64,000 nt of DNA. Source: Vulcanisaeta souniana JCM 11219 (GTDB lineage Archaea; Thermoproteota; Thermoprotei; Thermoproteales; Thermocladiaceae). How positions within the stretch are numbered: position 1 is the stretch's first letter; every line of letters begins with the position of its first letter. The stretch spans positions 496,001 to 560,000 of the forward strand of contig NZ_AP026830.1 in the NCBI RefSeq assembly GCF_026000775.1. The letters run 5' to 3'. Shown piece by piece: positions 1 through 64,000 of this stretch. The notes beneath the pieces were generated by a model. It was not told the DNA's origin and did not search any database. It saw only the letters and a list, made by a program, of their open reading frames with translations. A program made the translations under genes and the position numbers.

Positions 1-1
1 G

Positions 2-76
2 TTCAATATGGCTTTGGATGCAGCTAGAAAAGGTAAGGTTGAGCAGAGGGTGATTTGGTATGGAGTTAGAGAGTAA
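2..76 (+). CDS. 2-oxoacid:ferredoxin oxidoreductase, upstream subunit C-terminus (partial)
   Basis: The window opens inside a reading frame that ends with TAA at 74-76. The 24 visible residues (ending VIWYGVRE) are too few to identify alone. They lie about 50 bp before a beta-subunit gene on the same strand, where the alpha subunit (PorA-like) normally sits in archaeal operons, so this is most likely its C-terminal tail. The identity rests on context only. Confidence 0.5.
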   Translation, partial: FNMALDAARKGKVEQRVIWYGVRE

Positions 77-110
77 AATGGGAAAAGAAGAAAAATTTAT
101 AAGGAGCGAA

Positions 111-118
111 GGGGGTGA
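111..118 (+). promoter_or_regulatory. Shine-Dalgarno site of the oxidoreductase beta subunit
   Basis: GGGGGTGA lies 6 nt before the GTG at 125. It matches the GGTGAT core expected for the archaeal 16S 3' end and supports GTG 125 as the start of this operon-internal gene. Confidence 0.6.
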
Positions 119-124
119 CTAGGT

Positions 125-1138
125 GTGACAGTCTCAATTAGGTTGGCTCGAACAGTCAAGGACTTGCTACAGATGGCTCAGACAGAGTACTTTGATGCTG
201 GTCACAGGACCTGCCAGGGATGCGAATCAGCAATGGTTCTTAGGTGGGTTGCTAAGGCAGCTGGCCCTAACACAATTGTTATTGGTGCGACTGGATGCAT
301 GTACGTAGCAAACACAACCTACTACACAACAGCATGGGCACTACCCTGGATACACACCCAACTATCCGGCACTGGATCAGCTGTTGTTGGTACCGCAGCA
401 GCATTAAAGGCGCTTATGGAGAAGGGTAAACTACCAAGTGAGAAGATAAATGTAATTGGCATATGTGGTGACCTGGGTTGTGCGGATGCAGGTCTATCCG
501 AGGTCTCCAACGCATTAACGCACACAAAGTATAACTTCCTAATACTCATGTATGACAATGAATCCAGTGCCAACACGGATATACAGGAAACAACAATGAC
601 ACCATTCGGAGCCCTAACAACCTTCAGCCCAAGCGGTAAGCAGATCAGGATTATGAAGTATAGGTGGAAGAAGAACATGGCAGCAATGATGGCCGTTGGA
701 CACCCAGAGATCAAGTATGTGGCCACAGCAATGGCGGCAGACCCAATAGACCTATACAACAAGGTGAGAAAAGCCCTAGAAATCGGTGGACCAACATTCA
801 TACACACCCTAGACCCATGTCCCAAGGGTTGGGGCTATGATCCCAAGTATAGCCATGAAATAGGTAAGTTGGCGGTGGAGACAGGTCTATGGCCGCTCTT
901 CGAGATAGAGAATGGCAAGTTTAGGCTAACAGGCACAAGCGCTAGGATAGCCAGTGGCGAGATTAAGAGAAAACCTGTTAAGGAATACATAAGTAGACAG
1001 ACGAGGTTTAAGCACCTTACTGATGAGGATATCGAGTACATACAGAGGAAGGTTGATGAGATGTGGGAGAAGTGGTTAATACCTGGACTATTGCCATTAA
1101 CTAAGGAATTGCCGTATCCAGAGACAGCAAAAACTTAG
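125..1138 (+). CDS. porB: 2-oxoacid (probably pyruvate):ferredoxin oxidoreductase beta subunit
   Basis: 337 aa. This is the thiamine-diphosphate-binding subunit that decarboxylates a 2-oxoacid to acyl-CoA and passes electrons to ferredoxin in the cytoplasm. The N-terminal C30-x2-C33 pair (GHRTCQGCE) fits the cluster-ligand region. The TPP/Mg motif begins at G115-D116 but reads GDLGCADAG where the family usually has GDGG; the later Asn-containing part is DNESSANTD near residue 144. A conserved LDPCPKGW segment lies near 230. The alpha-subunit end is directly upstream, so the pair is probably one operon. Pyruvate is the likely substrate, but 2-oxoisovalerate or another 2-oxoacid cannot be excluded. 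Confidence 0.85.
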   Translation: MTVSIRLARTVKDLLQMAQTEYFDAGHRTCQGCESAMVLRWVAKAAGPNTIVIGATGCMYVANTTYYTTAWALPWIHTQLSGTGSAVVGTAAALKALMEKGKLPSEKINVIGICGDLGCADAGLSEVSNALTHTKYNFLILMYDNESSANTDIQETTMTPFGALTTFSPSGKQIRIMKYRWKKNMAAMMAVGHPEIKYVATAMAADPIDLYNKVRKALEIGGPTFIHTLDPCPKGWGYDPKYSHEIGKLAVETGLWPLFEIENGKFRLTGTSARIASGEIKRKPVKEYISRQTRFKHLTDEDIEYIQRKVDEMWEKWLIPGLLPLTKELPYPETAKT

Positions 1139-1382
1139 TAAATAAGATGAATAGTTTTATTAAAATCTTTATTTATTTTCTTGATCTTAAATTACTACCT
1201 TTTAATTATCATTATTTATAATTATTAGTAATCTTTTATCAATTTTTAAAAAAATATTTAATTTAGCGAAAATATTTAATCGTTATGCGCTGAATTTAAT
1301 GATTATTTTTTAAGTAATTATGTATAATATAAAATATTATCTTAGCAACATTTTAATAATTATGAATAATTTTATCTAGCGT

Positions 1383-2657
1383 ATGGGCAGTGAGTCAAGA
1401 TTAACCGACAAGCAAATACTTGGTTTCAGTAGGTGGTTTGCGTTCGTCGGCGCATTCTTGGCTATGTTCATGATTAGTCCTTATGAGTATGCCTTTAGCG
1501 CTTTCTCTCATGACGTTACTCAGTTCTTCCATATCAGTGCTGTGTTCCTGGGTACCGTATTTACCGTCAACGTGTTCCTAGAATCAGTATTTGGCTGGCC
1601 GGCGGGTTTCATTAGGGATAAATATGGTCCTTGGTTTCTTCAATTAATAGCGGCATTCCTCGTTGGTATTGGATACTTCGCGGCAATCTTTGGTTCACCA
1701 ACTCTCCTAATGTGGGTTTATGCAGTCATAGGAGGCATCGGCGCTGGCATGGTATATAATAATAGTGTTACCGTGGCTAATAAGTGGTTCCCTGATTATA
1801 GAGCTACCGTGGCTGGCACTATATCGGCTGGGTTTAGTTGGGGTTCAATACCAATAATACTACTAGTTGGTATATTACCGAGTGTTCATCCAATAGCTGT
1901 GTTTAAGTCAATCATGCTAGGCCTTGCAATAACATCCTTCGTAATAATTTTAATCTCAGCTTTCCTAATGAGGAGGGATCCACCGAAGGGTTGGAAACCA
2001 CCCACGTATAATCCGCAGTCTTCAAGATCGAAGCTGATACGTGCGACTGATTACCAATTTACATTCTCCGAGACGGTGAGGACTTGGCAGTTCTGGATAC
2101 TAGTCATTACATTCCTACTTGTTGCGTCTGAGGGATTAACAATAGTGTCTAAGGCCGTTCAATACGGGCTCTACTTCCACTTTGCCTTGATCGTTGCTGT
2201 GGCTGCGTCGCTTGGTTCATCGGTAATGGCTGGTTTGGGTAAATTTATAACAGGTATTATTTCTGATGCAATTGGTGTTATTAAAACACTAGTTCTGTTC
2301 TATGCCCTATCAGGCATCTTCACGCTACTGAGCGTAGTATTTGGCATAGTACATAACGAGATTGGGTTTGTGGCATCTGTGGCTCTTGCAATTTTGACTT
2401 GGGCATCGATATATACCGTTAACCCAGCCTCCATTGGGTACTTCTACGGCGAAGTGGCATCAGGAAATAACTATGGATTACTCTACGCCATAGCTAAGGG
2501 TAGTGGTGCTATTTATGGTGGTGTATTGACGGCAATAATGATAACGTCCCTAGGCTGGATAAATACCATGGTAGTCTCAGGTCTCTTTGGAATAGTAGCT
2601 GCACTCCTGGCCATACCATTACTCTGGAAAATACCAAGGGCTCCTAGGAAAACGTAA
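1383..2657 (+). CDS. MFS transporter, oxalate/formate antiporter (OFA)-like
   Basis: 424 aa with about 12 hydrophobic segments, the usual MFS size. The loop after TM2 carries a basic RDKYGP motif typical of MFS loop 2-3, and the sequence has the OFA look (an early segment with SVFGWPAGF, then a GGIGAGMVYNN stretch around TM4). It probably moves a small carboxylate across the membrane. A TATA-like TTTTAATAAT at 1351-1360 is centred 27 nt before the ATG, so the mRNA is probably leaderless. The next locus downstream is a ruined glycolate/lactate oxidase, which suggests a 2-hydroxyacid or related acid as former substrate; this is inference. Confidence 0.8.
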   Translation: MGSESRLTDKQILGFSRWFAFVGAFLAMFMISPYEYAFSAFSHDVTQFFHISAVFLGTVFTVNVFLESVFGWPAGFIRDKYGPWFLQLIAAFLVGIGYFAAIFGSPTLLMWVYAVIGGIGAGMVYNNSVTVANKWFPDYRATVAGTISAGFSWGSIPIILLVGILPSVHPIAVFKSIMLGLAITSFVIILISAFLMRRDPPKGWKPPTYNPQSSRSKLIRATDYQFTFSETVRTWQFWILVITFLLVASEGLTIVSKAVQYGLYFHFALIVAVAASLGSSVMAGLGKFITGIISDAIGVIKTLVLFYALSGIFTLLSVVFGIVHNEIGFVASVALAILTWASIYTVNPASIGYFYGEVASGNNYGLLYAIAKGSGAIYGGVLTAIMITSLGWINTMVVSGLFGIVAALLAIPLLWKIPRAPRKT

Positions 2658-2799
2658 TGGTATAGGGATATAATTTTTATTAAAAATTAATGTTCTCTAT
2701 GTTATTACAAGACATACACAGAATAGCCTTTTTTGTATTAGTTATGAATAAAACATTGTTTAAGCAAATACTTATTAACATTAATGCATATACGCATAT

Positions 2800-3225
2800 A
2801 TGGGAATAACTGAGGAAAATTGTTACTGAGCTAAAGAGAATCGTTGGTGAGAGTAATATTATTGATGTTGAGTTGATGGTTTATGAGGCTGACGGCTCCT
2901 TCGTATATACGGCTAAGCCCGACGTAATTGTTTTCCTCCAGACCCACTGAGGAGGTTGCTAAGGTCGTTAGGGTTGCCTGGGAAATAGGATACCCATTAT
3001 TGGCCGTGGCTCAGGCACAAGCCTCAGCGGTTGCGTTTTACCAATTGAGGGCGGTATTGTTATTTCCCTAGCGAGAATGAATAAGGTCCTTGAGCTTGAT
3101 ATTAAGAATGAAACAGCCACCGTAGAGGCTGACGTCATTAACCTATGGCTCAGTGACGCCTTGGCTAAGCTATCCAGTCGGTCACTTAACAACGATGTAC
3201 TGGGTGGGCGCCAAGCCTGGTTATA
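2800..3225 (+). pseudogene. glcD-like FAD-linked oxidase, N-terminal remnant
   Basis: Joining three frames gives a recognisable FAD-binding (PCMH) N-terminus of a GlcD/D-lactate dehydrogenase-type oxidase: ELKRIVGESNIIDVE, then AKPDVIVF, then PTEEVAKVVRVAWE, then GRGSGTSLSGCVLP and GGIVISLARMNKVLELD. Frame changes occur near 2815, near 2933-2940 (the Pro-rich site reading F-L-Q) and near 2990, and a TAG closes the last frame at 3223-3225. Only about 140 of some 450 expected residues remain; the substrate and C-terminal domains are gone. The gene is clearly dead. It is followed by the inverted-repeat element and a glcF remnant. Confidence 0.85.
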
Positions 3226-3229
3226 GTCA

Positions 3230-3325
3230 CATGAGCTCTTAAGCTTTAATATTATTCAGTTATTGATTTTATTATTTTTACAAACCACTAAAATAACCAC
3301 GAATATTAAAGCTTGAGAGCTCATG
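3230..3325. repeat. 96-bp element with 24-bp terminal inverted repeats
   Basis: The arms at 3230-3253 and 3302-3325 are reverse complements with a single mismatch (23 of 24 bases). Each starts with CATGAGCTCT. The interior is 48 bp of AT-rich DNA without an ORF. It lies exactly where glcD homology stops and glcF homology starts. It resembles a MITE-like element or a large hairpin. I see no clear target-site duplication in the immediate flanks, so insertion is not proven. Confidence 0.6.
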
Positions 3326-4036
3326 CACTTACAACCAACCGAGACTCTACATGAGCATCTTGATGTATGTGTGATCTGCAGGAGGTGTGAGACTGCGTGA
3401 CCATCAGGCGTTCAGTATAGTAAGGTTCTTGAGGCCGCATATGCCTACCTGAGTGATAAATTAATAGATTATGGGTATCCATGGCATGTAAGGGCTGGGT
3501 TCAAATTTCTTGAAAGCCCAACGGTAATAAAACTGGCGCTGTCCGTGCCTAATTCATTGCCTGGAATACCAAGAGATATGAAGGGATTTGCGAGATCCAG
3601 AGATAGGGAGAGGCTTGATGATGTGCTTGGCAAGGTGTTTAGGGTACCGAGAGATAAGACTGTCAGGGGTTAGGGTCCTACTATTTGTGACTAATTCATG
3701 CGTTGCCTGGCAATCCCATACACACTTAGTCTACGCCACAATTAGGGTATTAACGTGGAATGGATTTGAAATCGTGATGCCCAAGGAGTTCAAGTGCTGT
3801 GGTGCAGGCATGATGTACTCAAATAGGCATCCAGATATTACCAGGGAAATAACTAGGCAGAAGCTTGAGGATCTGATGCGCCATAAACCTGAGGCATTAA
3901 TGTTGGGGGCGTGGCTTGTAAGGCTCATTGGGCAAACATAGTTAGGGAAAACGAGCTAGGTATTAAGTTATTATACCCAACGGAATTACTTGATATGCCC
4001 TATAACCTAAATTTCCACCGATTATGTAGGGCGTGA
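3326..4036 (+). pseudogene. glcF/HdrD-like Fe-S oxidoreductase remnant
   Basis: The first frame shows a ferredoxin-type cluster motif, C-V-I-C-R-R-C-E-T-A-stop-P-S-G, in which the TGA at 3398-3400 replaces the expected fourth Cys codon before Pro. It continues YSKVLEAAYAYL and later FKFLESPTVIKLALSVPN. A second frame, near 3720-3940, carries the CCG-domain signature KCCGAGMMYSN followed by DITREITRQKL. The final frame, LLYPTELLDMPYN, ends with TGA at 4034-4036. Several frameshifts and the stop make it non-functional. Together with the glcD remnant it was a 2-hydroxyacid dehydrogenase (glycolate or lactate type). Confidence 0.85.
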
Positions 4037-4074
4037 AGGTTCGATGATTTAATGCCTTGGTTTGGGTTAATGAT

Positions 4075-4082
4075 TATAAATA
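4075..4082 (+). promoter_or_regulatory. TATA box of homoserine kinase gene
   Basis: TTATAAAT is centred about 24 nt before the ATG at 4102, which places transcription start at or next to that codon. This favours the ATG over the in-frame TTG at 4096. Confidence 0.5.
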
Positions 4083-4101
4083 GGCACAATACTTATTGAC
4101 A

Positions 4102-5037
4102 ATGTCAATATGCATTAGGAGCCCAGCCTCTATAGCCAATTTAGGACCTGGGTTCGACATAATGTCGCTGGCAATTACAGAGCCGTATGATGATGTTTAC
4201 GTTGAAATAGGGCATAATGGCAATGATTATATTAAGTTCGTTGGAGATTATTTACATTACCTACCAAGTGACTATAAGTCCACTACCATGTACCCAGTGA
4301 TTGAGGAGTTTAGGAGAATAACTGGGCTGGATTTCAAGGTAAGGATTACTGTTAGGAAGGGCATCAAACCCGCCAGTGGTTTGGGCAGTAGTGGTGCTGA
4401 CGCGGCTGCATTGACCTATGCATTGAATAAGCTACTGGGCACAAACCTTGATTCCAAGTCCCTGATTAGGATTGCTGCTCTAGGCGAGACTGCAGCGGCG
4501 GGTGTTCCTCACATGGATAACGTGGCTGCATCCCTATTGGGTGGTTTGGTAATAATTAATCCAGTCACTGGGGACTTCGTGAAGGTCGAGGTACCCAGTA
4601 ATTACTGGATTGTGGTTGTCCTGGCAGGTAGTAAAGTTAGTACCGGGGAAATGCGCAAGTTGTTACCGAGTGCCATTGATATGAGGGATTTCAAGAATAA
4701 CTCCGCCTACGCTTCAATGCTAATTTACTCATTGATCACTAACAATAGGGAAATACTCAGTAGGGCGTTGATGGGTGATTCAATCGTTGAACCCATAAGG
4801 ATTAAGTTCTACCCACACTACGGGATAATTAAGGAAACCCTACTAAAGGTTGGTGCAATTGGCGTGGCTCTCTCTGGCGCCGGTCCGTCGCTGTTCGGGG
4901 TGTTTGACAGTGAACCACCCAGGGATCGCATAGATGAATTACTTAGGAAAAGCGGTCTTAGGGATTACGTACTAATAATAACAAAACCCACCAACACCGG
5001 TACTAGGGAGGTCCCGTGCAACCAACTTAATACTTAA
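4102..5037 (+). CDS. thrB: homoserine kinase (GHMP family)
   Basis: 311 aa from the ATG at 4102. It phosphorylates homoserine in threonine synthesis. The GHMP motif 2, PASGLGSSGADA, is at about residues 90-101; the N-terminus SPASIANLGPGFD and the C-terminal SGAGPSLFG (motif 3) are typical of ThrB. Size matches the family. The start is set by the TATA box at 4075-4082 and absence of an SD site. The gene stands apart from other threonine genes; the next gene follows 16 bp downstream on the same strand. Another small-molecule GHMP kinase is possible but less likely. Confidence 0.88.
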   Translation: MSICIRSPASIANLGPGFDIMSLAITEPYDDVYVEIGHNGNDYIKFVGDYLHYLPSDYKSTTMYPVIEEFRRITGLDFKVRITVRKGIKPASGLGSSGADAAALTYALNKLLGTNLDSKSLIRIAALGETAAAGVPHMDNVAASLLGGLVIINPVTGDFVKVEVPSNYWIVVVLAGSKVSTGEMRKLLPSAIDMRDFKNNSAYASMLIYSLITNNREILSRALMGDSIVEPIRIKFYPHYGIIKETLLKVGAIGVALSGAGPSLFGVFDSEPPRDRIDELLRKSGLRDYVLIITKPTNTGTREVPCNQLNT

Positions 5038-5053
5038 TACACTTTCCTAGGTT

Positions 5054-6190
5054 ATGGGCCACAGTATGGACGTAGTAATCATTGGAGGAGGAATTACTGG
5101 GACTGTGCTTACTCACTTATTGGCCATGAGGAGTGTCCACGTAACGCTAGTGGACGCGGGACTACAGAAACCTAGGTACCCACTAATCCACTCAAAGCTA
5201 TTGAGGTTCCATGAGGACATAACACTGTCCAAGATTAGTGAGGAGGTTTACCTGGAACTATCGAGAAAACTCGGGATCAAGGTACTGCAACCCATGGATT
5301 CAATCACAGTAATACCCAGTGAGTGCTATAGTGATACTGCTAAATTGATTAATTTATGGCATGAGGCTGGTGCACGTGTTAAGGTAATTAATGATATAGG
5401 GAAGTATGGACTCAAGAAGGCCGCTAATAATGAGGTTTACATACTCAGTAGTGATGGTGATAATTTAGTTAATTACGTACAATTAATGAGACGAATTCGT
5501 AAGTACAACAACGTAAGATACGTCGAGGGTAAGGCCAGGGTTAACGTGAGCAATGACAGCGTTGAGGTTGTGGTTAATGATAGGACTTTGCACGGGGATT
5601 ATTACATAATTACCGCCGGGGCATGGAACTCCACAGTGGCCAGGGACGCGGGTTTAAGGGTTCCTTTACTACCGTATAAGTGCCAAGCGGCTGCCTTTCT
5701 AAGCAGGAGGATCAATTACATTCTTTACGACTACGTACTTGACATCTACATGAGGCCTCTCGGGTCCACCATGGATCACGTACTCGGCCTTTCCGGGCTA
5801 TCAATAGTGGTTGGCGGAGATGGCAATTCAAAAACCACAGAACCAGGTAAGGAGGAGGGGGTTGATCGCGAGTTCCTTAATGAGGTAAGCAGTAAGGTCA
5901 TGTCCAGGTTAGGCAATGCATTTCTCATTGGCTCTAGGTTTGGTTATTGTGAGGTTACGCCGGATATGAGGCCTGCGGTGGGGACTCTGGACCTGAGCAA
6001 CCTAGTGTTTATGGGTGGCTTTGATGGCTATGGCGCAGAGGTCGGGCCTGCGCTGGCCCTGGCATTAACCGAGTACTTATTCAATGGTTCATGGCCTGGT
6101 TATGCAAAGCCCTATCTAATTGACAGGTTCGGCAATAACTGGCCCAGTACCTGGGATATAAGTACTGAGGCCCATGAATTATGTGTTTAA
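5054..6190 (+). CDS. FAD-dependent oxidoreductase, DAO (sarcosine/glycine oxidase-like) family
   Basis: 378 aa. The N-terminal dinucleotide fold VVIIGGGITGTVLTHLL carries the GxGxxG motif, followed by an acidic residue (VTLVDAG) that binds the FAD ribose. The late segment GFDGYGAEVGPALALALTEYL matches the second FAD-contact region of DAO-type oxidases. Such enzymes oxidise secondary or primary amines, or 2-hydroxyacids; the substrate cannot be read from sequence. A second in-frame ATG at 5066 (MDVVIIGGG) is an equally good start. It follows thrB by 16 bp and may be cotranscribed. Confidence 0.75.
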   Translation: MGHSMDVVIIGGGITGTVLTHLLAMRSVHVTLVDAGLQKPRYPLIHSKLLRFHEDITLSKISEEVYLELSRKLGIKVLQPMDSITVIPSECYSDTAKLINLWHEAGARVKVINDIGKYGLKKAANNEVYILSSDGDNLVNYVQLMRRIRKYNNVRYVEGKARVNVSNDSVEVVVNDRTLHGDYYIITAGAWNSTVARDAGLRVPLLPYKCQAAAFLSRRINYILYDYVLDIYMRPLGSTMDHVLGLSGLSIVVGGDGNSKTTEPGKEEGVDREFLNEVSSKVMSRLGNAFLIGSRFGYCEVTPDMRPAVGTLDLSNLVFMGGFDGYGAEVGPALALALTEYLFNGSWPGYAKPYLIDRFGNNWPSTWDISTEAHELCV

Positions 6191-6341
6191 TGCAGATATA
6201 ATTCATGATAGTGTTAAGTAAAATTTAGGAAATGAGAGTGGGATCTTACGGTGAAGGTATTGATGTTTTTACGGTAAGGGTGAGTTGTAGGGTTTGGTGC
6301 GGTGTTGAAGGTTTATTAATTCTGTTGGGTTTGTTGTTTGG

Positions 6342-8639
6342 TTGGTTAGGTTGCGTGTTGTTGATTTACCGATTCCGGATGTGTTGAGGGATTTCATAGT
6401 TAGGGAGAGGGGTGTTCAGGAACTTTATCCGCCCCAGGAGGAGGCTGTTCGTAGGGGTTTGTTTGATGGTAGGAATCTTATTATGTGCACTAGTACGGCC
6501 ACTGGGAAGACGTTGATGGCTGAGTTGGCTATGGTGAATGCCGTGCTTACCAGGGGTGTTAAGGCAATACTCGCCGTTCCATTGAGGGCCTTGGCTTATG
6601 AGAAGGCGAGGGATTTAAGGGTTTATGAGAGGCTTGGCGTTAGGATTGCCGTTACAACCGGTGAGTATGATAAGGATGATGCGTGGCTTATGAATTATGA
6701 CATTGTAGTTACTACCTATGAAAAGCTCGATAGCCTACTGAGGCATAGGGTTGATTGGCTTAGGCGGGTTGGCGTTTTAGTTATTGATGAGATTCACTAT
6801 GTTGATGATGATAAGAGGGGCCCGACCATCGAGTCTATAATTGCCAAGGTTAAGGCGCTAGGTCTTGACATGCAGTTGCTGGCTTTGTCGGCTACAGTGG
6901 GTAATGCCGAGGAGTTGGCTAAGTACCTCAATGCCGAGCTTGTGGTTTCTGACTGGAGGCCTGTGAGACTTAGGGAGGGTGTTTATTATGATGGGGTTAT
7001 TTATTATGCAGATGGTTCTAGGGAGTCCATTAAGGACTTGGGTAATCCCGTACTGTCGCTTGTGATGAATACGATACTTGATGGCGGGCAGGCACTCGTC
7101 TTCACAAATTCCAGGTCGAACACAGTGAAACTGGCGCAGCAGTTGGCTCAGTACATTTGTAATTATGGTGTGAAGGTGATAGAACCCAGGGAGTTGTCCA
7201 AGGTCTCCGGTGCAATCCTTGAGTCGTCGCAATCCAGGTTGCTTGGTGAGGAGTTGGCGAAGATCGTGAGGTGCGGTGTTTCGTTTCACCATGCTGGCCT
7301 TGATATGGATGTTAGGTCGATAATAGAGGATTCCTTTAGGAATAGGTTGATTAGGGTTGTGGTGGCCACAACGACTTTGGCAGCGGGTGTTAATCTACCG
7401 GCTAGGAGAGTCATTATTCATGATTATAGGAGGTATGAGCCTGGCTTTGGAATGGAGGAGTTGCCAGTGATGGAGTATAAGCAGATGTCCGGTAGGGCTG
7501 GTAGGCCTGGGCTTGACCCGTATGGTGAGGCCATACTGATTGCCAGAGGTGAGGATGAGGTTGATTACTTGATCAAGAATTACATAAATGCCAGGGTTGA
7601 GGATGTTAAGTCCAAGTTCCTTACCGATAAGAACCTGGCCACTCACATACTCTCGGCAATAGCCAGCGGCTATGCCTCCAGCGTTGGAGATGTTATGAGG
7701 TTTATTTCGTCAACGCTGGGTTATGTCCAGGGAAGCTACGACAAGAATGAGTTCCTTAGGGGATTATTGAGGAGGAAGATCGATGACATACTCAATTTTC
7801 TAATGGAGTCCGGCTTCCTTGAGAGGAGGGATGATTATGTGGCTGCGACAACGCTTGGTTTGCTGTTAAATACCCTGTACCTAGATCCGTACACTGCCAA
7901 TACCTACATACGTGGTCTTAGGGTTAGGGAGGAAACCAATGACCTTGGTTATGCTCACCTCATTGTTCAATCGCCAGAGGTCCCTAGGTTGCGGGTTAGG
8001 AGGAATGAGTTTGATGATTATCTGCAGCTTGTCCTGGATAACTGGGATTACTTACTGGTTAAGCCCTCAATTACCAAGGATGAGATTGAGGATGGTGAGT
8101 TCGAGGATGAGGAGATCGAGGACTACCTATCCACCGTTAAGACCGCCGTGATGCTACTGGATTGGGCTAATGAGGCTTCTGAGGATGATCTGCTCAAGAA
8201 CTATGATGTCGGTCCTGGTGACCTGAGGGTTTATGGCGATTTAATGAATTGGTTGGTTAGTGCTGTGGCTAGGCTCGCCGGTGCTCTTAATATGGAGAAA
8301 CACATGGAGAGATTGAGTACGCTTAGGTGGAGACTAACCTACGGTATTAGGGAGGAGCTAATGGAACTTGTGATAAACCTGGAAGGCGTTGGTAGGGCCA
8401 GGGCCAGGGCCCTTTATAATGCCGGTTTTAAGAGTGTGATTGACATCGCGAATGCCGATCCCAAGTTGATAAGCGGGATTAGGGGATTTGGTGATAGGCT
8501 CGCCCGATCGGTCGTTGAGCAGGCCAGGAAGATCGTTGAAGAGGGCAAGGTTGTCAAGCCCACTGCAACTGATACTAATAGAGAGATGAGTAGGCAGGTG
8601 ATTGGTAAGAGACGTGGCTCATTGCTCGACTACCTTTAA
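6342..8639 (+). CDS. hel308: Hel308-type superfamily 2 DNA helicase
   Basis: 765 aa, normal for archaeal Hel308 (HelQ/Ski2-like), a 3'-5' helicase acting at stalled replication forks. Motifs in order: Q-motif-like LYPPQEEAV (29-37), Walker A TSTATGKT (50-57), PLRALA (80-85), DEIH box (149-152), SAT (183-185), TTTLAAGVNLPA (343-354) and QMSGRAGRPG (381-390). Near residues 670-720 a helix-hairpin-helix segment (LEGVGRARARALYNAGF) matches the C-terminal domain. The TTG at 6342 is preceded by TTTATTAA centred about 27 nt upstream, so a leaderless TTG start is likely. Confidence 0.88.
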   Translation: MVRLRVVDLPIPDVLRDFIVRERGVQELYPPQEEAVRRGLFDGRNLIMCTSTATGKTLMAELAMVNAVLTRGVKAILAVPLRALAYEKARDLRVYERLGVRIAVTTGEYDKDDAWLMNYDIVVTTYEKLDSLLRHRVDWLRRVGVLVIDEIHYVDDDKRGPTIESIIAKVKALGLDMQLLALSATVGNAEELAKYLNAELVVSDWRPVRLREGVYYDGVIYYADGSRESIKDLGNPVLSLVMNTILDGGQALVFTNSRSNTVKLAQQLAQYICNYGVKVIEPRELSKVSGAILESSQSRLLGEELAKIVRCGVSFHHAGLDMDVRSIIEDSFRNRLIRVVVATTTLAAGVNLPARRVIIHDYRRYEPGFGMEELPVMEYKQMSGRAGRPGLDPYGEAILIARGEDEVDYLIKNYINARVEDVKSKFLTDKNLATHILSAIASGYASSVGDVMRFISSTLGYVQGSYDKNEFLRGLLRRKIDDILNFLMESGFLERRDDYVAATTLGLLLNTLYLDPYTANTYIRGLRVREETNDLGYAHLIVQSPEVPRLRVRRNEFDDYLQLVLDNWDYLLVKPSITKDEIEDGEFEDEEIEDYLSTVKTAVMLLDWANEASEDDLLKNYDVGPGDLRVYGDLMNWLVSAVARLAGALNMEKHMERLSTLRWRLTYGIREELMELVINLEGVGRARARALYNAGFKSVIDIANADPKLISGIRGFGDRLARSVVEQARKIVEEGKVVKPTATDTNREMSRQVIGKRRGSLLDYL

Positions 8640-8690
8640 ACCCTATGAGTGAAACACTTATATACGCATAGGCGTCGGTAGCAGTTGTTG

Positions 8691-9461
8691 ATGATAAACA
8701 AGGCAGTAATAACCGCTGCCGGGTTAGGCACCAGAATGAGGAACATGACGCTGATAATGCCTAAGGCCTTGCTTCCCTTAATACGCCGAAATGACTCGGC
8801 AGCATTGGTGCCTATCATCGACTTAATAATCATGAAGCTGCAGGAGGTTGGTGTTTCCAAGTTCATGATCGTGGTTGGTAGGAATGGTAGGCCATTAATT
8901 GATTACTTAATGGACAAGGTGTTCACGGATTTAATAAGGGCGCAGATATCATTTACATTTCAGGAGAGGCCCCTCGGCTTTGGCGACGCCGTGCTTAGGG
9001 CAGAGGATTTCGTAAATTCAGACCCTTTCTTCGTGCATGCTGATGACGGTATACTAACAATAGGTTACCCTGAGGGCGTTAAGTTATATGACGAACTGAG
9101 GCCTGACGTGGTTTTATTCCTTAGAAGGGTCAGTAATCCCAGTAGGTATGGCATAGCTATTGCTAGGGATGAGGGGTCATTCGATGGTTTTAGGCTGGTT
9201 AGGATACTGGATGTTGAGGAGAAGCCCAGTAACCCGAGGTCGGATATTGCCATATCAGCCGTGTATATATTCAATAGAAAAATAATTGAGGGTCTCAGAG
9301 CAGTTAAGGCTGGGAATGAACTTGAACTCACGTATGGCATTAAGAATGTGATTAATGGTGGTGGCGAGGCTTACGGCCTACTACTCGGTAATGACTCATG
9401 GTTGAACGTAGGTAGTGTTGAGGATTACTTCAACAGCATGGTTAGGACATTTAAATCCTAA
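8691..9461 (+). CDS. sugar-1-phosphate nucleotidyltransferase
   Basis: 256 aa. The N-terminal signature AAGLGTRMRN (9-18) followed by MPKALLPL is that of nucleotidyltransferases such as GalU/RmlA, which couple UTP or dTTP with glucose-1-phosphate. The metal and substrate regions ADDG and VEEKP are present. The C-terminus is short, like GalU-type enzymes, and there is no left-handed beta-helix acyltransferase domain. A TTATATA box at 8659-8665 supports a start at or near the ATG at 8691. The following gene is a glycosyltransferase, so the pair may serve glycan or glycoprotein synthesis. Confidence 0.8.
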   Translation: MINKAVITAAGLGTRMRNMTLIMPKALLPLIRRNDSAALVPIIDLIIMKLQEVGVSKFMIVVGRNGRPLIDYLMDKVFTDLIRAQISFTFQERPLGFGDAVLRAEDFVNSDPFFVHADDGILTIGYPEGVKLYDELRPDVVLFLRRVSNPSRYGIAIARDEGSFDGFRLVRILDVEEKPSNPRSDIAISAVYIFNRKIIEGLRAVKAGNELELTYGIKNVINGGGEAYGLLLGNDSWLNVGSVEDYFNSMVRTFKS

Positions 9462-9509
9462 TACAGAAGCTAACCTTTATAATAAGACGTCCCGGAATAG
9501 CATTGTTAT

Positions 9510-10515
9510 ATGCTTGTTAACATGATTGTGAGTAAGAATAGGGTATCTGGGGGATTAAGGACGGGTATCAGGCTAAGGCTTGAAAACCCACCGCCTGGTG
9601 TAAGTTACAGGGTTATTAATGAACCGGTGGGTCTATCACCCTTGCATAATGATTTCTACATAACCAGGGACACAACAACTAAGTGGTTTCTTAAGGCCTT
9701 GATAGAACCAATATACTCCCTGAGACTGGGGGGCTTGGTGCATGCCTTTTTTTCTGAACTTGTTTATACCACGTACACCGTGGGTTCAGGAAATTGATCA
9801 ACCAGTATTCAACTTATTCGAGAAATACCTAAACAAGTCAAGGAGTAGCGCCCTGTATAGACTTGCAATGAGGGTATTTAGGTACTTATTTAATAGGGAT
9901 GATGTAGTGATGATAACATGGACTCAATGGAGTAAGGAGGGACTTGAGATGGAGGGTTTTAGGGATGTTAGGGTCGTACCGCCACCTATGAGGACCAGCC
10001 CTAGGAAGATCGATAATGAAATAACCGTGGGCTTCATAGGTGTTGAGTACCAGAGAAAGGGTGGTGATATTGCAGAGGACGTAATGTCGAAACTCCCTAG
10101 GCGGATAAAGAAAGTATACGTGGGTAAAAGCCCGAGGAGGGTAAGTGGCATTGAGTATCACGAGCCGATGAGAAGGGAGGAATTGCTCAAGTTAATGTCT
10201 GAATTTGACGTGCTCCTCTTCCCAACAAGGGGTGAGGCCTATGGGTTTACTGCGCTCGAGGCCATGAGCATGGGCATACCTGTCGTTGCTTCAAACGTTG
10301 ATTCAATGCCTGAGGTCATTAGTGACGGAGGCCTATTGTGTAATGTTAATGACACTAGGTGCTTCCTTGACAGCGTTAAGGAGCTTGTGAATTCTCCTGA
10401 TTACATAATGGAGCTTGGCGCAAGGGCTAAGGCCATAGTTGCTCAAAGACATTCACCAAGTGTCGTTGGCAAGGAATTATTGGGAATATACAGGGAATTA
10501 AGTGAGTATGAGTAA
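9510..10515 (+). CDS. glycosyltransferase family 4-like protein, frameshifted at a T7 run
   Basis: Two overlapping frames (9510-9797 and 9742-10515) read as one protein of about 334 aa if one T is removed from the T7 run at 9747-9753: VHAFF then LNLFIPRTPWVQEID. The C-terminal half is a GT-B fold glycosyltransferase: GFIGVEYQRKGGDI, then the EX7E-like segment PTRGEAYGFTALEAMSMGIPVVAS and NVDSMPEVISDGG. A TATA box (TTTATAA, near 9475-9482) fits a leaderless ATG at 9510. The single homopolymer shift could be a sequencing error, a true mutation, or a site of transcriptional slippage. Its stop overlaps the M20 peptidase start. Confidence 0.75.
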
Positions 10516-11698
10516 CCCTACGAGGCAAGTAGTTGATATCCTAATGGACCTAATTAGGGTAAGTACAGTGTCACCACCTGGCGAGAACTACCTGGAACTT
10601 GTTGATTACCTAGACAGGTTGTTAACTGGGTTTGGGCTAAACACCAGGATCATTGACGTACCAAAATCCGTGATTAGGAAGTACTACCCTGAATACGCCG
10701 AGTACCCCAGGTACATATTACTGGCTGAACTATGCAATGTCAGGGATAGGAGAATTCACCTTAATGCGCATTATGACGTAGTTCCTGGAGGAGATGGTTG
10801 GTTAGTTACTGAACCCTTTAAGCCGGTCCTAATTAATGACAGGGTGTATGGAAGAGGCGCCTCGGATGATAAGGGTGGCGTCACAACCCTGGTGTTACTG
10901 GCGAAGCAACTCAGCGAACTTAAGGGATTCAGTGATTGTGTGGAGTTCTCCTTTACTCCTGATGAGGAAATCGGTGGATTGACAGGAGTCGGTTATCTCA
11001 TCAATATTATTCATAGGCCTGATTACGCGGTTGTTGTTGAACCAACGGGGCTTGATACCGTGTGGATTGGGAGCATGGGTGTATTACAGGTGGATGTGGT
11101 AGTTAGGGGCCTTCCAGCCCATGCCTCACAGCCTTGGTATGGCATAAACGCCTTCGAGGATGGTATTACCATTGCCCATTCCTTGGGCAGTGAGTTGAAG
11201 CCTAGGATTGAAGGTAGGCGCTTTATGGGTGAGACTGCCACGGTAGTGTTGGGGGGAATTACGAGGGGTGGCGATGCACGTAATTTGGTGCCTAGTTATT
11301 TTCAGTTCTCAATAGACAGAAGAATACTACCCAATGAAAAAACGGACCTTGCCCTTAACGAAATAACTAATCACATTGATAAATCACGGAATAACATAAA
11401 GTCCTCCGTAGATATATATGTGGTAAATAGAATAGAACCAGCAATGAACCCAGGTACAAGATTACTAAGTAAGTTAGTAAATGCAGTGGAGAAAGTATTG
11501 AATTTAAATCCCAAGGTGAGAATATCGAGGGCGCCGGTGGACACACGATACCTACAGAACGCCGGTGTTGATTCACTAACCTACGGACCTGGCGACACAT
11601 CGTCAGCGCATGGACCTGATGAGTACATACATGTGATCAGCATCATGGATGCGGTGGATGTGTACATGGAATTAATAAAAAACGTCAATAATGAATAA
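10508..11698 (+). CDS. M20 family metallopeptidase (ArgE/DapE-like)
   Basis: 396 aa. A zinc-dependent amidohydrolase with the M20 ligands: HLNAHYDVVPGG (His and Asp, about 84-95), GRGASDDKGG (bridging Asp, about 116-125) and TPDEEIGG (catalytic Glu, about 150-157), a dimerisation insert around 200-300, and a late SAHGPDEYI with the final His. The family includes acetylornithine deacetylase, succinyl-DAP desuccinylase and dipeptidases; the substrate is not decidable. GTG 10502 and ATG 10508 are both possible; both overlap the end of the glycosyltransferase, implying translational coupling. Confidence 0.82.
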   Translation: MSNPTRQVVDILMDLIRVSTVSPPGENYLELVDYLDRLLTGFGLNTRIIDVPKSVIRKYYPEYAEYPRYILLAELCNVRDRRIHLNAHYDVVPGGDGWLVTEPFKPVLINDRVYGRGASDDKGGVTTLVLLAKQLSELKGFSDCVEFSFTPDEEIGGLTGVGYLINIIHRPDYAVVVEPTGLDTVWIGSMGVLQVDVVVRGLPAHASQPWYGINAFEDGITIAHSLGSELKPRIEGRRFMGETATVVLGGITRGGDARNLVPSYFQFSIDRRILPNEKTDLALNEITNHIDKSRNNIKSSVDIYVVNRIEPAMNPGTRLLSKLVNAVEKVLNLNPKVRISRAPVDTRYLQNAGVDSLTYGPGDTSSAHGPDEYIHVISIMDAVDVYMELIKNVNNE

Positions 11699-11886
11699 CG
11701 TATTTTAACTAAACGCAATAGCCTTTAACCATAAATGGTATTAAACTATCAGTTCCTCACTGAAGGGCTAATACCTAGTTCTCGGCATGGGCTCTCATTC
11801 CTGAGGCAAGGATCATTTGTTAATAATTACGTGACAACCAGGTTAGGTAAATATTTTTATACTGCATTATTCACGTTGGTCTTGGT

Positions 11887-12441
11887 ATGGCTAGGATTGA
11901 CTGGAGTGTTAATGCTGAGGACATCATTAGAAGGGTTAAGGAGACCTATGGGGCCAGCATCACTGAGGAGCAGGCAGTTAGGGCACTTGGTTATGAGTAT
12001 AGGATTAGTTGGAAGAAGGCCGTTGAGGTTGCCAGGTTCATCAGGGGATTCACCATTAAGCAGGCCGAGGAGTACCTAAACAATGTCATTAAGATGAAGA
12101 CACCAATACCAATAAGGAGGTTCACAAAGAAGCAGGCACACCACACAACACCCTGGGAGGGCTGGCCAGTGGCCAAGTGGCCCATTAATGTGGCTAAGGC
12201 CTACCTAGAGGTTCTTAAGAACCTCGAGAATAACGCGAGCTATAGAGGCCTTAATGTTGACAATGTGGTTATTGTGCACGTTGCTGTTCATAAGGGTCGT
12301 AAGATAAAGAATTACATACAAAGGGCCTTCGGCAGGTCAACGCCCTGGTTCCAGGACACAGTAACCATAGAATTAGCCGGTGCCGAGATACCCGAGGAGA
12401 ATGTACCAAGGAAATTAAAGCTAAGACCAAAAACCTACTAA
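11887..12441 (+). CDS. rpl22: large-subunit ribosomal protein uL22
   Basis: 184 aa. The archaeal L22 with its insertion HHTTPWEGWPVAKWPINVAKAYLEVLKN and the C-terminal hairpin region ending KLKLRPKTY. L22 lines the peptide exit tunnel. The segment AVRALGYEYRISWKKAVEVAR near the N-terminus is typical of archaeal members. It stands alone here, not in an S10 cluster, as ribosomal genes often do in Thermoproteales. An AT-rich box (TTTTTATA, about 11854-11861) lies 25-30 nt before the ATG. Confidence 0.93.
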   Translation: MARIDWSVNAEDIIRRVKETYGASITEEQAVRALGYEYRISWKKAVEVARFIRGFTIKQAEEYLNNVIKMKTPIPIRRFTKKQAHHTTPWEGWPVAKWPINVAKAYLEVLKNLENNASYRGLNVDNVVIVHVAVHKGRKIKNYIQRAFGRSTPWFQDTVTIELAGAEIPEENVPRKLKLRPKTY

Positions 12442-12809
12442 TGTCTCCTTAGGAAAATCACCAGGTATTCTATACCAAGTTTCTTGAGGAACTTTATTAG
12501 TAATGAGTCATCAGTAATTACGACTGGTTTTTCATCCCTAAACCTCATGGCAAGTACTATCAGTGACACGTCAGTGTCACTTAATAACTTCGGCAAATGA
12601 TAATTCCTCCTGGCAAGTGCCACCTCCTTGGCGCTTATGTCATAGACATCGATATTGAGAACCTCAGGCACTACGGCTGCTCTTGCATCCTTAAGTTCAT
12701 TAACCACGTAATTCGTGGTTGACAAGTGGCCCATGGCTGTTAATGGCCGTAGATCCCTCGAGTGCAGTATTGCGGATGTATCGAGGATCACAATACGCTC
12801 TATGTTCAT
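12438..12809 (-). CDS. PIN-domain endonuclease, Nob1-like without zinc ribbon
   Basis: 123 aa. A PIN domain with acidic residues in VILDTSAIL, VVNELKD, LSDTDVSLIVLA and ITDDS, arranged as in Nob1, the nuclease that matures the 16S rRNA 3' end. No C-terminal zinc ribbon follows; the protein ends RRH just after the PIN fold. Its ATG overlaps the NAD kinase TGA by 4 nt (ATGA), so the two are translationally coupled. A VapC-type toxin is less likely, because no antitoxin precedes it and the LSxTD pattern is Nob1-like. Confidence 0.7.
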   Translation of the reverse strand: MNIERIVILDTSAILHSRDLRPLTAMGHLSTTNYVVNELKDARAAVVPEVLNIDVYDISAKEVALARRNYHLPKLLSDTDVSLIVLAMRFRDEKPVVITDDSLLIKFLKKLGIEYLVIFLRRH

Positions 12810-13609
12810 GGTATGAATAACCTCCTTAATAACCTGTCATACATACGATATTGGCGGGTCCTAACAAACTTTATCCGTCTATCGCAAGGCATAATGCGTA
12901 TTTCAGCACCTCTTTGCGCTACTGTGCCGTCGCAAAGAATGTGCGCCACCTCACTTGTCAATACCTTAATGGGTATGTCGAATGGGTGGACAATGGGAAC
13001 TAAAGCCCTGGAGAATGGCGCAAGGGGTACTATTAATTTCGTTGTTAACCTATTGTCAATGACTGGGCCTCCAGCAGCCAGTGCGTATGCCGTTGAGCCA
13101 GTTGGTGTGGCTATTATGACTCCATCCATTCTAGCTCTCATTATTTCCTCACCACTGTCCTCAACGACAGTCACGTTTATCAAATGCCCTGGATCGACAC
13201 CCTTAACTAAAACCTCATTCAAGGCCACGCACTCGAAATCAGCAGAGATGGCCTTTAGGGTGATCCTCTCCTCAATTATATACTCACCCTTTATTATCTT
13301 ATCCAGTACCTGGGGCAGTTCCCTGGCGCTTACATCACTTAAGTAATTAACTCGGCCGGTACCTATATGTAGGATAGGCATGTTCGTAGGGTTTCCCATC
13401 TCATGTATGAACCTAAGTACTGTACCGTCACCACCGATCACCATTGCCATATCAATACTTGTGGAACCATCCCACTTGGGTATGCCCATGTTTTTAACCT
13501 CCAGGTCTCTGGCTGCGAGCGTCTCGATCCCTCCATTACTTAGCTTATTCACTACTAACTTGGCCAATGCATAATCCTCGTACTTTCCAACATACATTAT
13601 AACCCTCAT
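12806..13609 (-). CDS. nadK: NAD kinase
   Basis: 267 aa. It phosphorylates NAD (often using ATP or polyphosphate) to NADP. The GGDGT motif is at 59-63, the NE pair at 131-132, and the glycine-rich GSTAYALAAGGP at about 171-182, all diagnostic. First gene of a two-gene minus-strand operon with the Nob1-like PIN gene. Start at ATG 13609; an internal ATG 12 nt later (MYVGKYED) is an alternative. Confidence 0.93.
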   Translation of the reverse strand: MRVIMYVGKYEDYALAKLVVNKLSNGGIETLAARDLEVKNMGIPKWDGSTSIDMAMVIGGDGTVLRFIHEMGNPTNMPILHIGTGRVNYLSDVSARELPQVLDKIIKGEYIIEERITLKAISADFECVALNEVLVKGVDPGHLINVTVVEDSGEEIMRARMDGVIIATPTGSTAYALAAGGPVIDNRLTTKLIVPLAPFSRALVPIVHPFDIPIKVLTSEVAHILCDGTVAQRGAEIRIMPCDRRIKFVRTRQYRMYDRLLRRLFIP

Positions 13610-13724
13610 TAATTCTCGAAACTACATACCACACAGAGAATTAATAAGTAATTTCTAATAATGGAAGGGATAGAGAGTTTCCAATAGAAAACCTTTTATT
13701 AACTCTAGCTATGTCGACTCTTGT

Positions 13725-14123
13725 ATGTCAACGAAACCAACAGAGGCAGGTTCTGTGAAGGAGGGCAGTTACTTAATGATTGATGGAGAACCATGCAAGA
13801 TAGTTGAGGTTGAAAAAAGCAAGACCGGCAAGCACGGATCCGCCAAGGTCAGGATAGTGGGTATTGGTGTGTTTGATAATGTGAAAAGAACCCTAATAGT
13901 GCCTGCGGATGCCCAGGTCGAGGTACCGATAATTGAGAAGTTCGTCGCCCAAGTCGTGGCTAAGGTCGGTGATTCCTGGCAACTAATGGACCTGAGGAAC
14001 TACACCACGTTCGAGGTGCCCCAGAACCAAATCGAGGGTGACCTAGGTGAGAAGATCGAGCCTGGCATTGAGGTTGAAGTTTGGGACATCGCCGGACGAA
14101 GGAAGATCGTTAGGGTTAGGTAG
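13725..14123 (+). CDS. eif5A: translation factor aIF5A
   Basis: 132 aa. The KOW-like N-terminal domain holds the hypusination loop KTGKHGSAK with the modified Lys at 36; a C-terminal OB domain follows. It promotes peptide bond formation at difficult sequences. TTTTATTAA at 13693-13701 is centred about 28 nt before the ATG, consistent with a leaderless transcript. Length is typical of the archaeal protein. Confidence 0.95.
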
Positions 14124-14130
14124 ATCAAAG

Positions 14131-14703
14131 TTAACCAACGAATAGTCTATACTGATCAGCCCCCTGTAATTCCCTCAGTATTCTCTCAATGATTAGTTTC
14201 TCGGGATCAATACCGATCCTGCCCTTTATATCCTCGAAAGACTTAAAGGGTTTCTTTCTTCTCTCCTCGAGTATTTGCCAAAGTGTCTTCTTGCCAATGC
14301 CCTTAAGTAGCTCTAGGCTGTGCATTTTTAGGGTTATTGGACCAGCTTTATTAAAGAAATCAATAAACCTATCCTCCTGGGTCTTCACAATCTTAGCAAC
14401 GATTTCCGGAAGCGCACTCTTGGCTTCACTTGTTAGTTCTTCATAGCTAATTCTCCTAACGATCTTATTTACCTTGTCCCTTGGGCCATTACCGATATAA
14501 ACCCTTTCACCCACCTCCGCCGTAGTGTTGGGTTTTAGCGTTAGCTCCAATAGTGTGAAGAATTGATCACCAATTGCCTGCGCATAGGCTTCATTCCTAG
14601 GAAACCCCTTCTTTATTAGGGATGGGTCCTTAACAAGCATTTGCTCCGGAGGTATTATGTCCAGTATAAAGGCGTAGTCCTCCCTCTTAACCATTAAAGA
14701 CAC
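14131..14703 (-). CDS. DUF655 family protein with helix-hairpin-helix
   Basis: 190 aa. It begins VKREDYAFILDIIPPEQM, carries an OB-like region with ERVYIGNGPRDKVNKIVRRI, and a helix-hairpin-helix (LELLKGIGKKTLWQILEER, about 130-148), so nucleic-acid binding is likely. DUF655 genes are conserved in archaea beside rpoF and L21e, as here, suggesting a role linked to transcription or translation; the function is not established. It lies 2 bp after rpoF in the same operon. Confidence 0.85.
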   Translation of the reverse strand: MSLMVKREDYAFILDIIPPEQMLVKDPSLIKKGFPRNEAYAQAIGDQFFTLLELTLKPNTTAEVGERVYIGNGPRDKVNKIVRRISYEELTSEAKSALPEIVAKIVKTQEDRFIDFFNKAGPITLKMHSLELLKGIGKKTLWQILEERRKKPFKSFEDIKGRIGIDPEKLIIERILRELQGADQYRLFVG

Positions 14704-14705
14704 CC

Positions 14706-15053
14706 TCAGGACTGTTTACTACCCCTTAGTAGGTCAAGTATGCTCTCAATGTCTTGGTCACTGAACTCCCTTTTCTCGCTTCCCAGTAGTATCCTGAGTT
14801 CATCCGCTGTTTGAGGCATTATGTTGATTATTTGAATTGCAGTTAATTTAGCAAGTCCAAACCTTTTCATCAGTTCTGAGATTAAATCCTTCGCCTTCTC
14901 AAGATCCACCTTTAAGAACCTCCTTAGGTAGTCCAGCGTATTATTTACTACTTCGTCATTAGCACCAATGCCACTATTGACTACCTTATCCTCGATAATC
15001 CTTAGTGCCTCAGCCGTAGAAATGTCCTCAGCATTAATAATACGTTTAACCAC
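14706..15053 (-). CDS. rpoF: DNA-directed RNA polymerase subunit F (Rpo4)
   Basis: 115 aa. The Rpb4-like stalk subunit that pairs with Rpo7. The helical pattern with SEVLKD-like KDLISELMKRFGLAKLTAIQIINIMPQTADELRILL matches the HRDC-like fold, and the C-terminal DQDIESILDLL is typical. It heads an operon with DUF655 on the minus strand; L21e, usually in the same operon in other archaea, is divergent here. Confidence 0.88.
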   Translation of the reverse strand: MVKRIINAEDISTAEALRIIEDKVVNSGIGANDEVVNNTLDYLRRFLKVDLEKAKDLISELMKRFGLAKLTAIQIINIMPQTADELRILLGSEKREFSDQDIESILDLLRGSKQS

Positions 15054-15258
15054 AGTTAATTCCCTAGGTAAAATCCCTATTTAAGGATTAGGCATATACT
15101 AATTGATTAAGTGACATAACGTAGATACAACATGCACAGCGTAATACTAAGAAAAACATGCAACGATCAAATGGGTTTAAGGAAGCCCTGCATGCTGAAT
15201 AATCAATGAAACGGAATGCTTAAATACACATTGAGGTGATGATGATTGGGGATTTAAC

Positions 15259-15582
15259 GTGCACCGAACACATGGCCTACGCTACAAATCAAGGAAGCTA
15301 CTCACAAAGAAACCAAGGGAGAAGGGCAGACCGGGTATTTCTAAGTGGCTTTACGAATACAGGGTAGGTGATAAGGTAATCATTAATATAGACCCAACAT
15401 TCATAACCACTGCACCACATAGGAGATACCAGGGAAAAGTGGGCACCATAATTGGAAAGAGGGGTAAGGCGTACGAAATAGAGATCTATGTAGGCAGCAA
15501 GAGAAAGATCATAATAACAACTCCTGATCATATCTTACCATTCAATGCGCAATCAGTTGGGACGAAACCATCAGCCTCGTAA
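15259..15582 (+). CDS. rpl21e: large-subunit ribosomal protein eL21
   Basis: 107 aa. The archaeal L21e opening RTHGLRYKSRKLLTKKPREKG and the SH3-like body GDKVIINIDPTFITTAPHRRYQGKVGTIIGKRG are diagnostic. The GTG start at 15259 follows a TTAAATAC box (about 15221-15228) by roughly 34 nt, and no other in-frame start is closer. It is transcribed away from rpoF. Confidence 0.92.
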   Translation: MHRTHGLRYKSRKLLTKKPREKGRPGISKWLYEYRVGDKVIINIDPTFITTAPHRRYQGKVGTIIGKRGKAYEIEIYVGSKRKIIITTPDHILPFNAQSVGTKPSAS

Positions 15583-15598
15583 ACGCCACCCAGTCATT

Positions 15599-16846
15599 CT
15601 AGTCAGTTATGTTGAGTATGTCTATTTCCACTGGCTTAACACCAATACCTAATACACCGGCTATACTTGGTTCAACATCGCCAAAACCACCATGCACAAA
15701 GCCCCTAATGTACAGGTTGCCCTGGCACTTAATTAGGAACTCCACGAGTCTACCCCTAACAACACTACCATTAAGTTCATAAACCATACTAATCCTCCTC
15801 CTAATCCTACGTCCATGCCTAATCCTCTGGGCAACCTGCCTATTCCTAAAGTAGTCATGAAGTGTTATCATGGCTTCATTCGTGACATTATCATCGGCAA
15901 TGGCGAGAACCCTATACGTAATTACATAATCCCTAACCCTAGCCTTCATCTTCATTATGATGGAGCTCTTAACATACGAGGGCTCCTCAAGCTGCACATC
16001 GTAGTTTGGATCCATTAGTAACGGGCTAATGTCCTTAATATCCAGTCTTTTTCCTGGTCTAATTACTTGAATTACCACTGGTCTACCGTTACCGAGAACC
16101 CTGGCGGCACTTGGATCGTCACCACCCGCGTGCACTATAGCTTCCTGTGCGCCGTATGCCTGAACTACGCGGTCAATGGGCCACCTAGTGTTCTCCCTAT
16201 CGCCAACCACTCTATGGACCTTCCTATACCTAGTAAGTATGTAGATTGGCATTACCTGTGTTGTTACGGAGCCCGTGGCTATGTCAATTATGGTCTCCAC
16301 ATCAGGTTCCTCCCTACTAAATTGAACACCGAGTATTGAAGAAACCCTCTTGCCCAGCTCCCTATTCAATTCACGCTTAATGGATTCAGAGCTGGATATA
16401 TTAAATTCCGTGGTTATGTTCAATTCCCTACTCAACACATCAATGGGTACCCTACTACCAAGCCTAAACGACCTATACTCAACACCCAGAGACTTCAGAC
16501 TCTCTGCGATATTCCTTGCCCACTCATCAAGCCTATTAAAAATGGAATTCCCACACACATAGCACGTAGTTGGGGAAACCTCGATACTGAGGTTCCTCAG
16601 GAATTTTATGCTCGGTTCATGCCCACTTAGGGCTAATACCCTCAAATCATTAATCAGTTCATCACTTAAACCCTCGCTTATTATTTTCTCATGAATTCTC
16701 ATCAATAAGTAATCCTTAATCGCCCTACCCCTCTCCTCATTACTAAGCCCAGTACCCAACCTGGCGAATAACCTGCCAAGGCAGTGGTCACAAAGTGGGT
16801 ACTTCCTCAGTATGTCCATGGCCTTTTCGAGGCTCATACCACGCAA
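15599..16846 (-). CDS. pus10: tRNA pseudouridine(54/55) synthase Pus10
   Basis: 415 aa. Archaeal Pus10 makes pseudouridine 54 and 55 in tRNA. The N-terminal zinc-binding pairs are C19/C22 and C95/C98 (CYVCGN), a THUMP-like region follows, and the catalytic segment AGGDDPSAARVLGNGRP (240-256) has the catalytic Asp at about 244. The usual wording is GREDVDVRMLG; here the Arg is Gly and one residue is inserted. The C-terminus VLGIGVKPVEIDIL fits the family. It converges with L21e (16 bp apart). Confidence 0.85.
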   Translation of the reverse strand: MRGMSLEKAMDILRKYPLCDHCLGRLFARLGTGLSNEERGRAIKDYLLMRIHEKIISEGLSDELINDLRVLALSGHEPSIKFLRNLSIEVSPTTCYVCGNSIFNRLDEWARNIAESLKSLGVEYRSFRLGSRVPIDVLSRELNITTEFNISSSESIKRELNRELGKRVSSILGVQFSREEPDVETIIDIATGSVTTQVMPIYILTRYRKVHRVVGDRENTRWPIDRVVQAYGAQEAIVHAGGDDPSAARVLGNGRPVVIQVIRPGKRLDIKDISPLLMDPNYDVQLEEPSYVKSSIIMKMKARVRDYVITYRVLAIADDNVTNEAMITLHDYFRNRQVAQRIRHGRRIRRRISMVYELNGSVVRGRLVEFLIKCQGNLYIRGFVHGGFGDVEPSIAGVLGIGVKPVEIDILNITD

Positions 16847-16895
16847 TCACGGAATATAATAAGTATTAAAACATATAACTTAGGTGATTAATCCC

Positions 16896-17459
16896 GTGAA
16901 TACCTACGCAGTAGGCGCATTTATGAATGAATGCATGGTAAAATGGAGAAGTATAGAGGGCTTCTTAGATGCTGTTGAGCGTCTAAGGTCCATGGAACCG
17001 GGGATCGTAATATTAAATAATTCAATAAGCGCACCAGGCGAGTTATGCAGTGAAATCAACAGGATCCTTCAAAAACCAACCAGGTTATTACTGCTCTTAA
17101 ACATTAATGACTGGATCGAACTACTGAGGGGACTTTACGACTTCTACGGTGAGTTACTAGACCCAGAGCCAGGGCTCGACATGCCAAACCTAGTGCTCAG
17201 TATTAGGATACCAAGTAAATCCTTCGGGCTCACATTGAGGATAGTAATTAAACTACTGGGCATTAATGGCAATGTATTTCCAAGCAATGACGGAAAACTC
17301 TACCTAGTAATCCATGATGGAGTCTCAATAGCCAGGTTCATAAAAACAATAAAAACACACCTAAACCCAGAACTGAACATAGCCCTAAGAAACAAGTGGA
17401 GAAAGCACTATGCAAACCTCGGCGAACCAATAATAACCATTAGGGAACAATCATATTAA
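16896..17459 (+). CDS. uncharacterised protein
   Basis: 187 aa if started at GTG 16896, which has GGTGAT (16883-16888) at a good SD distance; an in-frame GTG at 16884 would add four residues. I do not recognise the family. It is soluble, alpha/beta-like, with a hydrophobic strand RLLLLLNIND and a basic C-terminus (LRNKWRKHYANLGEP). It is divergent from pus10. Codon and base use resemble the neighbours, so it is probably a genuine lineage-specific gene. Confidence 0.6.
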   Translation: MNTYAVGAFMNECMVKWRSIEGFLDAVERLRSMEPGIVILNNSISAPGELCSEINRILQKPTRLLLLLNINDWIELLRGLYDFYGELLDPEPGLDMPNLVLSIRIPSKSFGLTLRIVIKLLGINGNVFPSNDGKLYLVIHDGVSIARFIKTIKTHLNPELNIALRNKWRKHYANLGEPIITIREQSY

Positions 17460-17766
17460 CAATAATCCTATCACATGCATTCAATTACCTCAGTCAATCA
17501 ATAACGATCCTCGCAACCCATCCAGCATGGAAAACCCCTCAATATTCTATTGAGATCTTTGCATTAATTATCAGGTTGCGTGTATGGGTGATAGGTGCGG
17601 AACTTGGAATTATGTAGTCGACGTATTAGGGGTTCTAATGGTCCCTGGACTTTACTGGGGCAATAGACGTAATTTGAATTTGAAGGTTGGTGGCTTTAGG
17701 CATGTGGTCTTATCAGTCGGTTTAGGTTTCGCCATCGATCGGCGTGGGTTCAACTCATCATTGCCA
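17460..17766. other. intergenic stretch without a supported gene
   Basis: One ORF of 63 codons (17584-17775) exists but runs into the promoter of the C/D box sRNA and has no recognisable motif, so I do not call it. I see no repeats here. Confidence 0.4.
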
Positions 17767-17776
17767 TATATTTAAA
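17767..17776 (+). promoter_or_regulatory. TATA box of the C/D box sRNA
   Basis: TATATTTAAA is centred about 28 nt before the C box at 17800, the correct spacing for transcription to begin just before the C box. Confidence 0.6.
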
Positions 17777-17796
17777 GGGGCTGTGTATTAAGCTTT

Positions 17797-17856
17797 GTTG
17801 TGATGATTAACAATCACTGATTGATTTCATGATGATGCGTGTGAGGGCTGATCATA
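17797..17856 (+). ncRNA. C/D box guide sRNA (2'-O-methylation)
   Basis: All four boxes occur in order: C box GTGATGA (17800-17806), a 10-nt guide, D' box CTGA (17817-17820), an 8-nt spacer, C' box ATGATGA (17829-17835), a 12-nt guide, and D box CTGA (17848-17851). Lengths match archaeal C/D sRNAs of 50-60 nt. A TATA box precedes it at the right spacing. The D guide reads TGCGTGTGAGGG and the D' guide TTAACAATCA; each would direct methylation of the base paired with the fifth nucleotide before its box. I have not identified targets. Its 3' end overlaps the rmlC stop on the other strand. Confidence 0.8.
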
Positions 17857-18418
17857 TCGGGTAGTCGAAGTTGGTCTCCGCCTGCCTAAGTGGTGGGCAT
17901 TTACCATCTTTCTCACTTATTATCACGCCTTCCCTAACTGGCCATTGTATACCGATCTCTGGATCATTCCATGCAATGCATCTTTCATGCTGCGGACTAT
18001 ACTCCTTGGTCTGTAGGTATAGGAATAACGTGTCATCCTCAAGGGCCTGAAAACCATGGGCAAAGCCAGGTGGCACCCAGAGAAGCCTTGGTTTTTCAGC
18101 CGAGAGTTCGACCATTACATACCTACCGAACCATGGAGAGCCCCTTCTGATGTCCACAGCCACATCAACAACCTTACCCCTAACCACTGTGACCAATTTG
18201 CCCTGTTCCATGGGTTTGAGTTGATAATGGAGTCCACGAATAACACCGCGCCTGGACTTGCTTAGACTTACCTGTACAAAATCGTGGGGTACACCACCGG
18301 TCAGGAAGTCGGTCCTCTTATAAAGCTCTGCGAAGAATCCCCTGTTATCGTGGAAAAACACGGGTTCCACTAGTATCACATCAGGGATCTCAAGCCTTGT
18401 GAAATTCTTGAATGGCAT
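17852..18418 (-). CDS. rfbC: dTDP-4-dehydrorhamnose 3,5-epimerase
   Basis: 188 aa cupin. It converts dTDP-4-keto-6-deoxyglucose to the L-lyxo epimer in dTDP-rhamnose synthesis. The catalytic His lies in RGVIRGLHYQ (H64) and the partner Asp in CIAWNDPEIGIQWP (near D152); PPGFAHGFQ (117-123) and the N-terminal DNRGFFAELY are also diagnostic. No other dTDP-rhamnose genes are adjacent, though a nucleotidyltransferase and a glycosyltransferase occur 8 kb away. Confidence 0.92.
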   Translation of the reverse strand: MPFKNFTRLEIPDVILVEPVFFHDNRGFFAELYKRTDFLTGGVPHDFVQVSLSKSRRGVIRGLHYQLKPMEQGKLVTVVRGKVVDVAVDIRRGSPWFGRYVMVELSAEKPRLLWVPPGFAHGFQALEDDTLFLYLQTKEYSPQHERCIAWNDPEIGIQWPVREGVIISEKDGKCPPLRQAETNFDYPI

Positions 18419-18768
18419 TGATTGGATGTAGTATTGATCTTAATAAGTGATACCTTGCTTCCTAATGAGGCGCGCCCCTCTTGGGGTTCTCGTTCCATTA
18501 CCCCTTCTTTTTCCCAGGTAATGCCTAGGGGGTATTGGGCGAGGTCCTGGTTCCAGCGTTTGAGGGTGTTTAGTCTTGCGTTCAATTCACTGTCAATGAC
18601 TAGGCCACGCCTTGGGATACCTGAGGCCCTATCCCTAAGGATTAACTCATTATTCACATAACCACGCCTAATTACGAAAAGGTATCGGTAGGGGGAGTAC
18701 GTGCACATCCGCATAGGGAGCATGGAGTACTCAAAGGAGACTGAAAGGAAAAAAGTCTGCCTGCATAG
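18400..18768 (-). pseudogene. decayed TnpB-like (IS200/IS605 OrfB) C-terminal remnant
   Basis: On the minus strand, different frames give STPCSLCG near 18735 and then GIPRRGLVIDSELNARLNTLKRW near 18550-18620. In TnpB proteins the zinc ribbon has two Cys pairs and then CGLVIDRDLNAAINIL. Here the second pair has lost its cysteines, and the segments are out of frame, so it would be a relic. An open frame with no start pressure covers 18376-18723. The identification rests on this short motif only and is tentative. Confidence 0.4.
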
Positions 18769-18791
18769 CCCACCTTAAAGGACGAGATTTT
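18769..18791 (-). repeat. IS200/IS605-end-like hairpin, copy 1
   Basis: On the minus strand it reads AAATCTCGTCCTTTAAGG followed by TGGG, an imperfect palindrome. It matches the perfect hairpin at 37151-37173 in 18 of 22 positions. Such CGCCCTTAAGGGCG hairpins occur at archaeal IS605-type element ends. It lies on the 5' side of the TnpB-like remnant, not the expected 3' side, so it may belong to another lost copy. Confidence 0.45.
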
Positions 18792-18869
18792 AAGTACGTA
18801 CTTATAAAGTAAGATAAAATAATTCTAGAAATTGGTTAATAAGTCCATGGTTATATACGTATTGATCGA

Positions 18870-19469
18870 ATGAATACAGTAGTTAAGCCTGAGATTGTGG
18901 TGACGTTAAGCAATAAGGAGAGGATGATGCCTACTTACGATAGCGAATACGTACTAATGAGGGATCGGGACTTTAGTGTCATACTGGACAATGTAAACCT
19001 CAGTATAATACTTGCCATAATAAATGGTTATGACCGCTTTGCCCAAATAATGAAGAAGACAGGCCTACAGAGAGGTAAGTTATCAAGACACCTAAGGAGG
19101 TTACTGGGTACTGGGTGGGTCATTAAGAGCGGAAGCAGGTACTTACCCAGCGGGCATATATACGTGGTTTATGAGGTACAGGACATAAACGGGCAAATAA
19201 TGCTAACCCTATCAACAAACAAGGGCGCCTTCATAGACCCAATCTACGGATTACTGGTAATCAATGGTGAGCCACTAAGCAATTACTGCGCCTCATGCCC
19301 GCTTAGACAGACCTGCGTTAATAATGTTAAGTCCCTGGCCCGTAAGTACGGCGCTGAGTTAAGGGGTGGTGAACCAAGTGAGGCATACGTGGAGTTATTC
19401 AGGGAGTTAATCAGGAGGGATCTAATCAGGAAGCTGAGGAGTGGGTGGAGGTTGATTATCAAGAGGTAA
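18870..19469 (+). CDS. HTH transcriptional regulator with C-terminal cysteine cluster
   Basis: 199 aa. A winged-helix N-terminal half (IILAIINGYDRFAQIMKKTG then GKLSRHLRRLLGTGWVIKSG, about 45-90) is followed by a beta-rich segment and C-x2-C-x5-C in NYCASCPLRQTCVNN (about 138-152), which could bind zinc or an Fe-S cluster. It may therefore sense redox or metal. The ArsR-like HTH suggests DNA binding, but effector and targets are unknown. A roadblock protein follows on the same strand after 136 bp. Confidence 0.65.
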   Translation: MNTVVKPEIVVTLSNKERMMPTYDSEYVLMRDRDFSVILDNVNLSIILAIINGYDRFAQIMKKTGLQRGKLSRHLRRLLGTGWVIKSGSRYLPSGHIYVVYEVQDINGQIMLTLSTNKGAFIDPIYGLLVINGEPLSNYCASCPLRQTCVNNVKSLARKYGAELRGGEPSEAYVELFRELIRRDLIRKLRSGWRLIIKR

Positions 19470-19605
19470 CGTGTATAGACCGTTATCTGTTAGCGTGGTA
19501 ATAGTTACGTAACTCGCCATGCATTGAGGGTTATTTATGGATATTGGATTTATCGAGCCCATTTTAGAGATATGTTTATATTTCTAGGAATTGAATAATA
19601 CCATA

Positions 19606-19980
19606 ATGGAGAAGACAAGTGAAACATTAAATAAAATTGCCCAGGATTTTATAACCACCACCGTGAACATCGGTGGTGTCTACATAGCGTCACTTGATGG
19701 GTTACTAATTGCACATGCATCAAAGATAAGCACGGACCCTGACAGAGTGGCTGCTATGGTGGCTTCCCTAAGCGCCGTTGGGGATAGGGTCAGTAAGGAA
19801 TTGCTTAGTGAAGAAACGACCCACGTAATTGTTCAATCACGCACAGGATACATAATAATTAAGAGGCATGGCGATCTGGTATTCGGTGTCCTCGTCCAGG
19901 GCAATGACGACTCAACAATAGGTCTAACAATGCTCGAGCTCGAGAGATTGATAGGCATAATTAGCAAGCAAACGAAGTAA
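19606..19980 (+). CDS. roadblock/LC7 domain protein
   Basis: 124 aa. The pattern GGVYIASLDGLLIAHASK followed by DRVAAMVASLSAVGDRVSKEL and a VIVQSRTGYIIIKRHGDLVFGVLV strand pair is that of roadblock/LC7 proteins, which dimerise and regulate small GTPases. No GTPase gene is adjacent. The ATG at 19606 lies about 28 nt after a TTTATATT box (19575-19582), so I prefer it to the in-frame TTG at 19591. Confidence 0.8.
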   Translation: MEKTSETLNKIAQDFITTTVNIGGVYIASLDGLLIAHASKISTDPDRVAAMVASLSAVGDRVSKELLSEETTHVIVQSRTGYIIIKRHGDLVFGVLVQGNDDSTIGLTMLELERLIGIISKQTK

Positions 19981-20020
19981 TGATCAAAAACTTTACTAAG
20001 AGGTAGGGATCAAACACAGT

Positions 20021-20431
20021 GTGAAGGTAATAACGAAGGACATGACCATAAGCAGCAAGGGAAGGAGGGAGGTCATAAACATAACAAGCCATATAGAGGA
20101 CTTCGTAAAGGGAACAGGAATAAGGAATGGTCTGGTACTTGTATTCCTGCCACATGCGACAGCCGCGATTTTCGCCAACGAAGATGAACCAAGAATTAGA
20201 GTAGACTATGAGAACTTGTTCGAGAAATTAGTCCCCGCTAACGGCAATTATCTTCACAATGAGATTGATGATAATGGAGATGCCCACCTACTAACGGCTA
20301 TCTTTAAGCAATTCTACGTACTGCCAATAATCAATGGCGAGCTAAGGAGGGGTACTTGGCAGGAGGTCTTCTTGGTTGATTTCGATGGGCCTAGGGTTAG
20401 GAACATAGTCCTGGTCGCTATTGGGGAGTAG
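20021..20431 (+). CDS. YjbQ family (UPF0047) protein
   Basis: 136 aa, the usual length. Conserved features are LVFLPHATAAIFANEDEP, NYLHNEIDDNGDAHLLTAIF and the late GTWQEVFLVDFDGPR. Bacterial members have weak thiamine phosphate synthase activity; the true role is open. Start at GTG 20021. It converges with the BFN gene, 2 bp between stops. Confidence 0.85.
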   Translation: MKVITKDMTISSKGRREVINITSHIEDFVKGTGIRNGLVLVFLPHATAAIFANEDEPRIRVDYENLFEKLVPANGNYLHNEIDDNGDAHLLTAIFKQFYVLPIINGELRRGTWQEVFLVDFDGPRVRNIVLVAIGE

Positions 20432-20433
20432 GA

Positions 20434-20925
20434 TCAAAGGTTCTTGTTGAAGCTGAAGCCGTACCTAGCCCTCAATTCTCTATAGTTTTCGAGTGGTTCT
20501 GCGTATGCTATTAGGTGGTCAGCCACGTATATTGGTGCGCCCAGTCTCACGGCTATTGCCGTGGCGTCACTCGGTCTCGCGTCCAGTTGGAATGTCTCGT
20601 TTGTCCTATTGTCCTTAATGAATATTGTTGATAGGTAAACACCATCAATCATGGCATCTATGGTGATTCTCTCAACGGTTATATCAAGCCTGTTAACAAG
20701 TTCAACAAGCAGGTCATGCGTTAGTGGTCTATGAAATGAAACTAGACCTAGGGCCTTCTTTATTGAGAATGATGCTGTTATGTCAATTCTAATGGGTAAA
20801 ACCTTTTCATCCCACTCCTCAGTTGTGAATAGCATGACTGCAACGCCCTCCTCCGGTATCTCAATTACATCCAAAAGATCAGCCTTTAAGTACTTTGAAT
20901 TACCCGAACTCTCCTCCCTAACCAT
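20434..20925 (-). CDS. bifunctional nuclease (DUF151/BFN) family protein
   Basis: 163 aa. The signature RPSDATAIAVRLGAPIYVADHLI (about 117-139) and the upstream LPIRIDITASFSIKKAL define the DUF151/BFN family, whose plant members have DNase and RNase activity. Archaeal function is not established. The gene stands alone. Confidence 0.8.
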   Translation of the reverse strand: MVREESSGNSKYLKADLLDVIEIPEEGVAVMLFTTEEWDEKVLPIRIDITASFSIKKALGLVSFHRPLTHDLLVELVNRLDITVERITIDAMIDGVYLSTIFIKDNRTNETFQLDARPSDATAIAVRLGAPIYVADHLIAYAEPLENYRELRARYGFSFNKNL

Positions 20926-21144
20926 CGTAGTATTAGTACTAAACCCCTTAATTAATTATTAGCCTCATTATTTTTTGTCTTTTCTCATTAAAAAATCATC
21001 ACATGTCAGTATGCACATGAACTAAGACTTTCCGTATGTAATTACGTATATACTAATGACATTATTAAACTGTTAATCCCGGTATTGTACCATGGTTGGT
21101 GATACCCATCATTAGTCACGAGAAACCTCAGTATGAAGGGCCAG

Positions 21145-22437
21145 TTATGTATTGAGACCGAATTCAGAGAGGGGTATGTCCCTCTCGCTCCAGTTACTCA
21201 TGTCCCTAACCTTAACAACGCCCTGCGAGATTTCCCTAGGGCCTACTATCACGAAGTACTTTACATTTATCTTAGACGCATACTCAAGGGCGCTCCTCAG
21301 GCTCTTCTCACCGGTATCAATAACAACCTTACTCCCATTTGCCCTTAGGCTTCTCATTAATTTATAACCAAGGGATAGGTGGCTCACTTCGTTGCTCACT
21401 ACGTATATGTAATAATCAATTTGTGGAGTGCCGCGTTTAAGTGTCCCTCTTTGTTCAAGGACCTCCAGTAATCTCTCTATGCCCATGGCAAAGCCTGAGG
21501 CAGGCATTAGTTTACCACTATAGATCTCTATTAGGTTGTCGTACCTACCGCCACCACCCACTGATAATTTGTAATCTGGTACATACATCTCGAAGACAAT
21601 ACCTGTGTAGTAATCCAAGCCCCTAACTATCCCCATGTCCAGGTCCATGTAATTACGCACACCGTACATGTCAAGATACTCAATTAACTCACTGTGGTAC
21701 TTAATGAATTCCTCACCAACCCCGAGCTCCCTAAATGAATCAATGGCCTTGTCAAGGGTCTCACTGGTATTCGCCAACCTAAGTATTTCCTGGGAAGCAT
21801 CATTATTCAAGCCCAAATCCCTTAGCATCCTCAGTAATTCATCCTCAGTAACCTTGCCCCTCTTATCCATGATTCTCAGGACGCTGGGCTTTACTTCATT
21901 AGTTACGCCGATTTTACTTAGTAATTGATCAATAACCCTCCTATCATTTATCCTTATCCTAAAGTCACCAATATCAATCGCCCTAAGCGACTCAACACCC
22001 ACCGCAAGTACCTCAGCATCAGCCCTAACACTGGATGTACCGAGGAATTCAATACCAAATTGATGAAATTCCCTATACCTACCGTGCTGCGGCTCGTCGT
22101 AACGCCAAACCTTCGTAATGTAATACCACCTAATCGGTTTTGGTACGTCAACCCTGTACGAGACGACCCTGGCCACTGGGACTGTCATGTCGAACCTAAG
22201 CCCAACCTCCCTACCAGCCTTATCCTTGAAGTAATAAATCTCGTTAATTACGTCCTCACCAGCCTTGGCCTTAAGTATCTCGTAATACTCCAGAGCCGGT
22301 GTCTCAATCCTTAGGTAACCAAAGGACTCGGCGATCCTAGCCAACTTATCAAAAACCTGCAACATTGGGTAATACTCCTCAGGCGTTAAGTCCCTCATCC
22401 CCCTAACAGGCCTTAGGTCCTTATCGTCAAATACCAC
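21145..22437 (-). CDS. hisS: histidyl-tRNA synthetase
   Basis: 430 aa class II synthetase. Motif 1 region RGMRDLTPEEY and RIETPALEYYE, motif 2 LRFDMTVPVARVV and the following WRYDEPQHGRYREFHQFGIE, the histidine loops RGLDYYTGIVFE and SVGGGGRYDNLIEIY, and motif 3 ASGFAMGIERLL are all present. A C-terminal anticodon-binding domain (KVVIDTGEKSLRSALEYASK) completes it. Charges tRNA-His. Confidence 0.95.
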   Translation of the reverse strand: MVFDDKDLRPVRGMRDLTPEEYYPMLQVFDKLARIAESFGYLRIETPALEYYEILKAKAGEDVINEIYYFKDKAGREVGLRFDMTVPVARVVSYRVDVPKPIRWYYITKVWRYDEPQHGRYREFHQFGIEFLGTSSVRADAEVLAVGVESLRAIDIGDFRIRINDRRVIDQLLSKIGVTNEVKPSVLRIMDKRGKVTEDELLRMLRDLGLNNDASQEILRLANTSETLDKAIDSFRELGVGEEFIKYHSELIEYLDMYGVRNYMDLDMGIVRGLDYYTGIVFEMYVPDYKLSVGGGGRYDNLIEIYSGKLMPASGFAMGIERLLEVLEQRGTLKRGTPQIDYYIYVVSNEVSHLSLGYKLMRSLRANGSKVVIDTGEKSLRSALEYASKINVKYFVIVGPREISQGVVKVRDMSNWSERDIPLSEFGLNT

Positions 22438-22475
22438 ATTACCATCGTTAGAGGGCTAAATAAAAACTTTCATAT

Positions 22476-23246
22476 TCACAGTGACGCCAGTATAATCGTG
22501 AGGAAGTTTGTATGAATTACTAGGTACATCAGTAGTCCAAGGGTTATTGGCACTATGAATGGTATATGGTATGACACAAGGACCGGCGTACTAATACTGA
22601 TCCTACCCCTGGAGAGCCATTCAAGCAGTGGTTCCCTTGGGTCATCCACGTCAAGGCCGAGCCTGATCACGGGCTGGAACTCACTCCCAGTGAGTTCCTG
22701 AGATATTGCATAATTGTTAGGGTTCTTGATCACCCTATGTGCAGGTACGCACATGAGCGTTAGTAGGTAAATTATTTTGCTAATGCCCTTAACCCTAGTT
22801 AATGCTTCGCACTTGCTGCCGTACCTAATGTTCTGCATTATATTGTAGGGTATGTAGATTATTAGGGCGATTATCAGTGAATTCACTAATATGGATAGTG
22901 GCGTTATGTTTATCACGGTTAGCGCCATGTTTGGTGCCGTGATTGTTGGTATTGACGCTGAAATGAAAGCTATGGACTTAGAGTCCGCACCGCCCATTGC
23001 CCTCAACCAATAGGCCAATAGTGCAAATACGGAGCCAACGATCACGCCAATTACGTATAAAAGTAATTGACCCAGCCCTAACGCTACATAGGCGCCTAGT
23101 GGTATGCATATTATTGAGCCAATGATCCACACCCAATCACTGATCTCCCTCGTCATCAAGTCCTGAATGGAAGCCACCAGTTGAGTTATTACGACAGCCA
23201 CGTAATCCACTGCAAGCACTTGATATATACTGAACATAATTCTCAT
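22476..23246 (-). CDS. type IV prepilin/prearchaellin peptidase (A24 family)
   Basis: 256 aa integral membrane aspartic protease. The two catalytic aspartates lie in SIQDLMTREISDW (D29) and in the GxGD-type motif GGADSKSI (D88), each beside a transmembrane helix. About six hydrophobic segments are visible. It would cleave class III signal peptides of pilins and archaellins at the inner side of the membrane. A pilin-like gene lies 9 kb downstream. Confidence 0.82.
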   Translation of the reverse strand: MRIMFSIYQVLAVDYVAVVITQLVASIQDLMTREISDWVWIIGSIICIPLGAYVALGLGQLLLYVIGVIVGSVFALLAYWLRAMGGADSKSIAFISASIPTITAPNMALTVINITPLSILVNSLIIALIIYIPYNIMQNIRYGSKCEALTRVKGISKIIYLLTLMCVPAHRVIKNPNNYAISQELTGSEFQPVIRLGLDVDDPREPLLEWLSRGRISISTPVLVSYHIPFIVPITLGLLMYLVIHTNFLTIILASL

Positions 23247-23347
23247 AATGGGAATTTACAACTACTCTTTAAGATTAATGCCTAGGTAACCATTACGTGG
23301 GTGCCAATTAGGTAATAAATTAAAAGTATCCTTTGGTTATAATTACT

Positions 23348-24502
23348 ATGTCGAGGGTTGCAATTATTGGGATTGGTTGGTATGGGTTTAGGCCTGCTGT
23401 TGAGGAAGTATCATTTAGAGAAATGATGTTTGAAGCCGCTGCCCGCGCATATGAGGATGCAGGTGGTTTAAATCCAAGGACTGACGTTGATGCCTTCGCC
23501 AGTTGCCAGGAAGACTTCTGGGAGGGAATCGCCATAGCCGATGAATTCGCCCCAGAACCAATTGGTGGCACCTTAAAGCCAGTATTCACGACAACAGGTG
23601 ATGGACTTCAATGCATAGCCAATGCCTACATGATGATTAAGACTGGGCAAATGGACGTGGTAGTAGCTGAATCTCACGCAAAACCAAGTGACATAACCAA
23701 TATTCATGACATAATGCTGTTCGCCATGGACCCATTAACCGTGAGATCAATAAACATGCCGAACTACCACGCATTGGCAGCATTGGAGGCCCAGGTATAC
23801 ATCGTACGGCATAACGTGCCTAAGGAGGCATTAGCCTACGTGGTAACTAAGGACAAGAGGAATGCCCTCCATAATGAGAGGGCTAGTTATGGTGCTAACG
23901 TAACAATTGACGAGGTCTTGGGTTCACCCTACGTGGTATCACCATTAACTAAGTTGGATATTGCACCCTTTGTGGATGCCTCAGTGGTTGTGGTGTTGGC
24001 CAGTGAGGATGTGGCCAGGAAGTACACAGACACGCCAATATGGATAGACGGCATACACTGGGTCACAGAGGAACCCTCACTTGAATTCCATAATTGGGAG
24101 TTCCCAGTTCATGCCATGAGGGCTGCCGAGGCAGCGTATAAAATGGCTGGTATTCAGGACCCGATTAAGGAGCTTCACTTCGCAGAGGTTGACTCAAGGT
24201 ATAGCTTCAAGGAGTTACAATTCATAGAGGCGTTGAAACTTGCCCCAATCGGTGAGGCCCATAAACTGCTCCTTGAGGGTGCCTTTGATAGGGATGGATT
24301 ATTCCCAGTAAATCCAAGTGGTGGTGCGCTTGGTGAGGGTGTCCCGCTCGAGGTTCACGGGCTTGCCAGGTTAGTTGATGCAGTGCTTCAATTAAGGGGC
24401 GAGGCTGGTAGGATGCAGTTGAGTAGGGCTGAGAGGGCTGTTATTCATTCATGGCGTGGCTTACCAACTACGACAAGTGTTGTTGCCGTGTTGAGTAGGT
24501 GA
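23348..24502 (+). CDS. thiolase-fold protein 1, nucleophile not conserved
   Basis: 384 aa from the ATG at 23348, which follows a TAATAAATTAAA box by about 27 nt. The fold is that of archaeal SCP2-type thiolases: GIGWYGFRP start, AAARAYEDAG, and NPSGGALGEGVPLEVHGLARL near the C-terminus. At the nucleophile position the sequence reads TTTGDGLQCI where thiolases have CASG; the Cys lies six residues later. The usual GHPxGATG histidine region reads EGVPLEVHG. It is therefore a degenerate or differently working paralogue. It is followed by a second thiolase in the same orientation; no DUF35 partner is present. Confidence 0.75.
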   Translation: MSRVAIIGIGWYGFRPAVEEVSFREMMFEAAARAYEDAGGLNPRTDVDAFASCQEDFWEGIAIADEFAPEPIGGTLKPVFTTTGDGLQCIANAYMMIKTGQMDVVVAESHAKPSDITNIHDIMLFAMDPLTVRSINMPNYHALAALEAQVYIVRHNVPKEALAYVVTKDKRNALHNERASYGANVTIDEVLGSPYVVSPLTKLDIAPFVDASVVVVLASEDVARKYTDTPIWIDGIHWVTEEPSLEFHNWEFPVHAMRAAEAAYKMAGIQDPIKELHFAEVDSRYSFKELQFIEALKLAPIGEAHKLLLEGAFDRDGLFPVNPSGGALGEGVPLEVHGLARLVDAVLQLRGEAGRMQLSRAERAVIHSWRGLPTTTSVVAVLSR

Positions 24503-24529
24503 TCGGTAATGCTTAAGAACTTAGTTACG

Positions 24530-24538
24530 GGTGATGAT
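24530..24538 (+). promoter_or_regulatory. Shine-Dalgarno site of thiolase-fold protein 2
   Basis: GGTGATGAT lies just before the ATG at 24541 and contains the GGTGAT core, consistent with internal initiation within a two-gene operon. Confidence 0.5.
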
Positions 24539-24540
24539 CT

Positions 24541-25722
24541 ATGAGTAGGAATATACACGTTAAGCACAGGCCCGCGGTAATAGGTGCAGGTCTCACGTTA
24601 TTCAGGAGAAGAATGCTAGAGACTCCAAAGGAGCTAGCCTGGATAGCGGCTAAGCAGGCACTTGACGAGGCGGGTTTAACGCTTAAGGATATTGATTGCG
24701 TGGTCATTGGCTCCGCACCTGACACGTTTGATGGGGTTCACTTTAAGGGTGAGTACTTGGCTGATGGGGCTGGCGGTGTTGGTAAGCCGACAATGAGGGT
24801 GTACGTTGGTGGTGCTACCGGCGTTATGGTCCCAATAGCTGCCTGGTGGCATGTGGCGAGTGGTCACTGTAATACCGTACTGGCGGTTGCTGAGGAGAAA
24901 ATGAGTAGTGCCGATATGCCACATCCGCAGGCCGTGTTTAGGTACATATGGGACCCAGTCACCGAGGTACCGCTTCAGCCGAACTTAATTTGGATATTTG
25001 CAATGGAGATGCACAGGTACATGTATAAGTGCGGCACTAAGAAGGAGGACATAGCCCTCGTCAGCGTAAAGAATAAGCGTAATGCCCTCGACCACCCAGC
25101 AGCTCAGGTGGCAGCAAACATAACTGTGGACGACGTGCTTAAGAGCGAGGTGTTGGTATGGCCTGTTCAATTACTCGACATTTCGCCAGTAAGTGATGGT
25201 GCGGCAGCCATCGTAGTAACCAATGAGAATACTGCCAGGAGACAGACAGACACTCCGGTTTGGATTGACGGTGTTGGTTGGGCGCTGGACACAACATCCT
25301 GGACCAACAGGGACCTGGCGTTCCCCGAGTATGCCAACGTGGCTGCCCAAATGGCCTATAGAATGGCTGGCATTACGAATCCTAGGAGGGAAATTGACGT
25401 TGCCGAGGTATACGACCCATTTGACTATAAGGAACTTCATCACATGGAGGGGCTTGGACTTGCCAAAAAGTGCGAGGCACCGAAACTAACTAAGGAGGGC
25501 ATTACGCAGAGAGACGGCGATTTACCAATAAACCCATCTGGTGGGTTGCTGGGTGTTGGTAATCCAATAGCCGCAGCAGGACTTATGAAGGTATCGGAGA
25601 TCTACTGGCAATTAGCTGGTAAGGCAGGTAAGAGACAGATTAAGAAGCCAGCATACACAGGACTTGCCCATGCCTGGGGCGACCTAATGCAAGCAAGCAC
25701 CGTAGTGATAATGAGGGCTTGA
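24541..25722 (+). CDS. thiolase-fold protein 2, nucleophile not conserved
   Basis: 393 aa. Similar in plan to the preceding protein: AAKQALDEAGLTLKDIDCVV, a nucleophile region VGGATGVMVPIAA with no Cys, AEVYDPFDYKELHHMEGLGL, NPSGGLLGVGNPIAAAGLMK where the catalytic GHPxGATG would be, and GLAHAWGD near the end. The two genes are 38 bp apart and likely form a heteromer. Archaeal thiolases usually act with a DUF35 protein and HMG-CoA synthase; neither is here, so a role in the neighbouring acid-degradation block is possible but unproven. Confidence 0.75.
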   Translation: MSRNIHVKHRPAVIGAGLTLFRRRMLETPKELAWIAAKQALDEAGLTLKDIDCVVIGSAPDTFDGVHFKGEYLADGAGGVGKPTMRVYVGGATGVMVPIAAWWHVASGHCNTVLAVAEEKMSSADMPHPQAVFRYIWDPVTEVPLQPNLIWIFAMEMHRYMYKCGTKKEDIALVSVKNKRNALDHPAAQVAANITVDDVLKSEVLVWPVQLLDISPVSDGAAAIVVTNENTARRQTDTPVWIDGVGWALDTTSWTNRDLAFPEYANVAAQMAYRMAGITNPRREIDVAEVYDPFDYKELHHMEGLGLAKKCEAPKLTKEGITQRDGDLPINPSGGLLGVGNPIAAAGLMKVSEIYWQLAGKAGKRQIKKPAYTGLAHAWGDLMQASTVVIMRA

Positions 25723-25744
25723 TTATTTCAGCACGTCAACTTAT

Positions 25745-26653
25745 TCAATATAATAATTTCCTTTGATTCTCCTTCGTAATTATCTCTATCTCTTCCTTAG
25801 TGAGTCCATGTTTGATTATTTTCTCTATGAACTCCACATAACCCTGTGGAGGTGGTTCATGATGTACCTGGCCTAGGTCCGTTGATAATATGTTTCTCTC
25901 AATGCCAGTCTCTCTAATCGCTCTCACAATATCATTAATATCTGCCCTACTTGCAAGTACGGATTCGTAGCACCTCTCGAAGTAAACACCGTAGTTTACT
26001 AGTTCCTTCTGTTGCTCAATGTTGTACCTAGTCGTTGGAAATTCAGGATGTGTAATGATTATCTTCTTAACGCCGCGCTCCACAGCCCTCTTAACTAACT
26101 GTATGCCCTCGTTTGGACTTAGGTGGCCTGTGGCTAATGCCATGTTAAACTCCTTGATTATATCAAGGATCTCATCAATCTCAGGCTTGATCCTACCATC
26201 CTCATCAAATATACTCAAGGCATTACCAAGTAATCCCCTATCATAAAGCTCAAGCTGAGCCTTAGCCCATGCTGGTGGGTTGGGCTTACCTCGCCAATTA
26301 AGCAGTGATGATCTCTCATTTATTGAGTCAACTGTTGGGAACCAAACAATCTTAGCCCCTGATCTACCAGCTATATAAACTATCCTTGGGTTTAAGCCAC
26401 CAACTGAGTTATTAAGCACGATTCCTCCAAAGACATCAATACCATTCACAATCCTCCTAACCAAGTAGGCCCTATCGTAGGTTGGTGAGTAGTGGTTCTT
26501 AATGATAAAACCGCCAAAGCCATAATTCCTATATAGCTTAGCTAAATCAACGTCATCAAGGAGCCTGGGCACAATATCAGGAGCACTATGAACATGTAAA
26601 TCAAAGGCGCCCTTTAGCAAATTAATATCAATCATCATGGTTTTAATTTTCAA
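25745..26653 (-). CDS. DUF6282 family amidohydrolase-like protein
   Basis: 302 aa. Metal-binding style motifs are FDLHVHSAPD near residue 18, IIKNHYSP, a central ATGHLSPNE, ITHPEFP and LSTDLGQVHHEPP, in the order of a TIM-barrel amidohydrolase. Members often occur beside hydantoinase-type genes, as here. The substrate is unknown. It converges with thiolase 2, and lies 16 bp after the MFS gene on the same strand, so those two form an operon. Confidence 0.7.
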   Translation of the reverse strand: MKIKTMMIDINLLKGAFDLHVHSAPDIVPRLLDDVDLAKLYRNYGFGGFIIKNHYSPTYDRAYLVRRIVNGIDVFGGIVLNNSVGGLNPRIVYIAGRSGAKIVWFPTVDSINERSSLLNWRGKPNPPAWAKAQLELYDRGLLGNALSIFDEDGRIKPEIDEILDIIKEFNMALATGHLSPNEGIQLVKRAVERGVKKIIITHPEFPTTRYNIEQQKELVNYGVYFERCYESVLASRADINDIVRAIRETGIERNILSTDLGQVHHEPPPQGYVEFIEKIIKHGLTKEEIEIITKENQRKLLY

Positions 26654-26669
26654 GGAATTCTTGTTTTAA

Positions 26670-27983
26670 TTACTGTTGCTTAAGTATTTCTTCACCCATG
26701 TAAAGCCTTCCCTTGGTTTCACCAACCAGTAAGACCATGGCCAATACCAGCACGCCAGTGCCAATCATGAAATATATTGGTGAGTAAATATTATGGGTTG
26801 CTGCGATTAGGTATGTCATTATTAATGGTGCGGAACCGCCGAGGAATCCAACACCAATTTGATAGGCTAACGATATACCTGAGTATCTGACTTGAGGTGG
26901 GAACATCTCAACCAATACAATGGGTGTTATTGCACCTGCCAAATAATAAACAAATAATCCACCCAATATTATGGCAATAACCACCAGCGTTGGATTACCA
27001 CTTAGGAGCATTAAGAAGTATGGCCACGCGAAGACTATGCCGAATATTGCATCCGCAAGCATTTGTGGTCTTCTACCGAACAAGTCAGAAAGATAACCAA
27101 ATAGTATTGATGCGAATATTCCAATTACTGAGACTATCAGGATTCCCCACTGTGTCACGGCATAAGCAACATAAGGCTTACTGAATTCCTTTGCTATTGA
27201 CGTTGCATAAGCTATTGAGAAGGAGTAGTTCATGTAGTACCAAATACCGTTAAAGACACCAACAAGGAATAGGGCAATCAATATTTGTCTCCAATGCTTT
27301 CTTAGAGCCTCCGATAACGGGCTCTTAACTACCTGGCCCCTACTTTGTAACTGTCTGAACACAGGTGAGTCTTCAACCCTCAATCTAACAATGATACCAA
27401 GTATTGCAATTATGAAGCCTATGCCAAATAATATCCTCCAGCCTATTGCTCGAAAACCAGCAGAGCCCAATGTATACGTCAATAATAATACTAGGCCGCT
27501 TATTAATAATGATGCGATTGATACCGTTGACTGAAGAATACCTGAATAAAGTCCCCTCCTATTTGGATTGATATATTCTGATGTTAGTGAGAACGAACCA
27601 CCCCATTCGCCGCCCAGGGCAACGCCATCCAGGAATCTCATTGCTGCAAGTATTATTGGAGCGACAATGCCTATTTGATAATATGTAGGTAAAAATGCCA
27701 CCACTAGTGATGCTATGCCAGCGAACAATAATGTGAAGTAAAGGGCATAGATCCTACCATGCCTATCACCAATATGGCCAAAAATAATGCCGCCAAGTGG
27801 TCTGCCTAGGAAGCCTATCAAGAATACTAAGTAATACCATAGTAAAGATAATACCGCCACTTTTGATGGGAAGAATAACTCAGCTATAACGGGTGCTAGT
27901 AAGCTATAAAGAAAGAAGTCATACCATTCAAATCCGATACCTACACTTGTACTTATTATCGCAAGCAATCTCATTGAAACCAT
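26670..27983 (-). CDS. MFS transporter, metabolite:H+ symporter (MHS) type
   Basis: 437 aa, 12 predicted membrane segments. The N-terminus GFEWYDFFLYSLLAPVI and the loop GRPLGGIIFGHIGDRHGR are typical of the MHS family, which takes up carboxylates and related metabolites. A second copy of the loop motif (GYLSDLFGRRPQ) follows the sixth segment. It shares an operon with the DUF6282 gene and is divergent from the maleate-isomerase-like gene, suggesting uptake of the substrate of this block. Confidence 0.85.
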   Translation of the reverse strand: MVSMRLLAIISTSVGIGFEWYDFFLYSLLAPVIAELFFPSKVAVLSLLWYYLVFLIGFLGRPLGGIIFGHIGDRHGRIYALYFTLLFAGIASLVVAFLPTYYQIGIVAPIILAAMRFLDGVALGGEWGGSFSLTSEYINPNRRGLYSGILQSTVSIASLLISGLVLLLTYTLGSAGFRAIGWRILFGIGFIIAILGIIVRLRVEDSPVFRQLQSRGQVVKSPLSEALRKHWRQILIALFLVGVFNGIWYYMNYSFSIAYATSIAKEFSKPYVAYAVTQWGILIVSVIGIFASILFGYLSDLFGRRPQMLADAIFGIVFAWPYFLMLLSGNPTLVVIAIILGGLFVYYLAGAITPIVLVEMFPPQVRYSGISLAYQIGVGFLGGSAPLIMTYLIAATHNIYSPIYFMIGTGVLVLAMVLLVGETKGRLYMGEEILKQQ

Positions 27984-28091
27984 ATTTAATCAGAAATAAT
28001 TATATAGTTATATTTTTAAGTTTTACTTTATCAAGCTTTATATAAATTATAAAGATGAAAGTTTAAATAATTCATTATTAAATATAAAGTA

Positions 28092-28817
28092 ATGACTTGG
28101 TTTAAGATCGGTGTAATAATTCCATCGTCAAATACTACAGTCGAGAGGGAATTTAATCGTGCAATTAGGGAACCAGAGGCCACTATACATAGCTCTAGGA
28201 TCATGCTTAGAGAGGTCACTTTAAAAGGTCTTGAAGAAATGGAAAGAGAAACAGAGAGGGCGGCCTTGGAGTTAAGTACAATTAGTCCTGATATTATTGC
28301 TTATGCATGCACAACAGGCAGTCTATTCAAGGGTCCTAATCACCATGTTGAAATTAAGGAAAGAATTGAACGCTTAACTAAGGTTAAGGCTGTAGCCACA
28401 GCAGGCGCGGTTGTTGATGCTATTAAGAAGCTGAATGCCAGTAAGGTATTAGTTGTCACGCCATACATAGATGAGTTAAATACTAAGGAGAAGGAGTTTC
28501 TTGAGGCACATGGGTTTAAAGTCGTTAATATACGTGGACTCGGTATTGTAGATAACACGGTAATTGGTTCACTAGACCCAAGAACTGCTTATGAAACCGC
28601 CTTAAATGCTTATAACCAATCTGGTCCGGACTTTGACGTATTATTCATATCATGCACTAACTGGAGAACCTTCGAGGTTATTGGTGCTATTGAAAGACGA
28701 ATAAATAAACCCGTAGTAAGTAGTAATAGCGCAACATTATGGTCGGTCTTAAAGGAACTAGGGTTACGTGTAAAGCTAAACTATGATTTAGGAATGTTAT
28801 TCAGTGATATTCAATAA
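28092..28817 (+). CDS. maleate isomerase / Asp-Glu racemase superfamily enzyme
   Basis: 241 aa. The start IGVIIPSSNTTVEREF is typical of maleate cis-trans isomerases and arylmalonate decarboxylases. Two catalytic cysteines are visible: YACTTGSLF (about residue 77) and ISCTNWRTF (about 194). Hydantoin and aspartate racemases share the fold, so with HyuA next door a hydantoin racemase is an alternative. It ends inside the MBL gene on the opposite strand (7-bp overlap of the two 3' ends). Confidence 0.75.
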   Translation: MTWFKIGVIIPSSNTTVEREFNRAIREPEATIHSSRIMLREVTLKGLEEMERETERAALELSTISPDIIAYACTTGSLFKGPNHHVEIKERIERLTKVKAVATAGAVVDAIKKLNASKVLVVTPYIDELNTKEKEFLEAHGFKVVNIRGLGIVDNTVIGSLDPRTAYETALNAYNQSGPDFDVLFISCTNWRTFEVIGAIERRINKPVVSSNSATLWSVLKELGLRVKLNYDLGMLFSDIQ

Positions 28818-29518
28818 GCATTTTCATCAATAATAGTTAATTTTATACGACCCCTTAAGGTTAATTGAAAATTAAAAGGTTCGCTTCCCAGTGGCCTTAA
28901 TGAGTTGCCATCAACAATAAAGGGTGCATCATGTCCTGGAACCACCGCCTTAGCAATACTTAATGCCTTATTAATGCTTTCATTAGCCAGTTCATTACTA
29001 TAATAAGTAAACGTCGCTTTTTTACTTAACGCCTCAGATACATACTTAATAGCATCGCCTGCAAGTAATGTCTTATCCTCAAGTAAAAGTCCCATGGTTC
29101 CACCCGTATGCCCAGGTAATAATATGAACCTTGCGCCAAGAAGCCCATTGTTATTATCAACAATAGTTAATCTATCCCTGATTAGATTAATTAAGTATGT
29201 TGCTAAGTATGGATCGCTAGGATTAGACTGCGCGTAATCTATTTCACTTCTTGAAATAATAATTTTCGCCTTAGGGAATAGCAACGCATTAATTGCGTGA
29301 TCAAAATGCAGATGAGACAGTACGACATAGTCGATGTCATTAACGTTCAATCCCCTATTATGTAGCGCAGAAAGTAATGGTTCTCTATTCCCGTAATGCC
29401 CAGGATCAAAGACCATGTACTTATCATCGATTTTTATTAGAATAACATTGCAAAGACCTAAAAATCCTAAGTTTGTGATTAGCGGGATGCCTGGTAGCAA
29501 TATTTCCCATCTATGCAT
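28811..29518 (-). CDS. MBL-fold metallo-hydrolase
   Basis: 235 aa. Metal motif [10 protein letters not shown] (about 68-77), then [12 protein letters not shown] and [10 protein letters not shown], as in metallo-beta-lactamase-fold lactonases and thioesterases. A final PGHDAPFI supplies the last His. A lactonase or acyl hydrolase role fits the neighbourhood. Its start is 28 nt from the symmetric TATA box at 29541-29550, which it shares with hyuA. Confidence 0.8.
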
Positions 29519-29540
29519 ATCAATTTAATTCGAGGACAAA

Positions 29541-29550
29541 GATTTAAATC
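29541..29550. promoter_or_regulatory. palindromic TATA box shared by MBL hydrolase and hyuA
   Basis: GATTTAAATC is a perfect 10-bp palindrome. Its centre is about 28 nt from the MBL start (29518, minus) and 33 nt from the hyuA ATG (29579, plus). It could direct transcription both ways. Confidence 0.45.
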
Positions 29551-29578
29551 TAATGTGTTAATCTCTTTCGGATTATTC

Positions 29579-31543
29579 ATGACAATAGTTGCTGTTGATG
29601 TTGGTGGTACCTTTACGGATTTCGTGGTACTCAGGGATGATAGTACCATATACTCACTCAAGGTACTTAGTACCCCGAGGAGTCCTGAGGTTGCCGTGCT
29701 TGACGGCTTAAGGAGGATTAAGGAGCCAATCTCCGAGGTTCTTCACGCGACAACTATCGGCACTAATACATTGCTTGGTCAAGTTGGTCTCGAGATACCA
29801 AGAGTTGCTTTGTTTACTACGGTAGGTTTTAGGGACGTTATTGAAATTGGGCGTCAAAATAGGCCTAGGCTTTATGACTTGTTCTTCGATAAGCCGAGGT
29901 CCCTGGTGCCAAGGGAACTTAGATTTGAGGTTAATGAGAGGATTTTGGTTGATGGTACTGCGGCTAAGCAAATTGATCCCAGGGAGATTGAGGAGTACGC
30001 GGTTAGGGCTAAGTCGATGGGTGTTATCAGTGTTGCTGTTTCGTACCTTCATTCATACATTAACCCAGTTAATGAGGAGGCCACGGGTGACGTGCTTAGG
30101 AAGTACTTTAAGTACGTGAGCCTATCAAGCAAAGTTGCCCCTGAGCCTAGGGAGTATGAGAGGGCCTCAACCACGGTAGTCAACGCAGTTCTTATGCCAA
30201 TAGTCAGTGAGTACGTAGCTAGGTTCTCCGAGGGGCTTAAGGAGCTTGGTATTGGCAGGTTTTACATAATGTCAAGCGCAGGTGGTCTTATAGATGCTAA
30301 TGAAGCCATGGAAAGACCTGTTCAATTAATTGAGTCCGGGCCCGCCGCTGGTGCTGTGGCCGCTGCTGAGTTTTCCAAGTTAATTGGTGTTGAGAACGTG
30401 ATCGGCTTTGACATGGGTGGTACCACGGCTAAGGCATCCTCAATACTCAAGCATGAGCCTGAGGTCACAACGGAGTATGAAGTTGGTGGTGAAGTTCATC
30501 ACGGCAGGTTGGTCAAGGGCAGTGGGTATCCAGTTAGGTTCCCATTTATTGATCTTGCCGAGGTCTCGAGTGGTGGTGGGACGATTATTTGGCGTGATGA
30601 GGCCGGGGCACTCAGGGTAGGACCGATCAGTGCTGGTGCAGATCCGGGGCCGATGTGTTATGGCAGGGGTGGTAGGGAACCAACATTGACTGATGCTAAT
30701 GTGGCCCTTGGCAGGATCGGTGAGTATCTACTTGGTGGCGAGATGAGGCTTGATAGGGATGCCGCGATTAAGGGCCTGTCGAGGCTTGGTGATCCCATTA
30801 ACGCGGCTCTTGAGGCCGTTAGACTTGCAAACATTGAGATGGCTAGGGCGGTTAGGCTTGTGACTGTCGAGAGGGGTCTTGACCCAAGGGAATTCGCACT
30901 AATGGCTTTTGGTGGTGCTGGTCCTCAATTCGCGCCCTACATAGCTGAGGAGCTGGGCATAAATTCAGTGATTATACCGCCAGAGCCCGGCGCCTTTAGC
31001 GCCCTCGGACTGTTAATGGCTGATGAAAAGTTTGAGGCTAGGATTTCATTCCCAAAGGACCTCGAGGATGGGTTTAGGAGACTTGAGGATGAGTTGCTTA
31101 GTAGGTTGGGTAGGGTTGATTACTTCCTTAGGTATGCCGATGTTAGGTATGTTGGCCAGGGTTGGGAGTTAACAATACCCGTTGGGAGACCAGCAAGTGT
31201 AGATGATATTGAGAGGGCTTTCAATGATAGGCATCATGCAACGTATGGGTTTAAGTTAAATAAGCCCATTGAGGTTGTGACGATTAGGGTATTCGCGGTA
31301 ATAACGAGGGTGAAGCCAAGGTTTAGGTCGCCAAAGGCTGAGGGCGAGGCCAAACCAAGGAGTTTCAGGAGGGTTTATTTCGATGATTGGGTTGAGACGC
31401 CAATTTACTGGCGTGATGACATGCCAATTACTCAAGTGATTGAGGGACCGGCGATAATCGAGGAGTACGGATCAACCATAGTGGTACCACCAAGGTGGAG
31501 GGTCATGATTAGTGGGCATGGTGAAGTAAGGATGATGCACTAA
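29579..31543 (+). CDS. hyuA: hydantoinase/oxoprolinase family protein, subunit A
   Basis: 654 aa. The ATPase-type motifs are [14 protein letters not shown] at the N-terminus, [43 protein letters not shown] and [12 protein letters not shown], diagnostic for HyuA / acetophenone carboxylase-type subunits. These use ATP to activate a cyclic amide or ketone, normally with a HyuB subunit. No HyuB follows; the next 370 bp are empty. Partners nearby are a racemase-family enzyme, an MHS transporter and a DUF6282 hydrolase. Substrate unknown. Confidence 0.85.
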
Positions 31544-31915
31544 AATTCAGTTTGGCTAAATGATTCATGGAAATTCCCCAACGAAAAGGGAAGATTAAGC
31601 AAACACTCCATTCAACCCTAATGCCCTTTAGATCTCTCTCTTTCCTACAAGTCTCAGATTGGTTACTTTCCTTTACCGAGATAAAACTTAAGTATGAAGA
31701 GCTCTTCGTGAATTTGGTCAGGGCAATATCAATCAATTCATTAATACCTGAATCAATATGGGCAGTTTCTGCATCATTAAGCCAATTCCTAATACTTAAT
31801 GTGGGTGTTTGGAACATGGACCTTATGGCAACCATTGTCTGGTTTATTTAGGGTGTTGAGACGGGCAAGGGTTCTAGTATTATAATTACCTCAGGTGAGA
31901 CTTGATAAAAATAAG
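31544..31915. other. intergenic stretch without a supported gene
   Basis: Overlapping ORFs of about 100 codons occur on both strands, but neither has a motif that I recognise nor a promoter at a convincing spacing. I searched it for a HyuB remnant and saw none. Confidence 0.4.
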
Positions 31916-32461
31916 TTATTGATTCACGTTTATGTAAATATCACCACCATTAACTATGCTAAATATTATCACAAATCCATTATTACCTGTCAGGTCAAAG
32001 TGCGCCCCATAGCAGAATATCTGAGGTACTCCAGTTGAGTATGCATTGCCTCCAACATTCACTGTTATTGGATCCATTGTTGTGTCATCCATTGTGTAAA
32101 TGGATAATGTTATTTCACCGGTGCTTTGCGGTGGTATTATTATTGAGGGTTCCAGGTTACATTGTGCTGAACCAATTATTGCTGTGCTGCCTAATACTAA
32201 TTGATAGTTACCATTATTTCTGATACTTATTGTTATGATGGTCATATCATGTGTCACACTTAATGTAGCATTTGCCTTTACATAACTTGGATTGCTATCG
32301 CTATTATTATTCCATGAATTCATTAACGAATATACCGTTTGTTCTAGGCTGATCACATTAAAATGAAATGGTGCAAGTATTGCGATCATTAAAATGACCA
32401 AAGTGATTACTAGAATTATGTGTGAAAGATCCATACTACCCGTATTTATATTGTATTTCAT
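31916..32461 (-). CDS. pilin-like membrane-anchored extracellular protein
   Basis: 181 aa from ATG 32461, the codon that lies about 27 nt after the TATTTAAA box at 32485-32492. The N-terminus MKYNINTGSMDLSHIILV leads into one hydrophobic helix of about 20 residues, then a beta-rich domain with repeated short strands (TLSVTHDMTIITISIRN, PSIIIPPQSTGEITL). This is the plan of archaeal type IV pilins, although a clean class III cleavage site is not obvious. A simple signal-anchored surface protein is the alternative. A prepilin peptidase is encoded 9 kb away. Confidence 0.5.
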   Translation of the reverse strand: MKYNINTGSMDLSHIILVITLVILMIAILAPFHFNVISLEQTVYSLMNSWNNNSDSNPSYVKANATLSVTHDMTIITISIRNNGNYQLVLGSTAIIGSAQCNLEPSIIIPPQSTGEITLSIYTMDDTTMDPITVNVGGNAYSTGVPQIFCYGAHFDLTGNNGFVIIFSIVNGGDIYINVNQ

Positions 32462-32484
32462 TAAATGAAGAACCAAGTATTTCC

Positions 32485-32492
32485 TATTTAAA
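32485..32492 (-). promoter_or_regulatory. TATA box of the pilin-like gene
   Basis: On the minus strand TTTAAATA is centred about 27 nt before the ATG at 32461. It argues against the longer open frame that begins upstream of the box. Confidence 0.5.
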
Positions 32493-32602
32493 TTTTTCTT
32501 TAATTTTCTAAGAATACCATCTAGTTTCAATTATTTTATTCTAATATTCAATTGCTCATTTAAAGGAAATAAAAATAAAAACGCCAATAATGATTAATCA
32601 AT

Positions 32603-33419
32603 ATGAACTCAAGGATAAGGATACCAGTGGTCTTCATAGACCCCGTTATTGGTGACCTAGGCAGTCCACCAGAATCTCTGAAATAGGTTTTTCAATAAGG
32701 TCAGCGATGATGAAGCCAATGAATGGACAAATAGGTGGATTAGGAATGCTGAAGTTGTTTATAACTATTCGATGGATGAAACTAAGAACTCTGCCAGGCT
32801 CTACGTGGCCATGAGAAACGCCGCGAGGGAATTAGGCGTTAATGTAATGGCCGTAGACTACATAGCGCTCTATAACATAGGCCTTTAAGGGCTTGGTCAT
32901 GCCTCGGCCATATGCAGCTCTAATATGATGGGACAATACCGATTTGTGAGGCCGATCCCTACGCTACCGTGCTAATATTAATCACCAAGTACATATTCAA
33001 CAGAAGTGGTTTTGTTGCGAATGTGGGTGTTGATGAGTAGAGAGGTGAGTTCATATATCATCATTGCTGTGCACCAACGAATCTGCATGGTAGTGACAAA
33101 CCTGAGGTACCTTATAATAACGAAGGCTCACCTAGGGACTAATCATGCATCAGCGCATGTTAAATTGCCCACGAATGAGCCGGTGACTATTGTTGGTTTT
33201 AATCCCAAGGAGCAATTATTAACGGCTCATGTATATAGGTCAATAGATAATGAGTATTTACCACGGGCCTGCGCAACAAATCTCATAGGCAGTGGTAACG
33301 CGAGTAATGTTGCCCGTAATTGGAACTGGCATGGTTGGTGGCATAGGGTAGTGATTTATGGTGACTTTAGGAGGGGGCTAGAGGAGTTCACCAGATTACT
33401 TGGCTTAGGTTTTGCATGA
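32603..33419 (+). pseudogene. L-fucose isomerase-like protein, multiply frameshifted
   Basis: Segments in all three frames together read like a fucose/arabinose isomerase-family protein: RIPVVFIDPVIGDLGSPPE (stop TAG soon after), ARLYVAMRNAARELGVNVM, GLGHASAICSSNMMGQY, CEADPYATVLILITKY, EFIYHHCCAPTNLHG, then in the last frame HASAHVKLPTNEPVTIVGF and GWWHRVVIYGDFRRG near the C-terminus. At least five frame changes or stops separate them. The active-site HHCCAPTN-type segment is recognisable. Function is lost; this was a pentose or deoxyhexose isomerase-like enzyme. Confidence 0.7.
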
Positions 33420-33451
33420 GGATCTACAGCAGTAAGACCCTCCTAACCCGC

Positions 33452-33619
33452 TCATTTTAATGCCTTAAGCGCGTCAATTAACCATGCCAGGAATACACCG
33501 AGTCCGTATGGCACCTTCAGCATTAGTGGTATTATTATCATGAATGTAAATATCATCGGTACAATCTCGACGAGTATCCACACAATAATGATGACTATTG
33601 TAAATCCAATTGACTTCAC
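33452..33619 (-). CDS. small membrane protein (55 aa)
   Basis: A GTG-started frame of 55 codons ending TGA at 33452-33454. It has one long or two short hydrophobic segments (GFTIVIIIVWILVEIVPM, then a second run ending PLMLKV) and a Lys-rich end (DALKALK). An upstream in-frame TGA fixes GTG 33619 as the earliest start. It follows another tiny membrane ORF on the same strand by 29 nt. Not recognised; it is short, so it could be chance, but the hydrophobic design is coherent. Confidence 0.45.
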   Translation of the reverse strand: MKSIGFTIVIIIVWILVEIVPMIFTFMIIIPLMLKVPYGLGVFLAWLIDALKALK

Positions 33620-33648
33620 AGCTCAGTACCTAACATAATTATCCCTGT

Positions 33649-33729
33649 CTAATAAAGGGCTACTATTGCTCCAATTATCAAGAGCACCCATGCAATCAAC
33701 GCCCAACCCCTACTCTCTGAACTGATCAT
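33649..33729 (-). CDS. tiny single-span membrane protein (26 aa)
   Basis: ATG 33729 to TAG 33649-33651 encodes MISSESRGW followed by a 16-residue hydrophobic helix. The ATG lies 28 nt after a TTTATAA box on the minus strand (33754-33760), exactly the leaderless spacing. With the 55-codon gene it would form a two-gene operon divergent from the winged-helix gene. Unknown function. Confidence 0.4.
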   Translation of the reverse strand: MISSESRGWALIAWVLLIIGAIVALY

Positions 33730-33753
33730 CGCTTTGTCTCGGCACGTAACCCC

Positions 33754-33760
33754 TTATAAA
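33754..33760 (-). promoter_or_regulatory. TATA box of the tiny membrane protein operon
   Basis: TTATAAA on the plus strand (TTTATAA on the minus strand) is centred 28 nt from ATG 33729. Confidence 0.45.
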
Positions 33761-33829
33761 TGATTGCTCCGTAATACTCCATGTACAGCGACAGTAAGTA
33801 TTATTAAATTAAAACATGGTAATACACCC

Positions 33830-34204
33830 GTGTCCAAAAGAGCTAGGAAGAAGGAGGAGAGTAAGGAGCAGGGCACGGTATCAATAACCTCATTCCTTTA
33901 CGGCACTGAGGAAAAACCAAGGACTGAGACGAAGCCAGCAACCAAGCCGACTGAGGCGAAGGCTGCTGAGACTAAGATCGCCGAGAAGGCCGCTCCTCAG
34001 CAATCATCGGGTATTGAGGATGCCATCCTAAGTCACATAATGAGTAGGGGAGTTATTGCTAAGGAGGAATTGATGGCTTGGGGTAAGTCCAAGGGGCTTA
34101 GGGTAGCTGATATTCTCAAGGCCATTGAGAACCTAAGTGGTAGAGGTAGGATTAGGAAGAGACTTAATGATAAGGGAAACTTGATCTACGAGTACGTTAA
34201 GTAA
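33830..34204 (+). CDS. basic protein with C-terminal winged-helix-like domain
   Basis: 124 aa from GTG 33830, which lies about 25 nt after TTATTAAATT (33801-33810); an in-frame start at 33764 is on the wrong side of that box. The N-terminus is basic (SKRARKKEESKEQ), followed by a Lys/Glu/Ala/Pro/Thr linker of about 45 residues, then a helical domain GIEDAILSHIMSRGVIAKEE with LRVADILKAIENLSGRGRIRK, which resembles a winged helix. DNA or RNA binding is likely. I do not recognise a named family. Confidence 0.6.
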   Translation: MSKRARKKEESKEQGTVSITSFLYGTEEKPRTETKPATKPTEAKAAETKIAEKAAPQQSSGIEDAILSHIMSRGVIAKEELMAWGKSKGLRVADILKAIENLSGRGRIRKRLNDKGNLIYEYVK

Positions 34205-34703
34205 TACCCGGGTAAAACACTGGTATTGAGGATCTATAGTTAATAAGTCCTGTTATTAAGTAGGATGCAATGTACGTGTTAGGATCAAGAGGAATTAGCA
34301 AGAATAAGGCAATGAGTCCTCAAGGTAGATCACCCTTGGCAAGGCCTGGGTGAGTCCTTAGGGATGATCCAACTAGAAAATAAGTAACCTCATCTATACA
34401 GAGTTTTTAGTTTCATTTATCATTTTATTGGATATGCAATAGATTATAAATTAATATTATAAAATATAGTATCATATTATGAAGAATTAATACTAATTAT
34501 CAATATTCATATTATAAAAGACATAACTAGTAAGGCAACGCACACGTGACAATGCTAAATGTACTAAATGTTACATCGCAGTTCGTAATAAGCATAAACA
34601 TGCAGCCCTGATTCCAGATGCAATGGCACCAATGTTAGGGAGTAAACAAGGTGAACCATGGGGGAAGAAAAACATAAAAACACGAGTAAGGCGTTAAGAG
34701 CGA
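34205..34703. other. 500-bp region without a supported gene; contains a small repeat/hairpin
   Basis: No convincing ORF. Within it, 34314-34325 (GAGTCCTCAAGG) and 34352-34363 (GAGTCCTTAGGG) form an imperfect direct repeat around a hairpin TCACCC (34330-34335) / GGGTGA (34348-34353). From about 34400 the DNA is strongly AT-rich. The tRNA promoter is presumably the ACATAAAAA stretch near 34668-34676. Confidence 0.4.
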
Positions 34704-34734
34704 GGGCCCGTAGCTCAGCCAGGTTGGAGCGCCC

Positions 34735-34755
34735 TGGGGCAATCGCCCCGCGTAA
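34735..34755 (+). other. tRNA intron 1, position 29/30 in the anticodon stem
   Basis: 21 nt splitting the 5' strand of the anticodon stem (CCC, then GG). It contains its own GGGGC/GCCCC hairpin. Introns at this non-canonical place are known in Thermoproteales and are removed by the archaeal splicing endonuclease. Confidence 0.8.
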
Positions 34756-34778
34756 GGCTGATAACCGGGAGGTCCCGG

Positions 34779-34800
34779 TCGCGGGTTAACCGCGGGGAAT
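34779..34800 (+). other. tRNA intron 2, in the 5' strand of the T stem (about 52/53)
   Basis: 22 nt separating CCGG (34775-34778) from the G at 34801 and the T loop TTCGAAT. The insert holds a self-complementary GCGGGTTAACCGC core (34781-34793). The exact boundary could move by a base. Confidence 0.75.
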
Positions 34801-34859
34801 GTTCGAATCCCGGCGGGCCCACCATTCATCGCTTTTTACTAACACTATGTTGCATTCCA

Positions 34860-35861
34860 TTAAGGTTTGATCAGTACCTTGCCTATTCTCGTGCTACCTT
34901 TCATGTGCTCCAACGCCTCGTTGAATTTATCCAGCGGGTATGTGGCCGCTATGATTGGTTTAATGGAGCTCTTGTTTAGTAGTTTTAATGTCTCTGCTAC
35001 ATCGGGTTTGTTAGATCTGACGTTTCCAACTAGTGATATGTCCTTTAATATGAGGTGGCCAAGCCTTAGTGGGTAGACTTCGTCTGGATTTACATTGCCA
35101 ATTATTACCAACCTACCTCCTGTGCGTAGGCTCCTTATTGACTCCTCAATGGTTGGTGTACCAACTGCCTCAATAACGATATCCGCGCCTATGCCTCCTG
35201 TTAAATCCTTAACAACCCGACTAAACTTTCCCTCAGTAATCACGTCATCAGCGAACTGCTTAATGAAACCAGCCTTCTCAGGAGACCTAGTAACCCCTAT
35301 AACCCTAGTACCCAGGGCCTTTGCTAATTGAACGGCGTGTATACCGACGCCGCCACTTGCTCCGGTCACCACGACAGTCTCACCCTGAGTCAAACCAACC
35401 CTCCTGAGTCCCTTGTATACCATTGCTATGACGCATGGAACAAGTACAGCTAATTCATCGGGCACCTCATCGGGTACCTTAACCAATGCATTCCCTGACA
35501 CCCTGGCGTATTCGGCAAAGAAACCATCAATGTTCTCACCATAACTAAGTGCATTAATGCAGTACGAGTCGAGGCCACGCAGGCAGAATTCACAAACACC
35601 ATCAGGTTCATGAAGTAATGGTACAACCCTGTTCCCTGATTTAAACCTTGGATCCCTGGACTCAACCACTACGCCAACAGCCTCGTGACCCAATATGACC
35701 GGATACTTCATGCGTGGGTAGTAACCAGCCAGTTGAAGTAAGTCTCGGTAGCATAATGCCGCATAATTTATCCTTATTAATACGTCACCGTCATTTAGTT
35801 TTGGCATTGGTACATCACGTATCTCGTACTTACCCTTCTCATAAACGACGACGGCCTTCAT
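34860..35861 (-). CDS. zinc-type MDR dehydrogenase/reductase
   Basis: 333 aa. A medium-chain dehydrogenase with GroES-like catalytic domain (GHEAVGVV at about 59-66) and structural-zinc cysteines in DGVCEFCLRGLDSYC (about 87-101). The Rossmann motif GASGGVGIHAVQLAKALG is at about 167-184. Catalytic zinc Cys appears as AALCYRDLLQL. Relatives include crenarchaeal acryloyl-CoA reductase and alcohol dehydrogenases; the acrylyl-CoA reductase-like type fits the overall pattern but is not proven. It lies just after the tRNA on the opposite strand. Confidence 0.8.
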   Translation of the reverse strand: MKAVVVYEKGKYEIRDVPMPKLNDGDVLIRINYAALCYRDLLQLAGYYPRMKYPVILGHEAVGVVVESRDPRFKSGNRVVPLLHEPDGVCEFCLRGLDSYCINALSYGENIDGFFAEYARVSGNALVKVPDEVPDELAVLVPCVIAMVYKGLRRVGLTQGETVVVTGASGGVGIHAVQLAKALGTRVIGVTRSPEKAGFIKQFADDVITEGKFSRVVKDLTGGIGADIVIEAVGTPTIEESIRSLRTGGRLVIIGNVNPDEVYPLRLGHLILKDISLVGNVRSNKPDVAETLKLLNKSSIKPIIAATYPLDKFNEALEHMKGSTRIGKVLIKP

Positions 35862-35912
35862 TAATTAATAGCGAGATTGCTATGTTTTAAGGAATTCCTT
35901 AATTACTGGTAA

Positions 35913-36719
35913 TTACCCCTTAAATTCAACTTTAGCTAATTCATAATCGCCGGGTTTCATATTGTATAATTCATCAATGAGGTTTACCTTTAACGAAGCG
36001 GGTCCATAGGACCTCCTCTCAGCTTTTTCTGCGGCTACCTCAAACGTGACCAAGCCCTCCACTGAGGTGACTAGGAAGTCCCTGTTCACGGCCATGAAGC
36101 TGGCAATTACGGAACCAACCATACAACCACTGCCAGTTATGTACTGTAGCATGGGCGTGCCATTACTAACAATTGCGCTTCTCCTACCGTCAGATACATA
36201 ATCCCTGGGTCCTGTAATCACAGCAGTTACTCCATACTCCCTAGCTAACTTCTCAGCAACATCAAGATTAGCCTCGCCAAGGGCATCGACGCCCTTGATC
36301 ATACCTGCCACTCCAGCCAGGGCCATCATTTCTCCACCATTTCCCTTAAGCACACTAACCTCAGTCTCATTGAGGATCCTTAGTACTGTTTCAGTCCTGA
36401 ACCCAGTTGCACCGGCACCTACTGGGTCCAAGAGAACAGGCACATTATTCTTACTTGCGGCCTTACCAGCCAATAAGAAGGACTCTACCCATCTATCATC
36501 AAGTGTACCAATGTTTATATACAACGCATCAGCCTTAGCAGCTAACTCCTCAACTTCCTCTCTAGCATGTGCCATGATTGGTGATGCACCAACGGCAAGG
36601 GTTACATTTGCTGCGTCATTCATAACCACATAGTTCATTAGGTGGTGAATTAAGGGCCTTCTCTTCCTAATGGTCTGTAGATCATCCCAATAATTAGTCA
36701 TCGCATGTTTCAATAACAT
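35913..36719 (-). CDS. thiM: hydroxyethylthiazole kinase
   Basis: 268 aa. It phosphorylates the thiazole alcohol in thiamine salvage. Diagnostic segments: PLIHHLMNYVVMNDAANVTLAVGASPIMA (N-terminal), LLDPVGAGATGFRTE (about 125-139), LKGNGGEMMALAG and the C-terminal TGSGCMVGSVIASFMA with the catalytic Cys in GSGCM. ATG 36719 or ATG 36701 (MTNYWDD) could be the start. Stands alone. Confidence 0.92.
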   Translation of the reverse strand: MLLKHAMTNYWDDLQTIRKRRPLIHHLMNYVVMNDAANVTLAVGASPIMAHAREEVEELAAKADALYINIGTLDDRWVESFLLAGKAASKNNVPVLLDPVGAGATGFRTETVLRILNETEVSVLKGNGGEMMALAGVAGMIKGVDALGEANLDVAEKLAREYGVTAVITGPRDYVSDGRRSAIVSNGTPMLQYITGSGCMVGSVIASFMAVNRDFLVTSVEGLVTFEVAAEKAERRSYGPASLKVNLIDELYNMKPGDYELAKVEFKG

Positions 36720-36879
36720 GCTTATTAATAAATATTAAATATATTATTCATAAGTTAAGAAAGACACAATACGGAGATACACCACATGGAATGCCTTAGC
36801 ATGTAGTGCTTTGTACATAGTGTCGCTAGGTTTATTAATTTCAGTCCCACATCGATAATGAATGAGCAAGGAACTTAAG

Positions 36880-37150
36880 AATGAATTTTATGTTTATCAT
36901 GATTGGCTTGTTGTGTACCGACGACGTTCAATAGTTGGTTAGGGAGTTGGCCAATTGAGTAGGGCTGTGTAGAGACTTGCCGAGAGCCGGAAAAACCATG
37001 GAAGGAGAAGAGGAGGACTTGGAGGGAGATAAGGTGATTGCGGATCGCTCTGTTGAAAAAGGGAATGCTTTGGATTTAGAGACTTTGAGCATTATATGGT
37101 TAGGTTGTTAGGGAAATGCTCAGGTAGAGGGCATTGATAAAATGAATGTC
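36880..37150 (+). mobile_element. probable relic of an IS200/IS605-type tnpB gene
   Basis: Short fragments in different frames (WKEKRRTWREIR, then KVIADRSVEKGNALDLE) resemble the RuvC-like middle of TnpB proteins. The region ends directly at the CGCCCTTAAGGGCG hairpin expected at the 3' end of such elements. No continuous frame remains. Evidence is fragmentary; the hairpin is the firmer part. Confidence 0.35.
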
Positions 37151-37175
37151 AAATCTCGCCCTTAAGGGCGGGGAG
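37151..37175 (+). repeat. IS200/IS605-end-like hairpin, copy 2
   Basis: AAATCTCGCCCTTAAGGGCG followed by GGGAG. The core CGCCCTTAAGGGCG (37157-37170) is a perfect 14-bp palindrome. A diverged copy lies at 18769-18791 in reverse orientation. It would fold as a stable hairpin in single strands, as the transposase of this family requires. Confidence 0.55.
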
Positions 37176-37190
37176 GGTCAGTGTGAGGTT

Positions 37191-37280
37191 ATGGTGAACA
37201 TAACGTTGTCTGTTGATGGATATGAGGAGGTTGAGGGTCAATTAGAGAAGCTACACCAAGTGAGGTATTACAATACCTAA
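37191..37280 (+). pseudogene. VapB/ribbon-helix-helix antitoxin-like N-terminal fragment
   Basis: A 29-codon frame starting MVNITLSVDGYEEVEGQL, similar to the first strand and helix of VapB/RHH antitoxins (MxxITLSVDEELYEEL), then stops at TAA 37278-37280. No VapC toxin follows. Probably a fragment left in this scarred intergenic region; short, so uncertain. Confidence 0.3.
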
Positions 37281-37404
37281 CAAGTAAGGCAAGGGCAAGG
37301 AATCCATCTAGTAATCAGGTATGAATTATGAGGTAAACATTCAATCTTGTTTAATTATATGGTAAAAAATAAAAAATAAAGTTGGAGGCTTGATTTGAGT
37401 CAAT

Positions 37405-39780
37405 ATGGACGTTAGTTTTTCCATAAATAATTACTATAAAATCATGACAGTTATTTCCCTGTTATTTATGCTTGTAATGCCAATAGGTTCGGTAATGGCT
37501 CAGTCAATGCTTGGTTATGAAATTATTAAACCGCAGCCAAGCATGTTCAGTTACATAAACCCAACCACCATAGGGCTAACGAAATACCCAGCTCAGTCTG
37601 GGGTTAATGATACAACCGCTGGTATGGTTATATTGTTACCTACTTACTATTTGCCACTTTCGTATAACTTCTCGGCTGGTCAGTTCGTGAATATATATGT
37701 CTGGTCCAACCAATCAATATCAATTTATCTGATGAATAATGAACAGTACTCAGCCTTCTCATCGGGTCAATCATACACGTACATTTATGAAGCAGGTGGA
37801 AGCATTATTGAAAGATCCTTCTATATCAGCGGTGGCGGCACCTACTACATAGTCATTGATAATAATAATCAAGGCTCGGCCTTCGTACTTTACGAAATAA
37901 CGGAATCACCAAGCCCTGAAGGACCTAACTTCCCAATGGGTATTGCAGATTACGGACTAGCACTGCTCCAGGGTAATTTGCTGGCTTATGAGTATTCCAC
38001 GGACATGTTCGTTGGCGAGGTGACAATATACAACGCAAGCACTGCAGAGCCTAGTTACTGCCCGTCACTTGAGGTCGAACCGGGCAATACCTGGTTTAGT
38101 ACTCAGTTGAACGTGGTTATACTCATTCAAACAGCCAATGGCAATACACAGTATTATTGGTTGCAGGATGTTGTACGTTTCAATTCTCAGAGTGATCAGT
38201 TCCAGGTTCTTGATAACATATGGAATGACACGGGTAGCACCAGTGTAATTAATTCTGCATTAATAAGCGGCAATGGTGGAATAACTTCCTCAGGGAGTAA
38301 CGTGTTTTATTACGATTGGGGCATTGAGCAGCCCCAGTCGGTGTCTTTGCCTTTCACAATATACCTAGTCATTAAGGTTGGGTTGAATAGTAATGGCTAC
38401 CCATGGGCAGCCTTCGGATACTCAATAAACGGACAAACAACAACATGGTACGACAACGTAACCATAATGATACCATCAAACTACGCAAGCATTACAGTGT
38501 CGCCACCCAACCCACTGCTTAATAGGTATGTGCTATTTAACGACGCGGAATTGGTGGTGGCTGGTCCATGGAGTAGTGAATGCACCATTGCCAACACCCT
38601 GGGTGTTGAATTGGGTCTCTACTTTAAGTACGGTGATTACCTGGTCCCAATACCATACATGTGGAATTTCGGCATGCACACGGCCGAGTCTATACTTAAT
38701 GCATCATCGATCTCCATAGGTCCAGGCATGGCGTTTGTAAAAAACGGTAATGAAGAACCAACATACATAATGGGTTACTTCGCCCTACTGACCATCTACA
38801 ATAGCATTAATGGCGTGACAAACACATCAATAGTTACGCCTGGTACGCCAGTAAAAATCGGCGAGCCAGAAATTATCGTGTTTAATAATGGAACTAGGTA
38901 TGTACTTCAGGGTTACGTAATCAATGGCAGTGAGTACTTAAGCGCGGCAAGCCTTAGTATAGTCATTAATGGATCAACGAGCATAGACATTGAGTGGGTC
39001 AGGCAGTACATGGTTAATGTAACAAGCCCAATACCAATACTGGTAAACGGCAACGCAACAAGCAACTACAGCGGCTGGGTAAACGCAGGCTCAACAATCA
39101 CAATAAATGCGCCAAAATACTACGCGCTCAACAACAAAACAAGGCTTGCCTTCCAATACTTCTACGTAATTAACTACGAGCCGTACTACACGATTAATTA
39201 CCCCTACAACTTATCATTCACAATAGACTCACCTATGGCATTCACGGCAACATACACGAGACAATACCTGGTAAACATAGTATCCGCAGCGCCCATCTAC
39301 ATAAATGGCTCAGCGTACACGAACTACACGGGCTGGGTTAACGAGGGATCATCATTAGTACTAACAATACCAAGGTACTACCAACTCAGTAATGCAACAC
39401 GCTATGTATTCAATGGGAATAACACGGCAATAACGCTTACAGTGGATGAACCGGAGGAATTATCCATAAACCAATGGACAAGGCAATACCTAATAAACAT
39501 ATCAAGTCAATACCCAGTAAACATAAACGGGACGACAACTACGCAATACACCAACTGGCTAGATGCAGGTTCAATAATCGTAGTAAGGCCAAGCACGGTA
39601 TTCACAGACGGCCTCCTACTTCAGGAACCCGGCCTCACGCTGGTGGTTAACGGCCCCATGACCATTAATATTAAATGGACGATAAACTGGGTACTCACGG
39701 CAGCGCTCTATGCGGTCGTAGTAATCATAATAGTCTCAATAATCCTATTGATAAGAAGATCGAGGAGGACTATGCCGTAA
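37405..39780 (+). CDS. thermopsin-family (A5) secreted protease, membrane anchored
   Basis: 791 aa. Signal peptide with hydrophobic core ISLLFMLVMPIGSVMA (about 18-33). Thermopsin-like body from about 165 to 470: NFPMGIADYGL, EVTIYNAS, the WFSTQLNVVILIQT and YYWLQDVVRFNSQ strands, DNIWNDTGSTSVI, LPFTIYLVIKVGLNSNGYPW and FNDAELVVAGPWSS, all typical of this acid protease family. Three tandem modules follow, each starting (T/V)RQY-V/I-N, then YxxW(V/L)(N/D)xGS. One C-terminal helix and RRSRR anchor it to the cell surface. A TATA-like AT run is centred about 27 nt before the ATG. Confidence 0.82.
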   Translation: MDVSFSINNYYKIMTVISLLFMLVMPIGSVMAQSMLGYEIIKPQPSMFSYINPTTIGLTKYPAQSGVNDTTAGMVILLPTYYLPLSYNFSAGQFVNIYVWSNQSISIYLMNNEQYSAFSSGQSYTYIYEAGGSIIERSFYISGGGTYYIVIDNNNQGSAFVLYEITESPSPEGPNFPMGIADYGLALLQGNLLAYEYSTDMFVGEVTIYNASTAEPSYCPSLEVEPGNTWFSTQLNVVILIQTANGNTQYYWLQDVVRFNSQSDQFQVLDNIWNDTGSTSVINSALISGNGGITSSGSNVFYYDWGIEQPQSVSLPFTIYLVIKVGLNSNGYPWAAFGYSINGQTTTWYDNVTIMIPSNYASITVSPPNPLLNRYVLFNDAELVVAGPWSSECTIANTLGVELGLYFKYGDYLVPIPYMWNFGMHTAESILNASSISIGPGMAFVKNGNEEPTYIMGYFALLTIYNSINGVTNTSIVTPGTPVKIGEPEIIVFNNGTRYVLQGYVINGSEYLSAASLSIVINGSTSIDIEWVRQYMVNVTSPIPILVNGNATSNYSGWVNAGSTITINAPKYYALNNKTRLAFQYFYVINYEPYYTINYPYNLSFTIDSPMAFTATYTRQYLVNIVSAAPIYINGSAYTNYTGWVNEGSSLVLTIPRYYQLSNATRYVFNGNNTAITLTVDEPEELSINQWTRQYLINISSQYPVNINGTTTTQYTNWLDAGSIIVVRPSTVFTDGLLLQEPGLTLVVNGPMTINIKWTINWVLTAALYAVVVIIIVSIILLIRRSRRTMP

Positions 39781-40609
39781 AATCCCAAGTATCAATCAAT
39801 CGCGTATCCCCACTAGCCGAGATGCGGTACTTATGGTACTCACCATTGCCAAGTACGCGGCAGTTACCAACGAAACCCGGCCTGTAGAAGTCAATCACTG
39901 TTGATGAGGCGTAAAGCACACCCCCAGGGATATCGCACTGGTAAAGCCTGTAATACGCCTCCCTAGTCTCCCTCCTCTCATCATCAAGAACCTTGTAATA
40001 ACTACCGACAATTAGCGTAACGTAACCATCCTCAACCAATGCAATGCCCAGATTTGCCCCGGTCCTCACGAACTTAAGTAGCCAAGCAAGATCGTCTTTG
40101 GTGATGTCGCCCTTAATACGATTAGCGAGGGCCAGGTTAGCGATGTAGGTATCATTAAACCTAGCCGCGTAATCCTTGTCAATACCAACCTCCCTGGCTA
40201 TGTCATCCCTATGGAAGGAACCGTTATGAATCATGTAGAGCTCAAAGCCATCCCTAGTCACCGCCCTAACAGGGTGCGTTGAGAATATGTTTTTCGGCGT
40301 ACCTGTGCTCGCGGCCCTGGCGTGTATCATCATTAGCACCGCATCATCATTATTCACATTACTTAGAAAACCCCTAATGATATTAACGGGGTTATCCATG
40401 AATATGGCCCTCACACTCCTATGATGGAATGCGGATGAGGAGACAACATTGACGAACAAAATTCCCCAACCATCCTCATGCCTCTCCTCACTGAGGAATT
40501 TCTTGCCGTATGGGTCCATAGACGCTGCCTGCACAAGGCTATTGCCAATACCAACCAAGGTCTCGCCGGCATTATTAAACCTACCAAGGGCGACGGCAAA
40601 CCTACACAT
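39770..40609 (-). CDS. class II glutamine amidotransferase domain protein
   Basis: 279 aa. It begins MCRFAVALG, so Cys2 becomes the N-terminal nucleophile after Met removal. The segments HEDGWGILFVN, IHARAASTGTP (about 103-113) and HNGSFHRDD are the Ntn-hydrolase glutaminase motifs. No synthetase or transferase domain is attached, as in YafJ/GlxB-like stand-alone members. It overlaps the 3' end of the thermopsin gene by 11 bp in convergent orientation. Confidence 0.82.
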   Translation of the reverse strand: MCRFAVALGRFNNAGETLVGIGNSLVQAASMDPYGKKFLSEERHEDGWGILFVNVVSSSAFHHRSVRAIFMDNPVNIIRGFLSNVNNDDAVLMMIHARAASTGTPKNIFSTHPVRAVTRDGFELYMIHNGSFHRDDIAREVGIDKDYAARFNDTYIANLALANRIKGDITKDDLAWLLKFVRTGANLGIALVEDGYVTLIVGSYYKVLDDERRETREAYYRLYQCDIPGGVLYASSTVIDFYRPGFVGNCRVLGNGEYHKYRISASGDTRLIDTWDFTA

Positions 40610-40704
40610 ACCCGTTGGGCTATGTAATGGGAATTTAATAAATGTTTTGTGTTTTACAGTTGAACATAAAACTTATTAGGAGATATGCCCAATAAACAAT
40701 TATC

Positions 40705-41644
40705 ATGTTTACAATAGCATTCATGTCAGCAAGCGGCGGTGCAGGAAAACAACCCTGGCGGTGAACACGGCGGCATCCCTAGCCATCGATGGACGCAAGG
40801 TATTATTCATCGACTTCGACCCATCGGCAATGGCAACCCGCGTATTACTAGGTAGGACATTCGACGAGTGCAACCTAAAGACCCTAATGAAAAAGCTCAC
40901 TGATTATAAAAAGGGCTACTTAAAAAGTATGCCCACAGTTAACGAGTGCCTTCATCAACACGTGATTCCGGGAAATAACGCAGCCTTCTACGTATTACCT
41001 GGAGGTAACTTAGACGAAATAAGTAGTGACATAAAGAACGTGCCTGACTGGGGTTACTTCTAAGGTCGCTTATTGATAAATTAATGGAGGAGATGGGGTA
41101 TGACTTTGATGTAATAATTCTAGACTCACCAAATTGGGTTTATCAATTCTTCGAAATGACATTCCCACTGGCTCCACTCTATGTAGCTATTACGAGGCCT
41201 GGTCTTCAGGAAATTAATAAGTTCGTGGACTTCCTTAGAAGGATAATGAACATGCTGTACAACCAGAAAATATTTATCCCAAGGAATAAGAACTATGAAA
41301 GCCTAATATCATACGTAGTCAACCAGTATAGATCTAACATGAGAACGCAAGAGATCATGAAGGCTTGGCATGAGGTAAATGAAATCATGAGCAAAGAATT
41401 CCCGAACGTACGTCCATTAGTAACTAATGATATGCCTGATAAGTATTATGGTGATGAGGACACAGAATTCGTAGGATTCAGGTACCTAGATGAGATATCT
41501 CTAGATTCATACGTAGAGAGTGGTCCATTATACGTAAGGAAACGTACTTCAAAGAGTACAAAGCCCATTAAGCAGTTCGAAGCGTATTATAAATTGCTGA
41601 AGCAGTTCGTGTCAGAAATGACGCCGGTGGAGGTGGATCATTAA
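40705..41644 (+). pseudogene. ParA/MinD-like partition ATPase with two frameshifts
   Basis: Three frames join into a protein of about 313 aa. MFTIAFMSASGGAGK is followed by a one-base loss within the Walker A codons at the A4 run (40746-40749); restoring one A gives GGAGKTTLAVNTAASLA, then VLFIDFDPSAMATRVLLG. A second one-base loss near 41050-41062 separates VPDWG from LLRSLIDKLMEEMGYDFDVIILDSPNWV (Walker B). ParA ATPases segregate plasmids and viruses. A nuclease-like gene follows, so this is likely a decayed piece of an integrated element. Sequence error at both sites cannot be excluded. Confidence 0.75.
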
Positions 41645-41661
41645 GGCGTGGGTGTTGAAGA

Positions 41662-42016
41662 GTGGTAAGGCAATGCAAGGAAAACGAGTATATAGCAATA
41701 ATTGCGCGTCGACTAAACTGTAGCGAACAATATTCGATAAACCTTGGTTTCATTAACGTAAAACCTGACTTATTATGCAATGGCATTGCGTATGAAGTGG
41801 AGTGCGAGGATAAGGTACATTATGGCATTGGGCAAGCCATAGCCTACCAATACGGTGGATTACGGGCAGGGCTCATAGTAATAACGACGAATGAAGACAA
41901 CAACAAATTGAACCAATTAATGAACTTCCTAAGGTTGGGCGCGCAGTAAACTGGGCATTGAAACCTACATCTTCAAGTGCATTCGGTATGACTGCAACCT
42001 ACTAAAAACTGAATAG
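41662..42016 (+). pseudogene. PD-(D/E)xK nuclease-like protein, frameshifted near its end
   Basis: GTG 41662 opens a frame with VKPDLLCNGIAYEVECEDK and QAIAYQYGGLRAGLIVITT; the PD...ExE pattern and the following QAIAY helix resemble small PD-(D/E)xK nucleases. It stops at about 41949, but the +1 frame continues ARSKLGIETYIFKCIRYD to TAG at 42014-42016, a natural C-terminus. The shift is between about 41925 and 41945. It lies 17 bp after the parA stop. Nuclease assignment is tentative. Confidence 0.5.
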
Positions 42017-42385
42017 GCAATTAAAATAATGCAAACAGCTAGGTTGCATAGAATATGATAGATAAATTCATAGATAAATAATTAATAATATAATGTGACA
42101 ATACCAATATTAATTATGAACTATGAATTACTTATAGCGTGTGTGAGTGGGGTCAGGCGCGCGCATGTTTTTCGTAATAATTCTATTTCTAATTAACGTT
42201 CAATTACTAATGAAGTAAACTATATAGATTTGTTGTTAATGAATATAAAAATATTTATATCACATATGTCACTTAATATTATTTATTATCGTGGTTGTGT
42301 TATTGTCTTATTTTTATGGCTTATGTAAATTATATATAGTAAGTAATGTGAATACTTAATTATTTTGATAAATCATTATTTCAAT
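42017..42385. other. AT-rich intergenic region with a short GC island
   Basis: 370 bp, mostly A and T, no supported ORF. A conspicuous GC-rich block (GGGGTCAGGCGCGCGC, 42149-42164) sits in the middle. The promoter of the hydrolase (TTAATTAT, about 42355-42362) is at the 3' edge. Confidence 0.4.
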
Positions 42386-43225
42386 ATGCCATATGTAATA
42401 TCCGGTGATGGTACTAAGATTTACTACGAGGTAATTGGTAGGGGTGAGCCGCTGGTTTTGGTTCAGGGTTTTAGTTGGGACTTAACCGCCTGGCATTTCC
42501 AATGGGAGCTGGGTTATAGGTTTAGGCTTGTCCTCATTGATAATAGGGGTGTGGGCCTTTCCGATAAGCCCAGTGGCCCGTATTCCCTGGATTCCATGGC
42601 TGATGACGCATATGCCGTTGTTAGCGAGTTGGGGTTTAGGTCCATTCACCTGCTTGGTTTCTCTATGGGTGGTATGATTGCCCAGGACTTCGTGCTTAGA
42701 CATGGCGATGTTGTCAAGTCCCTGATACTCTCCTCAACAATGCCCCACCTAGAAATAACCCCTGAGCTTAGGCAGTTCACCGAGATGGCTATTAAGCTTT
42801 ATGATAACTTCAACATGTTCACCGGTGCATTACAGGTGGCCTTTAGTGAGGGTTGGATTAGTGGGAATGAGCAGGTCTTCCATGAATTAACCAGGTTATT
42901 CTTTAACAGGAGGATGCCCAAGGAGGCGTACGTGGCTCAGTTGGAGGCCATGGGTGCAGACTTAACGCCCAGACTTAGTGAAATTCAGGTGCCCACTACG
43001 ATTATTCACGGGGAGGCCGATAGGCTAATACCCATTGAGAACGGGAGGAAGTTATTCAATGGAATCCCGAACTCAAGGTTTGTCGTTTTCCCGGATGCTG
43101 GCCATGCAGTGTATATCGAAAGGCCCAGTGAGTATAATGAGCAGGTTATTCGTCATATTGAGCTTGTGAATTCCGGTAGATTCAGTGAGCATGTTAAGCG
43201 TGAGGAAAGAGTGACTTATACATGA
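42386..43225 (+). CDS. alpha/beta-hydrolase
   Basis: 279 aa from ATG 42386, 27 nt after TTAATTAT. Oxyanion region LVLVQGFSWD, nucleophile elbow LLGFSMGGMIAQ (Ser about 93), acid in HGEADRLIPIENG, and histidine in FPDAGHAVYIERP. Esterase, lactonase or C-C hydrolase; substrate unknown. It stands between the ParA relic and convergent taw1. The in-frame TTG at 42365 lies too close to the TATA box. Confidence 0.85.
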   Translation: MPYVISGDGTKIYYEVIGRGEPLVLVQGFSWDLTAWHFQWELGYRFRLVLIDNRGVGLSDKPSGPYSLDSMADDAYAVVSELGFRSIHLLGFSMGGMIAQDFVLRHGDVVKSLILSSTMPHLEITPELRQFTEMAIKLYDNFNMFTGALQVAFSEGWISGNEQVFHELTRLFFNRRMPKEAYVAQLEAMGADLTPRLSEIQVPTTIIHGEADRLIPIENGRKLFNGIPNSRFVVFPDAGHAVYIERPSEYNEQVIRHIELVNSGRFSEHVKREERVTYT

Positions 43226-43253
43226 TTCTTTGCTTCTTTTATTTCCGTAAAAA

Positions 43254-44357
43254 TCACCTAATCTTTACCTGATCCTCCGGCTTAACAATCCATCTATCTA
43301 TATACCTACTCATGTTCTGAAGAACCACTATCCTACTCGGCTCATCCTCATCCATGTACCTGAAATCACCACCAAGCCTATTAATATCCTCAAGGAGCCT
43401 CATGGCCCACTCCCTAACCTCCTCATGCTTGAGCATGTCATTTCTTGTCAATCTGAAGGTTGAGTGGCCTAGGTGCATGTAGGACTTAACCTCGATGAAG
43501 TGTGGGTTTCCAATTAGCATCAGTTTTGCGAATTCAGGTACGTACTTGAAGTCATAGTTTAGGCTCCTGATTAGGGTTATCCTGATCACGGTCCTCGTGT
43601 TCAACTTACTAAGCAATTCAAGGCTCCTCAACCACCTCTCCCAAGCATCCTCCCTACGCATGACTGGCACATTAATTCTATAGAATAATTCCTTACTTGG
43701 CGCATTGCACGATAGGTATAACTGCGTTGGCAATGTGCCTTCTTGCTGTAATCTCTCGAGCATTTCAGGATGCTCGCCATTAGTGACTATGAAGACTGAT
43801 TTAGTATTTGGGAGGCTCTTGAGATACTTAACCAATTGCGGAAGTTTTGGGTAAAGCGTCGGCTCTCCGGACAAGGATATCGACCAGTGCGTCGGTACCA
43901 AGGCTTCCTTAGCCCTCTCCTTGGACTTTGGATTACCGAAATAACCCGTTAACAACCTATACCTCTCCCTTAAGACTCCCTGGATAAGCTCCTCAGGGTC
44001 ATCAACCAAATCCGTAGTGGGTATGAGAGAGTCAAAGGAATCCGTTGGCCTCCAGCAATATACGCATCTATTACTGCATATCATGCCAACTGGGCTAAAC
44101 TCGGCACACCTGTGGGAGCCACCTGCCGGTGCCCCATAGAACTTAAACTTATAGCAGCTCTGTCCCTTAACTAGGGCACTCTTTGTCCAGTGGCATAGCT
44201 CGACCGTTGAATGGTTGTATATGCCGTAACTAGCCTTTATCAGTCTTGCCTTTGTCTCGTCAGTGATCCGTATCCTAATCCTGCCATTAACCTCACTAAT
44301 AATGTGATACTTCAGCGACTCCCTTACTGTCTGCTCAATTTTCTCCATTATTATCAA
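43254..44357 (-). CDS. taw1: 4-demethylwyosine synthase (TYW1/Taw1), radical SAM
   Basis: 367 aa. Converts N1-methylguanosine 37 of tRNA-Phe to imG-14 using pyruvate. The SAM cluster motif CSNRCVYC has Cys at 94, 98 and 101; the second cluster uses Cys 55, 68 and 84 (ELCHWTK, QSCYKFK, HRCAEF). LSGEPTLYP, TNGEHPEML and YLSCNAPSKELF are also typical. A TTTATATT box lies about 28 nt before ATG 44357. Confidence 0.93.
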   Translation of the reverse strand: MIIMEKIEQTVRESLKYHIISEVNGRIRIRITDETKARLIKASYGIYNHSTVELCHWTKSALVKGQSCYKFKFYGAPAGGSHRCAEFSPVGMICSNRCVYCWRPTDSFDSLIPTTDLVDDPEELIQGVLRERYRLLTGYFGNPKSKERAKEALVPTHWSISLSGEPTLYPKLPQLVKYLKSLPNTKSVFIVTNGEHPEMLERLQQEGTLPTQLYLSCNAPSKELFYRINVPVMRREDAWERWLRSLELLSKLNTRTVIRITLIRSLNYDFKYVPEFAKLMLIGNPHFIEVKSYMHLGHSTFRLTRNDMLKHEEVREWAMRLLEDINRLGGDFRYMDEDEPSRIVVLQNMSRYIDRWIVKPEDQVKIR

Positions 44358-44408
44358 GCCATTATGTCCTAATTTAGAATATAAACTTTTATCTAGTCAT
44401 TAATTTAG

Positions 44409-45059
44409 CTAAATAATGCCACCACCAATCCTTCTCCAAAGCGCGAAGTACCAGGTCGGCGTGGTTAATTCGCTAATGCTAACGGACCTATCGGGCGTGT
44501 ATGGCTTAATGTCCAGTATCGGCGTACCATCAAACAGGTCAAGCCCAGAAACCCTGAGGAACCTGCCATCCCTACCAACAAGCCTAACAATACTAAGGCC
44601 AATGGGGTTTGGCCTGTGTGGCGAGTCGGACGCGAATACGCCAACCTCGGGTAATTCATCGAGGCTTATCCCAAACTTCACAAGTCTCCTGGGCTTAATC
44701 ATGAGGACGTTCCGCTGCTCCCTGGTGACTTTATTAAATAGTGAGATCAGTATTATGTGTGAGAAGCCGTCAATGTTCCTCAAACCATCAACAAACTCCT
44801 CAAAAACCTCAATAACACCATCAACACCCGTACTAGACGCCCTCACCGCATCATCACTGAGTCCATGTCTAACAATACCAATTGGTCTCAAGAATAACCC
44901 TCCATTACTCACCACGAAGTACCTGGATAATTCATTATAGGCGTCATTATCCCTAAGTAATTCAATTATTAGGGCACTTAACAATCCATTCTTCTTAATT
45001 GTGCTTATGACCTCCTTAATATCCACAAAACCATAGTTGATACGCGCCACTTTAAGCAT
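44409..45059 (-). CDS. TrmO-like tRNA (N6-threonylcarbamoyladenosine) methyltransferase
   Basis: 216 aa. The YaeB/TrmO signature is clear: LRPIGIVRHGL, FASDSPHRPNPIGLSIVRL (about 139-157) and DGTPILDIKPY. It is expected to methylate t6A37 in tRNA. An extra 55-residue helical N-terminus precedes the domain. Next gene on the same strand is taw1, also acting on position 37, so the pair is a small tRNA-modification unit. Confidence 0.82.
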   Translation of the reverse strand: MLKVARINYGFVDIKEVISTIKKNGLLSALIIELLRDNDAYNELSRYFVVSNGGLFLRPIGIVRHGLSDDAVRASSTGVDGVIEVFEEFVDGLRNIDGFSHIILISLFNKVTREQRNVLMIKPRRLVKFGISLDELPEVGVFASDSPHRPNPIGLSIVRLVGRDGRFLRVSGLDLFDGTPILDIKPYTPDRSVSISELTTPTWYFALWRRIGGGII

Positions 45060-45190
45060 TATTTCATTATGTGAAGAATTACAAGCACCGTATATCGTAG
45101 AATTGCATTAACAATGTAGTACTCCATATAGTTATCACGGGCAATGACATAACGCGTTAGTAATTTAGCTGGGGCTTGTACGTAATAGTG

Positions 45191-45751
45191 ATGGTTAGTA
45201 ATTACGGCTATTTTGAGCAATTCGATGAAAGGTTTGCGAGGATGTATAGGTTCTTCGACGTATTGCTAATATGGAGTTATAGGCTGACGGCAAATATCCT
45301 TAATAGGCTTGTGAAGCCGCCAGCGAAGATACTTGAGGTGGGACCTGGCACAGGGAGACTAGCCAATATATTGAGTAATCGTGGTTACCACGTGGTTGGC
45401 GTTGATGTAAGTCTACCAATGCTTAGGCAGGCCAGGAGGTTTTGGAGACCTGATTTTGTAAATGCGGGGAGTTGGGCAATACCAACTAAGCCGGGTAGGT
45501 TTGACGCTGCCGTAGCCATGTTCACACTACATCACTGGGGTGACCATGCATCATCTATTAGGAATGTCTATGACTCATTAAGGTCTGACTCCGTGTTCAT
45601 TGTCGCTGAGGCCAATGCAGATAGAATTGGGACATTGGGAAGCCATTCATGCAGTGAAAGATGCTTGGTGAATGTATTGACTCCCTACTTTAACGTTAAT
45701 TTCATTAGATCGTTTCCACTAATAATAGCCATTGGTAAGAAGTTAAAGTAA
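45191..45751 (+). CDS. class I SAM-dependent methyltransferase
   Basis: 186 aa from ATG 45191. Motif I ILEVGPGTGRLANIL (about 50-64), acidic end of strand 2 VVGVDVS, and motif FDAAVAMFTLHHW. Methyltransferase_11-like; the substrate is unknown. The protein is short (no extra domain) and ends LIIAIGKKLK. An upstream TTG at 45176 is possible but less likely. Confidence 0.8.
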   Translation: MVSNYGYFEQFDERFARMYRFFDVLLIWSYRLTANILNRLVKPPAKILEVGPGTGRLANILSNRGYHVVGVDVSLPMLRQARRFWRPDFVNAGSWAIPTKPGRFDAAVAMFTLHHWGDHASSIRNVYDSLRSDSVFIVAEANADRIGTLGSHSCSERCLVNVLTPYFNVNFIRSFPLIIAIGKKLK

Positions 45752-45779
45752 TTAATTACGGCATAGACTCAGCAAATGC

Positions 45780-46196
45780 ATGAGCGGCTTATATGTTAGT
45801 AAATTAAAGAGAAGAGCCTTGAACGCACTTCGCATTGCCGAGGGTACTGATGATTTTGATTTAGCCATGTTCCTCATAGAACAAGCAATTCAACTTTACA
45901 TAAAGGCTGTTTATTTTGAGTTGTTAGGGTCTAAGGTTAGGGGTCATGGCATTAGGGAATTGATCGGCGTGTTAACTAAGGGACTTGGGTCCCAGGGCTT
46001 TAGTGAATTAGTGCGTGAGTTGAGGGATTTTGTGGTTTATAATAGGGATATACTGATAATGCTTGAGGAGGCGTACACCGAGGGTAGGTATGGTGAAATT
46101 AGCTATGACATTGATGATATATCTAAAGCACTTAATGTGGCTAAGGAATTAATAAGATTGTTAGATAGGGTTGTTAGTAATGTCAAGTTGGGTTAG
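45780..46196 (+). CDS. HEPN domain protein
   Basis: 138 aa, all helical. The opening KLKRRALNALRIAEGTDDFDLAMFLIEQAIQLYIKAVY is typical of HEPN proteins that pair with minimal nucleotidyltransferases. The region VYNRDILIML holds the Arg-rich helix, though a perfect Rx4-6H motif is not obvious. Its end overlaps the nucleotidyltransferase start by 17 nt. Such pairs act as toxin-antitoxin modules in which the HEPN is the RNase. Confidence 0.82.
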   Translation: MSGLYVSKLKRRALNALRIAEGTDDFDLAMFLIEQAIQLYIKAVYFELLGSKVRGHGIRELIGVLTKGLGSQGFSELVRELRDFVVYNRDILIMLEEAYTEGRYGEISYDIDDISKALNVAKELIRLLDRVVSNVKLG

Positions 46197-46533
46197 GTAC
46201 CACTTCGAGCACTTAAGGAGGTGGAGAGAGTATGCAGTGGCGGTTATGAGGGCTGCCAGGGACTTAATACCGGGTGTTAGGGTTTTTGTCATTGGTGGGG
46301 TCGCCGAGGGTAGGACTACGGTCCTTAGTGACATAGACATACTAATAATCATACCAGGAGGAGTCACCGTGAATAAGGGGAGGCTTTATAGGGACATTCT
46401 CATTAGGGCTATGGATGTCTACGGCCTTCCCTGGGATGCACCCGTAGAACTACACATTGTTAACGATGATGAGGGCAGGTATTATTTTGAGTCATCAAGT
46501 AGGGTTATTGAGATTGATGATGGCTCTAGGTAA
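46180..46533 (+). CDS. minimal nucleotidyltransferase (MNT) of a HEPN/MNT pair
   Basis: 117 aa from ATG 46180 inside the HEPN 3' end. The pol-beta-type motif GGVAEGRTTVLSDIDILIII (about 36-55) keeps the DxD metal ligands; the usual GS is GG. MNT partners neutralise HEPN toxins by AMPylation. The start at 46180 is preferred over the longer TTG frame. It ends 8 bp inside the 3' end of the next, opposite gene. Confidence 0.82.
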   Translation: MSSWVRYHFEHLRRWREYAVAVMRAARDLIPGVRVFVIGGVAEGRTTVLSDIDILIIIPGGVTVNKGRLYRDILIRAMDVYGLPWDAPVELHIVNDDEGRYYFESSSRVIEIDDGSR

Positions 46534-46756
46534 AGCAGCCGTGCCTTAAGTAATGGAGTACGTAACCCACAGATGCACCTTCAATTGCCGTAACTGATGC
46601 AGCGACTATGATGTTTATTAATGGGGGTGGGTCGATTATTGTCGTAAATAGGGCTAGGATAATTGCTAAGGCGAGCTGCGATAATGCCAACGCCTTAAGT
46701 GATCCCTTATTCACCATGCACTTAATTTCCCTCTTGATTTCTAGTTGACTTTTCAT
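46526..46756 (-). CDS. small two-span membrane protein
   Basis: 76 aa. A basic N-terminus (MKSQLEIKREIKC) and two hydrophobic segments (LALAIILALFTTII and INIIVAASVTAIEG). I do not recognise the family. It is the first gene upstream of nothing obvious on the minus strand and converges with the MNT gene. Confidence 0.5.
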   Translation of the reverse strand: MKSQLEIKREIKCMVNKGSLKALALSQLALAIILALFTTIIDPPPLINIIVAASVTAIEGASVGYVLHYLRHGCFT

Positions 46757-46810
46757 TAATAATTATATTATTTATTGTATTTATTTAAGCATTTCTTAGC
46801 GTATGAATAA

Positions 46811-48892
46811 TTATGCATACCTATCACGCATAAAATCAGTAAGTACGTTACGTAAAGTCTCCTCATTAACTATGGGTGTGGTGCATGCGGAATATGCACA
46901 GACATACGCCAACGGGCTCCCTTTTCTCCTGTATTCATTTACCATAGCCCTTATTGAGTTATCCATTAATAAGTCGTCGACGCTATCACTAATAATTGGG
47001 ATCACCAACTTACCTGGCCTAAAGGTCCTTAATGCTGTCTTTAAAAGCCTCATGAAATCGTCATTGGCATCACCAACAATTACCACCTTAGGCGGATCCC
47101 TCAAGTACCAATCAAGGGCTATGAAGTATGATGATGTCGCAGTACCGTACCTCATTGCCAGGGAGTATAACGCCCTTATTCCGTTATTAACCTCCTTGCT
47201 GAACTTGTCAATGCCAGTCACCCTATATAGGTTCATTAAAGCAATCAACGCCAGGGAGTTTGGGCTCCAATTCGGCGTGTCTGCAATGGGCTTTATCCTT
47301 AGCGTCATTGGCTCATCGGGCATGTCCGTATCGTAGAAACCACTATCTGGCGCCCTAAACTTATCAACTATGTCATTACCGAGCTTAATCGCGAACTCCA
47401 GGTACTTCCTATTACCCGTATGACTATACGCCACCAACGCGGCTAGAAGCGTGTAGGAATAATCCTCCAGTAAACCTGGTAGTGAAAGAGTGTTGCATCT
47501 GAATGCCCTACGTAATCCATCATTTCTATACATGTTATTCATAATAAAGTCGACAGTCTTTAACGAATGTTCAATTACGTCATTAATACCCATATAATCA
47601 CTAGCCATTGTATACGCGATGGACATGGCCGAAGACCAGCCGGCGTATATTGTGGTGTCTATTCGAGGGTTCTTTCTTTGGCTCCTTGCATTAATCATCT
47701 TACTTATTGCGGAGTTAAGCAACGACCTAGTCATATCAATGCTAATACCCAACTTATTAGCGACCTCCTCAATACCTAATGCTCTGTGTAAAACGACTTT
47801 CTCATTACCCTGAAACCTAAATACGCCGAAGTACCAATAAATAACATTGAACTCATCATTCGATAACAACCCCCTCAACTCATCAACACTCCATTTATAG
47901 TAACCACCCTCATCCCTAAAGTCAGCATCGGCATCCTGACTGGCGTAGTAACCACCGTCGGGGTTTGCCAACGTACCATTAACATAATTAATAATGCCCG
48001 CCCCAATTTCTCGTAACTCATTATCCATGGTAACGGCGTATGCCTCGGAATAATTCATTAGAAGCTCAGCATTATCAATAAGCAGCTTCTCAAAGTGTGG
48101 CATTAACCAATCACTATCCACGGAATACCTATGGAAACCACCACCCAGCTGATCATAAATACCGCCCCTCCCCATCCCTATTAACGTTTCACGTACAATG
48201 TTGATTATGGCATTACCCGTGTAAAAGCCCCTATAGAGTAATAATGCGTGGTACGTGACCTGGGGAAACTTAGGCGCCATTCCAAAACCACCATGTTCAT
48301 GATCATACATATCCATGATCTTAGTCACTACCTCATCCACAACACCAGTGTCTAAATCCTCAATGGTAATGGAGACATAGGAGCTTGTTATTGCATTGTT
48401 AATCTCCCTAACCAATTCACCTATCTGATCCCTCTTACTCCTATAAGCGTCAAGTACAGCCCTTAATACCCTAACCATACCAGGTAAGCCCATGTCGTCC
48501 CTGGGCGGGAAGTAGGTACCGGCGTAGATAACCTCGCCCTTAGGCGTTGCGAAGGCTGTCAATGGCCACCCACCCTGCCCAGCAATTAATAATGCAGCCT
48601 CCTGGTACCTCCTATCAATGTCAGGTCTCTCATCCCTATCCACCTTAATCGGTATGAAGTAATCATTTATTAATTGGACAACCTCTAGGTCCTTGTATGT
48701 GGTCTCATCCATAACATGGCACCAGTGGCACCACCCAGCACCAATATCGATTAGTAATGGCTTATCCTCATTAACGGCCCTCTCAAAGGCCTTAGCGCAC
48801 CAACCCCACCACTTCACCGGACTGTTCAGGGTCTCGAGTACATAGGGCGATTGCGATTGCGTAAGACATCGTATTCTCTCATCAAAGTCCAT
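46811..48892 (-). CDS. YyaL/SPATA20-like thioredoxin-domain protein (DUF255)
   Basis: 693 aa. The N-terminal thioredoxin-like domain has IGAGWCHWCHVMDETTY (about 50-66) with a CxxC pair; GQGGWPLTAF and GTYFPPRD follow. The remainder is a six-hairpin glycosidase-like alpha/alpha barrel (GGFHRYSVDSDWLMPHFEK, YASQDADAD). Wide-spread, function unclear. It lies next to the sulfur-transfer genes. Confidence 0.9.
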   Translation of the reverse strand: MDFDERIRCLTQSQSPYVLETLNSPVKWWGWCAKAFERAVNEDKPLLIDIGAGWCHWCHVMDETTYKDLEVVQLINDYFIPIKVDRDERPDIDRRYQEAALLIAGQGGWPLTAFATPKGEVIYAGTYFPPRDDMGLPGMVRVLRAVLDAYRSKRDQIGELVREINNAITSSYVSITIEDLDTGVVDEVVTKIMDMYDHEHGGFGMAPKFPQVTYHALLLYRGFYTGNAIINIVRETLIGMGRGGIYDQLGGGFHRYSVDSDWLMPHFEKLLIDNAELLMNYSEAYAVTMDNELREIGAGIINYVNGTLANPDGGYYASQDADADFRDEGGYYKWSVDELRGLLSNDEFNVIYWYFGVFRFQGNEKVVLHRALGIEEVANKLGISIDMTRSLLNSAISKMINARSQRKNPRIDTTIYAGWSSAMSIAYTMASDYMGINDVIEHSLKTVDFIMNNMYRNDGLRRAFRCNTLSLPGLLEDYSYTLLAALVAYSHTGNRKYLEFAIKLGNDIVDKFRAPDSGFYDTDMPDEPMTLRIKPIADTPNWSPNSLALIALMNLYRVTGIDKFSKEVNNGIRALYSLAMRYGTATSSYFIALDWYLRDPPKVVIVGDANDDFMRLLKTALRTFRPGKLVIPIISDSVDDLLMDNSIRAMVNEYRRKGSPLAYVCAYSACTTPIVNEETLRNVLTDFMRDRYA

Positions 48893-48965
48893 TAAATCAG
48901 TGTATGCGAGTTTATTAAAAAGGGCGTTTACTAAGTTTAGTAGGTGTTAACACTGTCTCGGTAGT

Positions 48966-49823
48966 TTAGGGTTCCTTACCGCGCTTAATTGGAGCACCAT
49001 GATTTAACCAGTCAAGCCAGGAACCAAGGTAAACCCTAACCCTACTAAAGCCGAGCAGTTCGGTTAAAACAAACCACACGAGGGCTGACCTACCACCAGT
49101 CCTGCAGTAAAGTATTATGTCGTCACTTGGTGAAAGCCCGTAATTATCAACCACCTTCCTAATCTCATCATGATCCCTAAACCTATTGGTTTGGGGTTCG
49201 AGGAATAGGTTCCAGGGCATGTTAATGGCGCCCGGTATGTGGCCCCAAATATCCATGTCATCACCTATGTACTCACAGGGAGACCTGGTATCAATAAGTA
49301 GTGTATTACTGCCAATATTGTTATTAGTGACTAGCTCGTATACTTGATCGAAATTAACGAAGTAATCCTTGAAATTGACGGTAATATTTAGCCAATTCCT
49401 TGGATCAAAACTACCTTTATACGCATGGCCATTGCAAGTGCATAGAGGGCCCTTATGTATCAACCAGCTTATTTTACTGCCGTTAAGTATTGACACGTGC
49501 CTAAATCCAAGGGCTTTAAATACCATGTAGGCTATCGCGGAGTGCCTATTATCAATCTCATCAAGAAGAACCACATGTCTTTCCCTGGCAATACCCCTAG
49601 TTACTAAATCAACCATTAATTCATAATATCCCTTGATAATACCCACACCATATAGCAAATCACTATAAAGGTTTAACAACATAGATTTTGGTATGTGCCA
49701 ACTAAGGTATCCAACCCTTGGGTTCTCATTCACCTCAACCGCAATAGGGGAATTAGAAATAAACGGATTTGCATCGGTTCCAAAAGCCCTTAGCAGTTCA
49801 TGGGCTTCGATTAATGGTTCCAC
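48966..49823 (-). CDS. two-domain rhodanese (sulfurtransferase)
   Basis: 285 aa from GTG 49823, 26 nt after TTATAAG at 49844-49853. The N-terminal rhodanese domain is inactive in type; the C-terminal domain has the active Cys in LYCRTGGRSALVWF (about residue 240) and DTRSPCEYIG before it. It transfers sulfane sulfur, from thiosulfate or a persulfide, to an acceptor. It is divergent from a DsrE-like gene and both promoters carry the ATGCA-N5-TGCAT palindrome. Confidence 0.85.
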   Translation of the reverse strand: MEPLIEAHELLRAFGTDANPFISNSPIAVEVNENPRVGYLSWHIPKSMLLNLYSDLLYGVGIIKGYYELMVDLVTRGIARERHVVLLDEIDNRHSAIAYMVFKALGFRHVSILNGSKISWLIHKGPLCTCNGHAYKGSFDPRNWLNITVNFKDYFVNFDQVYELVTNNNIGSNTLLIDTRSPCEYIGDDMDIWGHIPGAINMPWNLFLEPQTNRFRDHDEIRKVVDNYGLSPSDDIILYCRTGGRSALVWFVLTELLGFSRVRVYLGSWLDWLNHGAPIKRGKEP

Positions 49824-49864
49824 GACAATGCAATGGTATTATGCCTTATAAGTACGAATTATGA

Positions 49865-49879
49865 ATGCATTTTTTGCAT
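49865..49879. promoter_or_regulatory. putative operator 1 (ATGCA-N5-TGCAT)
   Basis: ATGCATTTTTTGCAT, a perfect 5+5 palindrome. Its centre lies 49 bp before the rhodanese GTG at 49823, just upstream of that gene's TATA box. Confidence 0.6.
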
Positions 49880-49916
49880 ATATTTATATAAATAAGAATA
49901 TAAATAAATTAAAAAT

Positions 49917-49931
49917 GCGCAAAAAATGCAT
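49917..49931. promoter_or_regulatory. putative operator 2 (one half-site perfect)
   Basis: GCGCAAAAAATGCAT: TGCAT is intact, the other arm has two changes. Its centre is 50 bp before the DsrE ATG at 49974. Together with operator 1 it also forms a perfect 13-bp inverted repeat (49865-49877 with 49919-49931). Confidence 0.5.
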
Positions 49932-49973
49932 AATTAGCACTAATATATTAAATTCTGTATAATTATGTGATTA

Positions 49974-50432
49974 ATGGCTGAGGAGAGGAAATTGGGTATT
50001 GTATTCGCATCGGGCGCCGCAAATAGGATCTGTTGCCTGGTGATTTATGGCGCAGCGGCACTGGCGGCCGGCTATAAGGTCGTTGTTCACTTGGTTAATG
50101 AGGGTTTGGTCGCCTTTAGGAAGGATGTACTGCCAAGGCTGAATACCCAGGACTTAGGCGTGACAATGGGGCCGGCAATGTACGTCCCTTACATAGAGAC
50201 GTACTTAAGGAATTTAAAGAGCGCCGTGGAGAAGGGCGAGTTTAAGGACTGGTACTCATACATAAAGGAACTTAAGTCAATTTATGGCGATAAATTCAAA
50301 ATATATGCATGCCCACTTGCCGCGCAACTCTATAACATAAGAAAGGAGGATTTAGTTGATATAGTGGATGAGATTAGGGGTGCGGAGTCCTTCCTTGAGG
50401 AGGCCTATGGAGGACCAATACTGTATCTATGA
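49974..50432 (+). CDS. DsrE/DsrF-like sulfur-relay protein
   Basis: 152 aa. The start KLGIVFASGAANRICCLVIYGAAALAAGYKVVVHLV is the first strand and helix of the DsrE fold, with a Cys pair (CC) at about 20-21. A later Cys sits in KIYACPLAAQLYNI (about 107), at the place where DsrE-type proteins carry the persulfide Cys. It is expected to accept sulfur from the divergent rhodanese. TATA-like TAATATATTA (49941-49950) lies 28 nt upstream. Confidence 0.75.
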   Translation: MAEERKLGIVFASGAANRICCLVIYGAAALAAGYKVVVHLVNEGLVAFRKDVLPRLNTQDLGVTMGPAMYVPYIETYLRNLKSAVEKGEFKDWYSYIKELKSIYGDKFKIYACPLAAQLYNIRKEDLVDIVDEIRGAESFLEEAYGGPILYL

Positions 50433-50477
50433 GACAGATTGATCATTGAATATTACTTAATTAAAATCATTACCGTT

Positions 50478-51800
50478 CTACTTGCGTTGTACCTTAAACC
50501 CAGGTCTCGTTAATTCCTTAAGGTTAAGGATACTATCAATCTCATTGTCGCTAAATCCCAACTCCTTAAGCACATCCCTAATGCTACGACCCATCATTAA
50601 TTCCCTACTTAATTCGGTAGCTTTCTCATAACCTATCATGGGCGTGATCATTGTTATTAAGGCTAGTGATCTCTCGGCGTATTTACGCATGACATCTATA
50701 TTGGGGACTAACCTATCAATCACAAGTTCTGCGAACTTTCTAATCCCATTACTTAGGATGCTCATCTCCATGATTATGTCATAGCCAATGACCGGTATAC
50801 CCATGCTCAACTCAAACTCCCCAAGCATTGAGGCATACTCGATTGACTTATCAAGGCCCAATATCTGCGCTATGGCCTGGAGGAGGGACTCCACGGTAAC
50901 TGGGTTGGTCTTACCAGGCATTATGCTAGACCCAGCAACCTCGCTCTGTGTAGGTATATCTACCTCATTAAGGCCTGTAAACGGTCCCGAAAACATTAAC
51001 CTAATATCCTGACCAAACCTGTGAAGGTCCAGTGACAATACCCTAATTGCACCTGATAGCATTACCAAATCGGTGAGTAATTTCATGGACATGAATGGGT
51101 TAACCTTTATGAAATCCAGCCCACTCACCTCATTAATTACCTTAATAACCTCATCACCAAAATTTGGATGTGTATTAAAGCCAGTACCGACCGCGGTACC
51201 GCCGATTGGCAACCCCTTAACGAAATTAATGACGTAATCGAGTAATTGAACGTCACGTAGAAACGCATCTAGGTAGCCAGATAATTCCTGACCGAGGGTT
51301 ATTGGCAACGCATCCCTTAGATGTGTTCTACCGGGCTTAACAGCATCGCTAAACTCATTAATCCTCCTACGCAGTGAGACTATTAAATCATTAATTGCAG
51401 GCCTTAATGACTCCACGTACTCCATAACTGCGGCAACCCTAATGGCCGTGGGTACAACATCATTTGATGATTGGCCAAGGTTCACGTGATCGTTAGGATG
51501 TACCTTAATACCGAGATCTAAATACGCGTGCTTGGCAATGATTTCATTAATATTCATGTTTAAGCCGGTGCCAGAACCTGTTTGATACACGTCAAGTACT
51601 ACTTCATTATCATACTTACCACTCATTAATTCTTGGGAGACCTTCATTATTGCACCACCAACATCACTACTTAATAGCCCAAGCTCCACATTAACCTTGG
51701 CTGCGGCATACTTAATGAGCCCCATTGCCCATATTATCCTACGCGGAAACCTAGTACCCGTGTCCAGGTAGAGATCCCTCGCCTTTCTTACAAATTCCAT
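50478..51800 (-). CDS. fumC: fumarate hydratase class II
   Basis: 440 aa from ATG 51800 (MEFVRKARDL), which is about 25 nt after a TTATTAAA box; a longer frame to 51851 exists but covers that box. The fumarase/aspartase signature GSSIMPGKTNPV, the TGSGTGLNMNINEIIA region, NLGQSSNDVVPTAIRVA and GRTHLRDALPITLGQE are all present. Interconverts fumarate and malate in the TCA cycle. Confidence 0.92.
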   Translation of the reverse strand: MEFVRKARDLYLDTGTRFPRRIIWAMGLIKYAAAKVNVELGLLSSDVGGAIMKVSQELMSGKYDNEVVLDVYQTGSGTGLNMNINEIIAKHAYLDLGIKVHPNDHVNLGQSSNDVVPTAIRVAAVMEYVESLRPAINDLIVSLRRRINEFSDAVKPGRTHLRDALPITLGQELSGYLDAFLRDVQLLDYVINFVKGLPIGGTAVGTGFNTHPNFGDEVIKVINEVSGLDFIKVNPFMSMKLLTDLVMLSGAIRVLSLDLHRFGQDIRLMFSGPFTGLNEVDIPTQSEVAGSSIMPGKTNPVTVESLLQAIAQILGLDKSIEYASMLGEFELSMGIPVIGYDIIMEMSILSNGIRKFAELVIDRLVPNIDVMRKYAERSLALITMITPMIGYEKATELSRELMMGRSIRDVLKELGFSDNEIDSILNLKELTRPGFKVQRK

Positions 51801-52041
51801 GATAATACATTCAGGCATATATTTAATAATGCGATTACTGAATTCGCGCATTTAAACCGTAAAGGTATGTCTTAAGAATGCATGAACTATGACAAAAATC
51901 TTCGAAGTATACCCATTAAGATATATCATATGTCTAACGGTATTATAAAATACTATAGATATGTATAGAAGCTAATATTTTTGTTCATAATTTAAGATAA
52001 ATAAATACAGTTTTATTAATGTTAGGAATGCATGCATTAAC

Positions 52042-52956
52042 GTGAGGAAGACAGCCATTCACATAATTGGGGGTAACTGGACAAGGGATGGAGCAGGCGT
52101 TAAGCTATATAGGGTATTTGGCGATACACGTATTGCCGAGATAACAGACCCATTTCTACTCCTTGATCATTTCGGCTCAAGAGATCCTAATGACTATATG
52201 ATGGGGTTTCCATGGCATCCGCACAGGGGTATTGAAACAGTGACCTATTTATTGAATGGGGAGGTTCACCACAGGGATAGTACAGGGAATGAGGGAGTTA
52301 TTGGTCCTGGAGATGCCCAGTGGATGACTGCCGGCAGTGGTATCTTCCATGAAGAGATGCCAAAGCCCATTAGAAAAGTTACATTGAATAGCAATGAGAT
52401 TTACGACACGGAGGTTAACGGCTTTCAACTTTGGGTAAACCTACCCAGCAAGTATAAGATGAGGGTTCCTAAGTACAGGAACGTCCTCAGGAAGCACATA
52501 CCAGTGGTTGAGTTGGAGAGCGGTGGTAGGGCCGTGATTATTGCGGGAAAAATTAGGGTGAGTGGTTATGGGACTGTTGAGGGGCCAGTTAATGACTTAA
52601 CAACACCAATACACTACTTAGATGTTCAATTGCCCGAGGAATCAACATTCAATTATGAAGTTAATAATGGATATACTACATTGATTTATATGGTTGATGG
52701 TGAAGCATCCCTTGACCAGTGGCATGTTGCTAGACGCGGAGAGCTTTTTGTCTTAACAAGAGATGGAGATGAGGTTATAGTGAGAACGAGCGAGAAGCCC
52801 GCTAGATTCTTATTAATGGCTGGTAGGCCTATCGGTGAGCCAATTGCATGGTATGGACCCATAGTAATGAATACCTGGGATGAAATAAGAAGGGCCTTTG
52901 ATGAGCTGCGAAGGGGTACGTTCATTAAGGCAAGGCCTGAAGTCCAGGATTATTAA
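52042..52956 (+). CDS. pirin family protein
   Basis: 304 aa bicupin. Metal ligands of the N-terminal cupin: H59 and H61 in WHPHRGIET, and H102 with E104 in GIFHEEMP. GEVHHRDSTGNEGVIGPGDAQWMTAGSG is typical. Pirins include quercetin dioxygenases and redox-responsive cofactors; archaeal role unknown. GTG 52042 lies about 27 nt after TTTTATTAA (52010-52018). Confidence 0.9.
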   Translation: MRKTAIHIIGGNWTRDGAGVKLYRVFGDTRIAEITDPFLLLDHFGSRDPNDYMMGFPWHPHRGIETVTYLLNGEVHHRDSTGNEGVIGPGDAQWMTAGSGIFHEEMPKPIRKVTLNSNEIYDTEVNGFQLWVNLPSKYKMRVPKYRNVLRKHIPVVELESGGRAVIIAGKIRVSGYGTVEGPVNDLTTPIHYLDVQLPEESTFNYEVNNGYTTLIYMVDGEASLDQWHVARRGELFVLTRDGDEVIVRTSEKPARFLLMAGRPIGEPIAWYGPIVMNTWDEIRRAFDELRRGTFIKARPEVQDY

Positions 52957-53011
52957 TGGGGTTAAGGTAATGAAAATGAAAAAGAATAAATTCAATACTT
53001 AAGCGATATAT

Positions 53012-53395
53012 ATGATGAGTACTAATAATTTAAATGATGCCATGCTTACGACGTTAGAATCCCTATTTAGTGCATTAGCTGATAGGACTAGGCTTGAGAT
53101 TGTGCTATTTATAATGAGAAACGGAAAGGCATCAGTACAGGAAATAGCCCGTGGCATTAATAAGTCACAATCATTAGTGTCTCATCACTTAGCCTGCCTT
53201 AGGAACTGCGGTATAGTTAAGACAGAGAGGAAGGGTAAGTACGTTTACTACTCATTACTAGATAATGAGGTTGTAAGTATAATTAAGTTGGCTGTGGAAC
53301 ACGCAATGAAGTTTAGCCAATCAATATTAGCGTGTGAAATAATTAATGAGGAGAAAAATAGAAATGAGATAGAAACTCGGGTAAACCTTACTTAG
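53012..53395 (+). CDS. ArsR-family metal-responsive repressor (MerR-equivalent of the mer cluster)
   Basis: 127 aa winged helix: LFSALADRTRLEIVLFIM, EIARGINKSQSLVSHHLACLRNCGIV (about 50-75) and GKYVYYSLLDNE. Cysteines in LACLRNCG, on the recognition helix, and in ILACEII near the C-terminus could bind a thiophilic metal. In Sulfolobus the mer operon is controlled by an ArsR-type regulator called MerR, and this gene lies 1.2 kb before MerH-MerA. It converges with the thioredoxin gene. Confidence 0.8.
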   Translation: MMSTNNLNDAMLTTLESLFSALADRTRLEIVLFIMRNGKASVQEIARGINKSQSLVSHHLACLRNCGIVKTERKGKYVYYSLLDNEVVSIIKLAVEHAMKFSQSILACEIINEEKNRNEIETRVNLT

Positions 53396-53398
53396 TAA

Positions 53399-53959
53399 TT
53401 AACCAACTCCCACTACATCTAATAGACCATTTATGGTGTTTGATAAGTCAACATTACTATAAATTATCCTTCCATTGGGAGATATTAAGTAGTAGATGTC
53501 TGGATAACCATGCGGATCATATGCTTCAGTCATTTCAAGGCTTGCATAACCTATTATGAACAGCCTTGAATTATTACCCGCAAAGTATTTAACGAATATA
53601 CCTACTGGTGTTCCTGAGTAGCCTAAGTCATTGTATGGTTCGAGTATTATGACCGTGACATTCCTCGCGGCTAATAACTGTGCATAATGACTTAGCGTGA
53701 GAACACCGTATGCGCAACTACTACACCAAGTGGCTGCGAAGTAGAGTAATACGTAGTGTCCGTGGTGAAGGAAATCCGATAGATCCACTGTGGTTCCATT
53801 ATCCAGCGTAAACTGCGCATTTGGTGCGTAATCACCTACTTTTATTCCTACATTGACCACTGATGAATTATATAGTACAATTATGAGACTTAACGTAACC
53901 ACGGTAAGTATTACTATGATTATTACGTACAAGAGAATGCGGGTATTCACGATCATCAC
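53399..53959 (-). CDS. membrane-anchored TlpA-like thioredoxin
   Basis: 186 aa. One N-terminal membrane helix (LLYVIIIVILTVVTLSLIIV), then a redoxin domain: GDYAPNAQFTLDNG, active site ATWCSSC (C79, C82), and HGYPDIYYLISPNGRII with the cis-Pro. It faces outside and could move thiols or electrons there. Its ATG overlaps the end of the Cys-Cys membrane-protein gene by 4 nt, so the two are translationally coupled. Confidence 0.8.
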   Translation of the reverse strand: MMIVNTRILLYVIIIVILTVVTLSLIIVLYNSSVVNVGIKVGDYAPNAQFTLDNGTTVDLSDFLHHGHYVLLYFAATWCSSCAYGVLTLSHYAQLLAARNVTVIILEPYNDLGYSGTPVGIFVKYFAGNNSRLFIIGYASLEMTEAYDPHGYPDIYYLISPNGRIIYSNVDLSNTINGLLDVVGVG

Positions 53960-54459
53960 CTAATGATCGAACAAAAACATAGTCTCTTAGATGATAGATA
54001 CAGGGAATAATATGCAAGTATCAGCGCCAAAACCATTATAACAGGATCCCGCTCAGCTATGAAACCCATTATCTTACCATTAATAGTTATGGCTATTAAT
54101 GAACCGCCTAACGCGGAAATCAACATGGGTATGACTGCACCACAACATAGGCTTGGCATAATACCTATTATTGAAGCGACTGCACTAAGTCTAACGCCCA
54201 CCGGGCGCATTCTATGACTATAACTATATATGCTAATCGCAACGGATATACTTAAAGCCCAGGATAGAGCTAGGGAATAAACTATGGAATAAATGACATA
54301 GTAATTACCAAAAAATAAGAAGCCAGCATTTGATTGAATGAGAATAAATGAGTATGTTAATGATAATACTATAAAAAATACCGTGGTTAATAAAGCATAC
54401 TTAACGTCATGAAATATCATAGCCCAAACCTTGAATATATAACTTAATCGTTCAGCCAT
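53956..54459 (-). CDS. membrane protein with intramembrane Cys-Cys pair (possible mercury transporter)
   Basis: 167 aa, four to five hydrophobic segments. MPSLCCGAVIPMLISALGG (101-119) puts a Cys pair within a helix, as in the first helix of MerT; the C-terminus adds CFC (161-163). It is divergent from merH-merA and coupled to a membrane thioredoxin. It may import mercuric ion or exchange thiols like CcdA/DsbD proteins. Neither role is established; I do not recognise a named family. Confidence 0.6.
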   Translation of the reverse strand: MAERLSYIFKVWAMIFHDVKYALLTTVFFIVLSLTYSFILIQSNAGFLFFGNYYVIYSIVYSLALSWALSISVAISIYSYSHRMRPVGVRLSAVASIIGIMPSLCCGAVIPMLISALGGSLIAITINGKIMGFIAERDPVIMVLALILAYYSLYLSSKRLCFCSIIR

Positions 54460-54501
54460 TACACGTTCCTAAGCCTCGGTGTTTTTAAGTTATTCTAACA
54501 T

Positions 54502-54517
54502 ATGAATATTTGTTCAT
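54502..54517. promoter_or_regulatory. putative ArsR-type operator in the mer divergent promoter
   Basis: ATGAATATTTGTTCAT: half-sites ATGAA and TTCAT around six bases. It lies between the Cys-Cys membrane-protein gene and merH, just upstream of the merH TATA box TTTATAAAT (54529-54537). ArsR-type proteins bind such short palindromes. Confidence 0.5.
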
Positions 54518-54564
54518 CTTTAGAAGGATTTATAAATATCCGTTCTTAACGTTGTGAGAGGAAT

Positions 54565-54738
54565 ATGGGTAAGCTTAGATCAAATATAGGTAGTGGAGAT
54601 AAATTGGTCTGTGAGAATTGCGGTGCTGAATTAACACCTGAGAGGATATATGTGCATGAAATTAACGGAGCTAAGCATTACTTTTGCTGTGAGCATTGCG
54701 CCCATGAGTTTGAACGTAAATTGAGGATTGCTCATTGA
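54565..54738 (+). CDS. merH: TRASH-domain metallochaperone-like protein (MerH type)
   Basis: 57 aa. The pattern VCENCGAELTPERIYVHEI then FCCEHCAHEFERKL is a TRASH domain (C-x2-C ... CC-x2-C). In Sulfolobus MerH acts upstream of MerA and affects mercury trafficking to the regulator. ATG 54565 follows a TATA box by about 32 nt and GAGAGG (54556-54561) could serve as an SD. It is 34 bp before merA. Confidence 0.8.
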   Translation: MGKLRSNIGSGDKLVCENCGAELTPERIYVHEINGAKHYFCCEHCAHEFERKLRIAH

Positions 54739-54772
54739 TGGTGCTTACTTAATAAGTAATAATGGTGACTGA

Positions 54773-56135
54773 ATGATGAGAAAACTCGTTATAATAGGTT
54801 ATGGCGCCGCCGGGTTTGCAGCATTAATTAGAGCAAACGAACTTGGAATAAAACCGGTATTGATAGGTTATGGACCACTGGGGGGGTACTTGCATTAATG
54901 TTGGCTGTGTACCCTCTAAAACCATTTTACGCATTGGGGAGTTGTATAATTACGTAAGTAAGGTGCTCGGTCATGAACACTACCCTGAGTTTATGGAGAT
55001 ATTTGCCAGGGAAAGGGAGGTGGTTAACGAGCTTAGGCGGTTGAAGTATGAGGATGTACTGGCTAAGTATGACGTTGAGCTTGTCAAGGGTAAAGCGTAC
55101 TTCACATCATCAAGTACCGTTAAGGTTAATGGCAAGGTCATAGAGGCAAGGAGGTTCATAATAGCCACGGGAGCATCGCCGAAGATACTGGAAATACCAG
55201 GACTTAAGGAGGTTGGGTATTGGACTAACATTGAGGCGCTTAATCCTGATAGGAAGGTGGACTCACTAGTCATTATTGGGGGTAGGGCCCAGGCCCTTGA
55301 ATTCGCCCAGATGTATAGGAGGCTGGGGGTTGACGTCGCCATAGTACAGAGGAGCCCGACATTAATACCTGACTGGGAACCTGAACTTGCCCTAGAGGCT
55401 CAGAGGATGCTTGAGGATGAGGGAGTGTTGGTTATTACTAACGCCAAGGTGCTTAGGGTTAGTAAAGGTTCAGGTAAGGTCGTAATTACGGATAAGGGTG
55501 AGATTGAGGCTGATGAAATACTATTTGCCACCGGTAGGAGACCAAACATTGACTTAAATCTTGAAGCTGCAGGGGTTAAATTAAATGATAAAGGCGGCAT
55601 ACTCGTGGATGACGAATTAAGGACAACAAACCCCCGCATTTACGCGGCGGGTGACGTAATTGGTGGTCCAATGCTTGAGGCATTGGCTGGTAAGCAGGGT
55701 GTTGTGGCTGTTGATAATGCCGTACTTAATACGCACAGGAGGATCGATATGATGAGCGTACCTCAAGCAATATTTACACAACCCAACCTGGCCAGGGTTG
55801 GATTAACGTTTATGGAGGCGAGTAAGGCTGGGATTAATGCTGATTATAGGGTTGTTTGGATGAGGGATGTAGCCAAGGCACATATATTGGGTGATACCAG
55901 GGGCTTAATTAAGATGATTATTGATAAAAGTAATATGAGGATAATCGGTGTGCATGTGATGGCGGAGAACGCGGCTGAATTCATAGATGAGGCTGCCCTT
56001 GCAATTAGATTGAGGGCTACGGTTGATGATATTATTGATACAGTACACATATTCCCAACCATGGCTGAGTCCCTTAAGCTGGCTGCTCAGGCCTTTCGTA
56101 GAGATATTAGTAAGTTAAGCTGTTGTGTGGATTAA
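54773..56135 (+). CDS. merA: mercuric reductase with a G7 frameshift at its redox site
   Basis: Two frames join to about 453 aa if one G is removed from the G7 run (54880-54886). Frame one: MMRKLVIIGYGAAGFAALIRANELG ends just after GPLGG; frame two resumes TCINVGCVPSKT, the redox Cys pair. Then VIIGGRAQALEFAQMYRRLG (NAD site), YAAGDVIGGPMLEAL (FAD site), and the C-terminal LSCCVD, the mercury-binding Cys pair diagnostic of MerA. It reduces Hg(II) to Hg(0) using NAD(P)H. No NmerA domain. Either an error, mutation or slippage site. Confidence 0.85.
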
Positions 56136-56568
56136 TCCTACTTTTAACGGCTTTATATATTGGGATAATGAGATCACGATTTTAAGAATTAAGTCGTCTA
56201 GGTAGATTACCGCAATAGAGATTCTGAGTACACCCATGCTCAACCATTTACACCATATAGCCCATGTAACATCTCTTAATGATATCATTAATTAATGCAT
56301 CATCGAATAATCGATACTGCGCTATCTTCATTCAATTCTCCGGAGTAATAATCTCGGCATTCATCTACGTTATAATGAACCCAGGCATCACCAGCATATT
56401 AAATAATACCCTCATTACGGACTTAACCCACTTTCCTTCCTTATTAGGATATGAAGCGCATGAACAGGATGGGTCATGCGTGTTAATGTAATAATAATAG
56501 AGGTAATACTGTCTATCTATTAAGCAATTGGGGATATTTTATTTATAATAGTTGTAGATCATTGTGGT
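56136..56568. other. intergenic region without a supported gene
   Basis: A 70-codon ORF (56279-56491) and a broken minus-strand frame across 56200-56480 (MNAEIITPEN, MKIAQYRLFDDALIND) exist. The latter looks coding-like but has three in-frame stops and no family match that I can name. A TTTATATATT box at 56151-56160 has no obvious gene after it. Confidence 0.35.
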
Positions 56569-56940
56569 ATGGGGAAGTACGCATTTGTAATACTTTGTAA
56601 CCCGGATGACTTATCAGAGTCCATAAAGGCTGCCCATGCCCTTCATTACGCGGTACAGCTTAAGCGTAAGGGACATGACGTTTTAGTATACTTTGATGGG
56701 CTTGGTTCAAGAATACCGATAGCGAGCGCCAATAGCCCATATAAGGGCTTAAAACCTGCCTATGACGAGGCATATAGAGAAGGCTTAATCTATGGCGTTT
56801 GCGGCTACTGCGCATCACCACCGCATCTAAACATAAGGGATTCACTACTCAAATTAAACATTAAGCTGATTGGTGATGAGGAGCATCATGAGGATATATC
56901 AATGTTTATTGATAAGGGCTACACCGTACTCATAGTCTAG
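56569..56940 (+). CDS. DsrE-like sulfur-relay protein
   Basis: 123 aa. DsrE-fold order: YAFVILCNPDDLSESIKAAHALHYAVQLKRKGHDVLVYFDGLG, then a Cys-rich GVCGYCASPPH (about 83-93) at the site of the usual active Cys, and GDEEHHEDISMFIDKGYTVLIV at the end. TATTTATAAT (about 56538-56547) is 26 nt before the ATG. No ATGCA-N5-TGCAT site is near, unlike the other DsrE gene. Confidence 0.75.
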   Translation: MGKYAFVILCNPDDLSESIKAAHALHYAVQLKRKGHDVLVYFDGLGSRIPIASANSPYKGLKPAYDEAYREGLIYGVCGYCASPPHLNIRDSLLKLNIKLIGDEEHHEDISMFIDKGYTVLIV

Positions 56941-57086
56941 ATTATAATACTATATTTTGTTTCCATTAAAACTAAAAATACGTGTGATAACCGACTGACT
57001 GGGTATAGATCACATCATATTGTTAAGATATTATTGAGAAACTTGAAAACTTCACTTTTAGATTTATTTAAAAGTAAAGCGCTTGA

Positions 57087-57356
57087 TTAACTTACCTGAT
57101 TCTCGTATTCCTTTTTGAAAATTATTAATTCATGGAAATAACCGTTAACCATACCCTTATACTCATAGTCTAATTTCTTCATCGTCCTTATTATACTCTC
57201 TATTGCCTTGAACCAGTCATCATCATTAACCAGCACTCTCAGTCCATAACCTGGCCTTAGCTTCTTCACTTCACTTAATATTGAGTAAATTGGATGTCTA
57301 AGCCCTGCCTCGCATGACTCATGACTATCAAACACCAATGTCTCGATTATCTCCAT
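57087..57356 (-). CDS. TusA-like small sulfur carrier
   Basis: 89 aa from ATG 57356 (MEIIETLVFDSHESCEAG), which lies just after ATTTAAAT at 57384-57391; the longer frame to a TTG at 57425 would read through both TATA box and operator and is unlikely. HESCEAGLRHPIYSILSEVKKLRPGYGLRVLVND matches the TusA/SirA plan (Cys near the start of helix 1, then LRPG and a strand with DD), although the classical Cys-Pro is Cys-Glu. Divergent from the second rhodanese. Confidence 0.6.
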   Translation of the reverse strand: MEIIETLVFDSHESCEAGLRHPIYSILSEVKKLRPGYGLRVLVNDDDWFKAIESIIRTMKKLDYEYKGMVNGYFHELIIFKKEYENQVS

Positions 57357-57404
57357 AGATCTCACTATATCTTCATCTTCATGATTTAAATTATTTGATG
57401 ATCT

Positions 57405-57419
57405 ATGCAAAATATGCAT
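57405..57419. promoter_or_regulatory. putative operator 3 (ATGCA-N5-TGCAT)
   Basis: ATGCAAAATATGCAT, a perfect 5+5 palindrome. It lies between the divergent TusA-like gene and rhodanese 2, centred 52 bp before the rhodanese ATG (57464) and 56 bp before the TusA-like ATG (57356), outside both TATA boxes. Its reverse complement differs from operator 1 at one of 15 positions. Confidence 0.6.
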
Positions 57420-57463
57420 ATCCAAACAATTTTATTGATTTGATTATATTTGAATTCATTTGT

Positions 57464-58351
57464 ATGGATTACGCACATCCAGAGGTTCTCGTGGATACGG
57501 AGTGGGTTGTTAATCATCTAAAGGATCCTAAGGTCAAGATAGTGGAGGTAGATTATGACCCAAGCACCGCATACTTTGTGTGGCATATTCCAGGAGCATC
57601 GTTACTGACATGGAAGGATCACATCAGGCATTCTGTACGTAGGGACTTCGTGGAGCCTGACCAATTTGCCAAGTTCATGGAAGAGCGGGGGATATCAAAT
57701 GACACAACTGTCGTGCTTTACGGAGATTATAATAATTGGTTTGCAGCCTACGCCTTCTGGGTCTTCAAGGTTTATGGGCATGAGGATGTGAGGCTATTTA
57801 ATGGCGGCAGGACTAAGTGGGCCAGGGAGAATAGGCCGACTTGTGGTGGGCATCAGGAACCGCATTATTACAAGGAGACTGGCGCTAAGTATGTGGTCAA
57901 GAGGGTTGATTGGGGTGGCCATAGGGTATACGCATGGGAGATACTCAATAGGTTAAACAAGGGTGAGGTCGGTAAGAGCCTAATGTTGGTTGATGTTAGA
58001 TCCTCTAAGGAATATACGGGTGAGATAACGGCACCGCCTGAGTACCCTAATGAACATGCGCAAGTTGGTGGCCATATACCGGGTGCGATCAATATACCCT
58101 GGAGCCTAGCCGTTAATCCAGACACGGGCGAGTTTAAGATGCCAGATGAGTTGAGGAGACTTTACGAACAGTACGGAATTACGCCAGATAAGGAAGTAAT
58201 AACCTACTGTAGAATTGCCGAGAGGGCATCCCACACTTGGTTCGTATTGAAGTACCTATTGGGTTATCCCTCGGTTAGGGTATACGATGGTTCATGGGCA
58301 GAGTGGGGAAACATGGTTGGTGTTCCGATAAAGAAGGGTCAAGAACCTTAA
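57464..58351 (+). CDS. two-domain rhodanese (thiosulfate sulfurtransferase-like)
   Basis: 295 aa from ATG 57464. N-terminal domain with VLVDTEWVVNHLKDP and YGDYNNWFAAYAFWVFKVYG; C-terminal domain with VDVRSSKEYTGE, GGHIPGAINIPWSLA and the active loop TYCRIAERASHTWFV (Cys about 243). It moves sulfur from thiosulfate or a persulfide. Same family as the gene at 48966-49823 but with a different loop (CRIAERA against CRTGGRS), so donors or acceptors may differ. Confidence 0.9.
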   Translation: MDYAHPEVLVDTEWVVNHLKDPKVKIVEVDYDPSTAYFVWHIPGASLLTWKDHIRHSVRRDFVEPDQFAKFMEERGISNDTTVVLYGDYNNWFAAYAFWVFKVYGHEDVRLFNGGRTKWARENRPTCGGHQEPHYYKETGAKYVVKRVDWGGHRVYAWEILNRLNKGEVGKSLMLVDVRSSKEYTGEITAPPEYPNEHAQVGGHIPGAINIPWSLAVNPDTGEFKMPDELRRLYEQYGITPDKEVITYCRIAERASHTWFVLKYLLGYPSVRVYDGSWAEWGNMVGVPIKKGQEP

Positions 58352-58372
58352 TTAAACCTTAGTAATATTGAA

Positions 58373-58768
58373 CTATTTACCCACTCTTAAATCATTAATA
58401 TCATTCCTATTAAGATTAGCCATATTAAAGGCTAGGTAATGACATGGTATGGTTAATGAGCAATCCCCATTACCAAGTGACCTAGTCATCTCAGCAGCCC
58501 TTAAGCATTTACCCATACTCCTTAATAGCTCAATCAATAATCCAAGGCCCAATCTCACATCAGGATCATTCAAAGCCCTTATTAGACCAAGGGCACCATC
58601 CACGGGTTTTATCTCATGATTAACATTAGTGGAGACACCATATAATGAACATAGTATGCATCGCATTGACTCCTGTATCGTAACCCTCAGTTCATCCTTA
58701 TCGTAGGTACTCATAACATTAAGCACATAATTTATTAAATCATTTATTGTTAGGCCTGACTCAACCAT
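58373..58768 (-). CDS. DUF1641-like helical protein
   Basis: 131 aa. The segment ALNDPDVRLGLGLLIELLRSMGKCL (about 75-99) is the core of DUF1641, a small helical family often near sulfur-metabolism or formate dehydrogenase genes. Cysteines occur in RCILCSLYG, KCLRAAE and NGDCSLTIPCHY. Role unknown; the neighbourhood suggests sulfur relay. Confidence 0.6.
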   Translation of the reverse strand: MVESGLTINDLINYVLNVMSTYDKDELRVTIQESMRCILCSLYGVSTNVNHEIKPVDGALGLIRALNDPDVRLGLGLLIELLRSMGKCLRAAEMTRSLGNGDCSLTIPCHYLAFNMANLNRNDINDLRVGK

Positions 58769-58899
58769 CTAATGAATCTTTTACGCAATATATTATCTCT
58801 TTTCACTAAGTGTGTTATATATGAATTGCAACATTAAAAATCATAAATTAATAACACATACACATAATTACTGTGATTAAATAATCATCAGAATAGGAA

Positions 58900-60285
58900 T
58901 TGCCACCAGGCTTAAAGGTTAAAAATCAATATTACATTGCCAATCTAATGTTAAGTGAGTTGGGCAATATTGTTCATAGCATTAAGGGCTTGGTGGATGA
59001 GGGAGTAATCGTCTCAAGGAGGGTTAGGTGGTCAATGATTAGGTTAGCCAATAATGAACCCACAATAGCCAATAACTGGGTTACCCATGAAACAACGATA
59101 TATGTCGCCAAGTCAAGGAAGTATTTAACGGCATCACTCTCGACAGCTGACATAAACGCTATTAAGAGCAGGGTCCAGGGATTAATCAAGGAGTTAAGTG
59201 ACATACCAGAGGATGAGTTCTACGTACCGTTAGTCCATGGCGAGAAGCCAAACCAATTAATTGGTAAGTATGATAGTAAGGTTGAGAGCGAAATTGATAA
59301 ATTGATTGATGGGTTAAATGAGGCTATCCAAGCGTCACTCAGTGAGGGTTCACAGAGGAATGCTGGCGCAATGACCTTCGGTATTGAGGAGCGTTACTAT
59401 GTTGATAGTACTGGGCTTGAGCTTGAGGATAAGGCCTCATTCGTTACACTCACAATTAGGGCATTTATTGATGATTTAACCGCCACATCAGTGTCAATAT
59501 CCAATACCCTCAATGGATTCAAACCAAGAACCGCAGGTACTGAGGCAGGTCACTTGGTGAGCCTGGCTAAGGATTTACCAGAGGAAAGTGTGAGTAGTGG
59601 TAGGTATGGTGCAGTTCTTAGTCCATTAGTATCGGCCCATTTATACGGTGTAATGACAGCCATGTGGTTTAATGCTTACTCAGTAATAACGGAAATGTCA
59701 GGCATATCTAAGAATGATATCGGTAATTCAATAGCCAGTGAGGACTTATCAGTGGTGGATTTATCAAATGATCCTAACGCCTTTGGTTCGGAATCCTTTG
59801 ACTACGAGGGCAATAAAACAGTTAATGTGGAGGTAATAAGGAGAGGCATACTCGCTGGGTTACTGCATAATAATAGGACAGCCGCCAAATTCAACGTAAC
59901 AAGCACAGGCCACGCAGTTGGTAATTGGTTAAGGCCTAGGCCAAGGCACGTAGCAGTAAGTATTGGCCATCTACCAAATGATATTGAGGTTATCGCGACA
60001 GAGCTTGGGAATGGCATTATAATCACTAACAATTGGTATACGAGGTTCCAGAACGTTAGAGAGGGCATATTCTCTACCGTAGTCAGGGATGCGGCGTTCC
60101 TAGTTAAGAACGGTAAGTTGAGTGCCAGGGTGCGCGGGTTAAGGATTGCGGATTCCTTCAGGACATTACTTAGGAACTTCGTGGATGCGAGTAAGGAGAC
60201 TAACCAGGTCTATTGGTGGGACTCACCATTACCAGGCACTGCACCGTATGTATTAATTAGGGATTTAAACATATCAAAGGGTTAA
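58900..60285 (+). CDS. tldE: TldE/PmbA metalloprotease subunit
   Basis: 461 aa from TTG 58900. The non-zinc partner of TldD: SEGSQRNAGAMTFGIEERYYVDSTGLELEDK and DLPEESVSSGRYGAVLSPLVSAHLYGVM correspond to PmbA regions, and DAAFLVKNGKLSARVRGLRIADSF closes it. TldD/TldE forms a heterodimeric protease for unfolded or modified peptides. ATG 58948 (MLSELGN) is an alternative start. It converges with tldD, overlapping by 4 bp. Confidence 0.82.
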   Translation: MPPGLKVKNQYYIANLMLSELGNIVHSIKGLVDEGVIVSRRVRWSMIRLANNEPTIANNWVTHETTIYVAKSRKYLTASLSTADINAIKSRVQGLIKELSDIPEDEFYVPLVHGEKPNQLIGKYDSKVESEIDKLIDGLNEAIQASLSEGSQRNAGAMTFGIEERYYVDSTGLELEDKASFVTLTIRAFIDDLTATSVSISNTLNGFKPRTAGTEAGHLVSLAKDLPEESVSSGRYGAVLSPLVSAHLYGVMTAMWFNAYSVITEMSGISKNDIGNSIASEDLSVVDLSNDPNAFGSESFDYEGNKTVNVEVIRRGILAGLLHNNRTAAKFNVTSTGHAVGNWLRPRPRHVAVSIGHLPNDIEVIATELGNGIIITNNWYTRFQNVREGIFSTVVRDAAFLVKNGKLSARVRGLRIADSFRTLLRNFVDASKETNQVYWWDSPLPGTAPYVLIRDLNISKG

Positions 60286-61718
60286 TGTGGGGCTTTCAAA
60301 ACTTTAACATTGGTTACTCTAAACGTGGATCCACCTAAATAAACAGGGACTCCCTGTTCTGGATTACCCTTGCCGCAGGTCCCTGGGTAGAACCTGAGGT
60401 CATTGGCCACGGCGTCCACGTTACTCCATAATGTCTTCGTGTTGACTTCAATAAATGGTTCCCTAACCATGTACTTCAGGTTCCCATTCTCTATGTAGTA
60501 GGCCTCGAAACCCCCATAACGCCCAAACCAGCGTTTATCATCAATATTCCACTCAGTATACGAAGCAATGTATAATCCCCTCCTCGTTTCCCTAATTACT
60601 TCCTCAGGCTTCCAATTACCTGGCGCTAGGTATGTGTTTGCCATCCTTGGTATTGGCTCCTTATCGAACTCGCTAGCCCTAGCGGCGGCATTGCTTGTTA
60701 ACCCGATATATGATGCATACTCCCTATTCATTAGGAATTCGTTAATCATGCCATTCCTAACCAAGAACCTTGGCCTGGCAGTGACCCCCTCTTCATCGAC
60801 CAGGTAGAAGCCGTAGCTATTGGGTATTGTTGGGTCATCAATTATTGTGACCAAGTCACTACCAATTTTATAACTACCTAGGTAGTCTGGCCTTGTGTAC
60901 GACTCACCGGCCTCGGCACCCTCCCTACCCATGATCCTATCCAACTCCAGCGGGTGGCCTATACTCTCATGAACCATTATACCCGCTAACTCAGGGCTTA
61001 GCACCACATCCATGGTCTCATCATGAGGAAGTGGCTTAGCCTTGTCAAGTACGTCCTTAATAACGTTGACTTCCCTGTCAATATCATCCTCAATATCACT
61101 CAACACCTCAAAGCCACCTGAACCGCCAAACTCAATGTTCCTCTGGGCACTGCCGCTCTGTGAGTCATAGGCTATTAATGAACCGAATAGGTAAACTCTA
61201 GGTATCCTGCTCCTAACATAGGCTCCATCACTTGTGATAAGAAGTTTTTCGGTAACGGTAGTGCTTAGGAATAGGTTCCTAACCCTAATCCTGGACTCAA
61301 CCTTAGTGTGAGTATCAAGCTCGCTCAAATACTTGATTAGATACTCATTAGATAAATCCTCAACCCTAACCCTCTGACTAACATCATATGCAACCTTAGC
61401 AAGCCTCTCCCTGCTAATCGACACCTTCCTCTTCCTAAGCCTAGCCACGGACCTAGCCAGAGACACGGCCCTACCCACGGCGTCCCTAACTGAATCCCAA
61501 TCAGTGCTGCTCGTTGCAGCGAAACCCCACATGCCATCTACCAAGACCCTAATCGAAACACCACCATAGGAGTAGCTACTTAATGATTGAAGCGTTCCAT
61601 TCCTAACATTGACAAACCTAACGGTATCAACCTGGTACCTAACCTCAGCATACGTGGAACCACTACTTAATGCGAGATCAAGGGCCTTGATCATGGTATC
61701 CTCAGATAGGCTCATCAA
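60282..61718 (-). CDS. tldD: TldD metalloprotease subunit
   Basis: 478 aa. The zinc motif HESIGH in AGIMVHESIGHPLELDR (about 240-256) and the late GTCGKGNPEQGVP, whose Cys is the third ligand, are diagnostic. N-terminal ALDLALSSGSTYAEVRYQ and GVSIRVLVDGMWGFAATS are typical. It acts with TldE; here the two genes face each other instead of sharing an operon. Confidence 0.93.
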   Translation of the reverse strand: MMSLSEDTMIKALDLALSSGSTYAEVRYQVDTVRFVNVRNGTLQSLSSYSYGGVSIRVLVDGMWGFAATSSTDWDSVRDAVGRAVSLARSVARLRKRKVSISRERLAKVAYDVSQRVRVEDLSNEYLIKYLSELDTHTKVESRIRVRNLFLSTTVTEKLLITSDGAYVRSRIPRVYLFGSLIAYDSQSGSAQRNIEFGGSGGFEVLSDIEDDIDREVNVIKDVLDKAKPLPHDETMDVVLSPELAGIMVHESIGHPLELDRIMGREGAEAGESYTRPDYLGSYKIGSDLVTIIDDPTIPNSYGFYLVDEEGVTARPRFLVRNGMINEFLMNREYASYIGLTSNAAARASEFDKEPIPRMANTYLAPGNWKPEEVIRETRRGLYIASYTEWNIDDKRWFGRYGGFEAYYIENGNLKYMVREPFIEVNTKTLWSNVDAVANDLRFYPGTCGKGNPEQGVPVYLGGSTFRVTNVKVLKAPH

Positions 61719-61747
61719 GTACTAGGGGTTGCCTGGTTTTATAGATA

Positions 61748-62170
61748 TTATGTACTGTGCCTATTACCTAGGTTCCTGCAGAGCATGTTATAGTAGGTGC
61801 TTGGTTGTGGGATGTCTCTTATGATTATTATCCTGTTACCTTGGAGGACCAGGTATATCGAACCACAGTTAAAATGTTTAGCAAGTATACCCTGGGAAAC
61901 AAAGCAATCAATTATTTCCGAGATGCTTATGGACCTATTTCCTGTTAAACCCTTTATGGTTATGTGGTTCTCATTTATACAGTATGTATGCATTTGTTTC
62001 CACAGTACATATGCACCAAGTAGTATGTACCATAGAATTACGAAGATTATGTAATTTATGACCTTTGATGGTATTATATTGAGGAATAATGAGAAGATTA
62101 TTAATATTATTGTGCCTTTAATAATTGTCTTCGTGATCACAGGCTTAATGCAATTATTGTAACTTGGCAT
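61748..62170 (-). CDS. membrane protein with PH-like (YdbS-type) domain
   Basis: 140 aa. Two hydrophobic segments near the N-terminus (IIKGTIILIIFSLFLNII and VINYIIFVILWYILLGAYVL), then a small beta domain YCINENHITIKGLTGNRSISISEIID with GSIYLVLQGNRIIIIRDIPQP, which resembles bacterial PH (DUF304/YdbS-like) domains. Family assignment is moderate and the function unknown. Confidence 0.55.
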   Translation of the reverse strand: MPSYNNCIKPVITKTIIKGTIILIIFSLFLNIIPSKVINYIIFVILWYILLGAYVLWKQMHTYCINENHITIKGLTGNRSISISEIIDCFVSQGILAKHFNCGSIYLVLQGNRIIIIRDIPQPSTYYNMLCRNLGNRHST

Positions 62171-62233
62171 TTAGGCATTGTTAATGAAGTAAGACTTTAA
62201 AAACAATTAGAATCATATATTAAATCATTAAAT

Positions 62234-63208
62234 ATGGCGCTTATTGAGGTCAGGAACTTAAGTGTGGCCTATAAGACGCCGCTTGGTATTGTCCATGCGC
62301 TTGAGGACGTCACCTTTAATGTCAATAGAGGTGAATCATTAGCAGTTGTAGGCGAATCCGGAAGCGGTAAGTCAACACTTGCATTAGCCGTGGCTAGGCT
62401 ACTACCGCCAAACGCGGTGTATGTTAATGGATCTATAATGTTTGACGGTCTTAATCTATTGAGTATGGACAATGACGAGGTTAGGAAAATAAGGGGCACC
62501 GGCATATTTATGGTGTTTCAGGAGCCAGCCACTAGCCTAAACCCTGTGTTTAAGATCAAGGAACAATTGCTGGAGGCATTAAGGGTAAGGTATGAGAGGG
62601 AGGGTAATAGTTTTGATGAGCATAAGGCCATTGATGAGATAATGAGAGTTCTAAGGGATGTTAGGATGACCGATCCTGAATTAATAATTGATCGATATCC
62701 TCACCAATTATCTGGCGGGCAAATACAGAGGGTTATGATAGCCATGGGACTCCTCATGAGGCCTAAGTTGTATATTGCTGATGAACCCACGTCGGCGCTT
62801 GATGTTACTGTACAAGCGCAAATACTTAAGCTACTTAGGGATCTAAAGAGGGAATATGGGATTTCAATTCTATTCATAACACATGATATAGCGGTTGCAT
62901 CAATAATAGGTGATTCAATCATGGTATTATATGCTGGGCAATTAATGGAGTTGGGTGCCATGAAGGACATTATTTATGAGCCAAGGCATCCATATACGCA
63001 GGCATTGCTGAATAGCATACCTAGGGTAAGTAAGGCTGAGGGTAAATTACCAATGATAGGTGGTTCCGTACCCAACCTATTGAATCCCCCGTCAGGCTGT
63101 AGGTTCCACCCAAGATGTCCAAGTGCCAAGGATGTATGTAGCAAGGTGGTTCCAAGTCTTGTTAGGGTGGGTAATGTATATGTGAGGTGTCACTTGTATG
63201 GTCAATGA
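62234..63208 (+). CDS. peptide/oligosaccharide ABC transporter ATP-binding protein (DppD type)
   Basis: 324 aa. Walker A GESGSGKST (about 39-47), Q-loop VFQEPATSLNP, signature LSGGQIQRVMIA (about 157), Walker B LYIADEPTSALDV, switch ITHDIAV, and the oligopeptide-type C-terminus RFHPRCPSAKDVC. In crenarchaea such transporters carry peptides or oligosaccharides. The ATP-binding partner overlaps its end by 11 nt; the permeases and binding protein are not in the window. Confidence 0.93.
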   Translation: MALIEVRNLSVAYKTPLGIVHALEDVTFNVNRGESLAVVGESGSGKSTLALAVARLLPPNAVYVNGSIMFDGLNLLSMDNDEVRKIRGTGIFMVFQEPATSLNPVFKIKEQLLEALRVRYEREGNSFDEHKAIDEIMRVLRDVRMTDPELIIDRYPHQLSGGQIQRVMIAMGLLMRPKLYIADEPTSALDVTVQAQILKLLRDLKREYGISILFITHDIAVASIIGDSIMVLYAGQLMELGAMKDIIYEPRHPYTQALLNSIPRVSKAEGKLPMIGGSVPNLLNPPSGCRFHPRCPSAKDVCSKVVPSLVRVGNVYVRCHLYGQ

Positions 63209-64000
63209 TGTGATCATAAGCACTGAGCACTTGACAAAGGTGTTTTTGGCCAAGAATTATGGTATAATAAATAAGATACTAATGGAAAAACCGCTCTTTG
63301 TTAGGGCCGTGGATGACGTAAATATTGAAATCATAAAAGGAAAAACAACGGCACTAGTTGGCGAATCCGGAAGCGGAAAAACAACATTGGGCAGGTTGTT
63401 GGTTACGCTTGAACGCCCTACATCAGGCAAGATATACTTCCATGATATTGACATTACTAGTGCAAGAGGTAGGAATTTACAAAACATAAGGGCAAGGCTG
63501 CAAATGGTGTTTCAGGATCCGTATTCAAGCCTTAACCCGGTAATGAAAATTAGGGACATAATAGGAGAACCACTAAGAAATAGGGGCGTTAAGGGTAAGG
63601 AACTTGACGAAGCAGTGGCTAAAATGATGCATGAGGTTGGCTTGGACTTCTCATCATTAGCAACAAGAAGACCAAGCGAATTATCAGGTGGACAAAGACA
63701 AAGAGTTGCGATTGCAAGGGCTTTAATCACTAATCCAGAGTTCGTGGTTCTTGATGAACCAACCTCGGCACTAGATGTCTCTACACAGGCCCAGGTACTT
63801 AATTTACTACTTGACTTACAACAGCGCCATAACCTGACATACCTACTAATAACCCATAATATAGCTGTGGCTAGGTACATGAGTGATATCTCTATGATTA
63901 TGTACATGGGCAAGATAATGGAAATAGGAGAGTCTGGGGTAATTCTCAAGGAACCGTTGCATCCATATACGCAGGCTCTCATAGAATCAGTACCTGATAT
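63198..64000 (+). CDS. peptide/oligosaccharide ABC transporter ATP-binding protein (DppF type), partial
   Basis: ATG 63198 overlaps the DppD stop and the frame runs open to the window edge (267 codons). Walker A GESGSGKTTLGR, Q-loop VFQDPYSSLNPVMKIRDII, signature ELSGGQRQRVAIARAL, Walker B FVVLDEPTSALDVSTQ and ITHNIAV are present. The visible end LHPYTQALIESVPD is close to the family's C-terminal region, so perhaps 40-60 residues are missing. Confidence 0.93.
   Translation, partial: MVNDVIISTEHLTKVFLAKNYGIINKILMEKPLFVRAVDDVNIEIIKGKTTALVGESGSGKTTLGRLLVTLERPTSGKIYFHDIDITSARGRNLQNIRARLQMVFQDPYSSLNPVMKIRDIIGEPLRNRGVKGKELDEAVAKMMHEVGLDFSSLATRRPSELSGGQRQRVAIARALITNPEFVVLDEPTSALDVSTQAQVLNLLLDLQQRHNLTYLLITHNIAVARYMSDISMIMYMGKIMEIGESGVILKEPLHPYTQALIESVPD

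Follow-up and report, generated by a model that had tools for sequence, protein, structure and literature searches.

HyuA, the ATP-binding subunit encoded in a five-gene block of the thermophilic archaeon Vulcanisaeta souniana JCM 11219, very probably functions with a conventional HyuB encoded elsewhere on the chromosome, the two proteins acting as a split pair of an ordinary two-subunit ATP-dependent lactam or cyclic-amide hydrolase. The gap perceived in a first-pass annotation, which had suggested a new partner for HyuA, is thereby closed, as HyuA requires none. The block itself is real and conserved. In the best reading, HyuAB has gained as neighbours a proton symporter and an isomerase or racemase that has two cysteines.

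Layout of the gene block

The window analysed here is a stretch of 64,000 nt (assembly GCF_026000775.1, contig NZ_AP026830.1, positions 496,001-560,000 of the forward strand), within which the block studied spans 25745-31543. ORF coordinates and Pfam matches in the window confirmed the earlier description of five families in one contiguous run, with strands alternating along it. A DUF6282 protein of 302 aa (25745..26653, minus strand; PF19799, 228.6 bits), predicted to be a metal-dependent hydrolase with an amidohydrolase-superfamily barrel, is followed by an MHS-type metabolite/H+ symporter of the MFS (MHS; 26670..27983, minus strand; PF00083/PF07690), and these two genes, separated by a 16-bp gap, are probably co-transcribed. 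Next come an enzyme of PF17645, the AMDase/EutA/maleate isomerase family (AMD; 28092..28817, plus strand; 113 bits), a metallo-beta-lactamase-fold hydrolase closest to the AHL lactonase AiiA (MBL; 28811..29518, minus strand; PF00753, Lactamase_B, 71.2 bits), and HyuA, of the ATP-dependent lactamase/hydantoinase/oxoprolinase type (29579..31543, plus strand; PF01968, 337.8 bits). The divergent intergenic regions carry putative promoters, a BRE/TATA-like GAAAG-TTTAAATA between MHS and AMD (27984..28091) and a TATA-like ATTTAAAT between MBL and HyuA (29519..29578). HyuA probably starts at 29579 rather than at 29513, where its ORF opens; orthologues begin at an ATG matching codon 23 of the window ORF, and a start at 29579 leaves ~60 bp between the divergent HyuA and MBL genes.

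HyuA and its distant HyuB

The N-terminal, core, and C-terminal domains of HyuA (PF05378, PF01968, and PF19278) all exceed their Pfam cut-offs, and the phosphate-site Asp of both DxGGT motifs is present (D7 and D278). Its best PDB matches are the N-methylhydantoinase 7hk5 (1e-110) and chain A of 6yra (7.6e-97), which we take, from its length and name, to be the CapAB caprolactamase. The first-pass annotation was right that no HyuB adjoins HyuA, as Hydantoinase_B (PF02538) had no match inside the 64-kb window. The genome-wide search that it proposed nevertheless recovered one intact HyuB: the sole PF02538 match of the 2.43-Mb genome lies at 828181-829725 (646.4 bits, no internal stops), in a single-copy gene for a protein of 524 aa. 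With hyuA at ~526 kb and hyuB at ~828 kb of one chromosome, the genes are ~300 kb apart and hence not neighbours. HyuB also has 7hk5 as its best solved match, and all four CapB metal ligands (D41, H99, D102, and H124) are conserved in it as D42, H103, D106, and H128. Against the caprolactamase equivalogs NF050156/NF050157 (cut-off 1000), HyuA scored 389.9 and HyuB 239, so far under the cut-offs that the substrate is not readable from homology.

Both genes evolve under purifying selection (dN/dS of 0.08 for HyuA and 0.09 for HyuB), and their pairwise identities across 14 genomes correlate (r=0.98), an agreement of distances that does not support HyuB being an unrelated or foreign copy. The gene trees differ in detail, genomes G003 and G004 pairing in the HyuB tree and not in the HyuA tree. 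In both trees, G005, from another genus, falls among Vulcanisaeta, and G025, itself a Vulcanisaeta, groups with G002, placements that make lateral transfer or gene conversion likely.

Distribution and gene order in relatives

Among 45 genomes of Thermoproteales, HyuA was found in 38, every one of which also encodes HyuB. Manual reading of the 45-genome tables gave 27 genomes with the two genes adjacent, nine with them split, and two ambiguous or rearranged; the separation apparently occurred more than once in the order. Three of the 45 genomes have neither gene, and four have HyuB without HyuA (three drafts, plus G032, whose HyuB match is partial). AMD and DUF6282 are much rarer (4/45 and 6/45, respectively), and since HyuAB is found in most of the order, its core function need not equal that of the block.

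Relatives carrying the same block showed what the gene-order comparison proposed by the first-pass annotation had sought. MHS, AMD, MBL, and HyuA stand beside HyuB in another genus (G002, locus L051) and in another family (G397, locus L170; 50-68% identity), a recurrence which shows that the arrangement is not due to chance and which upholds the proposed neighbourhood of uptake, isomerisation or racemisation, and ATP-dependent ring opening. Genome G005 has an MBL fragment, HyuA, HyuB, and a nucleotidyltransferase in a row, uniting the flank of the window HyuA with that of the distant HyuB. The first-pass annotation had also named two observations that would speak against a new partner, of which adjacency of hyuA and hyuB in relatives was found and shared regulation was not: a by-eye comparison of the regions upstream of hyuA, hyuB, and MHS/AMD in several genomes yielded TATA-like stretches only.

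That HyuA acts with MBL or DUF6282 instead of HyuB has in its favor the short divergent spacing of MBL and HyuA and the location of DUF6282 within a few kb of HyuA in all six matching Thermoproteales genomes. Since HyuB lies on the same chromosome with complete-looking catalytic residues, accompanies HyuA in all 38 HyuA-bearing genomes, and stands beside the same block in relatives, such a partner is not needed. Moreover, G017, G019, and G020 keep both subunits without AMD or DUF6282, and elsewhere DUF6282 occurs without HyuA nearby, at 42 bacterial and 16 archaeal loci. We consequently reject this pairing as scarcely credible. A rearrangement that brought the block genes together, with HyuA functionally unlinked to them, would fit the much wider distribution of HyuAB than of AMD or DUF6282, as well as G017 and G020, where the block is absent and HyuA directly adjoins a thiolase pair. 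It is nonetheless unlikely given the MHS-AMD-MBL-HyuAB set of G397 and the presence of HyuAB near AMD at 6 of 20 further archaeal AMD loci outside Thermocladiaceae.

Under the split-pair interpretation, an ancestral hyuA-hyuB pair would have separated in the Vulcanisaeta lineage of V. souniana, which would explain the ~300 kb between the genes, and the two subunits would assemble in trans, with HyuA phosphorylating and so activating a cyclic amide and the metal site of HyuB opening the ring. MHS, AMD, and the lactonase-like MBL would form a conserved accessory cluster supplying HyuAB with substrate, which DUF6282 may have joined in Thermocladiaceae only. More generally, archaea can encode the subunits of a single enzyme at distant chromosomal sites, and a seemingly partnerless operon is therefore weak evidence for a new mechanism.

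Accessory genes

The best NCBIfam match of MHS, the metabolite/H+ symporter model TIGR00883, scored 300.6 bits, under the cut-off of 443.45, and the protein belongs to the MFS. AMD matches the maleate isomerases 2xec (5.8e-32) and 4fq7 (9.8e-31) best in the PDB, and both C73 and C188 align with these structures, as expected of a two-Cys maleate cis-trans isomerase. N14, C73, Y125, and C188 are all present in 23 of 24 archaeal sequences, the remaining one differing at N14 only. AMD further matches PF01177, the Asp/Glu/hydantoin racemase family (47.6 bits). Arylmalonate decarboxylase has a single catalytic Cys, C188, with Gly at position 74, according to PMC12576825; AMD, with two Cys and an NF052327 score of 107.1 against a cut-off of 225, does not fit that enzyme, nor does it fit the ectoine-utilisation protein EutA (TIGR02990, 113.3 bits against 318). 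Similarly, MBL retains its ligand motifs (HxHxDH/GHT/GDA/GHD) in all six orthologues scanned and matches AiiA PDB chains at ~41 bits, but its score of 56.4 bits against the 375 required by the curated model does not support an AHL lactonase of the AiiA type, complete metal motifs notwithstanding.

For DUF6282, sequence searches against solved structures gave no match, and the fold was found through structure only. The AlphaFold2 model (pLDDT 94.6) resembles dipeptidases, PTE-like lactonases, and dihydroorotases (Z up to 20.6, rmsd 3.2, 260 aligned residues), and H54, H177, H202, and D259 are invariant, with D18 and H22 nearly so, across the window protein and 31 of 43 loci. The protein is thus predicted to be an amidohydrolase-type barrel with His/Asp metal ligands. 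Its proximity to HyuA was seen in Thermocladiaceae only; at the 42 bacterial loci, tblastn of fetched flanks, several of them ended by contig ends, placed no HyuA, HyuB, AMD, or MBL nearby. No article on DUF6282 was found in the open-access collection searched, nor any on a Vulcanisaeta hydantoinase, on a maleate isomerase and hydantoinase gene cluster, or on 5-oxoproline with archaea and hydantoinase.

Candidate substrates

As the most economical choice of HyuAB substrate, we tentatively propose 5-oxoproline (pyroglutamate): H+ symport would bring in both the D and the L form, AMD would convert one into the other, and HyuAB would open the ring to give glutamate. PxpA (PF03746), a component of the PxpABC 5-oxoprolinase, was found in none of the 45 genomes, and the best whole-genome match to the HyuC-type carbamoylase model TIGR01879 reached 37.8 bits against a cut-off of 204; we count both absences for this substrate. 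The three M20 genes scanned, of seven in all, are DapE/ArgE- or peptidase-like. Pyroglutamate arises spontaneously and inhibits thermoacidophilic archaea, as PMC13274462 describes, which also counts for it. Against it, AMD is closest to maleate isomerases and not to hydantoin or amino-acid racemases, and the pathway leaves MBL and DUF6282 without a role.

A cyclic imide or unsaturated amide is a comparably tentative candidate: MHS would import it, HyuAB (or MBL or DUF6282) would open it to a maleamate- or maleate-type acid, and AMD, as a maleate cis-trans isomerase, would yield fumarate. The nearest solved relatives of AMD and their aligned cysteines suit this route, as do the carboxylate symporters among MHS carriers and the extra hydrolases that MBL and DUF6282 supply. 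However, no maleamate-specific amidase was identified near the block, PF17645 spans several reactions, and the branched-chain-type ABC transporter genes at archaeal AMD loci beside HyuAB (L159) suit an amide or amino-acid-like substrate equally. Classical hydantoin utilisation, in which AMD racemises 5-substituted hydantoins, ring opening by HyuAB gives N-carbamoyl amino acids, and a carbamoylase completes the pathway, is the known setting of a racemase with HyuAB and would agree with the 7hk5 matches of both subunits and with the PF01177 match, yet the sub-threshold TIGR01879 score makes it rather improbable.

Returning to 5-oxoproline, thermoacidophiles may salvage pyroglutamate or other cyclic amides through the conserved MHS-AMD-MBL-HyuAB set. 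It is conceivable, if doubtful, that this set constitutes an undescribed archaeal pathway of hot acidic springs, in which 5-oxoproline (or a similar cyclic amide) is imported and dismantled in both enantiomeric forms, turning a growth inhibitor into glutamate, while the subunit genes were repeatedly separated and still work in trans.

Comparison with known systems

The halves of the single 1288-residue chain of N-methylhydantoinase 7hk5 match HyuA and HyuB respectively, whereas V. souniana encodes these parts in two distant genes. AMD shares two aligned cysteines with the maleate cis-trans isomerases 2xec and 4fq7, but its predicted activity would be set in the context of HyuAB and not of a nicotinate-type pathway. 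The hydantoin cluster of Pseudomonas sp. NS671, reportedly hyuA-hyuB-hyuC-hyuE, likewise combines a racemase-family enzyme with HyuAB, but in V. souniana HyuC is under the cut-off, the racemase-like AMD belongs to PF17645 with the maleate isomerases, and MHS and MBL are additional. PxpTABC of Corynebacterium glutamicum, as presented in PMC13274462, joins a secondary transporter to an ATP-dependent lactam hydrolase, the layout proposed here for the V. souniana block, although PxpABC is a different enzyme from HyuAB and PxpA is missing from all 45 genomes. The caprolactamase CapAB of Pseudomonas jessenii (PMC8453981) has the same two-subunit architecture, and its A-subunit phosphate-site Asp and B-subunit Asp-His-Asp-His metal tetrad are conserved in V. 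souniana. Unlike those of CapAB, the V. souniana subunits are encoded far apart, and their equivalog scores are far under the cut-offs.

HyuB is encoded elsewhere on the chromosome

The five genes of the block (window 25745-31543) were confirmed in position and family as DUF6282, an MFS-type metabolite/H+ symporter (MFS/MHS), a PF17645 protein (here labelled AMD), a metallo-beta-lactamase-fold hydrolase (MBL), and HyuA. They lie close together, with the strand alternating along the block: DUF6282 and MHS run leftward, 16 bp apart; AMD diverges from MHS; and MBL converges on AMD and diverges from HyuA. HyuA probably starts at 29579, matching the start of its orthologues. Two thiolase-domain proteins, of the PRK06066 and PRK06065 types (window 23333-25722), are encoded immediately before the block, and as a pair still adjoin HyuA in G017 and G020, two genomes without the block.

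The first-pass annotation had noted HyuA without HyuB in the adjacent sequence, and suggested a possible new partner such as the MBL or DUF6282 protein. This observation was right, yet the partner is not missing: a whole-genome search recovered a single, intact HyuB (524-aa ORF, 646 bits) on the same chromosome, 300 kb from the window HyuA. Alignment to caprolactamase, where the mutants described in PMC8453981 define which metal ligands are essential in the B subunit, identified all four in HyuB (D42, H103, D106, and H128). Both phosphate-site aspartates are present in the window HyuA, and dN/dS values of 0.077 (HyuA) and 0.094 (HyuB) between the window genome and G015 indicate that both subunits are maintained. 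Genome-wide, HyuA-core matches were limited to the window gene and a short, weak one at 114 kb (L003:1075-3560; 522 aa, 78.5 bits to PF01968), overlapping a 306-aa ORF that we take, by eye, to be DUF917-like.

Separation of the subunit genes

Across the 45 genomes of the order, HyuA was detected in 38 and HyuB in 42, and none encoded HyuA without HyuB. HyuB occurred alone in three drafts (G011, G021, and G023) and in G032, where the match is limited to model positions 310-519. Match tables for the 38 HyuA genomes placed hyuA and hyuB adjacent in 27 and split in nine, namely G000 (the window's genome), G003, G004, and G015-G020; in G037 the two genes are on opposite strands with about 1.4 kb between them, and the G022 assembly is too fragmented to place one relative to the other. 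Of the nine, G000, G015, and G018 are single contigs, so that in these three the split is beyond doubt; the remaining six are drafts with HyuA and HyuB on different contigs. Other genes adjoin both subunits in G003, G004, and G016, for which both surroundings were read, and HyuB was not found beside HyuA in G017, G019, and G020, read on the HyuA side.

In G025, a Vulcanisaeta genome, the order is HyuA-HyuB-ThiM, and the window HyuA retains ThiM some 4 kb downstream, from which we infer that HyuB moved out. In G002, from another genus, a 530-aa gene and an RsmB-like 426-aa gene are followed by HyuB, HyuA, MBL, AMD, MHS, DUF6282 and, further on, HisG. HyuA lies between the 530/424 pair and HisG in G003, with HyuB elsewhere; in G004, HyuA adjoins HisG and HyuB adjoins the 530/426 pair. 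These differing flanks suggest at least two separations. In G005, from the other genus, an MBL fragment, HyuA, and HyuB are found together with the nucleotidyltransferase next to which the distant HyuB lies in Vulcanisaeta, so that the present-day HyuA and HyuB neighbourhoods would once have been one. In the HyuA tree, however, G005 branches among the genomes with split genes, and may thus represent a re-joined state instead of the ancestral joined one.

In both gene trees, HyuA and HyuB of G005 cluster with Vulcanisaeta, and those of G025 with G002 (loci L054 and L055); the two subunits appear to have been transferred jointly from one genus to another. Between G000 and G015, dS is 0.26 for HyuB (L047:9176-10750 vs L063:7265-8839), far below the 0.65-1.64 of HyuA and the block genes, and the HyuB upstream region is nearly identical; a recent HyuB exchange is possible.

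Conservation and putative function of the block

Within the order, PF17645 was found in 4/45 and DUF6282 in 6/45 genomes, each gene sitting a few kb or less from HyuA. PF17645 was matched in 43 of 398 genomes of the phylum, and six of 20 PF17645 loci outside the family included both HyuA and HyuB within the retrieved stretch (L159, L160, L162, L170, L175, and L176). Locus L170 reads HyuB-HyuA-MHS-AMD-MBL, with 50-68% identity to the window proteins, L171 (a 3.8-kb contig) MBL-AMD-MHS, and L165 MHS-AMD. No HyuA, HyuB, AMD, or MBL was found near DUF6282 at 16 other archaeal and 42 bacterial loci. DUF6282 is therefore best seen as a local addition, and MHS-AMD-MBL-HyuAB as the wider set.

The DUF6282 model is an amidohydrolase-type barrel (pLDDT 94.6) with conserved His and Asp residues. 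In bacteria, an RraA-like aldolase is encoded no more than three genes from DUF6282 at 17/42 loci, and a PIG-L family protein at 13/42, often with GntR or LysR regulators (examples, with the match near 10001, include L084, L086, L087, L099, and L107), and the archaeal L185:4621-9854 groups MHS, PIG-L, RraA, DUF6282, and a 2-hydroxyacid dehydrogenase. This setting looks like a hydroxy/keto-acid pathway.

Because HyuAB is present in most genomes of the order, PxpA was found in none of the 45, no HyuC-type carbamoylase exceeded the cut-off in the window's genome, and pyroglutamate arises spontaneously and is described in PMC13274462 as an inhibitor of thermoacidophilic archaea, 5-oxoproline would be the simplest substrate candidate. 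Maleate-type chemistry and hydantoins as substrates are further candidates, and neither MBL nor DUF6282 is given a clear step by any of these versions. The block is thus left as a modest archaeal catabolic cluster that can be tested, and hyuA and hyuB as a case of subunit genes that have come apart.

Comparison with characterized enzymes

Two AMD cysteines, C73 and C188, are kept in all 24 aligned archaeal sequences, and the arylmalonate decarboxylase described in PMC12576825 has one such cysteine. This difference argues against a role as AMDase, and AMD would instead be an isomerase or racemase; its nearest solved relative is maleate isomerase. MBL, with complete metal motifs, displays a weak likeness to AHL lactonases.

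Follow-up and report, generated by a model that had tools for sequence, protein, structure and literature searches.

A thioredoxin-coupled membrane protein with a probable MerT/MerF-like core beside merA in Vulcanisaeta souniana

Genes and operator at the mer locus

The window analysed here, a 64 kb stretch of DNA from the hot-spring archaeon Vulcanisaeta souniana, contains two divergent gene units next to the gene of a regulator. The minus-strand unit, taken from the list of open reading frames, encodes a membrane protein of 167 amino acids with four transmembrane helices (53956–54459), called the CC protein in the following, and a TlpA/ResA-like thioredoxin of 186 amino acids with an N-terminal membrane anchor (53399–53959); according to the coordinates, the ends of both genes have 4 nt in common. 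The CC protein carries the vicinal cysteine pair C105-C106 (codons at 54142–54147, minus strand) and a C-terminal CFC motif (residues 161–163; 53971–53979, minus strand), and the thioredoxin shows a WCSSC active site from W78 to C82 (53714–53728, minus strand). Divergent from this pair, the plus strand encodes merH, a TRASH/YHS-type zinc-finger protein recognised by Pfam (54565–54738), followed by the mercuric reductase gene merA (54773–56135). An ArsR/SmtB-family regulator gene (53012–53395, plus strand; Pfam HTH_5 and NF033788 over cut-off) is convergent with the TlpA-like gene. Hereby, merA was assigned by TIGR02053 with 550 bits against a curated cut-off of 454, scored on the downstream open frame. 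In the alignment with the intact copy of the genome G008, the G7 run at 54880–54886 is longer by a single G, which splits the frame and separates the N-terminal nucleotide-binding motif from the remainder, apparently as a sequencing error or a real frameshift. Sulfur and thiol genes are found around the mer locus as well (46811–58351), encoding a DsbH/YyaL-type thioredoxin protein, two double-rhodanese proteins and one or two DsrE-like proteins.

The intergenic region contains a palindrome, ATATGAATATTTGTTCAT (54500–54519, no strand assigned), which lies between the divergent units, would be common to both transcripts and has been conserved in both G008 and G012. Its core, TGAATA-TT-TGTTCA, is an imperfect inverted repeat of the 12-2-12 type that is located near the promoters and kept in all three genomes; the ArsR/SmtB 12-2-12 repeat has the form TGAAYA-NN-TRTTCA (PMC8790569). 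Within the 64 kb window, ATGAATATTTGTTCAT (54502–54517) is the sole match to ATGAAN6TTCAT. Putative TATA-like elements, picked by eye, lie on either side, at 54482–54490 (minus strand) for the CC-protein gene and, as TTTATAAATAT, at 54529–54539 (plus strand) for merH-merA. We thus predict that the palindrome is an ArsR/SmtB-type operator bound by protein, with the regulator encoded at 53012–53395, whose gene also adjoins the cluster in G008 and G012, as the candidate binder. An earlier note on this DNA had described the CC, CFC and WCSSC motifs, the overlap, the divergence and an ArsR-type palindromic site between the units; the description proved correct in every detail checked, and the site is conserved.

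The complete layout of five genes (arsR, TlpA-like, CC protein, merH, merA) is present in three genomes, V. souniana, G008 and G012, and the gene pair alone in four more, so that the arrangement is not a product of chance. In one of these, G014, the pair and merA are found on different contigs. Here, exactly two symmetric palindromes occur in 1.9 Mb (0.5 expected), one between merH-merA and arsR and the other about 55 nt upstream of the start codon of the pair, which we rank above every other indication that the pair may belong to the mercury regulon. Upstream of the pair in the two Thermocladium genomes, G017 and G020, a different conserved palindrome is located, TGCATAATATGCA (L043 5848, L044 45), and in G053 the upstream site is likewise not the same as the operator palindrome. 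That the units are mere neighbours without functional connection is hardly credible to us: G004, a complete genome of the same genus, lives without merA over cut-off and without the pair, but this joint absence equally argues for a connection, as do the conservation of the cluster across genera, the 4-nt overlap in three genomes and the common operator even where the genes are unlinked.

The membrane protein and its relation to MerT and MerF

Hydropathy of the CC protein indicates four helices, with C105-C106 in helix 3 and CFC at the C-terminal end; a three-sequence structure model, poor at a pLDDT of 48, likewise shows four helices. In most of the CC-clade and thaumarchaeal members examined, positive charge is found in the loop that joins helix 2 to helix 3 and at the C-terminal end; the charge pattern is weaker in haloarchaeal relatives. 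From these charges, both termini are predicted to be inside the cell. Helix 3, carrying C105-C106, would hence run from inside to outside and helix 4 would return, placing C161 and C163 in the cytoplasm. Among the C-terminal cysteines only the last one is invariant, C163 being so across the 26-member superfamily alignment.

Searches with family models gave no assignment. The CC protein has no match among the Pfam, NCBIfam or PHROGs models; the MerT HMM (PF02411) matches none of the 12 members of the alignment that comprises the CC clade and the thaumarchaeal CxC members, and finds nothing over cut-off in the V. souniana genome. CcdA/DsbD (PF02683) yields neither an HMM nor a profile match to the CC protein, a phmmer search of the PDB with its sequence alone returned no meaningful match, and BLAST of the CC protein and its G012 relative against plasmids returned none. 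The statement of the earlier note that the protein is not a recognisable MerT is thus borne out at the HMM level. We do not file the CC protein as MerT, because it shows no MerT HMM match, has another number of helices and is not accompanied by a MerP partner.

To compare profiles, we used MerT and MerF reference sets from annotated plasmid mer operons and three alignments, A1 (CC clade alone), A3 (plus the thaumarchaeal CxC members) and A7 (full superfamily). Against MerT, hhalign gave 68% for A1, 87% for A3 and 96% for A7 (pairwise E 4e-9 over 72 columns), and A7 reached 91% against MerF, values which are rough since they derive from pairwise comparisons of small alignments. The paired segments are helix 3, loop, helix 4 and cysteine of the superfamily with helix 1, loop, helix 2 and Cys76 of MerT. 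In each MerT comparison, all 60 block-shuffled profiles stayed below the observed score. With every cysteine masked, A7 still gives 92% against MerT and 90% against MerF, and the match is thus not due to the CC motif alone. For the CC clade alone, masking reduces the value against MerT to 1.5%, and the link of this clade to MerT is carried by the bridging families. The A7 profile, run against the sequences of the entire PDB, returned two weak matches only, one of which is MerF, over the same helices (E 0.26). CcdA/DsbD and TrkH, tried as further relatives, were ruled out, as the profile controls CcdA and TrkH stayed below 7%.

Taken together, the C-terminal half of the CC protein is probably homologous to the MerT/MerF core, as judged by these profiles. 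The likeness to MerT pointed out by the earlier note is therefore real at the profile level and resides in the CC helix, the next helix and the terminal cysteine. Of the families that it had named for an HMM comparison, none (MerT, CcdA, DsbD) matches by HMM, and MerT does match in the profile comparison.

The thioredoxin partner, the superfamily and the link to merA

The TlpA-like protein scores over cut-off with Pfam Redoxin/AhpC-TSA. Its AlphaFold model (pLDDT 76) consists of an N-terminal anchor helix and a thioredoxin fold with ResA among the PDB structures as best matches, and every TlpA-like partner retains the CxxC motif. Fold, anchor and motif hence all agree with a TlpA/ResA-like protein; the ResA subfamily proper (NF002854) is not reached, with 35 bits against a cut-off of 170. 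By the usual rule for N-terminal anchors, the thioredoxin domain should lie outside the cell. The neighbour of the CC protein is thus of the Redoxin/TlpA-like type and not an HMA-fold MerP, and no MerP is present. In the V. souniana genome we found VKOR and no CcdA/DsbD, so that the TlpA-like protein is left without a canonical electron source.

Close relatives of the CC protein occur in G008, G012, G014, G017, G020 and G053, with G014, G017 and G020 belonging to one further genus. All seven CC members retain the vicinal pair, and the gene of each overlaps that of a TlpA-like protein with CxxC which follows it, whereas relatives outside the clade carry CxC or CPxC instead. The motif classes each form one clade in a tree built from 63 sequences, and the CC clade is monophyletic (support 96/90, to be read with long-branch cautions). 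By profile search, more distant relatives are found in two thaumarchaeal families, in most of the genomes sampled from f16 and in some from f53, both of which we take to be ammonia-oxidising archaea. These relatives fall into a CxC clade with the motif GACSCG, a CPxC clade and a long form, about 280 amino acids in length. At 23 of 25 distinct loci, 21 of them on the same strand, a DsbA gene adjoins the CxC clade, usually with a spacing of 0 to -4 nt. The GACSCG proteins beside DsbA are undescribed four-helix proteins without a Pfam family, and most of the genomes sampled from one thaumarchaeal family encode them (L030, L031, L033, L119-L138). The long relatives (274–297 amino acids; L140, L155-L159) contain an extra N-terminal membrane part with CCD and a C-terminal CPTC part that resembles the four-helix proteins.

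A Rhodococcus plasmid with a weak match to MerT led us to a bacterial and haloarchaeal CPxCNK family, which is adjoined by thioredoxin, DsbA, CcdA or DsbD genes at 7 of 10 aligned loci. Four-helix proteins of this type, annotated as hypothetical, are found in actinobacteria, haloarchaea and proteobacteria, mostly beside thioredoxin-CcdA or DsbA, and on plasmids (L081, L090-L096, L106-L108). The archaeal and the CPxCNK profiles independently recover the same thaumarchaeal loci, and both groups thus belong to one superfamily. Since this superfamily is widespread without merA, beside DsbA, thioredoxin and CcdA genes, its ancestral role was probably thiol exchange.

These neighbours lend weight to the main rival of mercury import, a mercury-induced relay in which electrons instead of Hg would cross the membrane to the TlpA-like thioredoxin, which in turn would repair oxidised and Hg- or metal-blocked thiols outside the cell, with the control by Hg being kept. 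The invariant CxxC of the partners and the missing canonical electron source in V. souniana fit such a relay. We nevertheless consider it less likely than import, given that CxC or CPxC is the motif of the redox-linked relatives and a vicinal CC that of the mer-linked clade; by established chemistry, a vicinal pair is well matched to Hg(II) and poorly suited to disulfide cycling. The probable homology to MerT and MerF likewise argues against it, as does the co-occurrence with merA described in the following, merA being a requirement of import, not of repair.

Within the family f1, six of the 25 genomes carry the pair; four of these six, and no other genome of the family, have merA over cut-off. 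merA thus occurs in 4/6 carriers and 0/19 non-carriers (Fisher p 0.0012, for related genomes that are not independent), or in 5/6 carriers when the frameshifted HMA-MerA of G020 is counted. Over all seven CC-clade genomes, merA is found in five, probably six; the exception is G017, in which merA was not found in an assembly that is 76% complete. The merA run of G053 includes arsR, DsrE-like, TusA-like and cysteine-synthase-like genes (L085 2287-5813). Conversely, the CC protein is absent from twelve other merA genomes of the 61, and MerA over cut-off from all 30 thaumarchaeal genomes that carry relatives. The phylogenetic profile proposed by the earlier note therefore divides, as the CC clade tracks merA and the wider superfamily is common without it. 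Wide occurrence of homologues without merA together with a clear grouping in another family, which the note had named as speaking against its idea, applies in half: the superfamily beyond the CC clade is common without merA and is paired with DsbA, thioredoxin and CcdA. For the clade itself, synteny, the common operator and genome co-occurrence support the connection to mer.

The spread of the superfamily without merA, one haloarchaeal and one Rhodococcus copy near heavy-metal P-type ATPases and the presence of the pair in G017 would also suit a module for thiols or metal(loid)s without specificity for mercury, serving for instance copper or arsenite handling or extracytoplasmic protein folding, that merely stands under the same ArsR-type operator. 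We regard such a module as improbable, since apart from G017 the CC clade is confined to merA genomes and since a merA-type operator precedes the pair even where it is unlinked, in G014.

Proposed mercury uptake and comparison with known systems

Our preferred reading is that the pair constitutes a mercury-regulated importer with a MerT core, in which the thioredoxin takes the place of MerP; transport is hereby a proposal drawn from sequence, for and against which we see the case as evenly poised. The MerT/MerF-like core would be formed by helices 3 and 4 of the four-helix protein, following two extra helices. Extracytoplasmic Hg(II), which we infer to be the cargo, would be captured by the thiols of the membrane-anchored thioredoxin; alternatively, the thioredoxin might keep the intramembrane C105-C106 reduced. 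Hg(II) would then move inwards to C105-C106 in helix 3, on to the cytoplasmic C-terminal cysteines and, via MerH or directly, to MerA for reduction. One ArsR-family regulator, acting as repressor, would derepress the pair and merH-merA together. Import is favoured by the vicinal cysteines, the predicted MerT homology, the near-restriction to merA genomes and the common operator; against it stand the thiol-redox neighbours of the superfamily, the twelve merA genomes without CC protein, the lack of MerP, the other palindrome in Thermocladium, the loss of the MerT match of the CC clade alone on cysteine masking and the invariance of just the last C-terminal cysteine. A wider view, which we put forward tentatively, is that MerT/MerF importers and the broad four-helix thiol family share one two-helix cysteine core, and that the CC clade is a thioredoxin-coupled relay turned mercury importer, with the thioredoxin filling MerP's place in Archaea.

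A survey from 2012 reported no MerT and no membrane transporters in archaeal mer operons (PMC3466566), and a survey from 2021 placed the origin of MerA in the Thermoprotei, which include relatives of V. souniana (PMC8261052); in the main text of the latter, a text search for Vulcanisaeta, Caldivirga and Thermocladium gave no match. Our literature search, which reached few subscription papers, returned none that deals with Vulcanisaeta and mercuric reductase together. To the extent of this search, the thioredoxin-coupled variant with a MerT core is new, and it points to a novel type of uptake step for mercury in Archaea. If a protein with a MerT core does stand under mer control in Thermoprotei, it would supply the uptake step that has been missing there, whose origin could then be tested. 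Mercury import would moreover be connected with a large family of membrane proteins, so far undescribed, that are partnered by thioredoxins and occur in ammonia-oxidising archaea, haloarchaea and actinobacteria.

Among known systems, the pair resembles MerT/MerP in the vicinal cysteines of an in-to-out helix, the next helix and the cytoplasmic cysteine, over which the profile homology extends, and in being encoded with merA together with an extracytoplasmic thiol partner. In MerT and MerE the CC pair is required for Hg(II) transport (PMC5715351). Compared to MerT, which has three helices with CC in helix 1, the CC protein has four with CC in helix 3, gains two N-terminal helices, lacks the third MerT helix and shows no HMM match; the partner has a thioredoxin fold instead of the HMA fold of MerP, and control is of the ArsR type instead of the MerR type. 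MerF (PDB 2moz) likewise carries CC in the first helix of the common helix pair and a cysteine after the second, in line with the 91% at the superfamily level, but is a bare two-helix core without partner thioredoxin. CcdA/DsbD with TlpA/ResA provide the parallel of a small cysteine-bearing membrane protein with an outward TlpA/ResA-like thioredoxin, although CcdA differs in helix count and motif and shows no sequence or profile relation (at most 7%). Finally, operons of the merR-merH-merA type in Sulfolobus share the ArsR-family regulator, the TRASH-type merH and merA with the V. souniana locus, to which here an extra divergent pair of membrane protein and thioredoxin is added.
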